From the NCBI RefSeq assembly GCF_022008365.1, contig NZ_JAIRBA010000029.1, positions 1-50,941 on the forward strand: DNA of 50,941 nt. The letters are read 5' to 3'. This document shows, one piece after another, positions 1-50,941 of this stretch. The notes under the pieces are model-generated. The model saw only the letters and a list, made by a program, of their open reading frames with translations, made no database searches and was not told where the DNA came from. The first letter of the stretch is position 1; each line of letters begins with the position of its first letter. The stretch comes from Aequorivita vitellina. Its GTDB lineage: Bacteria; Bacteroidota; Bacteroidia; Flavobacteriales; Flavobacteriaceae. A program made the position numbers and the translations under genes.

Positions 1-2
1 CC

Positions 3-734
3 AATCTGGAATTCTTATATTGTGATGAAAATTTCTTGACAGAGTTGGATATCTCTCAAAATCCGAACTTAATTGAGGTTTATTGTGATTGGAACTTTTT
101 GACATCATTGGACATTAGCCAAAATCCTGATTTATATTTGTTGTGGGCTGACCATAATGTCATTAGTGGATTTTTTGATACTTCAAACAATATTTCACTC
201 ACATCTTTAACCATTGCATATAACAATATTACTGCTTTGGATCTCTCACAGAACGTGGAACTCATAAGCTTTGGAGCAAGCGACAATCCTTTGGAGTCTC
301 TTGACGCCCGTAATGGCAACAATGAGAATATTGCTATATTTGTAGCAACCGAAACCATGGGGCAATTAAAATGCATCCTCGTGGACGATGCCAGCGCCAG
401 CTATCTGGACGATTGGCTAAAAGACCCGGGGACAACCTTTGTAAACAACCAAGCAGAGTGCGATGCGCTGGGCGTGGCAGCGGCAAGACCTCAAGATTTT
501 ACCATGTATCCTAACCCGGCAACCATCGAGGTTATCTTAAACCTTCCCAATCCCCGGTTTGATGGGTTGGTCGTTACCGTGGCCAACAACTTAGGGCAGG
601 TTTTGGAAAGGAAAGAGCTATTGGAAAACACAACGCTTATAAAATTGGATGTTTCGGGCTATGCAGCAGGCGTCTATTTTGTAACCCTAAAAGCCGGCAA
701 TGGTATTGCTACCAAAAAGTTGGTGGTGCATTAA
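3..734 (+). CDS. Leucine-rich repeat protein with T9SS C-terminal sorting domain (5' truncated by window edge)
   Basis: The reading frame is open from position 3, so the gene begins outside the window and only its C-terminal part is seen. It contains degenerate leucine-rich repeats built on 'LxSLDISQNPxL', the bacterial LRR type seen in secreted Bacteroidota proteins. The last ~75 residues form a type A T9SS sorting domain: a YPNPA motif, a 'NNLGQVL' segment, a 'LDVSGYAAGVYFVTL' segment and a basic end. Family knowledge says such domains direct export through the T9SS and attachment to the cell surface; the LRR part would be the ligand-binding portion. No catalytic domain is visible in the part present. 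A rho-independent terminator follows, shared with the convergent gene. Confidence 0.88.
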   Translation, partial: NLEFLYCDENFLTELDISQNPNLIEVYCDWNFLTSLDISQNPDLYLLWADHNVISGFFDTSNNISLTSLTIAYNNITALDLSQNVELISFGASDNPLESLDARNGNNENIAIFVATETMGQLKCILVDDASASYLDDWLKDPGTTFVNNQAECDALGVAAARPQDFTMYPNPATIEVILNLPNPRFDGLVVTVANNLGQVLERKELLENTTLIKLDVSGYAAGVYFVTLKAGNGIATKKLVVH

Positions 735-756
735 GGTTGTGATTCTTTAAATTATT

Positions 757-784
757 AAAAGGAGCTGTAACAGGCTCCTTTTTT
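757..784. terminator. Bidirectional rho-independent terminator
   Basis: A nine-base stem (757-765 with 774-782) has A residues on its left and T residues on its right. It lies between the convergent LRR gene and the SDR-type gene, so it can serve both strands. Confidence 0.7.
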
Positions 785-1589
785 ATATAGACGTTTTAAA
801 AGAATAATTTAAAAACGTTTTCAAATTTTCAGAATCAACCTGCTTAAAAATTTCATTGGTAGCTGTTTCCTTAAATGCTGGAGGCACCAAACCAAGTTCT
901 TTTGCTTTTTCAATGTAATAATCGGCTTTTGTGGGATGGTTTGGGTATACAGCATTAAATACTTTTCCGAAGGCATCTCGCTTTAAAATTTCAACCAAAA
1001 TATTAATACAGTCGTCGCGATGAATTAGGTTTACCGGCGCATTACCATTGGCCAAATCTTTACGGCCCGCCAAGTATTTTGCAGGTTGTCTGCTTCCGCC
1101 AATTAAACCACCAAAACGAATCACAGTGGTTTTAATTTCATCGCTGTTAAGGAATAATTCTTCCACTTGCCGAAGCTGTTTTCCGGCAATTGTTTGTGGT
1201 TGTGGGTCATTTTTTTCGGTTACTTTGCCTTGGGCATCGTCGTACACAGAAGTACTGCTTACCAAAATAACTTTTTTAACTGCAGATGCTTTCACAGCTT
1301 CTAGTAAATGCGTCATTTTTAAAACATAGTCGGCACCCGTGTTTTTCCGAAGTCCGGGCGGAATCATAATTATATAACTGTCTGTGTTGTTTAATAAGGC
1401 TTGTATTTCGCCTTCAATGCCTTTTTCAGAAATTTCAACCGGAAAAGCATTAAAGCCGTTTTGCTGAAGCATTGTGGCTTTTTGAATGGTTGAAACCGAA
1501 CCTTTAACAGTATAATTTAATGCAGACAAACGATAGGCCAAGGGTTGTCCGAGCCAACCCAAACCTGTAATTGCGATAGTTTTACTCAT
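783..1589 (-). CDS. NAD(P)-dependent epimerase/dehydratase-like (extended SDR, YeeZ-like)
   Basis: A 268-residue protein begins with a Rossmann dinucleotide-binding motif (GLGWLGQPLA, residues ~9-18). A 'VSSTSVY' strand and the later 'YLAGRKDLANGNAPVNLIHRDD' region (shown here only as landmarks) are typical of extended SDRs acting on NDP-sugars. The canonical YxxxK dyad is not obvious, as in the YeeZ-like subgroup, so the substrate cannot be named. The start codon overlaps the end of the M28 peptidase gene by 8 bp, indicating one transcript from the peptidase into this gene. The functional link to the peptidase is unknown. Confidence 0.8.
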   Translation of the reverse strand: MSKTIAITGLGWLGQPLAYRLSALNYTVKGSVSTIQKATMLQQNGFNAFPVEISEKGIEGEIQALLNNTDSYIIMIPPGLRKNTGADYVLKMTHLLEAVKASAVKKVILVSSTSVYDDAQGKVTEKNDPQPQTIAGKQLRQVEELFLNSDEIKTTVIRFGGLIGGSRQPAKYLAGRKDLANGNAPVNLIHRDDCINILVEILKRDAFGKVFNAVYPNHPTKADYYIEKAKELGLVPPAFKETATNEIFKQVDSENLKTFLNYSFKTSI

Positions 1590-3942
1590 TTTGTGGGGAT
1601 ATAAAGTTGATTGAATCTAAAACTTTTGGTTTAAGCGAATCTACAGAAAATGTTCGTTTAACCATAATTGCATCGGTAATTACAAAAGGCTTCGGCATCG
1701 TGTAAGTTGGTCTTTCTGCAATTTCAAATTTTGGGTTTGTCATTAAATCGAACGAATACTCCATTACTTTAAATGAAACTGCCGCATCTTTTTCAACTGA
1801 AAAATCCACTTTTAAGGAATCATTTTTTGAAACGTAATAATTAACAAGCGCATTATTCTCTGTGCCGCGATAGTCGTTAGATACTTTTGAAATTGGCATC
1901 GTCTGCCCATTAAATTCCAAAGATTTAAAAACCGTATTGCCCACAGGATATAAATCTATTTTATTTACACTTCGCTTAGGAACAATTACAAATTTCATGT
2001 TCCGAAGGTTTTCAACTAAAGTGTCTTTTTCCAAAATTATTTCGAAATCTGCAATGTTTTTTTCGGGAGCATCAGCCGCATAACTGAAATTTGCTCCGTA
2101 TTTATTATACGCTGTTTCGTTTACAACTTTGGAAGCATCTTCGGGATTTTCGCCCAAATATTGCTGCGTCCATTCGTCAATTTCTCTATCGTAAGTAAGC
2201 CAATACGTTTTGTTTAAATCTGCATTTTTGTAATAAACGAGGCTGTTTGGCTTTCTTCGTTCTTCGGAATAATCACTTTTTGAATGCGCTATTCCGAAGA
2301 AAAGTACAGCAAACAGCAAACACAGCACTGAAAGCAACCCTTTGCGATTATAATACCCGAAAACTGGCCATAGCAGCGCAAAAAGCAAAACCGTAAAAAC
2401 ACAACTAATAACCAGCATTTTTAAGCCCAACCCTACGGGGAAAAATTGAATGAGCGGCGCAAATAAAAAGAGTGCGGGAATTGCCAAAAGCGTCATCGCC
2501 AAAAGATTGGGGCGCTCCGTCCGAAGCATTATAAAAAACGACAACAATCCAAAAAACACAGGAATAATGAAGTACGCGGCGCCTTTCAGAATTATAAATA
2601 CCACTACATTTATAAGTAACCAAAACAGTAGCGGCGCAACATAAAATGCAGGTTCGTTAAATTTTTGAGTGAATTTTTTATAAACTGCAAACGTAATAGC
2701 CAGCGAAAGAAACACGAAAAACGCAATATACCAATGTCCGTTATAGGTAAAACCTTGTTGTATTTCGGTGTATTGTGGGTAAAGTGCCAAAATCAATTTC
2801 CACCCAAAATAACCCAAAATGCCACAAACAATCAATGAAAGTAAAAATGGAACAAAGCTCAAACCGATTGATTTCCCGTTTAACTTTTGTTTCTTTAATC
2901 CGTAAAAAATTAAAGCTATAACTAACAAAGTTGCCAAAATGAGCATCGGTAAAATCCACGAAAACGGGTAGCTTATCATTTTTACCAACGGAAAATTTAC
3001 ATAAACATCGTCTGTTTCAGACTTTAAAGTAGAGAGATCGGCATCGGCAAAATAATGAATTAACGGCAGCAGATAACTGCCTTGATGCATTAAACTATTC
3101 CAGTCTAAATGATACATATTATCATTGGCTGTGTGATAGTTAAAATGGTTGTCAATAAAGGCGAAGAAGAAACTATCAATGTCGCCATCTTCTCTAAAAA
3201 TAGTAGAATCAGTATCGTTGGGCAGCATTTTGTAAACGCTGTACATTAACGAAGAAGCTACAGGAAAATCTGGGTTAGCAGCGATAAATTCTTTCACCAA
3301 ATTTGAATTTCCACGGTTGGTTTCTAAAATCATATTGCTTGGGCCACTTGTGCCACGTGCTTCAAAATTGAGCACCAAACCTACGTTTTCTGTCCAAGGA
3401 TGTTTGTTTACGAATAGTTTAGCACCGTCCAACCCCAGCTCTTCTGCATCGGTAAAAAGAATAATAATATCGTTTTTTGGTTGCTTACGCGAAGCCAGAT
3501 ATGCACGCACACTTTCTAAGATTGTTACCAAACCACTACCGGCATCGCTGGCGCCAAAAGAAGGTACAAGTGCGCTATCGTAATGTGAGAGCAATAAAAG
3601 CGCCTTACCAGCTTCGGCACCTTTAATTCGGGCTACAATATTTACAGGTTGGTCGAGTGTTTTAGATTCTGGGTTAAGGCTGTATCCTGCCTGAATATGT
3701 GGTTCGAGTCCTAACTTTTGCAATTCAGCAATTAAAAATTTTCGCACATCTTCATGTGCTTGAGAACCCACATAATGTGGTGCTGCTGCAATTTTTTCAA
3801 GAGGTATGAGCGCTCTGTCAACGGAGAATTGGGTAGCCGATAGTTCTTCACTCTCGTCGTAGTGCGGAGTTAATGAATAAAAACTGTAGAATATGACGCT
3901 AATAATAAGCAGAAGCGAAAGGATGGCACCAACTTTTTTCAT
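1582..3942 (-). CDS. Membrane-anchored M28 family metallopeptidase
   Basis: The 786-residue protein has an N-terminal signal-anchor helix (residues ~5-22) and an M28 zinc aminopeptidase domain. Expected metal ligands and catalytic residues are H120 (LLSHYDS), D133 (GASDAGSG) and E167-E168 (DAEELG), with a later His in the 'FNYHTANDN' segment. Roughly eight or nine hydrophobic helices follow, at residues ~310-560, and then a soluble C-terminal domain. This arrangement resembles eukaryotic ERMP1/Pff1 and is common in Bacteroidota. It probably trims peptides on the periplasmic side of the inner membrane. It heads a two-gene transcript with the overlapping SDR gene. Confidence 0.9.
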   Translation of the reverse strand: MKKVGAILSLLLIISVIFYSFYSLTPHYDESEELSATQFSVDRALIPLEKIAAAPHYVGSQAHEDVRKFLIAELQKLGLEPHIQAGYSLNPESKTLDQPVNIVARIKGAEAGKALLLLSHYDSALVPSFGASDAGSGLVTILESVRAYLASRKQPKNDIIILFTDAEELGLDGAKLFVNKHPWTENVGLVLNFEARGTSGPSNMILETNRGNSNLVKEFIAANPDFPVASSLMYSVYKMLPNDTDSTIFREDGDIDSFFFAFIDNHFNYHTANDNMYHLDWNSLMHQGSYLLPLIHYFADADLSTLKSETDDVYVNFPLVKMISYPFSWILPMLILATLLVIALIFYGLKKQKLNGKSIGLSFVPFLLSLIVCGILGYFGWKLILALYPQYTEIQQGFTYNGHWYIAFFVFLSLAITFAVYKKFTQKFNEPAFYVAPLLFWLLINVVVFIILKGAAYFIIPVFFGLLSFFIMLRTERPNLLAMTLLAIPALFLFAPLIQFFPVGLGLKMLVISCVFTVLLFALLWPVFGYYNRKGLLSVLCLLFAVLFFGIAHSKSDYSEERRKPNSLVYYKNADLNKTYWLTYDREIDEWTQQYLGENPEDASKVVNETAYNKYGANFSYAADAPEKNIADFEIILEKDTLVENLRNMKFVIVPKRSVNKIDLYPVGNTVFKSLEFNGQTMPISKVSNDYRGTENNALVNYYVSKNDSLKVDFSVEKDAAVSFKVMEYSFDLMTNPKFEIAERPTYTMPKPFVITDAIMVKRTFSVDSLKPKVLDSINFISPQNE

Positions 3943-4115
3943 GGTTAAAGGTTTATGCTGTTAAAAGTACAATTTTAATATCGTTAAGCTTAATGTTACA
4001 GATTATTGATGCCCCTGCTTAATACCTTTCCATTATTCATATTTAATAATTTTCTGCGCCGAGAAGTTAATTTGATAAAAATGATTATATTAGAAGTTCG
4101 CAAAAATTTGATATT

Positions 4116-4577
4116 ATGGGAATTAAAAGTTTTATTGGCAGAAGGGCGAAGCCCAAAAAAGGTTCATCGGAAAAGGTGAAGGTTTCAGATTATATGACCC
4201 GCAACCTAATTACCTTTAAGCCCGAACAATCTATTTTAGAAGTAATGGAGGTTCTTTTGAAAAAACGAATTTCTGGCGGCCCAGTGGTTAACGATCAAAA
4301 TGAACTGGTGGGGATTATTTCGGAAGGAGATTGTTTAAAAGAATTGAGCGATGCTCGCTATCACAACCATCCAATGGAAGATGTAAAAGTGGAACAACAC
4401 ATGATTAAAAATGTAGATACCATAGATGGCGAAATGAACGTGCTTGATGCAGCTAATAAATTCTTGGAATCAAAACACCGTCGTTTTCCTATTTTGGAGA
4501 ACGGAAAACTCGCTGGGCAAATTAGCCAAAGTGACGTACTGCGCGCCGCAATGAAATTAAAAGGTCAGACGTGGTAA
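4116..4577 (+). CDS. CBS domain pair protein
   Basis: A 153-residue soluble protein consists of a short basic N-terminus and two CBS motifs (residues ~22-80 and ~90-150). The first carries 'VSDYMTRNLITFKPEQSI' and the second 'VEQHMIKNVDTI' and 'FPILENGKLAGQISQSDVL'. CBS pairs bind adenosine nucleotides and usually regulate a partner, but no enzyme or channel domain is fused here. Its stop abuts the convergent TMEM175-type gene with no spacer. Whether it regulates that channel is conjecture. Confidence 0.85.
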   Translation: MGIKSFIGRRAKPKKGSSEKVKVSDYMTRNLITFKPEQSILEVMEVLLKKRISGGPVVNDQNELVGIISEGDCLKELSDARYHNHPMEDVKVEQHMIKNVDTIDGEMNVLDAANKFLESKHRRFPILENGKLAGQISQSDVLRAAMKLKGQTW

Positions 4578-5159
4578 TTAAGCTTCTTCTTTAAAAATAA
4601 TTTCTATTCGCTTATCTGGAATCAACCACATTAAAGCAACCAAAATATAGAGTACACCAGCAATCCATGGATTTAAGAAAGATCCAATGATTGCAACGGT
4701 GTAAATTATTGGTGATGCCTTTCCTTTTATATCTTTTCCCAAAGCTTTATTCAAAATTGAATCCTTCCCCTGTACAGCCAAAATACTTCGTTGTAAAATA
4801 AAATAGGCAATGGCAGCCATTAAAAGTACGCCGCCGTAAAGTGCCATTGGCAATTCGGCAAAATTATTCTCGCCTATCCATCCCGTAACAAAAGGAATCA
4901 ACGATAACCAAAACAACAAATGCAGATTTGCCCAAAGAATTCCACCGTTCACTTTATGTACGGCATGCATCATATGGTGATGGTTGTTCCAATAAATTCC
5001 CACGTAAATAAAGCTTAAAACATAACTAAGAAATACGGGCAACAGGGGTACCAAATCACTTATTTCAGTTCCGTGCGGCACCTTCAATTCCAAAACCATA
5101 ATTGTAATAATTATGGCGAGCACCCCATCGCTAAAGGCTTCGAGTCTGTTGCTATTCAT
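4578..5159 (-). CDS. TMEM175 family potassium channel-like membrane protein (DUF1211)
   Basis: The 193-residue protein has about six transmembrane helices. It starts with the family signature R-x3-FSDGV in helix 1 (R5, FSDG 9-12), which lines the pore in bacterial and lysosomal TMEM175 proteins. Bacterial members are ~200 residues and assemble as tetramers conducting K+. A His-rich stretch (NNHHHMMHAVH) follows helix 2-3, as is usual in the family. It lies convergent to the CBS gene with no intergenic space. Confidence 0.85.
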   Translation of the reverse strand: MNSNRLEAFSDGVLAIIITIMVLELKVPHGTEISDLVPLLPVFLSYVLSFIYVGIYWNNHHHMMHAVHKVNGGILWANLHLLFWLSLIPFVTGWIGENNFAELPMALYGGVLLMAAIAYFILQRSILAVQGKDSILNKALGKDIKGKASPIIYTVAIIGSFLNPWIAGVLYILVALMWLIPDKRIEIIFKEEA

Positions 5160-5355
5160 TTTTTAAACTTTTATGGTTTTCATAAAGATAACACCAAAAT
5201 ATTTTAAAATTAATAATATAAGATTGTCTTAATTATTAATATTTTAATATTTAACACTTTCCGTTCCGTCATTAGTAAATATTTAACTTCAATTTTAAAA
5301 CCGTAGACGGTAAGCTTACGTAAATCTAGTAATAAACAATAAAACTAATACCGTT

Positions 5356-6117
5356 ATGAAAAACAAAATGAACAATCGAGATGTTAACCCTGCTCCTAAT
5401 GGACGCAGACGATTTCTAAAAATTGGAGGAGCTGCCGTAATTGGTACTGGGCTATTTTTTATGACCGGGTGTAGCGATGATGATGAAATTTTAATGGAAA
5501 ACACCCCACCAGATGCCTTTGATTTAGGAGGCGGAAATCTAGGAATTTTAAATTATGCGTATGCGTTAGAACAATTGGAGGCAGCCTTTTATACTAAGGT
5601 TATCCAAGGCAGTTATTATAGTAATGCACCCGCAAGTGAAAAAATCTTATTTAAAGATATTTATAATCACGAAGTAATCCATAGAGATTTCTTTAAAACC
5701 GCTATCAGCGCAGCCGTAGACCAAAGCAAGGTTTTACCTGAATTAGAATTTGATTTCTCCGCAGTTGATTTTAGTAGTAGAGATGCGGTTCTTGGACTTT
5801 CACAAGTTTTGGAAGATACCGGTGTAAGAGCTTATAATGGCGCCGGACAGTTAATTGACGCAACCGATTCTGCCGGACAAACATATTTATTGCTAGCCGG
5901 GAAAATTGTTTCCGTAGAAGCCAGACACGCCTCTGCAATTAGAGATTTAATAAATCCCGGATCTATGGATTTTGCGGGCGATGATGTTTTAATAGGTTTG
6001 GGCGGAACAGGTCCTGCTTTTGATAAAGCCGCAGCACCAAAGACAATTTTAAATGAAATAATAGCCACTGGTTTCTTAAAAACTGCTTTTACAGCATTTA
6101 ATTTACCGAACTTCTAA
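5356..6117 (+). CDS. Ferritin-like domain lipoprotein with Tat-type leader
   Basis: The N-terminus carries a twin-arginine motif (RRRFLK, residues 17-22), a hydrophobic stretch and a lipobox-like MTGC ending at C39, so a Tat-exported lipoprotein is likely. The remainder is a four-helix Ferritin_2-type domain (PF13668 family). Glu/His pairs sit where a di-iron site would be: LEQLEAAFY, HEVIHRDFF, LEDTGVRAY and VEARHASAIR. Members are annotated only as ferritin-like or desiccation-related, so iron oxidation or storage is inferred from the fold. It is followed 30 bp later by a paralogue, forming a two-gene operon. Confidence 0.87.
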   Translation: MKNKMNNRDVNPAPNGRRRFLKIGGAAVIGTGLFFMTGCSDDDEILMENTPPDAFDLGGGNLGILNYAYALEQLEAAFYTKVIQGSYYSNAPASEKILFKDIYNHEVIHRDFFKTAISAAVDQSKVLPELEFDFSAVDFSSRDAVLGLSQVLEDTGVRAYNGAGQLIDATDSAGQTYLLLAGKIVSVEARHASAIRDLINPGSMDFAGDDVLIGLGGTGPAFDKAAAPKTILNEIIATGFLKTAFTAFNLPNF

Positions 6118-6147
6118 AATTAACTATCAATCTTAAAAAATAATATT

Positions 6148-6972
6148 ATGAATTTTATAAAAATCTTAGACATCCTTTCAAACGACAAGCTTTTAAATGA
6201 AAAAAGCTCGAGAAGGGATTCATTTCAACAGTTTAAAAATGTAGGTAAAAATGTTGCAATGGCATCTATACCTTTCGCACTAGCCGCCACAAGTTCAAAA
6301 ACAAAAGCAGCAACCAACGCAATGCCTTCCGCAGCCATGATGGCGTCTAATGAAGACGTGTTAAAATTTGCTTTAACCTTAGAATATTTAGAGCGCGAAT
6401 TTTATCAATTGGGGTTAGACAGCGGCGTTATTCCAGAAGCCGATCAAACGGTATTTAACACAATTTCTAAACACGAAGATGCACACGTAGATTTTCTACT
6501 CGCCGCTTTAGGTTTAATGGATGGTGATTTAAAACCAACCTTCGACTTTACCGGCGCACCCGGTGGATTAAACTTAGACCCGTTTAACGACTACCCCACT
6601 TTTATGGCGCTTGCGCAAGGTTTTGAAGATACCGGCGTTCGCGCGTACAAAGGACAAGCGGGTGCCTTAGCAAACGATGGCGCATTATTGACTTATGCAT
6701 TACAGATTCATTCCGTAGAAGCAAGACACGCCGCACAAGTACGAAGAATGCGCGGTGAAAAAGGTTGGATTACAAAATCGCAAAATACCTTACCAGCTCC
6801 TTTTGCCGCTATTTATGGAGGTGCTACTCCTGAAAGCAATACCGTCCAAGGCGGCGTAGATTTAAGTGGTTTATTTGGCGCAGCTGGTGGAGATGATGCC
6901 GTAACAGAAGCTTTTGACGAACCATTAACTATGAATGAAGTACTAACCATTGGCGGTATTTTTATAGTTTAA
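6148..6972 (+). CDS. Ferritin-like domain protein, tandem paralogue
   Basis: The 274-residue protein repeats the metal-ligand motifs of its upstream neighbour in the same order: LEYLEREFY, HEDAHVDFL, FEDTGVRAY and VEARHAAQVRR. Its N-terminal ~55 residues include SSRRDSFQQF followed by an Ala-rich hydrophobic stretch, a weak Tat-like leader without a lipobox. It may be periplasmic while its partner is membrane-anchored, possibly forming a heteromeric ferritin-like assembly; this is inference. A strong terminator follows at 7003. Confidence 0.85.
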   Translation: MNFIKILDILSNDKLLNEKSSRRDSFQQFKNVGKNVAMASIPFALAATSSKTKAATNAMPSAAMMASNEDVLKFALTLEYLEREFYQLGLDSGVIPEADQTVFNTISKHEDAHVDFLLAALGLMDGDLKPTFDFTGAPGGLNLDPFNDYPTFMALAQGFEDTGVRAYKGQAGALANDGALLTYALQIHSVEARHAAQVRRMRGEKGWITKSQNTLPAPFAAIYGGATPESNTVQGGVDLSGLFGAAGGDDAVTEAFDEPLTMNEVLTIGGIFIV

Positions 6973-7002
6973 AAACATCAGAAAACTTTATCATTAAATA
7001 TG

Positions 7003-7028
7003 AATCCCGGAAATCCCGGGATTTTTTT
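7003..7028 (+). terminator. Rho-independent terminator of ferritin-like operon
   Basis: A perfect 8-bp GC-rich stem (7003-7010 with 7016-7023) has a 5-nt loop and is followed by a T-run. Confidence 0.85.
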
Positions 7029-7171
7029 ATTCGAATAAATGACAAATAAAAATTTTGTTTGAAATAGTTGAATTGTAGTGGCAGCAACCAACAAAGTCGT
7101 TTTTAAACGTTTACAAACAACTATAAACGAAAGTAAATAAGTAACAACCAACTACTATTTGGAAGCCAATG

Positions 7172-7179
7172 TAAGTTTG
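7172..7179 (+). promoter_or_regulatory. Candidate -7 box (TAAGTTTG) upstream of ssb
   Basis: This octamer matches the Bacteroidota consensus TAnnTTTG and lies ~60 bp before the ssb ATG. No TTG is found at the usual -33 distance, so support is partial. The implied leader holds a small inverted repeat around 7185-7205. Confidence 0.3.
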
Positions 7180-7239
7180 TCCTGTCGAATAAAACGAAGT
7201 TCGATAGTATCAATTGTTTAACATTAAAATTTAGAAATT

Positions 7240-7578
7240 ATGAACGCACTTAGAAACAAAGTACAGTTGATTGGAAGATTGGGACAAGACCCAGAAATTG
7301 TAACATTTGCCGATGGCAACAAAATGGCAAAATTCTCCATGGCCACGGATGACAGTTACAAAGACAAAGATGGTAAAAAAGTAGAACGCGCCTACTGGCA
7401 CAACGTGGTTGTAAAAAGACAAGGCCTTGTAAATGTAGTTGAAACATACATTACCAAAGGCCAAGAAATAGTAATTGAAGGAAAACTTACAAACCGTTCG
7501 TGGGATGATAAAGAAGGCAACAAGCATTATATTACTGAAGTATTTTGCAACGAGCTAGTCATGCTGGGGGGCAAATAA
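7240..7578 (+). CDS. ssb: Single-stranded DNA-binding protein, short form
   Basis: The 112-residue OB-fold protein begins NALRNKVQLIGRLGQDPE and includes the expected aromatic DNA contacts (AYWHNVVV; NRSWDDKEG). It is essentially only the OB domain. The disordered tail and acidic C-terminal hexapeptide (DDDIPF type) that recruit partner proteins in replicative SSBs are absent, and the protein ends ELVMLGGK. It is therefore probably a secondary SSB; a full-length ssb should exist elsewhere. A strong terminator separates it from recQ downstream. Confidence 0.9.
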   Translation: MNALRNKVQLIGRLGQDPEIVTFADGNKMAKFSMATDDSYKDKDGKKVERAYWHNVVVKRQGLVNVVETYITKGQEIVIEGKLTNRSWDDKEGNKHYITEVFCNELVMLGGK

Positions 7579-7593
7579 ATTGACTGGCTAATC

Positions 7594-7625
7594 AAGCCCT
7601 CACTTTTTGTGAGGGCTTTCTTTTC
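7594..7625 (+). terminator. Rho-independent terminator after ssb
   Basis: A perfect 10-bp stem (7594-7603 with 7609-7618) has a five-T loop and a following T-rich tract. Confidence 0.88.
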
Positions 7626-7655
7626 TTAAAGTTTGAATCGTTATTTTTACAAAAA

Positions 7656-9734
7656 ATGGAAACAACCACCCAGCACAATATTCTCGATTTGCTCAAAACG
7701 CATTTCGGCTACGATAAGTTTCTTCCCAATCAGGAAGAAATTATAAATAATGTATTAGACCAAAAAGACACCATTGCAGTTATGCCCACAGGCGGCGGTA
7801 AATCGCTATGTTTTCAACTGCCAGCTTTGGCTTTGGAAGGAACGGCGATTGTAATTTCGCCACTCATTGCTTTAATGAAAGATCAAGTAGATGCGTTAAA
7901 AGCAAACGGAATTTCTGCGACTTTTTTTAATAGTTCGCAGCCTTTTGAAGAACAGCAACAAGTTTTAAAAGACCTGCAAAACGGAAATCTAAAGTTGTTA
8001 TATGTAGCCCCCGAAAGTCTTCCGCAGTTAAATTTTATTCTTAATTCAATTAAAATAAGTCTTTTTGCAGTAGATGAAGCACACTGTATCTCCAGTTGGG
8101 GCCACGATTTTCGACCGGCATATACGCAGCTTAAAAGTTTGAAAGAACAATTTCCAAAAGTTCCTCTCATTGCTTTAACTGCTACGGCAGATCGTGCCAC
8201 ACAAGTAGATATTGCAACCCAACTTGCTATTCCGAATGCCAAAAAGTTTATTGCTTCCTTTGATAGGCCAAACCTTTATTTAGATGTTCGCCCGGGTCAA
8301 AATCGCAATAAACAAATTTTAAATTTTATTGCAAAGCGCGGTAAACAAAGTGGAATTATTTACTGTTTAAGCCGAAAGAGTACTGAAAAACTTGCAGCCA
8401 CACTCAAGTCTCAAGGCCACGAAGCCGAAGCTTACCACGCCGGACTTACTTCTGAAGAAAGAAATACCATTCAAGATAATTTTTTAAACGACCGAACACC
8501 AATTATTGTAGCTACAATAGCCTTTGGAATGGGCATCGATAAAAGCAACGTACGCTGGGTTATCCATTACAATATGCCTAAAAATATTGAAGGTTATTAT
8601 CAGGAAATTGGGCGTAGCGGAAGAGACGGTTTAACCGCACATACCCTGCTTTTTTACAGTTTTGCCGATGTTATTATGCTTCGGAAATTTGCCGAAGGCA
8701 CCGAAACGGAAACCTATCAATTGGCTAAACTAGAAAGGATGCAGCAATTTGCCGAAGCGCTGAGTTGCAGAAGAAAAGCCTTGCTTGGGTATTTTGGAGA
8801 ACATATTACAGAAGATTGCGGCAATTGCGATATCTGCAAAACCCCACCCAAATATTTCGATGGCACGCTCATCGCTCAAAAAGTGTGCTCCGCTGTGGCA
8901 AGATTGCAGGAGCAGGAAGCATTGGGAATGGTTTTAGACGTGCTCCGCGGCGCACAAAATGCACAGGTTTTTGATAAAGGTTACCAAAACATAAAGACCT
9001 TTGGCGCCGCAAAAGATATTGCTTGGCGCGACTTGCAGCAATATGTTATTCAACTTTTAAATCAGGGGGTTTTACAAATTTATTTTCACGAAAATGGTCG
9101 ATTGTTGCTTACCCCACTTGCAAAAAAGGTTTTGTTTGAAGACAAAAAAGTACAATTGGCAAACATCATTAAAGAAGTGGAAAAAGTGAAACTTGAAAGA
9201 GCTCCACGAAAACGCGCCGATCTTTTCGAAAAGCTAAAAACACTTCGCTCAAAGTTAGCACAAGAAATTAGTATGCCTGCATATATCGTGTTTAGCGACG
9301 CAGCTTTGGAAGATATGGAGCACAAAAAACCGCGAACTCGCGAAGAATTTGCAGCCATTTCAGGGGTTGGGGAGGCGAAACTTGAAAAATATGCAGACGA
9401 TTTCCTAAAGGTTATCAATCGGCATTTAGACAGTTTAGAAAGTAATTTGCCCACCCACGAACGCAGCTATAAAATGTTTATTGAAGAAAATCTTTCACCT
9501 TACGAAATTTCACAAAAACGCGGACTTTCAGAAGATTCTATTTATAGTCACTTTATAAAAATGCACAAAGCTGGAACAGAAATAGATTGGTTTCAATTTA
9601 TTTCTTCGGAAGAAATTCAGAAGATAAAAAAGGCAAAAGAAACACTAGCAAACCCCGATGCATTAAAACCCTATTTTGAATATTTTGAAGCTGAAATGCC
9701 GTATTGGAAGATAAAATTGGGTTTGTATTTATAA
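7656..9734 (+). CDS. recQ: ATP-dependent DNA helicase RecQ
   Basis: The 692-residue protein has the complete RecQ layout. Walker A is at 43-50 (MPTGGGKS), the DEAH box at 140-143, and helicase motif VI at QEIGRSGRDG. The zinc-binding RQC cysteines are near residue 371 and 388-394 (CGNCDIC), followed by the winged helix and an HRDC domain (residues ~530-600). The C-terminal ~90 residues add a helicase-associated HTH segment (LSPYEISQKRGLS). It unwinds forked and joint DNA in recombination and fork repair. The ssb gene immediately upstream encodes a likely substrate-coating partner. Confidence 0.95.
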   Translation: METTTQHNILDLLKTHFGYDKFLPNQEEIINNVLDQKDTIAVMPTGGGKSLCFQLPALALEGTAIVISPLIALMKDQVDALKANGISATFFNSSQPFEEQQQVLKDLQNGNLKLLYVAPESLPQLNFILNSIKISLFAVDEAHCISSWGHDFRPAYTQLKSLKEQFPKVPLIALTATADRATQVDIATQLAIPNAKKFIASFDRPNLYLDVRPGQNRNKQILNFIAKRGKQSGIIYCLSRKSTEKLAATLKSQGHEAEAYHAGLTSEERNTIQDNFLNDRTPIIVATIAFGMGIDKSNVRWVIHYNMPKNIEGYYQEIGRSGRDGLTAHTLLFYSFADVIMLRKFAEGTETETYQLAKLERMQQFAEALSCRRKALLGYFGEHITEDCGNCDICKTPPKYFDGTLIAQKVCSAVARLQEQEALGMVLDVLRGAQNAQVFDKGYQNIKTFGAAKDIAWRDLQQYVIQLLNQGVLQIYFHENGRLLLTPLAKKVLFEDKKVQLANIIKEVEKVKLERAPRKRADLFEKLKTLRSKLAQEISMPAYIVFSDAALEDMEHKKPRTREEFAAISGVGEAKLEKYADDFLKVINRHLDSLESNLPTHERSYKMFIEENLSPYEISQKRGLSEDSIYSHFIKMHKAGTEIDWFQFISSEEIQKIKKAKETLANPDALKPYFEYFEAEMPYWKIKLGLYL

Positions 9735-9754
9735 GCATTAAAAAAAGTGTAGTT

Positions 9755-10657
9755 TTAAAAGAAAATTTCCTGCGCCGCCCTAAAAGTATTCGCATGCGCC
9801 TCAATAATCGTTTTTATTTCGGGAGAATAGCCGCCACCCATACTTACTTGAACGGGAATATTTAAATCTTTGCAAATCCCCAAAACAAAACGATCGCGTT
9901 TTTTGCAGCCTTCCACAGTACAGTTTAATCTGCCTAATTTATCGGTTTCTAAAATATCTACTCCGCTTAAATAAAAGATAAAATCTGGCTGCTGTTTTTC
10001 TATCAGCTTGGGTAAAATTTCGGTTAGTTTCTGAAGATAAACTTCATCACCACTTCCATCGGGAACGGCAATGTCTAAATCACTTTTCTCTTTTTTAAAC
10101 GGATAATTCCCTGCGCCGTGCATTGAAAAAGTAAAAATAGAATCATCATTTTCAAAAATTTCAGCCGTGCCATTGCCTTGATGCACGTCTAAATCAACAA
10201 TTAATATTTTCTTAGCAAAGCCCTTTTTTTGAAGATATCTGGCCGCAATTGCTTGGTCGTTTAGCATGCAAAATCCTTCGCCGTGGTTAGCATACGCATG
10301 GTGCGTGCCGCCGGCAATATTCATTGCAATTCCATGTTTCAACGCATATTCGCTTCCTTCAATCGTGCCTTGTGCAATGCGGAGTTCTCGTTCAACGAGT
10401 GTTTCAGATAAAGGAAAACCTATTTTTCTCGCAGCTTTTTTATCGATTGTTAAATTTATTAAACTTTCAAAATATTCGGAAGTATGAACCGCAATAATAT
10501 CTTCTTCAGAAGGCATTTTTGGCGCAAAGAAATTTTCGGATGTACAAGTTCCTTCGTGTAATAACTGCTGCGGCAATAGCTCATATTTCTCCATAGGGAA
10601 TCGGTGACCTTTGGGCAAGGGGTATTTGTAAATGGGATGATAAGCAATTTTGAGCAT
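9755..10657 (-). CDS. Histone deacetylase family protein (AcuC/HDAC-like)
   Basis: The 300-residue zinc hydrolase has the tandem His pair H119-H120 (GGTHHAY), zinc ligands D157 and H159 (VDLDVHQGNGT) and the later Asp in 'SGVDILETDKLGRL'. Length and motifs match bacterial class II-like deacetylases, which remove acetyl groups from lysine, polyamines or small molecules. The substrate cannot be read from sequence. It is divergent from the U32 gene. Confidence 0.9.
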   Translation of the reverse strand: MLKIAYHPIYKYPLPKGHRFPMEKYELLPQQLLHEGTCTSENFFAPKMPSEEDIIAVHTSEYFESLINLTIDKKAARKIGFPLSETLVERELRIAQGTIEGSEYALKHGIAMNIAGGTHHAYANHGEGFCMLNDQAIAARYLQKKGFAKKILIVDLDVHQGNGTAEIFENDDSIFTFSMHGAGNYPFKKEKSDLDIAVPDGSGDEVYLQKLTEILPKLIEKQQPDFIFYLSGVDILETDKLGRLNCTVEGCKKRDRFVLGICKDLNIPVQVSMGGGYSPEIKTIIEAHANTFRAAQEIFF

Positions 10658-10765
10658 GCTAAAATTTAAGTGAAACGATTAGCCAAAAAGTTTAAAACCT
10701 AACAAATATCATATTTTAAAAAGAACAGTTGCCCGACTTTTGTAACGATTTTTAAATTTTGTGAA

Positions 10766-12007
10766 ATGACTATTTCCGGAAAAATAGAATTGATGGCTCC
10801 TGCGGGAAATTTTGAATCGTTGCAAGCAGCTTTAGACAATGGCGCAGATTCGGTTTATTTTGGCGTTGAACAATTAAATATGCGCGCCCGAGCGAGTATA
10901 AATTTTACAATTGACGATCTTTCTGAAATTGCAAAAAGGTGTAAAAAGAAGGGTGTTAGAACGTATATTACTCTAAATACAATAATTTACGATCACGATC
11001 TTTCAGTAATAAAAACTATTTTAAACGCTGCAAAGAAAGCCGAAATTACCGCCGTTATTGCAATGGATCAAGCCGTGATTGCGTATGCAAGACAGATTGA
11101 AATGGAGGTTCACATTTCAACACAAATAAATATTACGAATATTGAAACGGTTAAATTTTACGCACTGTTTGCCGATACCATGGTGATGAGCCGCGAATTG
11201 AGTCTGCGACAAGTGAAGAAAATAACCGATGAAATTGAAAAAGAACAAATTAAAGGGCCTTCGGGAAATTTGGTTGAAGTTGAAATTTTTGGTCACGGCG
11301 CACTCTGTATGGCTGTTTCGGGAAAATGTTATCTGAGTCTTCATTCGCATAATTCTTCAGCCAATCGCGGAGCATGCAAGCAAAATTGCCGAAAAAAATA
11401 TACGGTTATCGACCAAGAAACTGGTTTTGAAATTGAATTAGACAACGAATATATGATGTCTCCAAAAGATCTGTGTACAGTAGATTTTCTGGATCAGGTA
11501 ATTGAAACTGGTGTAAAAGTCTTAAAAATAGAAGGCCGCGGTCGCGCTCCAGAATATGTAGCTACCGTTATAAAAACATATCGTGAAGCGATTGATGCAT
11601 TTTACGACGGCACTTATTCCGAAGAAAAAGTTGCGCAATGGATGACCCATCTTGCAAAAGTGTATAACCGTGGTTTTTGGGGCGGCTATTATTTGGGTCA
11701 AAAACTGGGCGAGTGGAGCAATACCGAAGGGTCTCAAGCTACGCAGAAAAAAGTGTATATTGGCAAAGGAGTGCATTATTTTCCAAAATCGAAAATTGCC
11801 GAATTTAAGATTGACGCCTACGATTTAAACTTGGGCGATAAAATTTTGGTTACTGGTCCAACTACCGGCGCCAAGGAATTTGAACTTTCCGAAATGTTGG
11901 TGAACGATGAGCCACTTACCACTGCAAGAAAAGGTGATTCCTGTACTATTCCTACTCCTTTTAGAGTGCGTCCATCAGACAAATTGTATAAAATAGTTGC
12001 TTCATAA
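10766..12007 (+). CDS. U32 family protein, probable tRNA hydroxylation factor (TrhP-like)
   Basis: The 413-residue protein begins with the U32 signature ELMAPAGNFESLQAALDNGADSVY. It has the conserved four-cysteine region at residues ~180-208 (HGALCMAVSGKC ... RGACKQNCR) that binds an Fe-S cluster in this family. Despite the name 'peptidase U32', E. coli TrhP (YegQ), of similar size, is needed for 5-hydroxyuridine at tRNA position 34. Length and layout favour the TrhP branch over the longer RlhA, but this is by eye. The ferredoxin gene starts at the base after its stop codon, suggesting coupled translation. Confidence 0.85.
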   Translation: MTISGKIELMAPAGNFESLQAALDNGADSVYFGVEQLNMRARASINFTIDDLSEIAKRCKKKGVRTYITLNTIIYDHDLSVIKTILNAAKKAEITAVIAMDQAVIAYARQIEMEVHISTQINITNIETVKFYALFADTMVMSRELSLRQVKKITDEIEKEQIKGPSGNLVEVEIFGHGALCMAVSGKCYLSLHSHNSSANRGACKQNCRKKYTVIDQETGFEIELDNEYMMSPKDLCTVDFLDQVIETGVKVLKIEGRGRAPEYVATVIKTYREAIDAFYDGTYSEEKVAQWMTHLAKVYNRGFWGGYYLGQKLGEWSNTEGSQATQKKVYIGKGVHYFPKSKIAEFKIDAYDLNLGDKILVTGPTTGAKEFELSEMLVNDEPLTTARKGDSCTIPTPFRVRPSDKLYKIVAS

Positions 12008-12238
12008 ATGGTTGTGATAACGCTTCAACGGAACAAATGTATTGGCTGCAATTACTGCGTGGAGCTGGCTCCAGCCTATTTCAGAATGTCTAAAAAAGAT
12101 GGCAAAACAGTACTAATTCATTCCGAAGAAAAAAGAGGATTTTATACATTGAAAATTACAGATAATACCGAATTTGAAACCTGTGAACTTGCCGCAAATG
12201 CCTGCCCAGTGAAAATTATTTCAACTAAATTAATTTAA
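12008..12238 (+). CDS. Small 4Fe-4S ferredoxin
   Basis: The 76-residue protein has C11-x2-C14-x2-C17 and a final C66-P, the ligand set of a single [4Fe-4S] ferredoxin; an extra C59 is present. It follows the U32 gene with zero spacing, so both are almost surely co-expressed. It plausibly supplies electrons to, or helps maintain, the U32 Fe-S enzyme (inference). Its 3' end overlaps the convergent DMT transporter gene by four bases. Confidence 0.9.
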   Translation: MVVITLQRNKCIGCNYCVELAPAYFRMSKKDGKTVLIHSEEKRGFYTLKITDNTEFETCELAANACPVKIISTKLI

Positions 12239-13137
12239 CTCTTTGAAACAACTTCGGTGGTTTTAACATCTCTTCCTATAACAGGAATTTTCTTTGTGTA
12301 GAAAGTCACCCGAATTCCAAATAAAAGAATAATACCGCCAATAATCATTTGTAGCGTTACTTCTTCATTTATAAACATCCAAGCAAAAATTGTCGTTAAA
12401 ACTGCTTGTCCCAGTAAACTTACCGAAACACGGGTTGCACGCATGTGTTTTGTAGCATAGCCTAAAAGTAGCCACGCTGCCAATTGGCAAACCAATCCTT
12501 GAATTATTAACGAAATCCAACCCATTTCGCCAAAACCTGTAAATGGTTCATTCATAAAAAAGCTCAATATTCCCAAGAAAACCGCAGAAGTTAAAGTACT
12601 TAAAGTTATAAACGGAAACACCTCAACATCGTAAAGCACAAATTTACTCACCAACATATAAACGGCATAAAACACACCCGAAAGAATTGCAAATACAAAA
12701 GCCAAATTGAAATCTAAATTCACAAAAAAGTGAAATCCAACTAAGGTTATCATCCCAAGAATTGCGATGACCGTTCCAATCCAAAAGTTGCGTGTTGGTT
12801 TATTTTTTAAAAAGAAAAACGCGCCAATTCCTACCCAAACGGGAGAGAGATTTGTGAGAAGTGTGGCTTGTGTAGCTGTAGATTCTTGAATGGCGATGTT
12901 CCAGACTGCCACGTCTAAGGCGAATATAGCGCCACATAACATGGTGAGTAAAAGCAATTTTAACGAAGGAATTTTAAATTTTCCCGATAACAGAGCGAAA
13001 GGTACCAAAGCCGCTGCGGCAATTGCCATTCTATAAAAAGCGGAAACGATGGCTGGCGACAACTTAAGTTTCACCAAAATTGGAAAAATAGAAATACAAA
13101 TAATTCCAATGACAAGGGCAACTCTAGGCTTTGTCAT
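12235..13137 (-). CDS. EamA/DMT family transporter
   Basis: The 300-residue, very hydrophobic protein has about ten transmembrane helices arranged as two EamA repeats. Each repeat carries recognisable 'P.W...' and 'G...I..G..L' features (SPVWVGIGAFFFLKN in the first, GQAVLTTIFAWMFINEE in the second). EamA proteins export or exchange metabolites such as amino acids; the substrate is unknown. It is transcribed alone and towards the ferredoxin gene. Confidence 0.85.
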   Translation of the reverse strand: MTKPRVALVIGIICISIFPILVKLKLSPAIVSAFYRMAIAAAALVPFALLSGKFKIPSLKLLLLTMLCGAIFALDVAVWNIAIQESTATQATLLTNLSPVWVGIGAFFFLKNKPTRNFWIGTVIAILGMITLVGFHFFVNLDFNLAFVFAILSGVFYAVYMLVSKFVLYDVEVFPFITLSTLTSAVFLGILSFFMNEPFTGFGEMGWISLIIQGLVCQLAAWLLLGYATKHMRATRVSVSLLGQAVLTTIFAWMFINEEVTLQMIIGGIILLFGIRVTFYTKKIPVIGRDVKTTEVVSKS

Positions 13138-13393
13138 AAAAATAAAATTGAAGAGATTAATAATAAAGTCGGCAAAATTAATCTTTATAAATCGATAAAA
13201 GTCAGTTTATAAAGTGAAGAATAGCACTTTTAACTTAAAATTAATTTTAACGAAGAAATTTATAAAAGTGAAGAAATTTAAATATTCACAATTAAATTAT
13301 AACAAGCTGATTTTCAGCTTTAAAATTTTTCATTATATTTATAATCCTCCCCAATAAATTGATAATCAAACAAATTATTTAAATGAAATTATT

Positions 13394-14062
13394 ATGTTAG
13401 GAGAAACTATCAAAATTGCATTGGGTGAATTGGGTCAAAAAGAAATTAAAGGCGCCGATCACAACGAACGTATTTTAGAATATCAAGAAATGACGGGGTT
13501 AGACTTTGGAAATGATGAAGTTGCTTGGTGCAGTATTTTCGCTAATTGGGTGGCGCTACAAGCTAATTTACCCAGATCTAATAGTGCTATGGCTAGAAGT
13601 TGGTTAAACGTTGGTGAAAAAACCGACTGGCCGCAACCGGGTGATATTGTAGTTTTTTGGCGAATAAGTAGAAGTAGCGCATTTGGCCATGTAGGATTCT
13701 TTTTAGGATACACCAAAAGCGGAAAATCTATCTATTGCATAGGAGGTAATCAAGATGATGAAGTAAATATTCAAACCTTTCCAATAACAAAAGTCGTTGA
13801 GTTTAGAAGTCTCAAAGATAGTTTTGAAAAAAGTTTAAATATTCCTTCGGGTTATTTACGAAAAGGTGATAGTAGTGAGAATGTAAAGCTTTTACAGAAA
13901 ATTCTTATAAAATTAGAGTTCTTAAACGGCAGTGCAGATGGTGTTTTCGGGCCAAAAACGGAAGCTGCCTTAATAGCCTTTCAGCAAAGTAGAAATATTA
14001 CCGTAGATGGAATTTACGGCAGTCAATCTAGAAATGCATTCAAAGACGCACTAAATCTTTAA
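13394..14062 (+). CDS. NlpC/P60-like (TIGR02594-type) amidase with peptidoglycan-binding domain
   Basis: The N-terminal ~145 residues resemble the TIGR02594/CHAP-like cysteine hydrolases, with candidate nucleophile C46 (EVAWCSIFANW) and H99 (AFGHVGFFLG). Residues ~153-222 form a PG_binding_1 domain (LRKGDSSENVKLLQKIL ... DGVFGPKTEAALIAFQ). No signal peptide is visible. The architecture is that of phage endolysins, though no other phage genes are nearby. A 255-bp A+T-rich region with no gene precedes it. A cell-wall hydrolase role is well supported; prophage origin is not shown. Confidence 0.82.
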   Translation: MLGETIKIALGELGQKEIKGADHNERILEYQEMTGLDFGNDEVAWCSIFANWVALQANLPRSNSAMARSWLNVGEKTDWPQPGDIVVFWRISRSSAFGHVGFFLGYTKSGKSIYCIGGNQDDEVNIQTFPITKVVEFRSLKDSFEKSLNIPSGYLRKGDSSENVKLLQKILIKLEFLNGSADGVFGPKTEAALIAFQQSRNITVDGIYGSQSRNAFKDALNL

Positions 14063-14063
14063 A

Positions 14064-16223
14064 CTATTTATGCAACTTTAATTGAATACGTTTTCTGTCA
14101 ACATCAACATCCAACACTTTTACAATTATTTGCTGGTGTAAGTGCACGTGTTCACTTACATCAGAAACATAGGCGTCGGCGAGGTTGGAAACGTGAATTA
14201 AACCGCTTTCTTTAATCCCAATATCTACAAAACAACCAAAATTGGTGATGTTATTTACAATTCCGGGCAGCAGTTGACCTTCCTGCAAATCGGTTATTGT
14301 TTTAATATTTTGGTTGAAAGTAAACACCTTTGCTTCCTCGCGAATGTCTAGCCCCAGCTTTTCGAGTTCTTTTATGATATCTTTTAAAGTGGGAAGCCCT
14401 GTTTTTTCTGAAGTATATTTTTCGAGATTAATTTTTTGAAGTAATGCTTTATTGCCAATCAATTCTGAAACTTTTACACCTTCATCCTTCGCCATCTTTG
14501 AAACTACCGAATAACTTTCAGGATGCACTGAAGAATCATCCAACGGGTTTTCACCATTTTTTATCCGAAGAAATCCTGCTGCTTGTTCAAACGCTTTTCC
14601 GCCCAAACGAGGAACTTTTTTAATTTCTTCCCTTGTAGAAAATGCGCCGTTTTCATCGCGATATTTAACTACATTTTCCGCCAATTTGGAGCCAATTCCA
14701 GATACATAACTCAACAAGGGAACACTGGCAGTATTAATATTTACACCCACCGCATTTACACATAAAGCAACCGTTGAATCCAACGAACTTTTAAGTTTTG
14801 ATTGGTCCACATCGTGTTGATACTGCCCTACGCCAATGGATTTGGCATCAATTTTTACAAGTTCAGCAAGTGGATCTTGCAAACGGCGACCGATGGATAC
14901 AGCACCCCGAACGGTAACATCGAAATTCGGAAATTCATCCCGAGCAATTTTAGAAGCTGAATAAATAGAAGCTCCTGCTTCGCTCACCACAAAAACCTGC
15001 ATTGGATTTTTAAAGTGAATTCGCTTAATAAATTGTTCCGTTTCCCGTGAAGCTGTTCCGTTTCCTATCGCAATTGCTTCAATTTTATGGGCATCGGCTA
15101 GCGAGCTTATTTTTTTCATCGCGCCCTTTACATCATTTTTCGGAGCGTGGAGAAAGATGGTTTCGTTGTATTCTAAACCACCCTGCGCATCGAGACAGAC
15201 AACTTTACAACCACTTCTAAAACCTGGATCAATCGCCAAAACGCGCTTTTCCCCCAACGGAGAACCGAGTAATAATTGTTTTAAATTTTTGGTAAAAACA
15301 TTAATCGCCGTTTCATCGGCCTTTTCTTTAGCGGCAGAAAGGGCTTCGTTTGAAAGTGCTGGAAATAACAATCGTTTGTAACTATCTTCAATCGCAAGTT
15401 TTATTTGTTTTGAAGCGGCATCGTTAGACTTTACAACGCGGTCTTCAATTTTAGAAAGTGCTTTTTCATTGTCAAGTTCTATTTTTAAACGAATAAATCC
15501 TTCGGAAACAGCACGTAAAATGGCAAGCAGCCTATGCGAAGGAATTCGATTTAAAGGCTCATTCCAATCAAAATAATCACGAAATTTTTGTGCTTTTTCA
15601 TCGTGGGCCATTTTCTTTGCAACCTTTGTTGAAATCGCCGCAAAACGTTCCAGCTGCTTCCGAAGCATATTGCGAATATCGGTTCGTTCGTTAACCCATT
15701 CAGCAATTATGTGGCGTGCCCCTTCCAGTGCATCTTCTTCAGACTTTATTTCGCCTTTTACATATCTTGAAGCGAGCGAAGAAATTTCAGAATTTGAAAT
15801 ACTACGGGTCTGCGCCATTATTATTTTTGCCAATGGCTCCAAACCGTTTTCGCGTGCCGTATCTGCTTTGGTTTTTCGCTTCTTTTTAAAGGGCAGGTAC
15901 AAATCTTCCAAAGTAATTAAGTCTGTTGCTGCTTCAATTTTCTTTTGAAGTTCGGGCGTCAAATTCTCTTGTTCTTCCAAAGTTTTTAGGATAGCAGCTT
16001 TTCGTTTTTCAAGTGCTTCAAATTGTTCCTTAAATTCTACAATTTCGCCAATTTGCACCTCATCGAGATTTCCTGTCAACTCTTTTCGGTAGCGAGAAAT
16101 GAAAGGAATAGTACAGTCTTCGTTTAAAAGTTTGACGGTATCTTCAACACTTTTTTTTGGGAGTTGAGTTTGGGAGGTTATAAAGTTAAGTAGGGCCACG
16201 TGCATTGTTTGGGTTTTCCGCAA
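14064..16223 (-). CDS. tex: Tex family RNA-binding transcription accessory protein
   Basis: The 719-residue protein has the Tex order: an N-terminal helical region, an RNase H-like YqgF fold (VLAIDPGFRSGCKVVCLDAQG near residue 325), helix-hairpin-helix motifs (ASVPLLSYVSGIGSKLAENVV) and a C-terminal S1 RNA-binding domain (residues ~648-717). It binds nucleic acid and influences transcription and translation. Translation may begin at the internal Met of MHVALLNF (residue 7). The gene ends one base from the convergent hydrolase. Confidence 0.93.
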   Translation of the reverse strand: MRKTQTMHVALLNFITSQTQLPKKSVEDTVKLLNEDCTIPFISRYRKELTGNLDEVQIGEIVEFKEQFEALEKRKAAILKTLEEQENLTPELQKKIEAATDLITLEDLYLPFKKKRKTKADTARENGLEPLAKIIMAQTRSISNSEISSLASRYVKGEIKSEEDALEGARHIIAEWVNERTDIRNMLRKQLERFAAISTKVAKKMAHDEKAQKFRDYFDWNEPLNRIPSHRLLAILRAVSEGFIRLKIELDNEKALSKIEDRVVKSNDAASKQIKLAIEDSYKRLLFPALSNEALSAAKEKADETAINVFTKNLKQLLLGSPLGEKRVLAIDPGFRSGCKVVCLDAQGGLEYNETIFLHAPKNDVKGAMKKISSLADAHKIEAIAIGNGTASRETEQFIKRIHFKNPMQVFVVSEAGASIYSASKIARDEFPNFDVTVRGAVSIGRRLQDPLAELVKIDAKSIGVGQYQHDVDQSKLKSSLDSTVALCVNAVGVNINTASVPLLSYVSGIGSKLAENVVKYRDENGAFSTREEIKKVPRLGGKAFEQAAGFLRIKNGENPLDDSSVHPESYSVVSKMAKDEGVKVSELIGNKALLQKINLEKYTSEKTGLPTLKDIIKELEKLGLDIREEAKVFTFNQNIKTITDLQEGQLLPGIVNNITNFGCFVDIGIKESGLIHVSNLADAYVSDVSEHVHLHQQIIVKVLDVDVDRKRIQLKLHK

Positions 16224-16282
16224 AAGTAGTTATTCTACACTCCATGACCAACGAAGGACTACGTTCACTCATTGTAATATAT

Positions 16283-16702
16283 CGCCCTTTCAGGGCTTTT
16301 TCATTCTGTGACTAACATCAAGGGGCGGTGCCCCTTGTTGGGATATTACGCCCCTTTGGGGCTAGACTTGAATGTGTCTTGTTAGAACATTACAACTTTC
16401 TTAGGTGTAATAATCCCGCCGTATCTCTGACAATACGTCTTACGTTGCATAGACCTTAAAAGAGTGAATACCTCATCGATGTCGAAGTCTAAGAGACGAT
16501 GCCCATTTGCGATATTACGCGCTCTTTGGGACTGGACTTGCATATGTCTTGTTAGGACATTAGCACTTTCCGAAGTGTATAAATCCCACCGCATCTCTGG
16601 TAATATGCTCTACGCTGCATAAGCCCTAAAGGGACGTAGTGCCCCATCGATGCGGCAAAGCCCATCGACTAAGGGCTCAGCCCCCAAAGCCCTGAAAGGG
16701 CG
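16283..16702. repeat. REP-like palindrome cluster with two imperfect ~169-bp direct repeats
   Basis: The non-coding stretch between tex and the transposase is bounded by a perfect 17-bp inverted repeat (cgccctttcagggcttt at 16283-16299, complement at 16686-16702). Each arm is itself a small hairpin. Further short hairpins lie inside (ggggc/gcccc around 16323-16335, gcccc/ggggc around 16350-16362). Two diverged direct copies of ~169 bp start at 16342 and 16511 and share the order gatattacg, gacttg, tcttgtta, ggacat/gaacat, atctctg, gcat, catcgat. This is what REP/BIME arrays beside RAYT transposases look like. Confidence 0.75.
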
Positions 16703-16725
16703 CAATACAAGCATCCGGTGTCAAC

Positions 16726-17178
16726 CTATTCCCACACATACCGTTCATCATAATTCACCTTATACTTTTTCAAAAATGTTCGAAATTCATTCTGAAATGT
16801 TTTCTTTTTATGATGTTGATGCTGATTGGCAATATATCTTATTACGATATCAACTTGAGATGGGTTTACCGAAAAAGCACCATACCCATCCTGCCAGTAG
16901 AAATTTTTATATTCCGGCCCCTTAGTTTTAATCCATTTAGAGGAATGTGATTTTACTTTTTCAACTAACTTCATAAGCGGTATTTTTTTAGAGAGCCTAC
17001 AAAGAATATGTACATGGTCTGTGTAACCACCTACTTTGATTACTTGAGAGTCAAATTTGTTGCAAATACCACCGAGATAGCTATGTAGTTCTTCCTCGAC
17101 TGGCGGAAATATTAAAGGTTGTCGATGCTTCGTGCTAAAAACAATATGAATGTAATTTTTTACTAGTGATTGCCCCAT
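16726..17178 (-). mobile_element. REP-associated Y1 tyrosine transposase (RAYT, IS200/IS605 TnpA-like)
   Basis: The complete 150-residue single-domain HUH transposase has the metal-binding motif H55-x-H57 (TDHVHIL) and catalytic Y115 within VIRYIANQHQHH. The C-terminal KKKTFQNEF is typical of the Bacteroidota group. There is no TnpB and no long terminal repeats, which fits a RAYT rather than a full IS200/IS605. RAYTs nick and process REP hairpins in single-stranded DNA. The REP-like cluster directly downstream is its probable substrate. The frame is intact, so it may be active. Confidence 0.9.
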
Positions 17179-17351
17179 AATAATATATATTTACTTTTCA
17201 GAAGTCTTATTTTTAGCATGCCAATTATATAATCAACCAATTTGCATGTTGGAAAAAAGGATTTTTTAAAACCAACATTGTGATTTCGAAAAAAACCTAA
17301 TTATTCCTAGACTTGAAAAGGGCAATGACGTTTTACTAAAACAGGTTGGGC

Positions 17352-19448
17352 TTAGTTTATAGTCGCCCCATTCTCAACCCCATCAGTATCGGGATTCATA
17401 AATACTAGTTTCCCTTCTGCGTCTTCTGTCATTAGAATCATTCCTTGACTTTCTACGCCGCGAAGTTTTCTTGGTGCTAGATTTACTAAAACGGTAACTT
17501 TTTTACCAATAACTTCTTCAGCTGTAAAACTTTGTGCAATGCCAGAAACAATAGTACGCACGTCGATTCCGGTATCAACTTTTAGCACAAGAAGTTTATC
17601 GGCTTTCGGCATTTTTTCGGCTTCAATGATTGTTCCCACTCGCATATCGAGTTTCATAAAATCATCAAATTGTATTGTTTCTTTTTGTGGCTCTACTTTT
17701 TTATTGGCAGCAGCCTGTGCTGAGCTTGTCGAAGCATTCATCTTTTTACTAGCTTGTAATTTATCTAATTGGGCTTGAATTTGTTCGTCTTCTATTTTGC
17801 TGAAAAGCAATTCGGCTTTGTTTATTTTATGACCTGTTTTTAAAAGCTCTGTATTTTTTGAAATATCATTCCAACGAAGTGAAGTCTCGACTGCGCTCGA
17901 CTTGACATTCAACATTAGTTTTAATTTCTCTGAAGTAAACGGCAAAAACGGTTCGCTTAAAACTGCCAATGCCGAAGCAATTTGCAACGCAACATACATA
18001 ACCGTTTTGGTACGCTCTTCATCGGTTTTAATGGTTTTCCAAGGCTCTTCATCGGCTAAGTATTTATTCCCGAGTCGAGCTAAATTCATCATTTCTGCTT
18101 GCGCTTCGCGGAAGCGATAACGCTCCAGTGAACTAGCAATTACAGAGGGATAAGCAGTTAATTCGTTTAAAGTTTGTTTGTCTATTTCAGAAAATGAGGC
18201 GGGTTGTGGCACAACGCCTTCGCAATATTTATGTGTTAAAACTACTACACGGTTTATAAAATTTCCGAAGATAGCTACTAACTCACTATTATTTCGAGTT
18301 TGAAAATCGGCCCACGTAAAATCGTTATCCTTTGTTTCGGGGGCGTTTGCAGTTAAAGTGTAGCGCAACACATCCTGCTGATTTGGAAAATCTTCCAAAT
18401 ACTCGTGTAACCAAACTGCCCAGTTTTTACTGGTTGAAATTTTATTGCCTTCAAGATTTAAAAATTCGTTTGCAGGCACATTTTCTGGTAAAATATAACT
18501 ACCCTCAGCTTTTAACATCGACGGAAAAATGATACAGTGAAATACAATATTGTCTTTCCCGATAAAATGAAGCATTTTGGTATTCTCGTTTTTCCAATAA
18601 TCTTCCCAATTTTTACCTTCTCGGGCGGCCCACTCTTTGGTTGAAGAGATATATCCAATAGGCGCATCAAACCAAACGTAAAGCACTTTTCCTTCGGCAC
18701 CTTCAACAGGAACGGGTATTCCCCAGTCCAAGTCGCGCGTTACAGCACGCGGACGCAAACCATCGTCTATCCAACTTTTGCACTGCCCGTAAACATTGGT
18801 CTTCCAATCTTTTTTATGGTCGACTAAAATCCATTGTTTTAAGAAATCTTCGTATTCATTTAAAGGTAAAAACCAATGCTTGGTTTCTTTTAAAACAGGC
18901 ACATTTCCAGAGATTGCACTTTTCGGATTAATTAAATCGGTAGCGTTTAAACTCGAACCACATTTTTCACATTGGTCGCCGTAAGCTTCCTCATTGCCAC
19001 ATTTTGGGCAGGTACCTGTAATATACCTATCTGCTAAAAACTGATTGGCTTCTTCATCGTACAGTTGTTCGGTAACCTCTTCGGTAAATTTACCGTCTTC
19101 GTATAATTTCTTAAAAAATTCGGAAGCGGTTTTATGGTGAATTTCGGCAGAAGTACGAGAGTAATTATCAAAAGAAATCCCGAATTCTTCAAAACTTTTT
19201 TTAATTATTCCGTGGTATTTATCCACCACCTGTTGTGGCGTAATTCCTTCTTTCTTCGCTTTTATAGTAATTGGCACCCCGTGTTCATCGCTACCACAAA
19301 TAAAGGCTACGTCTTTATTTTGAAGTCTTTGGTAACGTGCGTAAATATCGGCGGGTACGTAAACACCGGCTAAATGCCCTATATGCACTGGGCCGTTGGT
19401 GTATGGTAATGCTGCGGTAATTGTATACCTATTTGGGTTCTGCTCCAT
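17352..19448 (-). CDS. metG: Methionyl-tRNA synthetase
   Basis: The 698-residue enzyme has HIGH at residues 22-25, a zinc knuckle ([17 protein letters not shown]), the KMSKS equivalent KISTS (~residue 334) and an anticodon-binding helical domain. A C-terminal Trbp111/EMAP-like tRNA-binding domain ([15 protein letters not shown] to the end) completes it. Two short stretches look like palindromic repeats read in frame: SSAVETS near residues 515-522 and ASTSSAQA near residues 570-579. The second lies in the linker before the tRNA-binding domain. Neither interrupts a motif, so function should be kept. Confidence 0.96.
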
Positions 19449-19510
19449 ATTTTTTTTTGAAAGTACAAAAGTACATATAAATGTAGTAATTTGTGGGTTT
19501 AAATAGCATC

Positions 19511-20407
19511 ATGATAACACCTATAACCTTAAAAAAAGGTGATACAATTGGTATTGTTTCAACCGCACGAAAAGTTACCAAAGACGCGTTGCAACCAGCA
19601 ATAAAATTTCTGGAAAATTGGGGCTTAACTGCAGAATTGGGAAAAACCATTGACGCCGAAAATCACCAATTTGCTGGCAGCGACAATTTACGAGCCGAAG
19701 ATTTCCAAGCTATGTTGGACAATCCAAAAATTAAAGCTATTTGGTGTGCCCGTGGCGGTTACGGTACCGTTAGAATAATTGATAAAATTGATTTTTCAGA
19801 ATTTAAAAATAATCCAAAATGGATTATTGGGTATAGCGACATGACGGTTTTACACGCGCACATTAACAATTTAGGGGTTGAAACCTTACACGCTCAAATT
19901 TTTTTAGGAATTGAATCGAAATCAAAAGAAGCGGCCCAATCCATTAAAAAAGTGCTATTTGCTGAAAGTTATAACATTCAGTTTAAACCTACATCACCTG
20001 TTGAAAATAGTAGTTTTTCTGGAGAATTAATTGGAGGAAATTTGTCGGTTTTATATTCTCTTTTAGGAAGTCCTTCGGCTATTGAAACGGATGGAAAAAT
20101 TCTTTTTATTGAAGATTTGGATGAATACTTGTATCACATAGATAGAATGATGATGAATTTAAAGCGAAGTGGAATACTAAAAAATTTAAAAGCACTTATT
20201 GTTGGCGGAATGACCGATATGAATGACAATGCCATTCCCTTCGGAAAAACTGCGGAAGAAATAATTTTTGACACTGTAAAAGACTATGATTACCCAGTAA
20301 TTTATAACTTTCCCGCCGGACATATTAATGATAATCGAGCTTTAATTATGGGAAGGAAAGTAACTTTAGAAATTCAGAATTCTCAAGTAACTTTAAGTTT
20401 TAATTAA
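19511..20407 (+). CDS. LD-carboxypeptidase (peptidase S66 family)
   Basis: The 298-residue protein carries the S66 Ser-Glu-His triad: S109 (IGYSDMT), E200 (LFIEDLDEYLYHIDRM) and H270 (FPAGHINDN). LD-carboxypeptidases remove the terminal D-Ala from muropeptide tetrapeptides in wall recycling. No signal peptide is seen, so it is cytoplasmic. The ATG at 19511 was preferred to an upstream GTG at 19493 because the family starts near 'TPITLKKGDTIGIV'. It is divergent from metG and precedes the yraN-like gene. Confidence 0.92.
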   Translation: MITPITLKKGDTIGIVSTARKVTKDALQPAIKFLENWGLTAELGKTIDAENHQFAGSDNLRAEDFQAMLDNPKIKAIWCARGGYGTVRIIDKIDFSEFKNNPKWIIGYSDMTVLHAHINNLGVETLHAQIFLGIESKSKEAAQSIKKVLFAESYNIQFKPTSPVENSSFSGELIGGNLSVLYSLLGSPSAIETDGKILFIEDLDEYLYHIDRMMMNLKRSGILKNLKALIVGGMTDMNDNAIPFGKTAEEIIFDTVKDYDYPVIYNFPAGHINDNRALIMGRKVTLEIQNSQVTLSFN

Positions 20408-20435
20408 AAAAATCCTCGCAATTTCGGGAAATGAT

Positions 20436-20798
20436 ATGGCCAGTCACAACGAATTAGGAAAATTAGGAGAAGAATTAGCCGCTCAATATTTACTTCGAAA
20501 CGGTTATAAAATTTTACGTCGCAATTTTTATTTTGACAAAGCTGAAATTGATATCATTGCCCAAAAAGAAGAAAGTACTGTGGTAATTGTAGAAGTAAAA
20601 ACAAGAAACAGCGATTTTTTTGGCGATCCGCAGAGTTTTGTAACGCCTGCAAAAATTAAACTTTTGGTAAAAGCAGCAAACGAATATATTGTTTCAAACC
20701 AACTTGATGTTGAAGTTCGTTTTGATATAATTGCCATTCTGAAAAATAAAAAACAAGAACGATTAGAACATTTTGAAAATGCTTTTTATCACTTTTAA
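20436..20798 (+). CDS. YraN/UPF0102 family nuclease-like protein
   Basis: The 120-residue protein matches UPF0102: LGKLGEELAAQYLLRNGYKIL then an Holliday-junction-resolvase-like core with AEIDIIAQKEE and VIVEVKTR. This is the D...ExK pattern of restriction-endonuclease-fold proteins. The biochemical role is not well defined in the family. It starts 28 bp after the LD-carboxypeptidase gene and is probably co-transcribed. A palindromic repeat lies immediately downstream. Confidence 0.9.
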   Translation: MASHNELGKLGEELAAQYLLRNGYKILRRNFYFDKAEIDIIAQKEESTVVIVEVKTRNSDFFGDPQSFVTPAKIKLLVKAANEYIVSNQLDVEVRFDIIAILKNKKQERLEHFENAFYHF

Positions 20799-20813
20799 AC
20801 CAATTCCATATAG

Positions 20814-20842
20814 ACCTAACAGGTTTTCAAAACCTTGTAGGT
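20814..20842. repeat. Palindromic repeat, 'cctaacaggttttcaaaacc' family
   Basis: An imperfect inverted repeat follows yraN and shares sequence with elements at 25783-25815 and 37386-37480. It may also act as a transcript 3' hairpin. Confidence 0.65.
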
Positions 20843-20882
20843 ATTTATAGAAACTTACCAGAATCGTATTTGTTCCACTTCA

Positions 20883-21695
20883 TCAATCTATTTCTCGTGT
20901 GCTTTCATCCTTCAAAAATTCTTCAATTTTATAGAGCAAAATAATTTGTAAAATCATAGCCGGGATTAGAAATGCAAGTCCCAACCACGCCATAAAGACA
21001 AGCGTAAACAATATTCCACTTACTACTTCAAAGCCCCCGGCAATTTCCGGAATTTTCCCGAAAGGTTCTTTCAATCGCATCAATGCCAAGCCAAAAATAA
21101 CACTGCCAATGCCACAGAAAATAGATTGTGTAACAATTACGTATTCTATATTAAACAACTCAAAATATAGCGAAACCATATCGTAACCGTAAAACAAAAT
21201 GGTTGTGCCAATCAAAAAGAAACCGCCTATTTTCAATAAATAATTATTGAAGATTCTTCCGCTCAAAACAAATCCCCATAAAAAATAAATAAACACCAGC
21301 ATCACAATAAATTTCAAACTTATATATGCGCCTTTGGAAATAATCAATTCACCTTCCTGAAATCTGGCATAGTCAACGGCAAATTCAACAAAGCCGGAAA
21401 GAAAATAAATGATCCCGCAAATCCACGCAAGTCTTATATAAAACGCTGAAAACGCTGCATCTTTTAAATTGAATTTTTCAAAAAGAGAAGCCTCGGATTC
21501 TTGCAGATTTTCCAAATCTTCACCCAGCGCATTTAAAATAGTTTTCAAGGTAAAACTTCGCGGGGTAACTTCGCCAGCTTCAATTCGCTGAATGGTTCGC
21601 ACATTAATGTTGCACTGCTTCACAAGTTCTTCCTGCGTAAAACCTTTTTGCTTTCGGAGTTCCAAAATTTTTCGACCAAGTTCGGGTTGTTTCAT
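20883..21695 (-). CDS. HTH (Xre-type) regulator fused to a multi-pass membrane domain
   Basis: Residues ~5-62 form an Xre/Cro helix-turn-helix (GRKILELRKQKGFTQEELVKQCNINVRTIQRIEAGEVTPR). After a short linker, residues ~80-260 contain about five or six transmembrane helices. Such fusions act as membrane-tethered transcription factors; the signal sensed is unknown. It is a single gene between the yraN-like gene and the toxin-antitoxin pair. Confidence 0.82.
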   Translation of the reverse strand: MKQPELGRKILELRKQKGFTQEELVKQCNINVRTIQRIEAGEVTPRSFTLKTILNALGEDLENLQESEASLFEKFNLKDAAFSAFYIRLAWICGIIYFLSGFVEFAVDYARFQEGELIISKGAYISLKFIVMLVFIYFLWGFVLSGRIFNNYLLKIGGFFLIGTTILFYGYDMVSLYFELFNIEYVIVTQSIFCGIGSVIFGLALMRLKEPFGKIPEIAGGFEVVSGILFTLVFMAWLGLAFLIPAMILQIILLYKIEEFLKDESTREID

Positions 21696-21806
21696 TATTT
21701 AAAATTTTATGAAGCAATAGTACGGTGCTAGTAAAGATAGTGCAATATTTTCAAGTGAATTAAACCCGACATTTACCCGACATTCGTTGATTTTAAAGGA
21801 ATTGGT

Positions 21807-22112
21807 TTACTTTCGAACAATAGTAAATTTACTTTCAGGATTCATATTTGTTGGAAAAACCCGCAATTTTTTTACATTATCCGGATCAACTTTATACAGA
21901 ATAACGAAAGGAAATTTTTTAATAGGAACTTGACGAAAATATTTATAAACCAATTGGAAAAGAAAAGTATTTCGCGATAAATAATCCATTATTTTCTTTA
22001 TTTCAAAAAGTAACGATTCAGATATTTTAATTGATATTTTTGAATACCAATCGTATCCTTCGGCAATGTCGAATTTGGCATCTTCTTCTATCAAAATTTG
22101 ATAGTTACTCAT
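21807..22112 (-). CDS. RelE/ParE-like toxin
   Basis: The 101-residue protein fits the ParE/RelE toxin fold: an N-terminal EDAKFDIAEGYDWY helix, KISESLLFEIKKIMDYL, then PIKKFPFVILYKVD and a terminal strand region (KKLRVFPTNMNPESK). Its start overlaps the end of the antitoxin gene by 8 bp. Family members poison gyrase or cleave mRNA; which applies here cannot be told. Position directly downstream of mfd may merely reflect insertion there. Confidence 0.8.
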   Translation of the reverse strand: MSNYQILIEEDAKFDIAEGYDWYSKISIKISESLLFEIKKIMDYLSRNTFLFQLVYKYFRQVPIKKFPFVILYKVDPDNVKKLRVFPTNMNPESKFTIVRK

Positions 22113-22347
22113 TGGGTCGATGCTTCACATAATTTTCAACCTCATCCCAAGTATGAAATACTTCTCTGCCTTGATTTTCTTTTTCTGAAGCAAAATCCAA
22201 AGCTTGTTTTTGAATTTCAGATAATTCACTTCTATTTTCAAACCAATCTTCTGGCAAAAGCGCAGCAAGTTTCGCTCTTTCAGAAATACTCAATTCTTGA
22301 AAAGCTTCGGCAAGTTGTTCAATAGAAAGATTTTGTGTTGTCGCCAT
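22105..22347 (-). CDS. Antitoxin (addiction module component) of ParE-like pair
   Basis: The 80-residue helical, acidic protein has the sequence pattern of addiction-module antitoxins paired with RelE/ParE toxins (LSIEQLAEAFQELSISERAKLAALL at the N-terminus). It precedes and overlaps the toxin gene, the usual antitoxin-first order allowing translational coupling. The C-terminal half (FHTWDEVENYVKH) is the probable toxin-binding segment. It lies 29 bp after mfd on the same strand and may be partly read from the mfd transcript. Confidence 0.78.
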   Translation of the reverse strand: MATTQNLSIEQLAEAFQELSISERAKLAALLPEDWFENRSELSEIQKQALDFASEKENQGREVFHTWDEVENYVKHRPNE

Positions 22348-22376
22348 AAATCAAATATACAAAATGAAATGCTACT

Positions 22377-25300
22377 TTATTCCGAAAACGGCTCCAAAGC
22401 CCGAAGCGCTTTATCTACCGAAGAAATTCCTTCAAAAGTTAACAATAACCGCAAGCCGTTGCGGGTTTGTTTTTCTTTCATCGTTACTTTTTGTGGATGG
22501 CTTTGCACGTATTGCAGCACTTTTGTGAAAGTTGGACTTTGATAAAAAGCACTTTGTTGGTCCGCTACAAAATAACCAACCATTTTTTTCTGTTTCATTA
22601 TTAGGCGTTCCAAGCCCATAGAAATCGCAAGCCATTTTATGCGAACGCTGTTTAATAAATCGTCGGCTGGTTTGGGTAATTCTCCAAAACGATCCAGCAA
22701 TTCTTTTTCAAATTTCTGAAGTTCGGCTTCGTTTTTAAGCTCGTTCAGTTTTGTGTAAAGATTTAATCTTTCTGTAATATTATTGACGTAATCGTCTGGA
22801 AACAGCAATTCAAAATCGGTATCGATTGTCATTTCTTTTACGAAACTTTTCTTCGGCCCTTCCGTTTCTTCGTATAGATTCTTAAATTCCTTATCTTTTA
22901 ACTCTTCAATTGCTTCAGATAGAATTTTTTGATAGGTTTCAAAACCAATTTCGTTGATAAATCCGCTTTGTTCGCCACCCAACAAATCGCCTGCGCCACG
23001 AATTTCCAAATCTTTCATCGCAATGTTGATTCCGCTTCCCAATTCTGAAAATTGTTCCAAAGCCGTTATTCGCTTTCGCGCTTCGTCTGTCATCGCAGAA
23101 TATTCTGGAGTGATAAAATAACAGAATGCTTTTTTATTGCTTCGCCCAACGCGACCCCGCATTTGATGAAGGTCTGAAAGGCCGAAATTATTAGCATTGT
23201 TGATGAAAATGGTGTTCGCATTTGGAACGTCCAATCCGCTTTCAATGATTGTTGTGGAAACCAAAACATCAAATTCATTATTCATAAACCGAAGCATCAA
23301 ATCTTCTAGTTTTTTACCGTCCATTTGCCCGTGCCCAATACCAATTTTGGCATCTGGCACTAATCGCTGAATCAATCCTGCGACTTCTTTAATATTTTCA
23401 ATTCTATTGTGAACAAAGAAAACCTGACCCCCGCGTGAAATTTCATAACGCACCGCATCGCGAATACTTTCTTCCCCAAAACGAATAACGTGCGTTTCCA
23501 CAGGATAGCGGTTTGGCGGCGGTGTAGTAATTACCGAAAGGTCGCGCGCAGCCATCAAACTGAACTGCAACGTACGCGGAATGGGCGTCGCCGTTAACGT
23601 AAGCGTATCTACATTTTCTTTTATGGTTTTCAATTTATCTTTTACTGCTACGCCAAACTTTTGCTCTTCGTCAATAATTAGAAGTCCCAAATCCTTAAAT
23701 TCCACTGCTTTATTAACCAATTGGTGTGTGCCAATAACAATATCGAGTTTGCCATTTTTCAATTCCTCCAAAACCGTTCTACGCTCTTTTGCCGTTCTAA
23801 AACGATTTAGATAATCCACTTTAACGGGCATTTCAGAAAGTCGTTCAGAAAAAGTTTTAAAATGCTGAAATGCCAAAATAGTTGTTGGCACCAAAACCGC
23901 TACTTGTTTATCATTATCAACCGCTTTAAAAGCTGCGCGAATTGCGACTTCCGTTTTTCCGAAACCTACGTCGCCACAAACCAAACGGTCCATTGGGCGC
24001 TCGTTTTCCATGTCCTTTTTTACGTCTTCGGTCGCAGAGCTTTGGTCTGGCGTGTCTTCGTAAATAAAAGATGACTCCAATTCGGCTTGCAAATAACTGT
24101 CGGGATCAAACGCAAAGCCTTTTAATGTGCGACGTTTCGCATAAAGTTCAATTAAATTGAAGGCAATTTCCTTTACACGCGTTTTTGTTTTTTGCTTTAA
24201 CTTTTTCCACGCATCGCTGCCCAATTTGTAGATTTTGGGCTCCTTTCCATCTTTACCGTTGAATTTTGAAATCTTGTGAAGACTGTGAATACTGAGATAC
24301 AAAATATCGCGGTCGCCATAAAAAAGTTTGATGGCTTCCTGCATCTTTCCTTCAACTTCAATTTTCTGCAAACCGCCAAATTTTCCAATCCCGTGGTCAA
24401 TGTGCGTTATATAATCGCCCACCTCAAGATTGGTAATTTCCTTTAAAGTAATTGCCTGCTTTTTGGCGTAACCATTTTTAAGCTGAAATCTGTGATAACG
24501 CTCAAAAATTTGATGGTCGGTGTAACACGCTATCTTTAAATCGGTATCAATAAATCCTTGGTACAGTGGAAAAACAATGGTTTCAAATTGCTCAACATTT
24601 TGTTGGGCATCTTCAAAAATATCTTGAAAGCGTTTTGCTTGCTGTTCGCTACTACAAAAAATATAATTTTTTATTCCCTTTTCAGTATTGTCATTTAAAT
24701 TTTCAATTAGCAAATTAAATTGCTTATTGAAAGACGGTTGTGGCTTTGTTGAAAACGAAATTGTATTAGGATTTGAAATAGAACTATTCCCAATTCTAAT
24801 TGTTTTAAAACCTTCCAATTGCAACTTCAACAAATCTGAAGTTGCGAATAATTCCGAAGGCTCTGCGCGTTTTATTTCAGAATCTATAGCGTTATAGGCT
24901 TCGGTAGCTTTTTTAAATAAATTGTCAATTGCACTACTAAAAAGTTCTTCATTTTTTAAAAAAACCACTGTTTTAGAGGCAATGTATTTTAAAAAACTTT
25001 CGCGATTTTCATCTATTCTTTTATTCTCAACATTCGGAATGATTGAAACCTTTTTTACTTGTTCCAAAGAAAGCTGTGTTTCCACATCGAAGGTGCGAAT
25101 GCTATCTACATCGTCACCAAAAAATTCTATTCGGTACGGTTCATCGTTACTGAAACTGAACACATCCAAGATTCCACCACGGACAGAAAACTCGCCGGGT
25201 TCGGTTACAAAATCGGTTCTTTTAAAACGGAACTCAAACAAAAGCTCGTTTACAAAATCTATTGACAATTGGTCATTAACGGCAATTTTTAAAGTATTTC

Positions 25301-25763
25301 GCTCCAATTCTTTTCGCGTAACCACTTTTTCAAAAAGTGCTTCGGGATAGGTAATGATAAATGCCGGTTTTTTGCGCGAATTTATTCGGTTTAAAACCTC
25401 GCTTCGCAACAAAACGTTGGCATTATCGGTCTCCTCTATTTGGTATGGGCGGCGATAGCTTCCGGGATAAAAAAGCACATTTTTATCTCCCAACAGATTT
25501 TCTAAATCGTTTAAATGGTAGGCTGCTTCCTCTTTATCGTTTAAAATTAGTAGAAAAGGAACTTCAGTATTCCGAAAAGTTTGCGCCAAAACCATTGAAA
25601 GCGCTGAGCCTACAAGGCCTGAAACCGTAATATCGCGGCTTCTACTCCGCTCAGCCACCGAACTTTTTTGGTCATTGAGCGGAGCCGAAATGGCAATAGT
25701 TTCCCCCAGTTTTCGTGTTTGCGAAGACCGTGAATAAAATGAAGTAACAATTTTTTTATGCAT
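22377..25763 (-). CDS. mfd: Transcription-repair coupling factor
   Basis: The 1128-residue protein has a UvrB-homology N-terminal region, the CarD-like RNA polymerase interaction domain (LEVGDYITHIDHGIGKFGGL), a superfamily 2 helicase core with Walker A GDVGFGKTE and the DEEQ box, and the C-terminal TRCF domain. It removes stalled RNA polymerase and recruits UvrA. Residues ~31-45 (KSSVAERSRSRD) are encoded by a palindromic repeat (25635-25692) that sits in frame between two N-terminal segments. No frameshift is seen. Confidence 0.96.
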   Translation of the reverse strand: MHKKIVTSFYSRSSQTRKLGETIAISAPLNDQKSSVAERSRSRDITVSGLVGSALSMVLAQTFRNTEVPFLLILNDKEEAAYHLNDLENLLGDKNVLFYPGSYRRPYQIEETDNANVLLRSEVLNRINSRKKPAFIITYPEALFEKVVTRKELERNTLKIAVNDQLSIDFVNELLFEFRFKRTDFVTEPGEFSVRGGILDVFSFSNDEPYRIEFFGDDVDSIRTFDVETQLSLEQVKKVSIIPNVENKRIDENRESFLKYIASKTVVFLKNEELFSSAIDNLFKKATEAYNAIDSEIKRAEPSELFATSDLLKLQLEGFKTIRIGNSSISNPNTISFSTKPQPSFNKQFNLLIENLNDNTEKGIKNYIFCSSEQQAKRFQDIFEDAQQNVEQFETIVFPLYQGFIDTDLKIACYTDHQIFERYHRFQLKNGYAKKQAITLKEITNLEVGDYITHIDHGIGKFGGLQKIEVEGKMQEAIKLFYGDRDILYLSIHSLHKISKFNGKDGKEPKIYKLGSDAWKKLKQKTKTRVKEIAFNLIELYAKRRTLKGFAFDPDSYLQAELESSFIYEDTPDQSSATEDVKKDMENERPMDRLVCGDVGFGKTEVAIRAAFKAVDNDKQVAVLVPTTILAFQHFKTFSERLSEMPVKVDYLNRFRTAKERRTVLEELKNGKLDIVIGTHQLVNKAVEFKDLGLLIIDEEQKFGVAVKDKLKTIKENVDTLTLTATPIPRTLQFSLMAARDLSVITTPPPNRYPVETHVIRFGEESIRDAVRYEISRGGQVFFVHNRIENIKEVAGLIQRLVPDAKIGIGHGQMDGKKLEDLMLRFMNNEFDVLVSTTIIESGLDVPNANTIFINNANNFGLSDLHQMRGRVGRSNKKAFCYFITPEYSAMTDEARKRITALEQFSELGSGINIAMKDLEIRGAGDLLGGEQSGFINEIGFETYQKILSEAIEELKDKEFKNLYEETEGPKKSFVKEMTIDTDFELLFPDDYVNNITERLNLYTKLNELKNEAELQKFEKELLDRFGELPKPADDLLNSVRIKWLAISMGLERLIMKQKKMVGYFVADQQSAFYQSPTFTKVLQYVQSHPQKVTMKEKQTRNGLRLLLTFEGISSVDKALRALEPFSE
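25635..25692. repeat. In-frame palindromic repeat inside mfd ('ttgagcggagccgaa' family)
   Basis: The segment has opposing copies of a cggct..ccgctca motif (tactccgctcagcc and tgagcggagccga). It is translated as SSVAERSRSRD. A related core (ttgagcgtagccgaag) occurs at 38655-38679. Confidence 0.7.
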
Positions 25764-25782
25764 TGAGCTGCAAATTTAATCC

Positions 25783-25815
25783 AAACCTAACAGGTCTCAA
25801 AGATCTGTTAGGTTT
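25783..25815. repeat. Palindromic repeat between mfd and oxidoreductase
   Basis: A 15-bp stem with one mismatch (25783-25797 with 25801-25815) and a 3-nt loop belongs to the 'aacctaacaggt' family. It sits in a divergent intergenic region, so it is not a terminator for either neighbour in the usual sense. Confidence 0.75.
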
Positions 25816-25943
25816 TTAATAGCAACTTTATCATTTTGCTAACACACAGCTCTCAGTTGAATCTGTAATTTTAGTTGAAATTGAATAAAAACAATAAACC
25901 TCGAAGATTTATAAAACCTTTGAAGTTGAAGAAATCTCAAAGA

Positions 25944-27029
25944 ATGGCAATAAAAGAATACGATGTTTTTGTAATAGGAACCGGAACCGCGGGGAAAACC
26001 GTGGCTTTCGACTGTGCTGCCGAAGAAATGAAAGTAGCAATTGCCGATAACCGTGAATTTGGCGGCACCTGCGCCAATCGCGGTTGTGACCCTAAAAAAG
26101 TTTTGGTGGGAATAACGGAAGCTATTCACCTTTCAGAATGTTTGGAAGGTAAGGGAATTGTTACCGTTCCAAAAATAGATTGGGCGGCGCTGCAGGAATT
26201 TAAATCTACGTTTACAGATGCGGTACCCGCTTCCACAGAAAAGAAAATAAAAGAAGCTGGAATTGATATGTTTCATCAATCGCCAAAATTTCTCGATGAA
26301 AACACGCTTTCAGTTGAAGGCAAAACGGTTAAAGCGAAAAAAATAGTAATTGCAACCGGGCAAAAACCAATGGAACTAAAAATTCCCGGGAGAGAACATT
26401 TAATGATAAGCGATGATTTTCTGAATTTGAAAGAGTTGCCCGAAAGCATTGTATTTGTTGGTGCGGGTTATATTGGAATGGAGTTCGCGCATATTGCGGC
26501 GCGTTGTGGTGCAAAGGTTACTGTTATTGAATTTGGCGACAGACCACTTCATCTTTTTGAAGCAGCTATTGTGTCGCATCTTACAAAAGCTTCGGAAGAA
26601 CTGGGTATAAAATTTATTTTTAACGCAAAGGTTTCCGCAGTTGAAAAACTTCAGAAAAATTATAGGGTTTCATTCCAAAAGAACGGCAAAACAGAATCTG
26701 TTGATACGCGTATGGTTTTTAATACCGCCGGCCGCGTGCCATCAATTGACAAACTCGATCTTGAAAAAGGATATAAAATTACAGTGGAATATAAAAGCGT
26801 TCCCAAATGGTTTAATGCAAAACGCATTAGCGAAAAAGTGTATGCTTATAAAACCATAGTAGATAAGGACCGTAACCTGATTTTAGGGGCGCATATTATT
26901 GCTTCGGAAGCTGGAGAAATGATAAACCTTTTTGTTTTGGCAATGTGCGGAAAATTAACCACTGAAAATTTAAAAGCCATGATTTTTGCGTATCCAACTT
27001 GGGGAAATGATATTAAGGGAATGGTTTAA
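25944..27029 (+). CDS. FAD/NAD(P)-dependent disulfide oxidoreductase, internally deleted
   Basis: Resembles the flavoprotein disulfide reductases (dihydrolipoamide/mercuric/glutathione reductase family). It has an N-terminal FAD Rossmann motif (VIGTGTAGKT), the redox pair in GGTCANRGCDPKK (C-x4-C), and a second Rossmann motif for NAD(P)H (FVGAGYIGMEFA). After DKLDLEKG the sequence jumps to YKITVEYKSVPKWFNAKR in the C-terminal dimerisation domain. The expected segment with the FAD-contacting 'ACGD' motif, ~80 residues, is missing while the frame stays open. The product is ~361 residues against ~450 usual. The ATG at 25944 was chosen because upstream codons are lysine-rich and unlike the family. 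Activity is doubtful. Confidence 0.85.
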   Translation: MAIKEYDVFVIGTGTAGKTVAFDCAAEEMKVAIADNREFGGTCANRGCDPKKVLVGITEAIHLSECLEGKGIVTVPKIDWAALQEFKSTFTDAVPASTEKKIKEAGIDMFHQSPKFLDENTLSVEGKTVKAKKIVIATGQKPMELKIPGREHLMISDDFLNLKELPESIVFVGAGYIGMEFAHIAARCGAKVTVIEFGDRPLHLFEAAIVSHLTKASEELGIKFIFNAKVSAVEKLQKNYRVSFQKNGKTESVDTRMVFNTAGRVPSIDKLDLEKGYKITVEYKSVPKWFNAKRISEKVYAYKTIVDKDRNLILGAHIIASEAGEMINLFVLAMCGKLTTENLKAMIFAYPTWGNDIKGMV

Positions 27030-27091
27030 AAATGTGAATGAATTTATTTTGTAAAATTCTACGCACGTTTTTACACGATTAGCTCAAAAAA

Positions 27092-27122
27092 AAGAGGCTA
27101 CCCTTTACAGATAGCCTCTTTA
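27092..27122. terminator. Bidirectional rho-independent terminator
   Basis: A 9-bp perfect stem (27092-27100 with 27112-27120) has an A-run before and Ts after. It lies between convergent genes. Confidence 0.85.
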
Positions 27123-27144
27123 ATTTTATAGTATTCAGAAAAAA

Positions 27145-28647
27145 TTATTGCTTCACAAATCGAACAACGCTCGATTTGCTATCAGAATTAAGTTTTACCA
27201 AATACGTTCCGGAAGCTAAACCAGAAACATCAATTTGCCCAACTTTTTGAATTTCGGAAGCGTAAACTTTTTTACCCAAAACATTAAAAATAGTAACCTC
27301 ATAGTTTGAAGAAACATCGTTTAATGCAATAGTAATTTGCTCTTTAGCTGGGTTTGGATATAATCGGAAATCTATATTTTGAAATTCATCAGTTCCCAAA
27401 ATAATATTGTCGTAACGAGCTACAAGAATATCAGAAGCGCCGCTATTAAAAGAGTTTCCTGCCAAAATAATTTTATCGTCAGGCTGAAGTGCAATCGCAC
27501 TTGCGTAATCTTCGCGACCGTTAAAATCTGTGCTTACCATTCCGTCTGTACCAAAAGTGTTGTCCAAACTTCCATCTGTATTAAAACGTGCCATAGCTAA
27601 ATCGTACACATTATTAAGAATAGTGTAACCAGCAATAATTACTTTTCCATCTGATTGAATCAGCATATCGTCTGAATAGTTAGAGCCATCTACAATACGC
27701 GCAATAGCTACACCATCGGTGCCATAGGTAGTGTCTAAAGAACCATCTGCGTTTAAACGCACAACCGCTAAATCATGTTTTAGACCTATATTGCTAATCC
27801 ATTTATGACCACCGATTAAAATCTTGCCATCGTCTTGTACTGCAACAGCTTCACCGAAATCGTTTCCGCTACCAATGTTAAAAGCAACCATTCCATTGGT
27901 TCCAAAAGTATTATCAATAGTACCATCTGCATTTAAGCGAGCAGCAGCAAATTGATAAACAGATCCAATCGCGAATCCACCCAAAACAATCTTACCGTCG
28001 GCTTGAAGCGCCAAATCTCTATTATAGCTTGGGAAACCAAATTGAGCCATAGACCAACCATTAACACCAAAACTTGTGTCTATTGTTCCGTCTGTATTAA
28101 ATCTTGCCACTGTAAAATTATCATCTGTATATCCACCAACTAATATTTTACCGTCATTTTGAATAGCTACTGTTTCAGAAACATCTGTAGAATTGTCGGC
28201 GATAGAAATACCATTTGTGCCAAAAGTATTGTCAAATGTTCCATCAGCATTAAAACGAATTACAAATATATCGCCAGTCACATTGTCCCAAGTGTAACCA
28301 CTTACAACAATTTTTCCGTCGTTTTGTAGTGCAACATCTGTAGCAAATGATTTTACAGGACCTACAGCAACTACCTGCGAGCCGTTGGTTCCAAAAGATG
28401 TGTCTAATGTGCCATCAGTGTTGTAGCGAGTGGCAAAAGCCTTGTAATTTGATGCTTCACCGGCCTGACCCACAACAATAATTTTACCATCTGGTTGCAC
28501 AATAGAACCTTTGGAGTAGTTGTACGTACCATTAACCACGGTGGTTACAAAACCATCGGTGCCAAAAGAAGTGTCTAAAACTCCCGACTGGGCATAAGAA
28601 AGGGATGTTACTGCCAAAAGCAGAACTAAAGAATAAAGTTTGTTCAT
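27145..28647 (-). CDS. Delta-60 repeat (DUF5122) protein with T9SS sorting domain
   Basis: The 500-residue secreted protein starts with a signal peptide (MNKLYSLVLLLAVTSLSYAQ). About seven or eight delta-60 repeats of ~50-58 residues follow, each holding 'QPDGKIIVVG' and 'ARxNxDGTLDTSFGTNG' elements, a beta-propeller-like arrangement. The last ~75 residues form a T9SS type A domain (YPNPAKEQ, VLGKKVYASE, GLASGTYLVKL). The start at 28647 was preferred to the Met at 28683 because it gives a clean signal peptide. Surface or extracellular location is expected; ligand unknown. Confidence 0.92.
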   Translation of the reverse strand: MNKLYSLVLLLAVTSLSYAQSGVLDTSFGTDGFVTTVVNGTYNYSKGSIVQPDGKIIVVGQAGEASNYKAFATRYNTDGTLDTSFGTNGSQVVAVGPVKSFATDVALQNDGKIVVSGYTWDNVTGDIFVIRFNADGTFDNTFGTNGISIADNSTDVSETVAIQNDGKILVGGYTDDNFTVARFNTDGTIDTSFGVNGWSMAQFGFPSYNRDLALQADGKIVLGGFAIGSVYQFAAARLNADGTIDNTFGTNGMVAFNIGSGNDFGEAVAVQDDGKILIGGHKWISNIGLKHDLAVVRLNADGSLDTTYGTDGVAIARIVDGSNYSDDMLIQSDGKVIIAGYTILNNVYDLAMARFNTDGSLDNTFGTDGMVSTDFNGREDYASAIALQPDDKIILAGNSFNSGASDILVARYDNIILGTDEFQNIDFRLYPNPAKEQITIALNDVSSNYEVTIFNVLGKKVYASEIQKVGQIDVSGLASGTYLVKLNSDSKSSVVRFVKQ

Positions 28648-28914
28648 TTTATTAGGTTTTAAAATTTTCGCCGAAGATATCATTTTTTAGTTACCAAACT
28701 TCACCAATTCTGGCTTTAATCTCTGTGCCTCAAAGGGATGAGCACAGTTAAAAAATTCGAAAAAAGTAGAAAACAATAATTTTTGAAATACGCTTTCAGA
28801 ATTATTATCTTAATATTTTAAAGGTTTCTCTTTTTTAAAATGCTTCTTTTACGAATTTTTGAATATGTTAAAAAACACTTCAAAATTAATTTAACACAAA
28901 TTTAATACAACGTT

Positions 28915-28934
28915 GGTTCGGTTATGTCCGAACC
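28915..28934. promoter_or_regulatory. Palindromic operator candidate upstream of the efflux operon
   Basis: A perfect 7+7 inverted repeat (ggttcgg, 6-nt spacer, ccgaacc) ends five bases before a TATTTTTG box. It lies between that box and the candidate -33 TTG. A MarR/GbsR dimer encoded just downstream is the obvious candidate to bind it. Confidence 0.6.
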
Positions 28935-28939
28935 AATCG

Positions 28940-28947
28940 TATTTTTG
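28940..28947 (+). promoter_or_regulatory. Candidate -7 box (TATTTTTG) of the efflux operon
   Basis: Matches TAnnTTTG. A TTG at 28913-28915 is 24 bp upstream, one base beyond the usual 17-23 spacing. If used, transcription starts near 28953, which rules out the ATG at 28924 as the start of the regulator. Confidence 0.5.
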
Positions 28948-28977
28948 CCGCTTAAATTTTTTGAATTAATTCATATT

Positions 28978-29457
28978 GTGAGTAAAAAAGAAAAGTTAGT
29001 AGAGAGATTAGGGGTGCACCTTGAAAATAAGGAGCAGATAGCACCGTTGGCTGCCCGCATACTTTCAAAACTTATTTTAACCGGAAGAAGAGGGATTACC
29101 TTTGAAGATTTGGTTTGCGATTTATGTGCAAGCAAAAGCACAATTTCTTCGCACTTAACCAATTTACAAGCTACTCAACGAGTTACTTACTTTACAAAAC
29201 CTGGCGACAGAAAAAAATATTTTATCCTTTCGCCAGATGCCATGATTAAGTCGATGACAGAAATGTTACAAAATTGGGAATTAGAAAGTGTACTGCATCG
29301 TGAAGTGATGGTTTACAAAGAAGAAATTAATAGTTCATTACCTGAAAATTCCGACGAGAAATTTGAACTTGACTTTCATAAAGATTACATCAGTTTTCTG
29401 GAGCAAGCAAGTGCTTCTATTAAAAAATTACGAGAAAAATTAGCCGAAAAAGAATAA
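28978..29457 (+). CDS. MarR/GbsR-type transcriptional regulator of the RND operon
   Basis: A winged-helix protein, ~159 residues from the GTG at 28978. It has LAARILSKLILTGRRGITFEDLVCDLCASKSTISSHLTNLQ as the DNA-binding region, a wing (RVTYFTKPGDRKKYF) and a C-terminal helical dimerisation part. An ATG at 28924 is also in frame but would lie upstream of the predicted transcription start and gives an atypical N-terminus. The efflux genes follow after 24 bp, so it is probably the local repressor, relieved by a ligand that the pump exports. Confidence 0.85.
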   Translation: MSKKEKLVERLGVHLENKEQIAPLAARILSKLILTGRRGITFEDLVCDLCASKSTISSHLTNLQATQRVTYFTKPGDRKKYFILSPDAMIKSMTEMLQNWELESVLHREVMVYKEEINSSLPENSDEKFELDFHKDYISFLEQASASIKKLREKLAEKE

Positions 29458-29481
29458 AAAATCAACTTATTAAAATCAACA

Positions 29482-30618
29482 ATGAAAAGTAAAAATCTAT
29501 ATTACGCACTTCCCCTAATTTTTGGGTTTTCGTTATTATTAGCTTCCTGCGGAGACAAGAAAAACGCACAGCAGGCACAATTTGGGCAACAAGCTCCAAC
29601 CTTGCCTGTAGTAAGTGTGCCTACAAAAACCGTGACAGCTTATACTTCATATCCTGCAAGTATTGAAGGAATTGTAAACAGTGAAGTACGGGCTAAAATT
29701 TCGGGTTATATAACAGATGTTTTGGTAGACGAAGGTCAAAAAGTAAACAAAGGTCAAACCCTTTTTAGGTTAGAAACCCAAGTTTTAAACCAAGATGCCG
29801 CTGCGGCTCGTGCCAATGTTAACGCTGCCCAAGTTGAGGTTGATAAATTGAAACCTTTGGTGGAAAAAAACATTATTAGCAATGTGCAATTGGAAACGGC
29901 AAAAGCCAAATTGCAACAGGCCAAAAGCAGTTATAATAGTATTGCTGCAAACATAGATTTTGGAAACATAAAAAGCCCTGTTGATGGTTTTGTGGGATCT
30001 ATAAATCTTCGGAAAGGTGCTTTGGTAAGTCCATCGTCGCAAATACCTATGACGACGGTTGCAGATATTAGTAAAGTATATGCCTATTTTTCAATGAATG
30101 AAAAGGAATATTTAGACTTTATGCAGAATGCCGAAGGAAAAACTATAGAAGAAAAAATAGCAAAACTTCCTAAAGTGCGATTATTATTGGCAAACGGAAG
30201 CTTATACGAAGAAGAAGGAACCATTGAAACTATTAATTCACAGGTTAATGCCAATACGGGTTCTATTTCGTTTAGAGCCATTTTCGACAATCCATCTCGA
30301 ATTTTAACAAGCGGCAACAGCGGAAAAATTCAAGTGCCAAAAACCTATACCGATGTAATTGTAGTGCCACAGGAAGCTACTTTTGAACAGCAAGGGAATA
30401 TTTATGTGTATAAAGTAGGAAAAGATAGTACGGCTACTTCTTCAAAAATTGGTACTTCAGCGGCAGTTGAAAATCTTTATGTGGTAACTTCTGGATTAGA
30501 AAAAGGCGATGTAATTGTTGCAAAAGGTGCAAATAAATTACGTGGTAATTCAAAAATAAATCCACAGGAAATGCCTTTCGATAGCATTGCAAAACCTACC
30601 GAAACTTTATTTAGATAA
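29482..30618 (+). CDS. RND efflux periplasmic adaptor (membrane fusion lipoprotein)
   Basis: The 378-residue protein has a lipoprotein signal with LLLASC (C23). Barrel-sandwich lipoyl halves (EVRAKISGYITDVLVDEGQKVNKGQTLFRL and the later GNIKSPVDGFVGSINLRKGALV) surround an alpha-helical hairpin, followed by beta-barrel and membrane-proximal domains. It resembles AcrA/MexA adaptors. It lies between the regulator and the pump gene on one strand, with 21 bp to the pump. Confidence 0.95.
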   Translation: MKSKNLYYALPLIFGFSLLLASCGDKKNAQQAQFGQQAPTLPVVSVPTKTVTAYTSYPASIEGIVNSEVRAKISGYITDVLVDEGQKVNKGQTLFRLETQVLNQDAAAARANVNAAQVEVDKLKPLVEKNIISNVQLETAKAKLQQAKSSYNSIAANIDFGNIKSPVDGFVGSINLRKGALVSPSSQIPMTTVADISKVYAYFSMNEKEYLDFMQNAEGKTIEEKIAKLPKVRLLLANGSLYEEEGTIETINSQVNANTGSISFRAIFDNPSRILTSGNSGKIQVPKTYTDVIVVPQEATFEQQGNIYVYKVGKDSTATSSKIGTSAAVENLYVVTSGLEKGDVIVAKGANKLRGNSKINPQEMPFDSIAKPTETLFR

Positions 30619-30639
30619 CCGTTTCAGAAATAAAAAACC

Positions 30640-33600
30640 ATGATAAAAACATTTATAAATAGACCCGTACTTTCTACGGTTATCTCAATAATTATAGTGA
30701 TTCTAGGTATTTTGGGACTTACTAATCTTCCCATTACCCAGTATCCAGATATCGCTCCGCCCACTATTCAGGTAAATGCATCGTATCCCGGTGCCAATGC
30801 TGAAACAATTCTTGAAAGCGTGATTATTCCGTTGGAAGAACAAATAAACGGGGTGGAAGGAATGACCTACCTTAGCTCTACCGCCACCAATAATGGAACC
30901 GCTTCCATTAGTGTATTTTTTGATCAGGATATTGATCCAGACATTGCCGCGGTAAATGTGCAGAACCGTGTGGCACGCGCCAACTCTTTGTTGCCACAAG
31001 CCGTACTACAAACTGGGGTTACTGTTTCAAAACAGCAAACTTCGGCATTGATGTTCCTTTCTTTCTATAGCACCAACACAGATTACGACGATACGTATCT
31101 TCAAAATTATTTAAAAATAAACGTTATTCCAGAATTACAAAGGGTTAACGGGGTTGGAGATGTAAGCGTTTTCGGTGGAAAGGATTATTCTATGCGAATC
31201 TGGTTAAACCCACAAAAACTTGCAGCTTATAGTTTAATGCCATCCGATGTTGTAGCAGCATTGAAAGAACAAAGTCTTGAAGCTGCTGCTGGTTCGTTGG
31301 GTGAAAATAACGGAGAAGCTTTTTCGTATACCATAAAATACCCAGGGCGTTACAAAACCGAACAACAATACAGCGACATTATTATAAAAGCTTTGGGCAA
31401 TGGCGATTTCTTAAAATTGAGCGATGTAGCTAAAATTGAACTCGGTGCACAGTCTTACTCAGGTGGTTCGGTAACAAACGGCTATCCAGCGGTAAATATG
31501 GGTATCTTTCAAACTAAAGGTTCTAACGCACAGGAAATTATTGATGCAATTAAACTGGAGCTTGTAAAGGTAGAGCGCGATTTGCCTCAAGGCATTACGT
31601 ATTATATTCCGTATGATACCAATAATTTTTTGAACGCTTCTATTCAAAAAGTGGTTACTACTTTAGTTGAAGCCTTCCTTTTGGTTTTCCTCGTTGTTTT
31701 TATCTTTTTACAGGATTTCCGTTCTACGTTAATACCTGCAATTGCGGTTCCGGTTTCAATTATTGGTACGTTTTTCTTTTTAAATTTATTCGGGTATTCC
31801 ATAAATCTACTTACACTTTTCGCACTTGTATTGGCAATTGGTATTGTGGTGGATGACGCAATTGTGGTCGTTGAAGCCGTCCACGCAAAGATTGACGATG
31901 GCGAAAAAAGTGCCAAAAGAGCATCTGTGAATGCAATGCGCGATATTACGGGAGCAATTGTTTCCATTACCTTGGTGATGTCTGCGGTATTTATTCCCGT
32001 TACTTTTATAAAAGGACCAACGGGTGTATTTTATGAACAATTTGGTGTAACCTTAATTGTTGCAATATTAATTTCTGCCGTCAACGCTTTAACCTTAACA
32101 CCTGCATTATGTGCCTTGTTTTTGAAAGGTCACGACGAAAAACAGAACAGCAACAAACCTGGATTTATTCAGAAATTTTTCAACAGTTTTAACAGAGGGT
32201 TTAAAGCTACCGTAGATAGATACGGAAGATCGGTTCATTTTCTGTACAGACATAAATGGATTACCGTCCTCATTTTACTTTTAACAGTAGGTGGTATTTA
32301 TTGGTCTTCTTCAGTTACAAAAACAGGATTCGTTCCCGATGAAGATCGTGGTATTATTTTTATGAATATGGAACTTCCGGCGGGTTCGTCTATAGACCGA
32401 ACGCACGAAGTAAACCAAATTCTATATTCTAAAATTAAAAATCTACCCGGAGTTCAAGGTGTATCGCTAATTGACGGACGTAGTTTAATTAGTGGCGCCG
32501 GAAGCAACTATGGACTAGGATTTATTAGACTTGACAATTGGAACGATCGAAAAGAAGATTCACTTTCGGCACAAGCAATTACGGGAATGCTTTTCGGGGT
32601 TGCAGCACAAATACCGGAGGCACAAATTATTTTCTTCTCGCCACCGAGTATTCCTGGATTTGGTAATTCAGCAGGTGCAGAAGTAAATCTGTTAGACCGT
32701 TCCGGCGGAAGTTTTACAGATTTAGATAAAGCCAATCAAGAATTTATACAAAAACTTACCGCACGTCCCGAGATTCAATATGCGCAATCCTCGTTCAACA
32801 CGCGTTATCCACAATATGAAATGACACTCAATGTGCCATTGGCAAAGGAAGTAGGCGTTTCTGTGCAAAGTATTTTTAATACACTGCAAGGTTATATAGG
32901 AAGTATTTTCGCAGCAGATTTTTCCCGCTTCGGAAAACAATACCGTGTTTACGTGCAAGCATTGCCGGAAGATAGAGCCACAGAAAGCGATTTGAACAGT
33001 ATTTACGTGCGTACTGCCAGCGGCGAAATGACGCCAATAACGCAATTTGTTTCATTAAAAAGGGTTTACGGGCCGCAATCGGTAACGCGTTTCAACCTGT
33101 TTAATTCAACAAAAGTAACCGCCGCTTCGGCTCCGGGTTATAGTTCGGGTGATGTAATTAAGGCCGTTGAAGAGGTTACCAAAACCCTTCCGAGTAATTT
33201 TGATATTGCATATTCCGGTCTTACTTTAGAAGAAAAAAACGCGGGCAATCAAACAACAACCATATTTATATTATCGTTGGTTTTCGTTTACTTTTTGCTA
33301 GCGGCACAGTACGAAAGTTATTTATTGCCTTTCGCTGTTTTACTTTCTTTACCAGTCGGGGTTTTTGGCGCATACATTTCAACACAACTCATGGGCTTGC
33401 AGAACAATATCTATTTCCAGATTGCTTTAATAATGCTCATTGGGCTATTAGCCAAAAATGCTATTCTTATTGTTGAATTTGCCCTACAGCGAAGAAAACA
33501 CGGCGAGTCAATTCTCGATGCTGCGATCGATGGAGCCGAAGCCAGACTGCGACCAATACTAATGACTTCCTTTGCCTTTATTTTTGGGTTGATGCCTTTG

Positions 33601-33837
33601 GTGTTCTCAAGTGGCGTGGGTGCAGCAGGAAACCGATCTATTGGTACCGGTGCGGTTGGCGGACTATTTATTGGTACTGTTTTAGGCGTATTTGTGATTC
33701 CAATTCTCTTTATTCTCTTTCAATGGTTGCAAGAAAAAATGTCTGGCGCACCAACAGATAATCAAGAGATTTCCGAAGAACATTTAGTTGTTGAAACAGG
33801 TGATAAATTAATTGAAAATAACGAAAACAATGAATAA
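30640..33837 (+). CDS. RND multidrug efflux transporter (AcrB/HAE1 type)
   Basis: The 1065-residue inner-membrane pump begins MIKTFINRPVLSTVISIIIVILG and has twelve transmembrane helices in two halves, each followed by a large periplasmic loop. Proton-relay acidic residues are visible in helix 4 (ALVLAIGIVVDDAIVVVE). The 'GLLAKNAILIVEFA' motif in the second half is typical of the HAE1 group, which exports hydrophobic and amphiphilic drugs. The last ~35 residues are acidic and cytoplasmic. Confidence 0.96.
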   Translation: MIKTFINRPVLSTVISIIIVILGILGLTNLPITQYPDIAPPTIQVNASYPGANAETILESVIIPLEEQINGVEGMTYLSSTATNNGTASISVFFDQDIDPDIAAVNVQNRVARANSLLPQAVLQTGVTVSKQQTSALMFLSFYSTNTDYDDTYLQNYLKINVIPELQRVNGVGDVSVFGGKDYSMRIWLNPQKLAAYSLMPSDVVAALKEQSLEAAAGSLGENNGEAFSYTIKYPGRYKTEQQYSDIIIKALGNGDFLKLSDVAKIELGAQSYSGGSVTNGYPAVNMGIFQTKGSNAQEIIDAIKLELVKVERDLPQGITYYIPYDTNNFLNASIQKVVTTLVEAFLLVFLVVFIFLQDFRSTLIPAIAVPVSIIGTFFFLNLFGYSINLLTLFALVLAIGIVVDDAIVVVEAVHAKIDDGEKSAKRASVNAMRDITGAIVSITLVMSAVFIPVTFIKGPTGVFYEQFGVTLIVAILISAVNALTLTPALCALFLKGHDEKQNSNKPGFIQKFFNSFNRGFKATVDRYGRSVHFLYRHKWITVLILLLTVGGIYWSSSVTKTGFVPDEDRGIIFMNMELPAGSSIDRTHEVNQILYSKIKNLPGVQGVSLIDGRSLISGAGSNYGLGFIRLDNWNDRKEDSLSAQAITGMLFGVAAQIPEAQIIFFSPPSIPGFGNSAGAEVNLLDRSGGSFTDLDKANQEFIQKLTARPEIQYAQSSFNTRYPQYEMTLNVPLAKEVGVSVQSIFNTLQGYIGSIFAADFSRFGKQYRVYVQALPEDRATESDLNSIYVRTASGEMTPITQFVSLKRVYGPQSVTRFNLFNSTKVTAASAPGYSSGDVIKAVEEVTKTLPSNFDIAYSGLTLEEKNAGNQTTTIFILSLVFVYFLLAAQYESYLLPFAVLLSLPVGVFGAYISTQLMGLQNNIYFQIALIMLIGLLAKNAILIVEFALQRRKHGESILDAAIDGAEARLRPILMTSFAFIFGLMPLVFSSGVGAAGNRSIGTGAVGGLFIGTVLGVFVIPILFILFQWLQEKMSGAPTDNQEISEEHLVVETGDKLIENNENNE

Positions 33838-33877
33838 TCAAATAAATTCATTTTTAAAAGATTCAAAAATCAAACAG

Positions 33878-35272
33878 ATGAAAACAAATAGAATTTATTC
33901 ATTCCTGTTGGTTCTAAGTATTCCGTTTATCTTAGTTTCATGTTTTGCGGCAAAAGATTACGAACGACCACAAGTAGTAAACGAAGCCAATTACAGAACC
34001 GATAATCTTCCAGTAGACACCTTAACTATTGCTTCACTTTCTTGGAAAGAATTGTTTACAGATCCCATACTTCAAAATTATATTGAAGAAGGACTGCAAA
34101 ACAATATGGATATTCGCGTTGCGCTTCAGCAAATTCGAATAGCTGAAGCATACGTAAAACAGGGCAAGGCTGGTTATTTTCCTTCGTTAAGTGGCAAAGC
34201 GCAATACACCCATCAGGAATTGCCAGCTACAAATCAATTTGGCGATATTTCTTCAATTGGACAATACGAATTAAGCGCCGGTCTTTCTTGGGAAGCCGAT
34301 ATCTGGGGAAAAATACGCAGTAATCAACGTGCTTTTCAAGCCTCGTATCTGCAAAGTTTTGCAGCGCACCAAGCCGTAAAAAGTAGATTGATTGCAAATA
34401 TCGCATCGGTTTATTACCAATTGCTGGCTTTGGATGAACAAATAAAAGTTACCGAAGAAACCATAAATACGCGTTCCAGAGGTTTGGAAACAACCCAAGC
34501 TTTAAAAGAAGCCGGAAACGTTACCGAAGTAGGTGTAAAACAGACCGAAGCACAATTGTACAACGCCCAAGGAATTTTAATCGATTTAAAAAACCAAGCG
34601 CGTTTATTAGAAAATACAATGTCCATATTAATGGGAAGCGCGCCGCGAATGGTTGAACGCGGGAGTTTAGAAAATCAAAACTTAGAAGTGGCTTTAAAAA
34701 CCGGTGTTCCCGCTCAATTACTTCGAAATAGACCCGATGTAATTGCTGCCGAATACAGTTTGATGAATGCCTTTGAGCTTACAAATGTAGCGCGTGCTAG
34801 TTTTTACCCATCGTTAACGCTTTCGGCGACGGGCGGATTTCAAAATATGGAAATTGATAAACTTTTTAGCGCTAACTCGTTGTTTGCAAGTATAATTGGT
34901 GGTTTAACGCAGCCTATTTTCAACAAGCGTCAAATTCGTACACAATACGAAGTTTCGCAAGCAAAACAAGAACAGGCATATTTAGATTTTAGATATGCCA
35001 TTATCAATGCCAGTAAAGAAGTTTCGGATGCACTGTACAGCTACGAAGCAGCCACCGAAAAAATTGCGGTTAAGGAGAAAGAATTTAAAGCCTATACCCT
35101 CGCGACCGATTTTTCTGAAGAGCTTTTAAACAACGGTTTCGCAAATTATTTAGAAGTATTGACAGCGCAGGAAAACGCGCTAAATTCCAGTTTAAATTTA
35201 ATTAATGCAAAGAATAGCCAACTGCAATCCATCGTAGATTTATACGAAGCTTTGGGCGGCGGCTGGCAATAG
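33878..35272 (+). CDS. TolC/OprM-type outer membrane efflux lipoprotein
   Basis: With the ATG at 33878 the protein has a clean lipoprotein signal ending in LVSC (C22) and ~464 residues. Two outer-membrane efflux (OEP) repeats form the trimeric tunnel: the first contains NNMDIRVALQQIRIAEAYVKQG and the second RPDVIAAEYSLMNAFELTNVARASFYPSLTL. Earlier in-frame ATGs at 33812 and 33830 overlap or abut the pump gene but put the signal peptide internally. It completes the tripartite pump; a terminator follows at 35306. Confidence 0.93.
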   Translation: MKTNRIYSFLLVLSIPFILVSCFAAKDYERPQVVNEANYRTDNLPVDTLTIASLSWKELFTDPILQNYIEEGLQNNMDIRVALQQIRIAEAYVKQGKAGYFPSLSGKAQYTHQELPATNQFGDISSIGQYELSAGLSWEADIWGKIRSNQRAFQASYLQSFAAHQAVKSRLIANIASVYYQLLALDEQIKVTEETINTRSRGLETTQALKEAGNVTEVGVKQTEAQLYNAQGILIDLKNQARLLENTMSILMGSAPRMVERGSLENQNLEVALKTGVPAQLLRNRPDVIAAEYSLMNAFELTNVARASFYPSLTLSATGGFQNMEIDKLFSANSLFASIIGGLTQPIFNKRQIRTQYEVSQAKQEQAYLDFRYAIINASKEVSDALYSYEAATEKIAVKEKEFKAYTLATDFSEELLNNGFANYLEVLTAQENALNSSLNLINAKNSQLQSIVDLYEALGGGWQ

Positions 35273-35305
35273 TTTTTTCATAGTTTTTTTATTGTTGATA
35301 GTTGA

Positions 35306-35342
35306 AAATCTGTCTTGAATTTTTCAAGGCAGGTTTTTTTTT
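35306..35342 (+). terminator. Terminator of the RND efflux operon
   Basis: A 13-bp stem with two G-U type mismatches (35306-35318 with 35324-35336) has a 5-nt loop and a long T-run. Confidence 0.8.
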
Positions 35343-35442
35343 AGCATAACGGAAAACCCTTCCCCGCCCATCATTAATAGAGTGCAGGGTGCTTGGTCAG
35401 AAAGCTTGTACGTTTATCGACGAAGTAATAGTTCAATGATTT

Positions 35443-35475
35443 AACTTTGACAAAGTTTAAAACATTATCAAAGTT
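35443..35475. repeat. 'aactttgacaaagtt' palindromic repeat, copy A
   Basis: Inverted arms (aactttgacaaagtt and atcaaagtt) share sequence with copies at 39531 and 40992. This copy abuts, and partly includes, the candidate TTG start of cutC. Confidence 0.7.
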
Positions 35476-36208
35476 GAATTATATACAAATTGAAATCTGC
35501 GCAAATAGTTTTGAAAGTGCCAAAGCCGCGCAACTTGCAGGCGCAAACCGAATAGAACTTTGCACCGAACTTTCGGTGGGCGGTCTTACGCCAAGCCACG
35601 GTTTAATTGAAAAAGTGATTTCAGAATTAAATATTCCTACCCACGTTTTAATTCGTCCGCGAAGTGGAAATTTCACCTATTCCGAAGATGAATTTGATGT
35701 GATGCTGCGCGATATTGCATTCTGTAAAAAGTTGGGTTGTGCAGGAATTGTAAGCGGATTTTTAACTTCGGAAAACAAAATTAATTTAAAAAAAACGAAA
35801 CAAATGATAACCGCTTCCGAAGGAATGGAATTCACTTTTCATCGAGCGTTTGATTGGGTTGAAAATCCTTTGGAAGAACTTCAAAATCTAATGGATCTAA
35901 AAGTGGATAGATTACTTTCTTCAGGTCAAAAACCTACAGCAATCGAAGGGATTTCACTGCTGAAAGAACTTCAAAATATTTCAAAAGAAGAAATGGAAAT
36001 TATGCCCGGCGGCGGAATCAATGTAGAAAATGCCTTGAAATTTAAAGAAGTTGGATTTAGAAGTATTCATCTTTCGGCAACAAACAAAAAGCAAGTACTT
36101 ACGAAAAAACCGAAAGTTTCTATGCACAGCGATTCTTTTTTTGAAGAGGGAATTATTGCAACATCAAATGTCGAAACAATTGTGAAAATTTGTCAACTTT
36201 TGGATTAG
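35474..36208 (+). CDS. cutC: Copper homeostasis protein CutC
   Basis: A TIM-barrel CutC protein of ~244 residues: IQIEICANSFESAKAAQLAGANRIELC, GGLTPSHG, HVLIRPRSGNF, and the C-terminal MPGGGINVEN. No ATG is available at the right place. Candidates are TTG at 35474, matching the family N-terminus, and TTG at 35447, inside a palindromic repeat. CutC was linked to copper tolerance in E. coli, but its biochemical role is unsettled. Confidence 0.9.
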   Translation: MNYIQIEICANSFESAKAAQLAGANRIELCTELSVGGLTPSHGLIEKVISELNIPTHVLIRPRSGNFTYSEDEFDVMLRDIAFCKKLGCAGIVSGFLTSENKINLKKTKQMITASEGMEFTFHRAFDWVENPLEELQNLMDLKVDRLLSSGQKPTAIEGISLLKELQNISKEEMEIMPGGGINVENALKFKEVGFRSIHLSATNKKQVLTKKPKVSMHSDSFFEEGIIATSNVETIVKICQLLD

Positions 36209-36231
36209 CAAACTGCCAACTGTTACTTTCT

Positions 36232-36702
36232 TCAAATCCAATTTTTAAAAGGGTTTTTACTCAATTGCGAATTGTAGTATTTAATATTGCCGGTAACTTC
36301 CTCACCCAGCCATTCGGGTTTTGAAAAAGGTTCATTTTCTGAACCTAGTTCTATTTCGGCTATAATTAATCCTTCGTTTTCACCTTTAAATTCATCCACT
36401 TCAAAAGTATGGTCTCCGCTTGAAACTTCGTAACGTGTTTTTTCTATAATGCCCGGTTCACAAAGGTGAAGCAAATCTTCGGCTTCAGAAAGTGAGATTT
36501 GTTTTTCCCATTCAAAACGCGAAAGACCCGACTTGTTAGCTTTGCCCTTTACAGTTAGAAAACCGTCATTTGCTCGTGTTCGAATTCGTACCGTGCGCTC
36601 CGGATTTGCATTTAGAAAACCTTGTACAATGTGCGTGCGTTTGTGGGCTTCATTTTTAAAAGCTTCTGAAGTCACTAAAAATTTACGTTCTATTTCCTGC
36701 AT
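36232..36702 (-). CDS. CYTH domain protein (inorganic triphosphatase-like)
   Basis: The 156-residue protein starts with the CYTH signature EIERKFLV (residues 3-10). It continues with RTVRIRTRANDGFLTVKGKA and KTRYEV, alternating charged residues that line the triphosphate tunnel. The 'VDEFKGENEGLIIAEIEL' strand is also typical. Bacterial short CYTH proteins hydrolyse tripolyphosphate or act on nucleoside triphosphates; the specific substrate is not evident. It lies 22 bp after the Rossmann-fold gene on the same strand, so the two may be co-transcribed. Confidence 0.9.
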   Translation of the reverse strand: MQEIERKFLVTSEAFKNEAHKRTHIVQGFLNANPERTVRIRTRANDGFLTVKGKANKSGLSRFEWEKQISLSEAEDLLHLCEPGIIEKTRYEVSSGDHTFEVDEFKGENEGLIIAEIELGSENEPFSKPEWLGEEVTGNIKYYNSQLSKNPFKNWI

Positions 36703-36724
36703 TTATTTTGAATATAAAAACGTT

Positions 36725-37369
36725 TCAATTAACAATCCCTTTAATTTTTTCTGATGTAATAATTTGTTCAGAATAACCATCTTTAGCTAAAACAAGCATC
36801 GCTTTGGCAATGGTTTCGGCTTTAATCATTTTGTATTTCTTCGGAATTAAAAATCCAATAGTTTTCATAAAAAAAGTCGCAATTTCTTCGCCCAATCGGC
36901 TTTCGTTTCGGTCACCAACAATTAATGAAGGCTGAAGAATATACGTGTTTTCAATGTTTTGTTGTAAAACATCACGTTCCATTTCGCCTTTTACTTTATT
37001 GTAAAATATACTGCTTTTTTCATCTGCCCCCAATGCTGAAATTACGATAAACTTTTCAATCCCGTTTTGTTTTGCAAGTTTTGCAGCGGCAACGGGTATG
37101 CCGTAATCAATCTTTTTATAGATTTCTTTGTCGGGTGTTTTGGCTTTTGTGGTGCCAATACAGCAGAAAACAACATCTGCTTTAAATGCTTCGGAATGAG
37201 CTTCCAATTGAAACATATCTATTAGATGTTCTTCAATTTTTGGGGAATTGTTTTCTACGGAACTCCTAGAAAAAAGTTTTATTTTTTCAAAGGAAGCATC
37301 TGTTAAAAGCTTCTCTAATAAAATACTTCCTGTGAGTCCTGTGGCGCCTAAAATGATTGCTGATTTCAT
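36725..37369 (-). CDS. NAD(P)H-binding Rossmann protein (HTATIP2/atypical SDR-like)
   Basis: The 214-residue protein begins with SAIILGATGLTGSILLEKLL, a GxxGxxG nucleotide-binding motif. It has FCCIGTTKAKT, FIVISALGADEKSSIFYNKVKGEME and LQPSLIVGDRNE, matching atypical SDRs related to human HTATIP2/TIP30. The YNKVKGE segment contains the YxxxK pair. Substrate is unknown. Upstream lies a run of palindromic repeats. Confidence 0.88.
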   Translation of the reverse strand: MKSAIILGATGLTGSILLEKLLTDASFEKIKLFSRSSVENNSPKIEEHLIDMFQLEAHSEAFKADVVFCCIGTTKAKTPDKEIYKKIDYGIPVAAAKLAKQNGIEKFIVISALGADEKSSIFYNKVKGEMERDVLQQNIENTYILQPSLIVGDRNESRLGEEIATFFMKTIGFLIPKKYKMIKAETIAKAMLVLAKDGYSEQIITSEKIKGIVN

Positions 37370-37385
37370 AGTCTAAATATACCAA

Positions 37386-37480
37386 CAAGGTTTTGAAAAC
37401 CTTGCGGGAAGTTAATAAAACCTCAAAGGTTTTCAAAACCTTCGGGGATAGGAATTCAGGTTTTTGAAACCTGTTAGGTT
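37386..37480. repeat. Three consecutive palindromes, 'aggttttgaaaacct' family
   Basis: Perfect or near-perfect hairpins at 37386-37404 (9-bp stem, 1-nt centre), 37425-37442 and 37457-37473 lie between the divergent Rossmann gene and dinB. They resemble the elements at 20814 and 25783. Confidence 0.8.
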
Positions 37481-37511
37481 TTGATTACTTAAAAGACAGT
37501 AAATTTACCGT

Positions 37512-38615
37512 ATGCTAAACGAAATGCCCTTGCGCAAAATTATCCACATAGACATGGACGCTTTTTATGCGTCTGTTGAGCAGTTGGACAATCCTGAATT
37601 GCGCGGAAAACCGTTGGCGGTGGGCGGAAGTTCTGCCCGCGGGGTGGTGGCAGCTGCAAGTTATGAAGCTAGAAAATTTGGTATTAGAAGCGCGATGAGC
37701 GGCGCGATGGCTATAAAACTTTGTCCCGAATTAATTTTTGTAAAAACCAATTTTGACCGCTACAAAGAGGTTTCAAAACAGATTAGACAAATATTTTTAG
37801 AATTTACCGATTTGGTGGAGCCACTATCGCTAGATGAAGCCTACTTGGACGTAACCGAAAACAAGAAAGGCAATCCCAGCGCCACGATGATTGCTGAAGA
37901 AATTCGAAAAAGAATAAAAGAAGTAACTGGCTTAAATGCCTCTGCGGGAATTTCCATCAATAAATTCGTTGCAAAAATAGCAAGCGACATCAACAAACCC
38001 AACGGGCAAAAAACATTGGGACCGGAGGAGGTTGAGCCGTTTTTAGAAACGCTGGATGTGAAGAAATTTTACGGCGTAGGGAAAGTAACGAAGGAAAAAA
38101 TGTATCGTTTGGGCATTTTTACCGGGAAGGATTTAAAAGAAAAATCGCTCGAATTTTTGGAGGAAAACTTCGGAAAAAGCGGTGGCTTTTATTATAAAGT
38201 GGTTCGCGGAATTCATAACAGCAAAGTAAAACCCACACGAATTCAAAAATCATTGGCAGCGGAACACACGTTTTCTGAAAATATCTCTTCGGAAATTTTT
38301 ATGATGGAAAGACTTGATGAAATTGCTTCCGAGGTTGAAAATCGTTTAATTCGAAGCAAAATTGCAGGAAAGACTGTAACCTTAAAAATTAGATATCGCG
38401 ACTTCACATTACAGACGCGCAGTAAAACGATTCCACAGTTTATTTCTTCCAAAGAATTGATTTTAAATGTAGTTAAAGAATTGTTATATCAGGAAAAAAT
38501 GAAGGAGTCGGTACGGTTGTTGGGAATTTCAATTTCGAACCTAAACAACGAAACTTCAAAGAAAAAGGAAGTTTTAAAAGAATCAATTGATGTGCAATTG
38601 AAGCTCGAATTTTAG
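37512..38615 (+). CDS. dinB: DNA polymerase IV (Y-family)
   Basis: The 367-residue polymerase has IHIDMDAFYASVEQ (catalytic Asp at 14), LSLDEAYLDVT with the metal-binding D108-E109, helix-hairpin-helix segments (FYGVGKVTKEKMYRLGI) and a C-terminal little-finger domain. A second ATG four codons later is possible as start. It performs error-prone translesion synthesis. No LexA-type box is recognised in the ~30 bp between the repeats and the start. Confidence 0.95.
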   Translation: MLNEMPLRKIIHIDMDAFYASVEQLDNPELRGKPLAVGGSSARGVVAAASYEARKFGIRSAMSGAMAIKLCPELIFVKTNFDRYKEVSKQIRQIFLEFTDLVEPLSLDEAYLDVTENKKGNPSATMIAEEIRKRIKEVTGLNASAGISINKFVAKIASDINKPNGQKTLGPEEVEPFLETLDVKKFYGVGKVTKEKMYRLGIFTGKDLKEKSLEFLEENFGKSGGFYYKVVRGIHNSKVKPTRIQKSLAAEHTFSENISSEIFMMERLDEIASEVENRLIRSKIAGKTVTLKIRYRDFTLQTRSKTIPQFISSKELILNVVKELLYQEKMKESVRLLGISISNLNNETSKKKEVLKESIDVQLKLEF

Positions 38616-38654
38616 TCCCACCTTGAAAAGAGAGGAACTCAGCTCCACTTCTAG

Positions 38655-38679
38655 ATTATTGAGCGTAGCCGAAGAATGG
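38655..38679. repeat. Partial 'ttgagcgtagccgaa' repeat downstream of dinB
   Basis: A 25-bp segment shares the ttgagcg-agccga core with the repeat embedded in mfd. It is a single non-coding copy. Confidence 0.5.
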
Positions 38680-38761
38680 AGGGGTTGGAGAGGACATAAA
38701 ACCGAAAATTTTATATGAAAAAAAGACTACGTATCTTTAAACTAATTTAAAACTTCAGCTT

Positions 38762-39523
38762 ATGAAAACCGTAGCTTTTTCCATCCTTGCCCTTGCAGGT
38801 TTCACCTTTCTATTTTCCTGTAAAAACGACGCCAAAACTAACGAAGAAACACAAACTGTTGTAACAGATTCCATCCCTACGGAAACTGCGCCCGATGCTT
38901 TGTATGTTACTGCTGTAAGTGGTTTGACCTTGCGGGAATTTCCCAATCTGCAAAGTGCGAAACTTACCGTAATGCCTTTGGGTACGAAAGTGAAAATTGT
39001 AAATGCCGAAGGAAAAACAACGATGAATGTAGGCGGAATTGATGGCGCAATGGACGAAGTGGAATTCAACAACCAAAAAGGGTTTGCCTTTAACGGTTTT
39101 CTGTCGAAATTTTTCCCTCCCGGGGAAGATGCTTCGGCAAAGCTTTATGCTGAAGAATTGAGAAAGGATTTTCCGAAGGTAAGCTATTCCGAAGCTACGG
39201 GCGGAACGGCGAGCAAGCCCACCAAAACCGAAACATTAATACTCCCTACAAACAAATGGCATGAAGCGTTTTTTACGGCGCAGCAGCTTTTTGATATTCC
39301 GCGGCAGTTTGCTTTTCCGAACCCAAAGGGAGCCAATAGCGAAACGCAACAAAATAACGATAAAAAGAAGGGCGATTTTATTAGCGAACTTCAAATTTCC
39401 CGAAACGAAAATGTGCTTCAGAAAATAGTGTACTTTTACAAAACTACCGGGTTTGGCTATACCGTAACCATTACCGAGGAAGCGGAGGGGATGAAACTGG
39501 AAAAGGTGGAGGTGGCGGATTAA
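38762..39523 (+). CDS. SH3b-like domain lipoprotein
   Basis: The 253-residue protein has a lipoprotein signal ending FLFSC (C20). A bacterial SH3-like domain (residues ~43-115: VTAVSGLTLREFPNLQSAKLTVMPLGTKVKIVN) is followed by a region with no recognised fold. SH3b domains often bind cell-wall peptides or act as protein modules. The C-terminal ~130 residues include a KKKGDFISELQIS strand but no clear catalytic motif. Function unknown. Confidence 0.82.
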   Translation: MKTVAFSILALAGFTFLFSCKNDAKTNEETQTVVTDSIPTETAPDALYVTAVSGLTLREFPNLQSAKLTVMPLGTKVKIVNAEGKTTMNVGGIDGAMDEVEFNNQKGFAFNGFLSKFFPPGEDASAKLYAEELRKDFPKVSYSEATGGTASKPTKTETLILPTNKWHEAFFTAQQLFDIPRQFAFPNPKGANSETQQNNDKKKGDFISELQISRNENVLQKIVYFYKTTGFGYTVTITEEAEGMKLEKVEVAD

Positions 39524-39530
39524 AACTATT

Positions 39531-39564
39531 AACTTTGACAAAGATTTGGACATTGTCAAAGTTT
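39531..39564. repeat. 'aactttgacaaag' palindromic repeat, copy B
   Basis: Arms aactttgacaaag and ttgtcaaagttt flank a short centre. Its end runs into TAAATTTG at 39564-39571, a possible -7 box for the next gene. Confidence 0.7.
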
Positions 39565-39571
39565 AAATTTG
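39564..39571 (+). promoter_or_regulatory. Candidate -7 box (TAAATTTG) at the edge of repeat copy B
   Basis: Matches TAnnTTTG 43 bp before the VCBS gene ATG. TTG triplets lie 15 or 26 bp upstream, neither at ideal spacing, so support is weak. Confidence 0.3.
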
Positions 39572-39613
39572 GACGATCTCAAATTTTGAGGCCGTCTTTT
39601 TACACAAAAAAAT

Positions 39614-40984
39614 ATGATAAGATATTTATATATAATTGCCATTATCCTACTTAGCTTTAAAAGTTTTGCACAATTTGGCCCCCAACAAATAATTACCCAA
39701 ACTGCAAATGGAACCCAAATAATAGTAGCAGCAGATATAGATGGCGATGGAAATTCAGATTTAGTATCTGCAAATAAATTTGGCAATTCAATTACGTGGT
39801 ATAAAAACTTGGATGGCCTTGGAACTTTTGGTTCAGAAAATTTGATTGCTACTTTAAACGAAACGACATTCGTTTCTGCTGCTGATATTGATGGAGATGG
39901 TGATATTGATCTGATGGCTGTTGCATATTTTATTGATTCGGTAGTTTGGTATGAAAACTTAGATGGTAATGGGGATTTTAGCTCTCAAAAAATAATAAGT
40001 GATCAAGCGGATGGAGCATCTTCCTTGAGTATAGCAGATATAGATGGTGATGGCGACATGGATATAATATCAGCTTCAGATTTTTTAGGTTTGGCATGGT
40101 ATGAAAACCTGGATGGGCAAGGGAATTTCAGCACTACTAAAATTATTGACAATACAATTAGCAATTCGCGTTCTGTTGTAGCAGTGGATATGGATGATGA
40201 TGGGGATGTGGATATTCTAGGTAATTCATCTGATACAGAAAGGATATTTTGGATAGAAAACATGGATGGAATTGGTACTTTTGGTATACGTCATTCCATT
40301 AATGAGATTGGATCTTATTCAAATGTCATCTTTGCCGCTGATGCCGATGGCGATGGCGATATGGATGTTTTTTCAGCATCACCAGGGGATAATGAGGTGG
40401 CTTGGTACGAAAATTTGGATGGCTTGGGCAATTTTGGCCCAAAAAGCACGATAACCGATACCTTGGAAAATGCTTGGACGGTTTTTGCAGCCGATCTAGA
40501 CAACGATAGGGATATTGATGTATTGGCAACTAGTGTTGAAACTTTTGGCGGAGAAATTGTCTGGTTCGAGAATTTGGATGGGCAAGGAAATTTCAGCACG
40601 AAAAACACGATCAGTACCGAAGTGCAATCGCCCCGTTCCGTTATAGCAGCAGATATTGATAATGACGGCGATATGGACGTGATAGCTTCTTCCCAAAACG
40701 ATGACAAAATAGCGTGGTATGAAAACCTGACCATTTTAGGTGTTGAGGTAAACCAAATCGATACCATAAAGATCTACCCAAACCCTACTGATGGTTTACT
40801 CTATATAGATGCTAACACCGAAAGTATTATAGGCGCTGCGGTTTTTGATATTTTGGGCAAAAAGGTGCTTCAATTGCAAGGAAACAAGCAACAAGTGGAT
40901 ATTTCGAGCCTTGAAAGCGGTATGTATTTTTTAAACCTAAAAACCGAAAGTGGGCAATTCAACCAAAAAATAATCAAGAAATAG
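39614..40984 (+). CDS. VCBS/FG-GAP repeat protein with T9SS sorting domain
   Basis: The 456-residue secreted protein has a signal peptide (MIRYLYIIAIILLSFKSFAQ) and about seven repeats of ~48 residues. Each repeat has a Ca-binding loop 'ADIDGDGDxD' and a 'WYENLDGxGxF' strand, expected to form a seven-bladed beta-propeller. The final ~75 residues are a T9SS type A domain (YPNPTDGLLYI, VFDILGKKVLQL, SLESGMYFLNL, IIKK end). Likely surface-exposed; the binding target is unknown. Confidence 0.93.
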   Translation: MIRYLYIIAIILLSFKSFAQFGPQQIITQTANGTQIIVAADIDGDGNSDLVSANKFGNSITWYKNLDGLGTFGSENLIATLNETTFVSAADIDGDGDIDLMAVAYFIDSVVWYENLDGNGDFSSQKIISDQADGASSLSIADIDGDGDMDIISASDFLGLAWYENLDGQGNFSTTKIIDNTISNSRSVVAVDMDDDGDVDILGNSSDTERIFWIENMDGIGTFGIRHSINEIGSYSNVIFAADADGDGDMDVFSASPGDNEVAWYENLDGLGNFGPKSTITDTLENAWTVFAADLDNDRDIDVLATSVETFGGEIVWFENLDGQGNFSTKNTISTEVQSPRSVIAADIDNDGDMDVIASSQNDDKIAWYENLTILGVEVNQIDTIKIYPNPTDGLLYIDANTESIIGAAVFDILGKKVLQLQGNKQQVDISSLESGMYFLNLKTESGQFNQKIIKK

Positions 40985-40991
40985 CATTTTC

Positions 40992-41025
40992 AACTTTGAC
41001 AAAGTTCAAAACTTTGTCAAAGTTT
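40992..41025. repeat. 'aactttgacaaagtt' palindromic repeat, copy C
   Basis: The most complete copy is two adjacent inverted arms (aactttgacaaagtt, caaaactttgtcaaagttt). It lies between the convergent VCBS gene and pyk, where it could terminate both. Confidence 0.78.
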
Positions 41026-41029
41026 AAAT

Positions 41030-42460
41030 TTACATTACCTGCGACACACGTAGCGTATTTACCATTCCCTTATCTACAATGGGCATAGCCGCAAGATTGA
41101 TTAAATAATCGCCCTTGTGTACAAAGCCGCTTTCAAAAGCTATACGGTTTACGTCTTCCACGGTTTCATCGGTACTTACGTATTTATCGTAATAAAACGC
41201 CTTTACGCCCCAAAGTAAATTTAAGCGGGCCAGAATGCGTTTGTTGCTGGTAAAGGCCAAAATATGCGCTGAAGGCCGCCAGGCCGAAATTTGGAAGGCG
41301 GTATAACCACTATTGGTTAGAGTACAAATGGCCTGTGCCTCAATCTCGTTGGCCATAAGTGCAGCGTGATAGCAGATAGATTTTGTGATGTATCGATTGG
41401 TCTTTATTTGTGGTGGCTCTTGGGGTACGCGTATCAATTCAGAATTTTCTACGCTTTTTAATATTTTGGCCATGGTTTTAATTACGGCCACAGGATAATT
41501 ACCCACAGAAGTTTCACCAGAAAGCATTACGGCATCGGCGCCGTCCATCACGCTGTTTGCCACATCGTTCACTTCGGCACGGGTTGGTGTAAGCGAGGTT
41601 ATCATCGTCTCCATCATTTGGGTGGCAATGATTACCGGGATGCGCGCTCGTTTTGCGGTAAGCACCAATTCTTTTTGAATAAGCGGCACTTCCTCGGCAG
41701 GCACTTCTACGCCCAAATCGCCACGAGCTACCATTAATCCGTCGCAATAGGCAACAATTTTGTCAATATTCTGGACCGCTTCGGGCTTTTCAATTTTGGC
41801 AATGATGGGTATTTTGTATTCTGAATGGGCTTCAATAAGTGCCTGTAATTCTTTTAAATCTTCGGCGTGGCGTACAAAGGAAAGTGCCATCCAATCTACT
41901 TTTTGTTCAATTGCGAAAACAGCGTCTTGTTTGTCTTTTTCGGTAAGGGCCGGAAGCGAGATATTGGTATTGGGCAAATTTACTCCTTTTTTGGAACGCA
42001 ACGGCCCGCCTTGGATTACCATAACTTTTACTTCATCCTTATTGTTTGTATCGAGTACTTCAAAAATTAATTTTCCATCGTCTAATAGTACCCTTTCACC
42101 TTTATTTACATCTTTAGGAAAGTTGTCATAATTCATATAAACTTTTTTCCTATTGCCTTCAAATTCTTCGCCGGTACAGAAAAATAGTTCGTCGCCCGGT
42201 TGTACTACCACTTCTTCCTTCATCATTCCAACGCGCAGTTTAGGGCCTTGTAAATCGGCCAAGATGGCTACGTGGATATCTAATTCTTCCGAAAGTTCGC
42301 GTATGGTAACAATTGTATTTTTAACCGTGCTGTATTCGGCGTGTGAGAAATTTACTCTAAATACATCTACGCCTTCCAAGATCATATGTTTAATAACTTC
42401 TCTCGACGCTGTAGATGGCCCAAGTGTGGCAACTATTTTTGTTCTTTTTTGGTTTAACAT
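41030..42460 (-). CDS. pyk: Pyruvate kinase
   Basis: The 476-residue glycolytic enzyme has TKIVATLGPSTASREVI, FRVNFSHAEY, the active-site IIAKIEKPEAVQNID lysine/acid region, MVARGDLGVEVPAEEVP, and IIATQMMETMITSLTPTRAEVNDVANSV. It converts phosphoenolpyruvate and ADP to pyruvate and ATP. The C-terminal domain is complete. The gene begins right at the end of the IPExxxVDY gene (adjacent bases), an arrangement common in Flavobacteriia and implying one transcript. Confidence 0.97.
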   Translation of the reverse strand: MLNQKRTKIVATLGPSTASREVIKHMILEGVDVFRVNFSHAEYSTVKNTIVTIRELSEELDIHVAILADLQGPKLRVGMMKEEVVVQPGDELFFCTGEEFEGNRKKVYMNYDNFPKDVNKGERVLLDDGKLIFEVLDTNNKDEVKVMVIQGGPLRSKKGVNLPNTNISLPALTEKDKQDAVFAIEQKVDWMALSFVRHAEDLKELQALIEAHSEYKIPIIAKIEKPEAVQNIDKIVAYCDGLMVARGDLGVEVPAEEVPLIQKELVLTAKRARIPVIIATQMMETMITSLTPTRAEVNDVANSVMDGADAVMLSGETSVGNYPVAVIKTMAKILKSVENSELIRVPQEPPQIKTNRYITKSICYHAALMANEIEAQAICTLTNSGYTAFQISAWRPSAHILAFTSNKRILARLNLLWGVKAFYYDKYVSTDETVEDVNRIAFESGFVHKGDYLINLAAMPIVDKGMVNTLRVSQVM

Positions 42461-42952
42461 TTAATCGAAAATTAAATTGTTTTTAGATTTTATATTGTCT
42501 ATTTCAACCGAATAGGCAGAAATAACTTGTTTAATTTCATTTAATTCTGAAAGTATCTTTTTTAAGGGTACTGTTTCAAAATCTGAATAGATTTTTAAAA
42601 AATAATCTACTTGTTTTAATTCGGGCAACAAATAATGTATGCTAGATTTTTCGGTTACCAATTCGGCAAAAAGCCCTCCCGAGCTTTGTAAACTTGCTCC
42701 AACCGATTTACATTTATTAGCAACTAAATAAAAGTGAGTGTACTTTTGAACATCTTCAAACTCAAACAAAGGAAATGTAATTAATAATCCTTCGGTTGAA
42801 AAATCTAAATCTGAACGTTTTCGGTGCAATCTCATATCGAGATGTTTATTCAGTAAAAACGCCAGTTTATAATCTTCTTCACTGCAATGAATTGCTATAA
42901 GTGTAAAAGGTTCTTCAAAATCGTCGTCTAAAATTAATTTATGATTTGCCAT
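42461..42952 (-). CDS. IPExxxVDY family protein
   Basis: The 163-residue protein contains LPELKQVDYFLKI, a variant of the IPExxxVDYFLKI signature of a Bacteroidota-specific family. In this copy the Ile is Leu. The function of the family is not established, but it is habitually encoded upstream of pyk, as here. No signal peptide or transmembrane segment. Confidence 0.85.
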   Translation of the reverse strand: MANHKLILDDDFEEPFTLIAIHCSEEDYKLAFLLNKHLDMRLHRKRSDLDFSTEGLLITFPLFEFEDVQKYTHFYLVANKCKSVGASLQSSGGLFAELVTEKSSIHYLLPELKQVDYFLKIYSDFETVPLKKILSELNEIKQVISAYSVEIDNIKSKNNLIFD

Positions 42953-43079
42953 CTAACTTATTGTTTGGCTGGCAGAACTTAAGTAGCTGCCATCTCATGC
43001 AAAAATAAACAACTTTGCAAGCATAAACTAAGATTGCAAGTTGGTTGGCTTAAATTTGACAGAAATATAACGTTTACGG

Positions 43080-43823
43080 TTAAGGTTTTTCAGAATCTAC
43101 CTTAATGTGAAGTTTATAAAACGCTCTTTTCGCGGCTCGCTCTTCGGCTTTTTTCTTTGAAGTGGCGCGGGCTTTGGCTACAATTTCGTCGTCTAATTTT
43201 AATCGAACGGCAAAGTGTTTTAATTCGTCTTTACCGGTGTCTTCGTAAATTTCAAAGTTAAAATCCTTTTTGTTTTTTTGGCACCACTCAATAAAAAGGC
43301 TTTTATAGCTAATAACCTTCCCTTCGAGTTTTTTAATATCTACGTAGGGTTTAATCACTCTTTTTTGAATGAATTTTTCGCAGTATTTAAATCCGCGATC
43401 CAAATAAATAGCGCCTACCAATGCTTCAAATACATTGCCGTAAATATTACCGCTAAATTGTTGCGTTGGAATTGTAGTTTTTAAAAATTTTATCAAGTTT
43501 AAATCGCGGCCTAATTCGTTTAGGTGCTCGCGACTTACTACTTTACTTCGCATTTTTGTTAAGTAACCCTCGTTGCCATCTGGTACTTTTTTAAACAAGT
43601 GGGCTGCGATTACCGCGCCAAGCATAGCATCGCCTAAAAATTCGAGTCGTTCGTAATTTTGGGGTAAGCCGCTCGGGTTTTTTTCGTTTGTTGAACGATG
43701 GGTAAATGCGGTTTGGTAAATTGTTAGATTTTTTGGCTTAAACCCTAATATTTTCTTTAGGGAATTAAAAAATTCCCCGTTTCGCTCTGGACGGGAAGAA
43801 AATATGTTTTTAATAGAAGCCAT
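43080..43823 (-). CDS. rnc: Ribonuclease III
   Basis: The 247-residue enzyme has the RNase III signature YERLEFLGDAMLGAVIA, a second acidic cluster (YGNVFEALVGAIYLDRGF) and a C-terminal double-stranded RNA-binding domain (residues ~165-235). It processes rRNA precursors and other duplex RNA, which would include long hairpin transcripts such as those predicted at the right edge of the window. It follows fabF by 8 bp in an acpP-fabF-rnc operon. Confidence 0.96.
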   Translation of the reverse strand: MASIKNIFSSRPERNGEFFNSLKKILGFKPKNLTIYQTAFTHRSTNEKNPSGLPQNYERLEFLGDAMLGAVIAAHLFKKVPDGNEGYLTKMRSKVVSREHLNELGRDLNLIKFLKTTIPTQQFSGNIYGNVFEALVGAIYLDRGFKYCEKFIQKRVIKPYVDIKKLEGKVISYKSLFIEWCQKNKKDFNFEIYEDTGKDELKHFAVRLKLDDEIVAKARATSKKKAEERAAKRAFYKLHIKVDSEKP

Positions 43824-43831
43824 TTAATTCT

Positions 43832-45085
43832 TTAGGCATCGAGTTTTTTAAAGAGTACACATGCGTTATGCCCGCCAAACCCAAAGGTATTGCTCATAGC
43901 AACTTTAATGTCTCGTTTTTGCGCTTTATTAAGCGTGAGGTTTAGGGACGGGTCAATATTTTCGTCTACCGTGGTGTGATTTATTGTTGGTGGAACGATG
44001 CCATTTTCCATTGCTAAGATAGAGGCAATTGCTTCTATTGCACCTGCGGCACCCAATAAGTGCCCGGTCATAGATTTAGTTGAATTAATATTAATGTCTT
44101 TTGCGTGTTCACCAAAAACATTTACAATTGCTTTTAATTCGGCCACATCTCCAAGTGGCGTTGAAGTACCGTGCGTATTTATAGTATCTACTTGGTCTGA
44201 ACTCATATTGGCATCGCGCAACGTGTTAAGCATAACGCGTTCCACGCCAATGCCGTCTGGGTGTGGTGCCGTCATATGGTAAGCATCGCTGCTCATACCA
44301 CCGCCAATTACTTCGGCATAAATTTTTGCGCCACGTTTTTTCGCGTGTTCGTACTCTTCTAAGATTAAAGCTCCAGCGCCCTCACCCAAAACAAAACCAT
44401 CTCGGGTTGCATCAAAAGGTCGGGATGCGGTTTCGGGGCTTTCGTTACGGGTAGATAATGCATGCATAGCGTTAAAGCCACCCATTCCGGCTAGCGTTAC
44501 AGCCGCTTCGCTACCACCAGTAACAATAACGTCGCAATGCCCCAACCGTATATAGTTGAGTGCATCAATCATTGCATTGGCAGAGGATGCGCAGGCAGAG
44601 ACCGTGGTATAGTTCGGGCCCATAAAACCGTGCTTTATGGAGATATTTCCTGGCGCAATATCTGCAATCATTTTTGGAATAAAGAAGGGGTTGAAACGTG
44701 GTGTTCCATCCCCTTCAGCAAAGTTTATAACTTCATTTTGAAAAGTTTCTAGCCCACCTATTCCGGCTCCCCAAATAACACCAACGCGAAATTTATCAAC
44801 CTCATCTAGGTTAATTCCTGCATCTTGTATTGCTTCATCTGAAGATACTAAGGCATATTGGGCAAAGCGGTCTAGTTTTCGAGCTTCTTTCCGGTCAAAA
44901 TGATCTTCTGCATTAAAATTCTTCAATTCGCAAGCGAATTTAGTTTTGAACTTTTCAGCATCAAAATACGTTATGGGCGCACAGCCACTTTTCCCGTTAA
45001 CAAGGCCATCCCAATATTCTTTAATATTGTTGCCAATAGGGGTAAGGGCGCCAAGGCCTGTAACTACAACTCGCTTTAATTCCAT
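43832..45085 (-). CDS. fabF: Beta-ketoacyl-ACP synthase II
   Basis: The 417-residue thiolase-fold enzyme has C165 (TVSACASSANAM) and two active-site histidines in NTHGTSTPLGD and MTGHLLGAAGA, the KAS II set. It elongates acyl-ACP in fatty acid synthesis. Encoded 10 bp after acpP, whose product is its substrate carrier. Confidence 0.97.
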   Translation of the reverse strand: MELKRVVVTGLGALTPIGNNIKEYWDGLVNGKSGCAPITYFDAEKFKTKFACELKNFNAEDHFDRKEARKLDRFAQYALVSSDEAIQDAGINLDEVDKFRVGVIWGAGIGGLETFQNEVINFAEGDGTPRFNPFFIPKMIADIAPGNISIKHGFMGPNYTTVSACASSANAMIDALNYIRLGHCDVIVTGGSEAAVTLAGMGGFNAMHALSTRNESPETASRPFDATRDGFVLGEGAGALILEEYEHAKKRGAKIYAEVIGGGMSSDAYHMTAPHPDGIGVERVMLNTLRDANMSSDQVDTINTHGTSTPLGDVAELKAIVNVFGEHAKDININSTKSMTGHLLGAAGAIEAIASILAMENGIVPPTINHTTVDENIDPSLNLTLNKAQKRDIKVAMSNTFGFGGHNACVLFKKLDA

Positions 45086-45095
45086 AGAAGAATTC

Positions 45096-45329
45096 TTATT
45101 TTGCTGCTTCTATATAGGAAATTGCTTGACCTACCGTTGCAATATTTTCTGCTTGGTCGTCTGGAATCTGGATATCAAATTCTTTTTCAAATTCCATGAT
45201 TAGCTCTACCGTATCTAAGGAGTCGGCTCCTAAGTCGTTAGTGAAGCTCGCTTCGTTTACAACTTCGTTTTCGTCTACACCTAATTTGTCTACGATAATC
45301 GCTTTTACTCTTGATGCAATGTCTGACAT
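45096..45329 (-). CDS. acpP: Acyl carrier protein
   Basis: The 77-residue acidic four-helix protein has the phosphopantetheine attachment serine S37 in [11 protein letters not shown]. Length is standard. First gene of the acpP-fabF-rnc operon. Confidence 0.97.
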
Positions 45330-45497
45330 AATTCTTGATTTTTAAATTTAATTATAAGTGGCAAAAATAAAATATTTTAATTGAAAACACCATTTAATGT
45401 TGAAAATGTGAACTTGATGATTTTAACCACTTCACACTCATACATTTTTTGACCTACCAATTTAAACATTTTTGGGCGAAGTAAAACCCTATTGCCT

Positions 45498-45505
45498 TAC
45501 TTTTG
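45498..45505 (+). promoter_or_regulatory. Promoter of purN (TACTTTTG, with -33 TTG)
   Basis: TACTTTTG matches TAnnTTTG. A TTG at 45472-45474 is 23 bp upstream, inside the usual spacing. It precedes the purN ATG by ~50 bp and argues against any start upstream of 45555. Confidence 0.55.
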
Positions 45506-45554
45506 TGTTTTATTTGTTAATATTTACTTCAAAGAAAAACTTTTGGAAACGGAA

Positions 45555-46163
45555 ATGAAGAAGCGGATTGTAATTTTTGCATCGGGTAGTGGCACCAATA
45601 CCGAGAACATTATTAAATACTTTCAACGAGCCCAATTTGCCGAGGTCGTTCAGGTGCTTTCAAACAAGAAAGATGCCAAGGTTTTAGAACGTGCTAAAAA
45701 TCTGAACGTTGCGGCAATTTCTTTTTCGAAAGATGAATTATTTGCAAGTGAAGGAGTTTTAAAAATTTTGAAAGAAACCAAGCCAGACATCATTGTTTTG
45801 GCGGGTTTTCTGTTGAAATTTCCTGAAATAATTCTAAAAGAGTTTCCAAATAAAGTAATAAATATTCATCCAGCATTGCTGCCAAAATACGGCGGAAAAG
45901 GAATGTACGGCAATTTTGTCCACGAAGCAGTTGTAAAAAATAATGAAGTTGAAACTGGAATAACCATTCATTATGTAAATGAAAATTACGATGAAGGGGC
46001 GATTATTTCACAGAAAAAAGTAACCCTTTCAGATAACGAAACACCAGAAACTGTTGCCGAAAAAATACATAAGTTGGAATACGAATGGTTTCCGAAAATA
46101 GTTGAAGAAGTTTTACGAAAAACATCCACCCCTAACCCCTCCTTCAAAGGAGGCGAACTATAA
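45555..46163 (+). CDS. purN: Phosphoribosylglycinamide formyltransferase
   Basis: From the ATG at 45555 the protein has ~202 residues: RIVIFASGSGTNTENII at the nucleotide site, the catalytic NIHPALLPKYGGKG (Asn-His), and the Asp of NENYDEGAII. It transfers formyl from 10-formyl-THF to GAR in purine synthesis. The last dozen residues (TSTPNPSFKGGEL) come from a palindromic repeat at 46126-46153 read in frame and are unlike the family's ending. Confidence 0.95.
   Translation: MKKRIVIFASGSGTNTENIIKYFQRAQFAEVVQVLSNKKDAKVLERAKNLNVAAISFSKDELFASEGVLKILKETKPDIIVLAGFLLKFPEIILKEFPNKVINIHPALLPKYGGKGMYGNFVHEAVVKNNEVETGITIHYVNENYDEGAIISQKKVTLSDNETPETVAEKIHKLEYEWFPKIVEEVLRKTSTPNPSFKGGEL
46126..46153. repeat. 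'cccctaacccctccttcaaaggagg' type palindrome at 3' end of purN
   Basis: Stem cctcctt/aaggagg with a 2-nt loop follows a ccacccctaacc arm. It supplies the final codons of purN and lies 15 bp before the RNase H start. Confidence 0.72.
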
Positions 46164-46167
46164 AGTT

Positions 46168-46803
46168 ATGGCGAGTAAAAAACAAAAATTTTACGTAGTC
46201 TGGTTCGGGAATCCCGCTGGTATTTTTGGCAGTTGGGAGGAGTGCAAACGCTCCATTCAAGGGGTTAAAGGCGCACAATACAAAAGTTTTGAATCTTTTG
46301 CCGAAGCCAAAAAAGCTTATAATAAGGAGTACGCCGATTATAAAGGAAAAAAGTCGAAAAAGACACTTTCAAAAGAACAGCTTCAAAAAATAGGCGAACC
46401 CAATTTATATTCCATTGCTGTAGATGCAGCTTCTAGCGGCAACCCCGGTAAGATGGAATATCGCGGGGTTGATACCCAAACGCACAAACAACTTTTTCAC
46501 CAAGGGCCATTTCAGCAGGGAACTAATAATATTGGGGAATTTTTAGCCTTAGTACACGGCTTGGCATTTCTTCAAAAAAAGGGAAGCGACCGAATTCTTT
46601 ATACTGACTCACGGATTGCAATGGGCTGGGTGAAGAAGAAAAAATGCAATACAAAACTGAAGCCATCTGCAAAAAATAAAGTTCTTTTTGAATTGGTTGC
46701 CCGCGCCGAAAATTGGCTAAAAACCAATACATACGAAACGAAAATCGTGAAATGGGAAACCAAGGCTTGGGGTGAAATTCCTGCGGATTTTGGGCGGAAG
46801 TGA
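46168..46803 (+). CDS. rnhA: Ribonuclease H1 with viroplasmin-like N-terminal domain
   Basis: Residues ~5-50 form the caulimovirus-viroplasmin/HBD domain (KFYVVWFGNPAGIFGSWEECKRSIQGVKGAQYKSF), which binds RNA-DNA hybrids. The RNase H domain follows with acidic residues in IAVDAASSGNPG, NIGEFLALVHGL and LYTDSRIAMGWV. Start at 46168 was chosen because upstream in-frame codons are only the palindromic repeat in another frame. It removes RNA from hybrids. Confidence 0.93.
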   Translation: MASKKQKFYVVWFGNPAGIFGSWEECKRSIQGVKGAQYKSFESFAEAKKAYNKEYADYKGKKSKKTLSKEQLQKIGEPNLYSIAVDAASSGNPGKMEYRGVDTQTHKQLFHQGPFQQGTNNIGEFLALVHGLAFLQKKGSDRILYTDSRIAMGWVKKKKCNTKLKPSAKNKVLFELVARAENWLKTNTYETKIVKWETKAWGEIPADFGRK

Positions 46804-46863
46804 AACATACTATAAGATTCTTTCAAAGCTGTTAAAAGCTCATTCTGTTCTAATTAATTTAAT

Positions 46864-46871
46864 TAAATTTG
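46864..46871 (+). promoter_or_regulatory. Candidate -7 box (TAAATTTG) upstream of pfkB-type gene
   Basis: Matches TAnnTTTG 22 bp before the ATG, giving a short leader. No clear -33 TTG is seen. Confidence 0.4.
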
Positions 46872-46893
46872 CACCTCATTTCAAAAATCTTTT

Positions 46894-47817
46894 ATGAGCA
46901 AACTCGTAATCGTTGGTACCGTAGCTTTTGATGCTATTGAAACTCCTTTCGGAAAAACCGATAAAATTCTTGGCGGTGCTGCTACCTATATAGGTTTGGC
47001 AGCTTCGCAATTTAATGTTGATGGCGCAATTGTTTCTATTGTTGGGGGCGATTTTCCAAAAGAAGACCTTAAAATGCTCGAAGAAAACGGAATGGATATT
47101 TCGGGCCTTGAGGTTGTAGAGGATGGAAAAACCTTCTTTTGGAGCGGAAAATATCACAATGATATGAACACCCGCGACACTTTGGTAACCGATCTAAATG
47201 TGCTTGCAGACTTCAATCCACAAGTACCACAAGATTATCGCGATGCCGAAGTGGTTATGTTAGGAAACTTACACCCGCTCGTCCAACTAGGTGTAATTGA
47301 ACAAATGAATGTGCCTAAACTAATAGTGCTTGACACCATGAATTTCTGGATGGATAGTGCTTTGGAAGATTTATTGAAAGTTATTGCCAAAGTAGATGTA
47401 ATTACTATAAACGATGAAGAGGCAAGACAACTTTCAGGCGAATATTCATTGGTAAAGGCGGCGCAAAAAATAATGGAAATGGGTCCAAAATATGTGGTAA
47501 TTAAAAAAGGGGAACACGGCGCTTTGCTATTTAGTGAAGACGATGTTTTCTTTGCACCAGCTATGCCGTTGCGCGAAGTTTTTGATCCAACTGGCGCGGG
47601 CGATACATTTGCTGGTGGTTTTACGGGCTATTTAGCTAGAACAGGCGATTATAGTTATAACAATATGAAGAATGCTGTAATAAATGGTTCTGCCCTTGCC
47701 TCGTTTTGTGTAGAAAAATTTGGGCCGGAACGATTGCTCACGCTTACAAATAAAGATGTGCATCAACGCATTCAACAGTTTAAAAGCTTAACACAATTTG
47801 ATATCAAATTAACCTAA
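46894..47817 (+). CDS. PfkB family sugar/nucleoside kinase
   Basis: The 307-residue kinase has the PfkB N-terminal glycine motif (LGGAATYIGLAASQF) and the C-terminal signature DPTGAGDTFAGGF (catalytic Asp in GAGD). It lacks features that identify ribokinase or fructokinase with certainty. Neighbouring purN and the PurF-like gene suggest ribose or nucleoside metabolism; this is inference. A terminator at 47823 separates it from the next gene. Confidence 0.88.
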   Translation: MSKLVIVGTVAFDAIETPFGKTDKILGGAATYIGLAASQFNVDGAIVSIVGGDFPKEDLKMLEENGMDISGLEVVEDGKTFFWSGKYHNDMNTRDTLVTDLNVLADFNPQVPQDYRDAEVVMLGNLHPLVQLGVIEQMNVPKLIVLDTMNFWMDSALEDLLKVIAKVDVITINDEEARQLSGEYSLVKAAQKIMEMGPKYVVIKKGEHGALLFSEDDVFFAPAMPLREVFDPTGAGDTFAGGFTGYLARTGDYSYNNMKNAVINGSALASFCVEKFGPERLLTLTNKDVHQRIQQFKSLTQFDIKLT

Positions 47818-47822
47818 ATACG

Positions 47823-47848
47823 CGCCCTGAATTTTCAGGGCGTTTTTT
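47823..47848 (+). terminator. Rho-independent terminator
   Basis: An 8-bp perfect stem (47823-47830 with 47835-47842), a 4-nt loop and a six-T run lie just after the PfkB gene. Confidence 0.88.
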
Positions 47849-47875
47849 GTACATTTATATAGTTTCAGAAAAATT

Positions 47876-49774
47876 ATGAGCGACGCCTTAAAACACGAAT
47901 GTGGAATTGCACTAGTAAGACTGTTGAAACCCTTGGAATACTACAAGGAAAAATACGGAACGGCTTTTTACGGGGTAAACAAAATGTATTTAATGATGGA
48001 AAAGCAGCACAACCGCGGACAGGACGGTGCGGGTTTTGCCAGCATTAAAATGGATGTAAATCCTGGGGAACGCTATATTAGCCGCGTTAGATCAAACGCC
48101 GCGCAGCCAATTCAAGATATTTTTTCGCAGATTAACGAACGAATAAATTTAGAGTTTTCGCAACATCCCGAATATAAAGACGATGTTGCCGCTCAAAAAA
48201 AGAACATACCCTATATAGGTGAACTTTTTCTTGGCCACGTGCGTTACGGAACCTTCGGCTTAAATAGCGTTGAGAATGTTCATCCTTTTTTACGTCAGAA
48301 TAACTGGATGCACCGCAACTTAATTATTGCGGGAAATTTCAATATGACGAATACCAACGAGCTTTTCGACACACTTATAAAACTGGGAATGCATCCAAAA
48401 GAAAAGGCCGATACCGTTACCGTGATGGAAAAAATTGGTCACTTTTTAGACGATGCAGTGCGCAAGCTTTATAAAAAAGCAAAAGCCAAAGGTTTAAGCA
48501 AACAAGAAGCTTCACCATATATTGCCAAACATTTAAACGTAGCAAAGATCCTTCGTAGATCGGCCGCAGATTGGGACGGAGGTTATGCAATGGCCGGACT
48601 CCTTGGGCATGGCGATGCTTTTGTTCTTCGCGATCCTGCAGGGATTCGTCCCGCGTATTACTATCAAGATGACGAGGTAGTTGTAGTGGCATCTGAACGT
48701 CCAGCAATCCAAACGGTATTTAATGTTCCTTTTGAAGAAGTTAAAGAACTTGAGCCTGGAAACGCAATAATAATAGAGAAAAATGGAAAGATGAAACTCT
48801 CAGAGATTCTGCCTCCTTTAGAACGAAAATCCTGTTCCTTTGAACGTATATATTTTTCTCGCGGAAGTGATGCCGAAATATACCAAGAACGGAAAATGCT
48901 TGGGAAATTAGTGATGCCAAAAGTATTGGAATCAATTGATTATGACACAGACAATTCGGTTTTTTCATTTATTCCGAATACAGCCGAAACTTCCTTTTAT
49001 GGCATGTTAGAAGCAGCCCAAGACGAATTAAACAAGCAGAAAAATGAGGCTATTCTCAAGGAACGAGATAGCTTAACTGAAGAACGCCTTCGCGAAATAC
49101 AAGCTCATAAAGTTAGAACTGAAAAAATTGCCATTAAAGACGTAAAACTCAGAACTTTTATTACTGACGATAGTAGCAGAGACGATTTGGTAGCGCATGT
49201 TTACGACGTAACCTACGGTGTAGTAAAAACCGATGATAATCTTGTTATTATTGATGACAGTATTGTTCGCGGCACAACTTTAAAGAAAAGTATCTTAAAA
49301 ATGCTCGATAGGCTTAACCCCAAGCAGATAGTTGTAGTATCTTCAGCGCCGCAAATACGATATCCAGACTGTTACGGGATTGATATGGCACGTCTTGAAG
49401 ATTTAGTAGCATTTCAAGCAGCTTTAGCGCTTCATAAAGATCGTGGAACTTATACTATAGTTGAAGACATCTACCAGCAATGCAAGAAACAAGTGGCAAT
49501 GGAAGATGCTGCTGTTATCAATCACGTCAAAAAACTTTATGCGCCGTTTTCAGATGAAGAAATTTCAGACAAAATAGCTGAAATTATTAGTGAAGAAAAT
49601 ATAAAGGCTAAAGTGAAACTTATCTTTCAATCTGTAGATGATTTACACAAAGCATGTCCAAAAAATCTTGGTGATTGGTACTTTACAGGTAATTATCCCA
49701 CAGCTGGAGGCAACCGAGTTGTTAATAGAGCCTATATCAATTTCTTCGAAGGAAATCCAGAACGCGCCTATTAA
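47876..49774 (+). CDS. Amidophosphoribosyltransferase-like protein, long Bacteroidota form
   Basis: The 632-residue protein starts MSDALKHECGIALVRL, with C9 as the N-terminal nucleophile of a class II glutaminase after presumed propeptide removal. RGQDGAGFAS and FLGHVRYGTFG complete the glutaminase. The phosphoribosyltransferase domain has LVIIDDSIVRGTTLKKS, the PRPP-binding loop. It is ~130 residues longer than ordinary PurF, with an inserted charged, coiled region (ELNKQKNEAILKERDSLTEERL) before the PRPP domain. Bacteroidota often carry such a long paralogue as well as PurF, so the symbol is withheld. It would make phosphoribosylamine from PRPP and glutamine. Confidence 0.87.
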   Translation: MSDALKHECGIALVRLLKPLEYYKEKYGTAFYGVNKMYLMMEKQHNRGQDGAGFASIKMDVNPGERYISRVRSNAAQPIQDIFSQINERINLEFSQHPEYKDDVAAQKKNIPYIGELFLGHVRYGTFGLNSVENVHPFLRQNNWMHRNLIIAGNFNMTNTNELFDTLIKLGMHPKEKADTVTVMEKIGHFLDDAVRKLYKKAKAKGLSKQEASPYIAKHLNVAKILRRSAADWDGGYAMAGLLGHGDAFVLRDPAGIRPAYYYQDDEVVVVASERPAIQTVFNVPFEEVKELEPGNAIIIEKNGKMKLSEILPPLERKSCSFERIYFSRGSDAEIYQERKMLGKLVMPKVLESIDYDTDNSVFSFIPNTAETSFYGMLEAAQDELNKQKNEAILKERDSLTEERLREIQAHKVRTEKIAIKDVKLRTFITDDSSRDDLVAHVYDVTYGVVKTDDNLVIIDDSIVRGTTLKKSILKMLDRLNPKQIVVVSSAPQIRYPDCYGIDMARLEDLVAFQAALALHKDRGTYTIVEDIYQQCKKQVAMEDAAVINHVKKLYAPFSDEEISDKIAEIISEENIKAKVKLIFQSVDDLHKACPKNLGDWYFTGNYPTAGGNRVVNRAYINFFEGNPERAY

Positions 49775-49872
49775 TTTTTTAATTTTTTAACACCGCAAAC
49801 ACCGTTTAACGGAATTCTAATCCACTTAAACGAATTTGTTGATTCACAATATTTTAAGGCCAAAAGTTGAAT

Positions 49873-49973
49873 TATATTTGGGCTTACCATTAGGCGTAAG
49901 TAGGTTAGGTCTATGGTAAGATTTGGGGCAAAAAAGGTAGATCGAAAGATCTGCCTTTTTTCATGCCCCAAAT
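49873..49973 (+). ncRNA. Structured small-RNA candidate, copy 1 (array leader)
   Basis: A TATATTTG box (49873-49880) is followed by stem 1 (49883-49890 with 49913-49920, 8 bp perfect). A 10-bp outer stem (49921-49930 with 49964-49973) then encloses a 13-bp inner hairpin (49931-49943 with 49948-49960, one G-U) capped by GAAA. The inner hairpin has an A-run on the left and a T-run on the right, like an intrinsic terminator. A second copy at 50782 has the same layout but a different inner stem sequence. No -33 TTG at proper spacing; expression is unproven. Confidence 0.55.
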
Positions 49974-49980
49974 TCGGGGT

Positions 49981-50410
49981 GGCGAGCTTTCAAATTGTCT
50001 TTATCAATTCAAAACCTTTATGCGAGGCGTTTTTCCAACTCGCATTCGAAAGTTTGCATTTTATCACTTCTACTATGGATTACTGTTAGCGTGATTGGCG
50101 AGCTTTCGAAATGTCTTTATTAATTCAAAACCTTTATGCGAGCCGTTTTTCCAAATCGCATTCGAAAGTTTGCATTTTATCACTTCTACTATGGATTATT
50201 GCTAGCGTGATTGGCGAGCTTTCAAATTGTCATTATTAATTCAAAACCTTTATGCGAGCCGTTTTTCCGAATCGCATTCGAAAGTTTGCATTTTATCACT
50301 TCTACTATGGATTACTGTTAGCGTGATTGGCGAGCTTTCAAATTGTCTTTATTAATTCAAAACCTTTATGCGAGCCGTTTTTCCAACTCGCATGCGAAAG
50401 TTTGTATTTT
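49981..50410. repeat. Tandem array of 116-bp units (three full, one partial)
   Basis: Units begin with ggcgagcttt at 49981, 50097, 50213 and 50329, an exact 116-bp period. The fourth unit diverges after ~80 bp. Each unit holds an inner hairpin (atgcga/tcgcat, 7 bp in units 1 and 4), flanking arms (ctttcgaa/ttcgaaag, perfect in unit 2) and a second hairpin (atcac/gtgat) around ttctactatggatta. Differences between units are scattered single bases. There are no unique spacers and no open reading frame of note. Confidence 0.88.
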
Positions 50411-50781
50411 TTTGGTTTCAATTCGAATTTCTAATTGAATGAGTTGCGAGTTTTTAAACATTTTTATCCGAACAACTAATTTTTGGTCGTTGTATAGAAT
50501 CTTTAGAAAGCTCTGGAATATTTCAGGCTACTATTTCTTCAAGCGGCTGAAATTGTAAAGGTTGCTCATCATCTATTAAACGCAACCTATATTATATTAC
50601 GGGAAATTTCCAAACTCAAAAAAGTTTACCATTTAATAATTATCACTTTCAGGACTTGGATGAGTTGTGTTAAAATATTAACTAAACCAATCAACTTCAA
50701 TTCCAGATTTAACGAATAGAGCGTTTCATCGAATAAACAAGCGTTTCGTCTAAAAGCAAAATTTGCAATCAGATAATGTTA
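50411..50781. other. Gene-free A+T-rich stretch between array and second structured element
   Basis: No credible reading frame, tRNA or rRNA is seen. It contains a local near-duplication (agcgtttcatc / agcgtttcgtc around 50719-50750) and one gttgcgagttttt segment near 50443 that may be a degenerate remnant of an array unit. Confidence 0.5.
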
Positions 50782-50879
50782 TATATTTGAGCATACCATT
50801 AGCATAAGTAGGTTAAGTTCATGGTAGATTTGGGGCAAAAAAAGACAAACACTCGTTTGTCTTTTTTTATACCCAAATC
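50782..50879 (+). ncRNA. Structured small-RNA candidate, copy 2
   Basis: TATATTTG at 50782-50789 (TTG 16 bp upstream) is followed by stem 1 (50794-50799 with 50821-50826). The outer stem is 50827-50834 with 50872-50879. A perfect 14-bp inner hairpin (50837-50850 with 50855-50868) has a 4-nt loop and A/T flanks. The core ccattag-cataagtaggtta is shared with copy 1, while the inner stem is different yet still perfectly paired. After it, ggggtggcgagc leads on as in copy 1. Confidence 0.55.
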
Positions 50880-50941
50880 TGAACGGGGTGGCGAGCATCC
50901 GATGTTTTATTACAAAGTTCTAAATATCAATCGAGCCGTTT

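Follow-up and report, generated by a model that had tools for sequence, protein, structure and literature searches.

A putative trans-acting small RNA of Flavobacteriaceae with a predicted CAP-domain lipoprotein mRNA target and an accessory tandem array in one branch of the family

Introduction

The window analysed here, a stretch of 50,941 nucleotides from Aequorivita vitellina (contig NZ_JAIRBA010000029.1), ends in two similar, apparently structured segments, each followed by tandem repeat units. What do these segments encode, and what are the repeats behind them? The first-pass annotation, made from the sequence alone, had described them as two diverged copies of one leader-plus-array module running past the edge of the window, and had named as candidates an uncharacterised flavobacterial RNA family (with Flavo-1 of Rfam for comparison), substrates on which a mobile element acts, or RNA templates of an enzyme encoded further to the right. 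To our knowledge, few small RNAs (sRNAs) with conserved targets have been described in Bacteroidota. We therefore describe the locus, the two leaders, their distribution, a predicted target, and the arrays in turn, and then weigh the possible explanations.

Results

Both leaders are located between a purF-like glutamine amidotransferase gene on the left (47876-49774, plus strand; an ORF of 632 aa with the Pfam domains GATase_7 and GATase_6) and a convergent gene for an Fe/Mn superoxide dismutase, sodA. Contig C119 (genome G000, 3.63 Mb) ends with the window, and sodA is found on a second contig, C109, whose first 83 nt match the end of the window at 99%, with one base different. Based on this match, the break between the two contigs most likely lies between two units of the second array. 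The expected continuation beyond the window edge was indeed found, since C109 opens with a near-identical array unit (L004, 1-83), and sodA comes next. To the right of array 2, where an enzyme with templates in this RNA had been suggested as one candidate, there are instead sodA, a helicase-like ORF, and housekeeping-like ORFs, of which only sodA was checked against Pfam. Among 67 loci fetched from the family, many of them short, a purF homologue is present in 59 and sodA in 55. The relative G009, assembled as a single contig, also has two leaders, with arrays of 3.6 x 124 bp and 2.6 x 118 bp, and the layout is therefore no assembly artefact.

The two leaders are 77% identical over 115 nt, and comparison of their parts (77% identity in a 43-nt part, 90% in a 21-nt part) confirmed them as diverged copies. 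The layout attributed to both was also recovered: each has a TATATTTG box, a 5' hairpin, the ttgggg/cccaa complementarity, a long A/T-flanked hairpin, and GGGGTGGCGAGC. Copy 1 occupies 49883-49962 on the plus strand (fold z -8.11; model match 86.4 bits) and consists of hairpin 1 (49883-49920), the linker ATTTGGGGC (49921-49929), and a terminator hairpin with a T run (49930-49961). Copy 2 is found at 50792-50868 on the same strand (fold z -5.04; model match 97.7 bits), with hairpin 1 at 50794-50826, the linker GATTTGGGGC at 50827-50836, and the terminator hairpin at 50837-50868. The linker (GAUUUGGGGC) between the 5' hairpin and the intrinsic terminator is unpaired in the fold. A simple terminator scan did not list the terminator hairpins of the sRNA, because their stems take in the A and T runs. 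The TATATTTG boxes directly upstream (49873-49880 and 50782-50789, both plus strand) have the form TAnnTTTG, which is given as the -7 box of flavobacterial sigma-A promoters in PMC9723704. One element of the proposed layout, the outer ttgggg/cccaa stem, did not hold up as part of the RNA: TTTGGGGC is kept where the 3' partner is missing (e.g. in L031, L033, and L036), and this partner (cccaa) is a piece of the array unit.

Upstream of each promoter, self-similarity revealed a direct repeat with a 20-bp period, TTTAACGGAATT / CTTAAACGAATTT at 49805-49837 for copy 1 and TTTCATCGAATAA / TTTCGTCTAAAAG at 50724-50756 for copy 2 (both plus strand). Across 158 upstream regions the mean best 11-mer self-identity at offset 20 is 6.79, compared to 4.70 after shuffling, and two matching half-sites are present in 66 of the 158 regions versus 3 in the shuffles. 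This direct repeat is probably the binding site of a regulator, for which a LytTR-type protein might be a candidate. Anatomy, fold, and covariation (see below) agree with an independent short gene that has its own promoter and intrinsic terminator, as expected of an sRNA, and judged by its sequence each leader appears to be a complete, self-contained, terminated sRNA gene.

The leader was matched in 22 of the 28 genomes of the genus, in each of them at two or more places if array pieces are included, and its occurrence is therefore beyond chance. The loci read in this genus contain two leader series, each of which keeps its own hairpin sequences. A covariance search, as proposed by the first-pass annotation, was performed with a model built from 31 sequences and detected the RNA well beyond the window locus, in 313 of 397 Flavobacteriaceae genomes and 194 of 237 genera with one to seven copies each; due to strict filters, these counts are lower bounds. 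In a sample of the order, 39 of 246 genomes gave a match, 32 of them from the same family. The other seven had one match each at 35-39 bits, not far above the 31-35 bits of chance matches on the opposite strand. Hence, the RNA is hardly present outside the family. At gathering scores, no Rfam 15 family, Flavo-1 included, matched the window, and the three sub-threshold matches between 45000 and 50941 look like chance (E up to 5) and do not include Flavo-1. The matches across the family, together with the lack of an Rfam 15 match, bear out the idea of an uncharacterised flavobacterial RNA family. In an alignment of 120 distinct sequences, which was fitted to the covariance model, 99.2% of the paired cells hold standard pairs, and two-sided changes occur in 10 of 25 pairs, nine of these in the terminator. 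Hairpin 1, its loop, and the linker are nearly invariant.

A candidate target was found by listing sites of TGCCCCAAA, the complement of the linker, in three genomes (G000, G009, and G013). Their number was modestly above the reversed control in two genomes and below it in the third. For G000 and G013 we examined the listed sites that lie outside the RNA locus, and for G009 a subset of the sites. Among 85 such sites, seven are near an ORF start, and one orthologous pair is located within the same 5' untranslated region (UTR). The corresponding gene encodes a CAP-domain protein (PF00188), which is presumably a lipoprotein given its signal-like start followed by a cysteine. Its UTR AACATCATGCCCCAAATTTGATGTCC folds as a hairpin with the linker complement in the loop.

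We then compared the region from -60 to +45 around the start of 70 homologues of this gene from 70 genomes, counting as a site any match of 8 nt or more to the complement of the RNA's linker, or of 9 nt or more to that of its loop. As expected for the target of an sRNA, complementarity to the mRNA start is conserved: sites are present in 61 of the 70 regions, compared to 63 of 3,500 shuffled sequences and 3 of 248 other ORF starts, the latter being ATG ORFs of at least 120 aa that include some that are no real genes (one of the three matches is an internal ATG of purF). The predicted duplex energy has a median of -32.7 kcal/mol for the CAP starts and a mean of -18.9 kcal/mol (sd 3.7) for the other starts, and 55 of 70 CAP starts fall below the 1% quantile of the latter. 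Where both sites are present (n=33), the linker site lies 5' of the loop site in 32 cases, which is the order that antiparallel pairing requires. Two layouts can be distinguished. In 38 of 70 homologues the UTR forms a hairpin with CCCCAAAT in its loop (GCTCCAAAT in one of them). The outermost pair of this stem is A-T in 8, G-C in 19, G-T in 3, and A-C in 8 cases, and the stem shows two-sided changes; one of the 38 stems is non-canonical and may be due to chance. The second layout (24 of 70) lacks the CCCCAAAT hairpin; its site is close to the start and often takes the form of CCAAATCT and then ACCTACTTATG with the start codon. Eight of the 70 homologues show neither layout.

The sites co-occur with the RNA. 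In 20 further start regions, a site was present in 10 of 11 regions from RNA-positive genomes and in none of nine from seven RNA-negative genomes, a control that is weakened by the fact that the RNA-negative homologues are also the more distant relatives. Among the 70 homologues, 59 of 67 from RNA-positive genomes have a site; of the RNA-negative genomes, G335 lacks it, and G318 (76% complete) and G369 (85% complete) have it. Eight of the nine homologues below the threshold thus come from RNA-positive genomes, and some of these nine may be paralogues. As the loop and the linker hardly vary, no covariation between the RNA and its putative target is visible. All of this evidence concerns the CAP gene found via the TGCCCCAAA sites. 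Two additional features were observed at CAP genes. In L378 and L391, a self-fold of the 5' UTR, in which AAGTAGG pairs with CCTACTT (z -1.9 and -2.6), can enclose the start codon, and its 5' strand resembles the sRNA. In L353 (G312), TAACCTACTTAC, a 12-nt complement of the sRNA loop, directly follows the 3' end of the CAP gene.

Tandem Repeats Finder (TRF) reported an array with a 116-bp period at 49980-50410 (3.7 copies, 94% matches, score 778). Array 1 as delimited by us comprises about four units of 116 bp at 49976-50410 (plus strand), with box A (GGGGTGGCGAGC) at 49976, 50092, 50208, and 50324 and box B (GCGAGCCGTTTC) 46 nt past each box A. Unit 1 includes TGCCCCAAAT, a complement of the sRNA linker, at 49964-49973 (plus strand). 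Of array 2, the window holds the first unit (50885-50941, plus strand), the box B of which is cut by the contig end; another unit is the one that opens C109. A unit contains a degenerate 3' half of the terminator, the linker complement, and a hairpin with tandem G-A mismatches, in which boxes A and B can pair as GGC-GA-GC / GC-GA-GCC. To compare units, 139 of them were reduced to 118 distinct ones, and the tandem G-A mismatch is kept in 114 and 111 of these. Among the variable cells of the A/B pairing, 19 are compensatory, 16 are changed on one side and still paired, 53 are changed on one side and broken, and 4 are broken on both sides. The paired fraction of 0.903 exceeds the shuffled mean of 0.874 (maximum of 1,000 shuffles: 0.892), with the related rows not being independent. 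The 77 unit spacers fold no better than shuffled sequences on either strand (mean z -0.33), and the A/B helix is part of the minimum-energy fold in 35 of them. A CCCC/GGGG stem inside the unit found no support, because CCCC varies while GGGG stays.

Exact unit patterns gave 31 matches in 15 of the 28 genus genomes and 20 matches in 9 of the 397 family genomes, with no match in the controls of either search. Each of these units either follows the RNA or sits at a contig end where an array of this kind continues. A fuzzier scan of the fetched loci recognised 73 units behind the RNA and one elsewhere. Overall, a single RNA copy is followed by zero to seven recognised units. Since units follow the leader in only 19 of the 67 family loci and the leader is self-contained, the assumption of a single module is not supported. 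Rather, the array appears to be an accessory confined to this RNA, in one branch of the family. Of the first units, 51 of 65 contain a linker complement (score of at least 8 out of 10), as do 30 of 54 downstream units and 3 of 70 array-less RNA copies; in the window it is lost from units 2-4 of array 1. The linkers between units tend to resemble the terminator of the adjacent RNA: among strong rows, 14 are closest to their own and one to the other copy, and in total 48 are closest to their own, 16 equally close, and 15 closer to the other, where the counts include overlapping loci and the 20-nt words compared take in part of the 5' arm. This resemblance suggests that the arrays arose by local duplication.

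Several arrays deviate from this scheme. In L101, L111, L113, L122, and L124, the CCAAAT piece is replaced by a longer, structured segment M (GCCGCTGCCGCGGGTATCTCC...TTTCGATAAGGTGGCGAG). A search for M in six genomes gave strong matches only at the arrays, except for one diverged copy in G327 (L200, 1501-1635), about 250 nt 3' of a tRNA-Phe gene. In several genera, an additional stretch of about 20 nt, similar to CTACGGCAGGCAGG, separates the T run of downstream units from the CCAAAT piece (seen in the array linkers of L022, L028, L048, L120, L121, and L171), and in some units of L103, L107, L109, and L171 the hairpin has the GC-GA motif repeated two or three times.

Phage and plasmid records gave no match, and no viral contig had a core of the leader-2 type, which is the only core that the pattern used there fits. 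Enzyme scans covered reverse transcriptases (RTs) and Y1 transposases in 18 array-bearing genomes outside the genus. An RT domain (PF00078) was present in one of the 18, and we rejected a retron, a DGR, or another RT template. The Y1 domain (PF01797) was found in four of them, with weak matches (E 7.6e-8 to 4.4e-5). Together with the fact that units are not dispersed, exact patterns occurring only at the RNA locus or at the contig ends that continue it, this led us to discard a REP/RAYT system. The array needs neither an RT nor a Y1 transposase. The genome of the window does have a Y1 transposase (PF01797); a Y1_Tnp gene of IS200-like or RAYT type (150 aa) is located at 16726-17178 on the minus strand.

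Discussion

We propose, with a probability of about 0.78, that the locus contains tandem genes for a trans-acting sRNA with a CAP-lipoprotein mRNA as its pairing target, with an array as an accessory feature in one branch of the family. The two leaders would be genes for a base-pairing sRNA conserved across Flavobacteriaceae. Both genes have a promoter and an intrinsic terminator of their own, and the direct repeat upstream of each is probably where a regulator binds. Two nearly invariant surfaces, the loop region of hairpin 1 (CAUAAGUAGGUUAAGUU) and the linker (GAUUUGGGGC), would both pair with the translation start region of the CAP mRNA. As this pairing would cover the start region, repression is its likeliest outcome, and the RNA thus most likely represses translation of the CAP lipoprotein. 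In one branch, a tandem array would have grown behind the RNA genes, with units that carry target-like linker complements and the tandem-GA hairpin; it might act as a read-through decoy or as a tail that sequesters the linker, or have arisen as a side effect of repeated local duplication. What is read directly from the DNA is the anatomy of the genes, their conservation and synteny, the complementarity to the target, and the anatomy and confinement of the array. Transcription of the genes, their regulation, the repression, and any function of the array are what we infer from it.

The role of the array is where explanations compete most closely. We see about an even chance that it is merely a by-product, in that hairpins and repeats behind a terminator favour tandem duplication and the units persist without function. 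This fits with the absence of arrays from 48 of the 67 fetched family loci, the near-identity of units within an array, the leaning of between-unit linkers towards the adjacent RNA's own terminator, the lack of special folding in the spacers, and the loss of the linker complement from units 2-4 in the window. Against this, the two boxes and the GA mismatch are retained across genera, with compensatory changes, which neutral repeats would not require. Somewhat less probable is a working sponge, where read-through transcripts would expose GA hairpins and several sites complementary to the linker, thereby titrating the RNA or folding back onto its linker. The frequency of the linker complement in first and downstream units, compared to array-less copies, agrees with this, and so does the link between array and target: among 39 genomes in which both states are known, arrays occur in 22 of 31 with the CCCCAAAT-loop target and in none of 8 others (Fisher p 0.0004, phylogeny not corrected). 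The restriction of arrays to genomes with this target suggests that the units may be decoys imitating it. But the array lies behind a strong terminator, and the site is missing from many units, including units 2-4 in the window, both of which speak against a function; duplication by-products are at least as likely as decoys. We regard as rather doubtful the more far-reaching idea of a self-limiting sRNA locus, whose 3' flank was amplified into target mimics that tune the RNA in cis or trans and co-evolved with the loop target. If it were true, the mimics would be the linker complement plus the tandem-GA hairpin, and the target shows the same sequence in the loop of its 5'-UTR hairpin.

Two other explanations concern the target and the origin of the repeats. 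The element at the CAP gene could be a cis-acting leader or a protein-binding site that shares its sequence with the RNA for reasons other than pairing, and the fold enclosing the start codon in L378 and L391 may account for some of the conservation. We consider this unlikely, because the CAP sites are reverse complements of the RNA, are bipartite in the antiparallel order (32 of 33), co-occur with the RNA, and are of the linker type in some clades and of the loop type in others. That a mobile element uses the locus as its substrate, or that an RT, nuclease, or integrase uses its RNA as a template, is very improbable. Tandem units repeating the 3' end of an RNA gene do resemble integration scars at RNA genes, and the diverged M copy in G327 sits behind a tRNA-Phe gene. 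Yet RT and Y1 matches are restricted to one and four of the 18 genomes scanned, phages, plasmids, and viral contigs gave no match, and no RT, nuclease, or integrase gene is found next door. The occurrence of exact units only behind the RNA or at continuing contig ends also speaks against the mobile-element reading of the first-pass annotation.

As proposed here, the RNA resembles the enterobacterial envelope sRNAs MicA, RybB, and MicL in being short and terminated and in its predicted pairing with the mRNA start of an envelope protein, but differs from them in its unrelated sequence, its two pairing surfaces, its tandem copies at one locus, and its occurrence in another phylum. Like the tandem multicopy sRNAs Qrr and OmrA/OmrB, it has several near-identical copies, each with its own promoter; unlike these, it varies from one to seven copies by genome and is conserved between purF and sodA. 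Many array units, though not units 2-4 in the window, share with the SroC and ChiX decoys, which act as sponges or decoys of sRNAs, a complementarity to the pairing surface of the RNA, whereas they are tandem units behind the RNA's own gene and their sponge role is putative. The tyrT repeats of Escherichia coli likewise lie in tandem behind an RNA gene whose 3' end they copy; the arrays described here differ in following a regulatory RNA, in their conserved GA hairpin, and in occurring in many genera. Within the family, Rfp18 of Flavobacterium psychrophilum is described as a conserved, strongly structured sRNA predicted to target metalloproteases via its third stem-loop (PMC9723704). Going by this description alone, our RNA shares conservation and strong structure with Rfp18 and is set apart by its predicted CAP-lipoprotein target. 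One of the transcripts reported in PMC9723704 may be the RNA described here. A literature search by locus, neighbours, target, and sequence, at the level of listings, retrieved no description of it.

Taken together, the locus would add to the Flavobacteriaceae an RNA family without an Rfam entry, present at a conserved locus, in one or several copies, in the majority of the genomes sampled from a large environmental family. A specific target is predicted for it, which point mutations in two short stretches could test, and a putative regulator site lies upstream. The arrays provide a natural series for studying the possible titration of an sRNA and the growth of repeats 3' of terminators.
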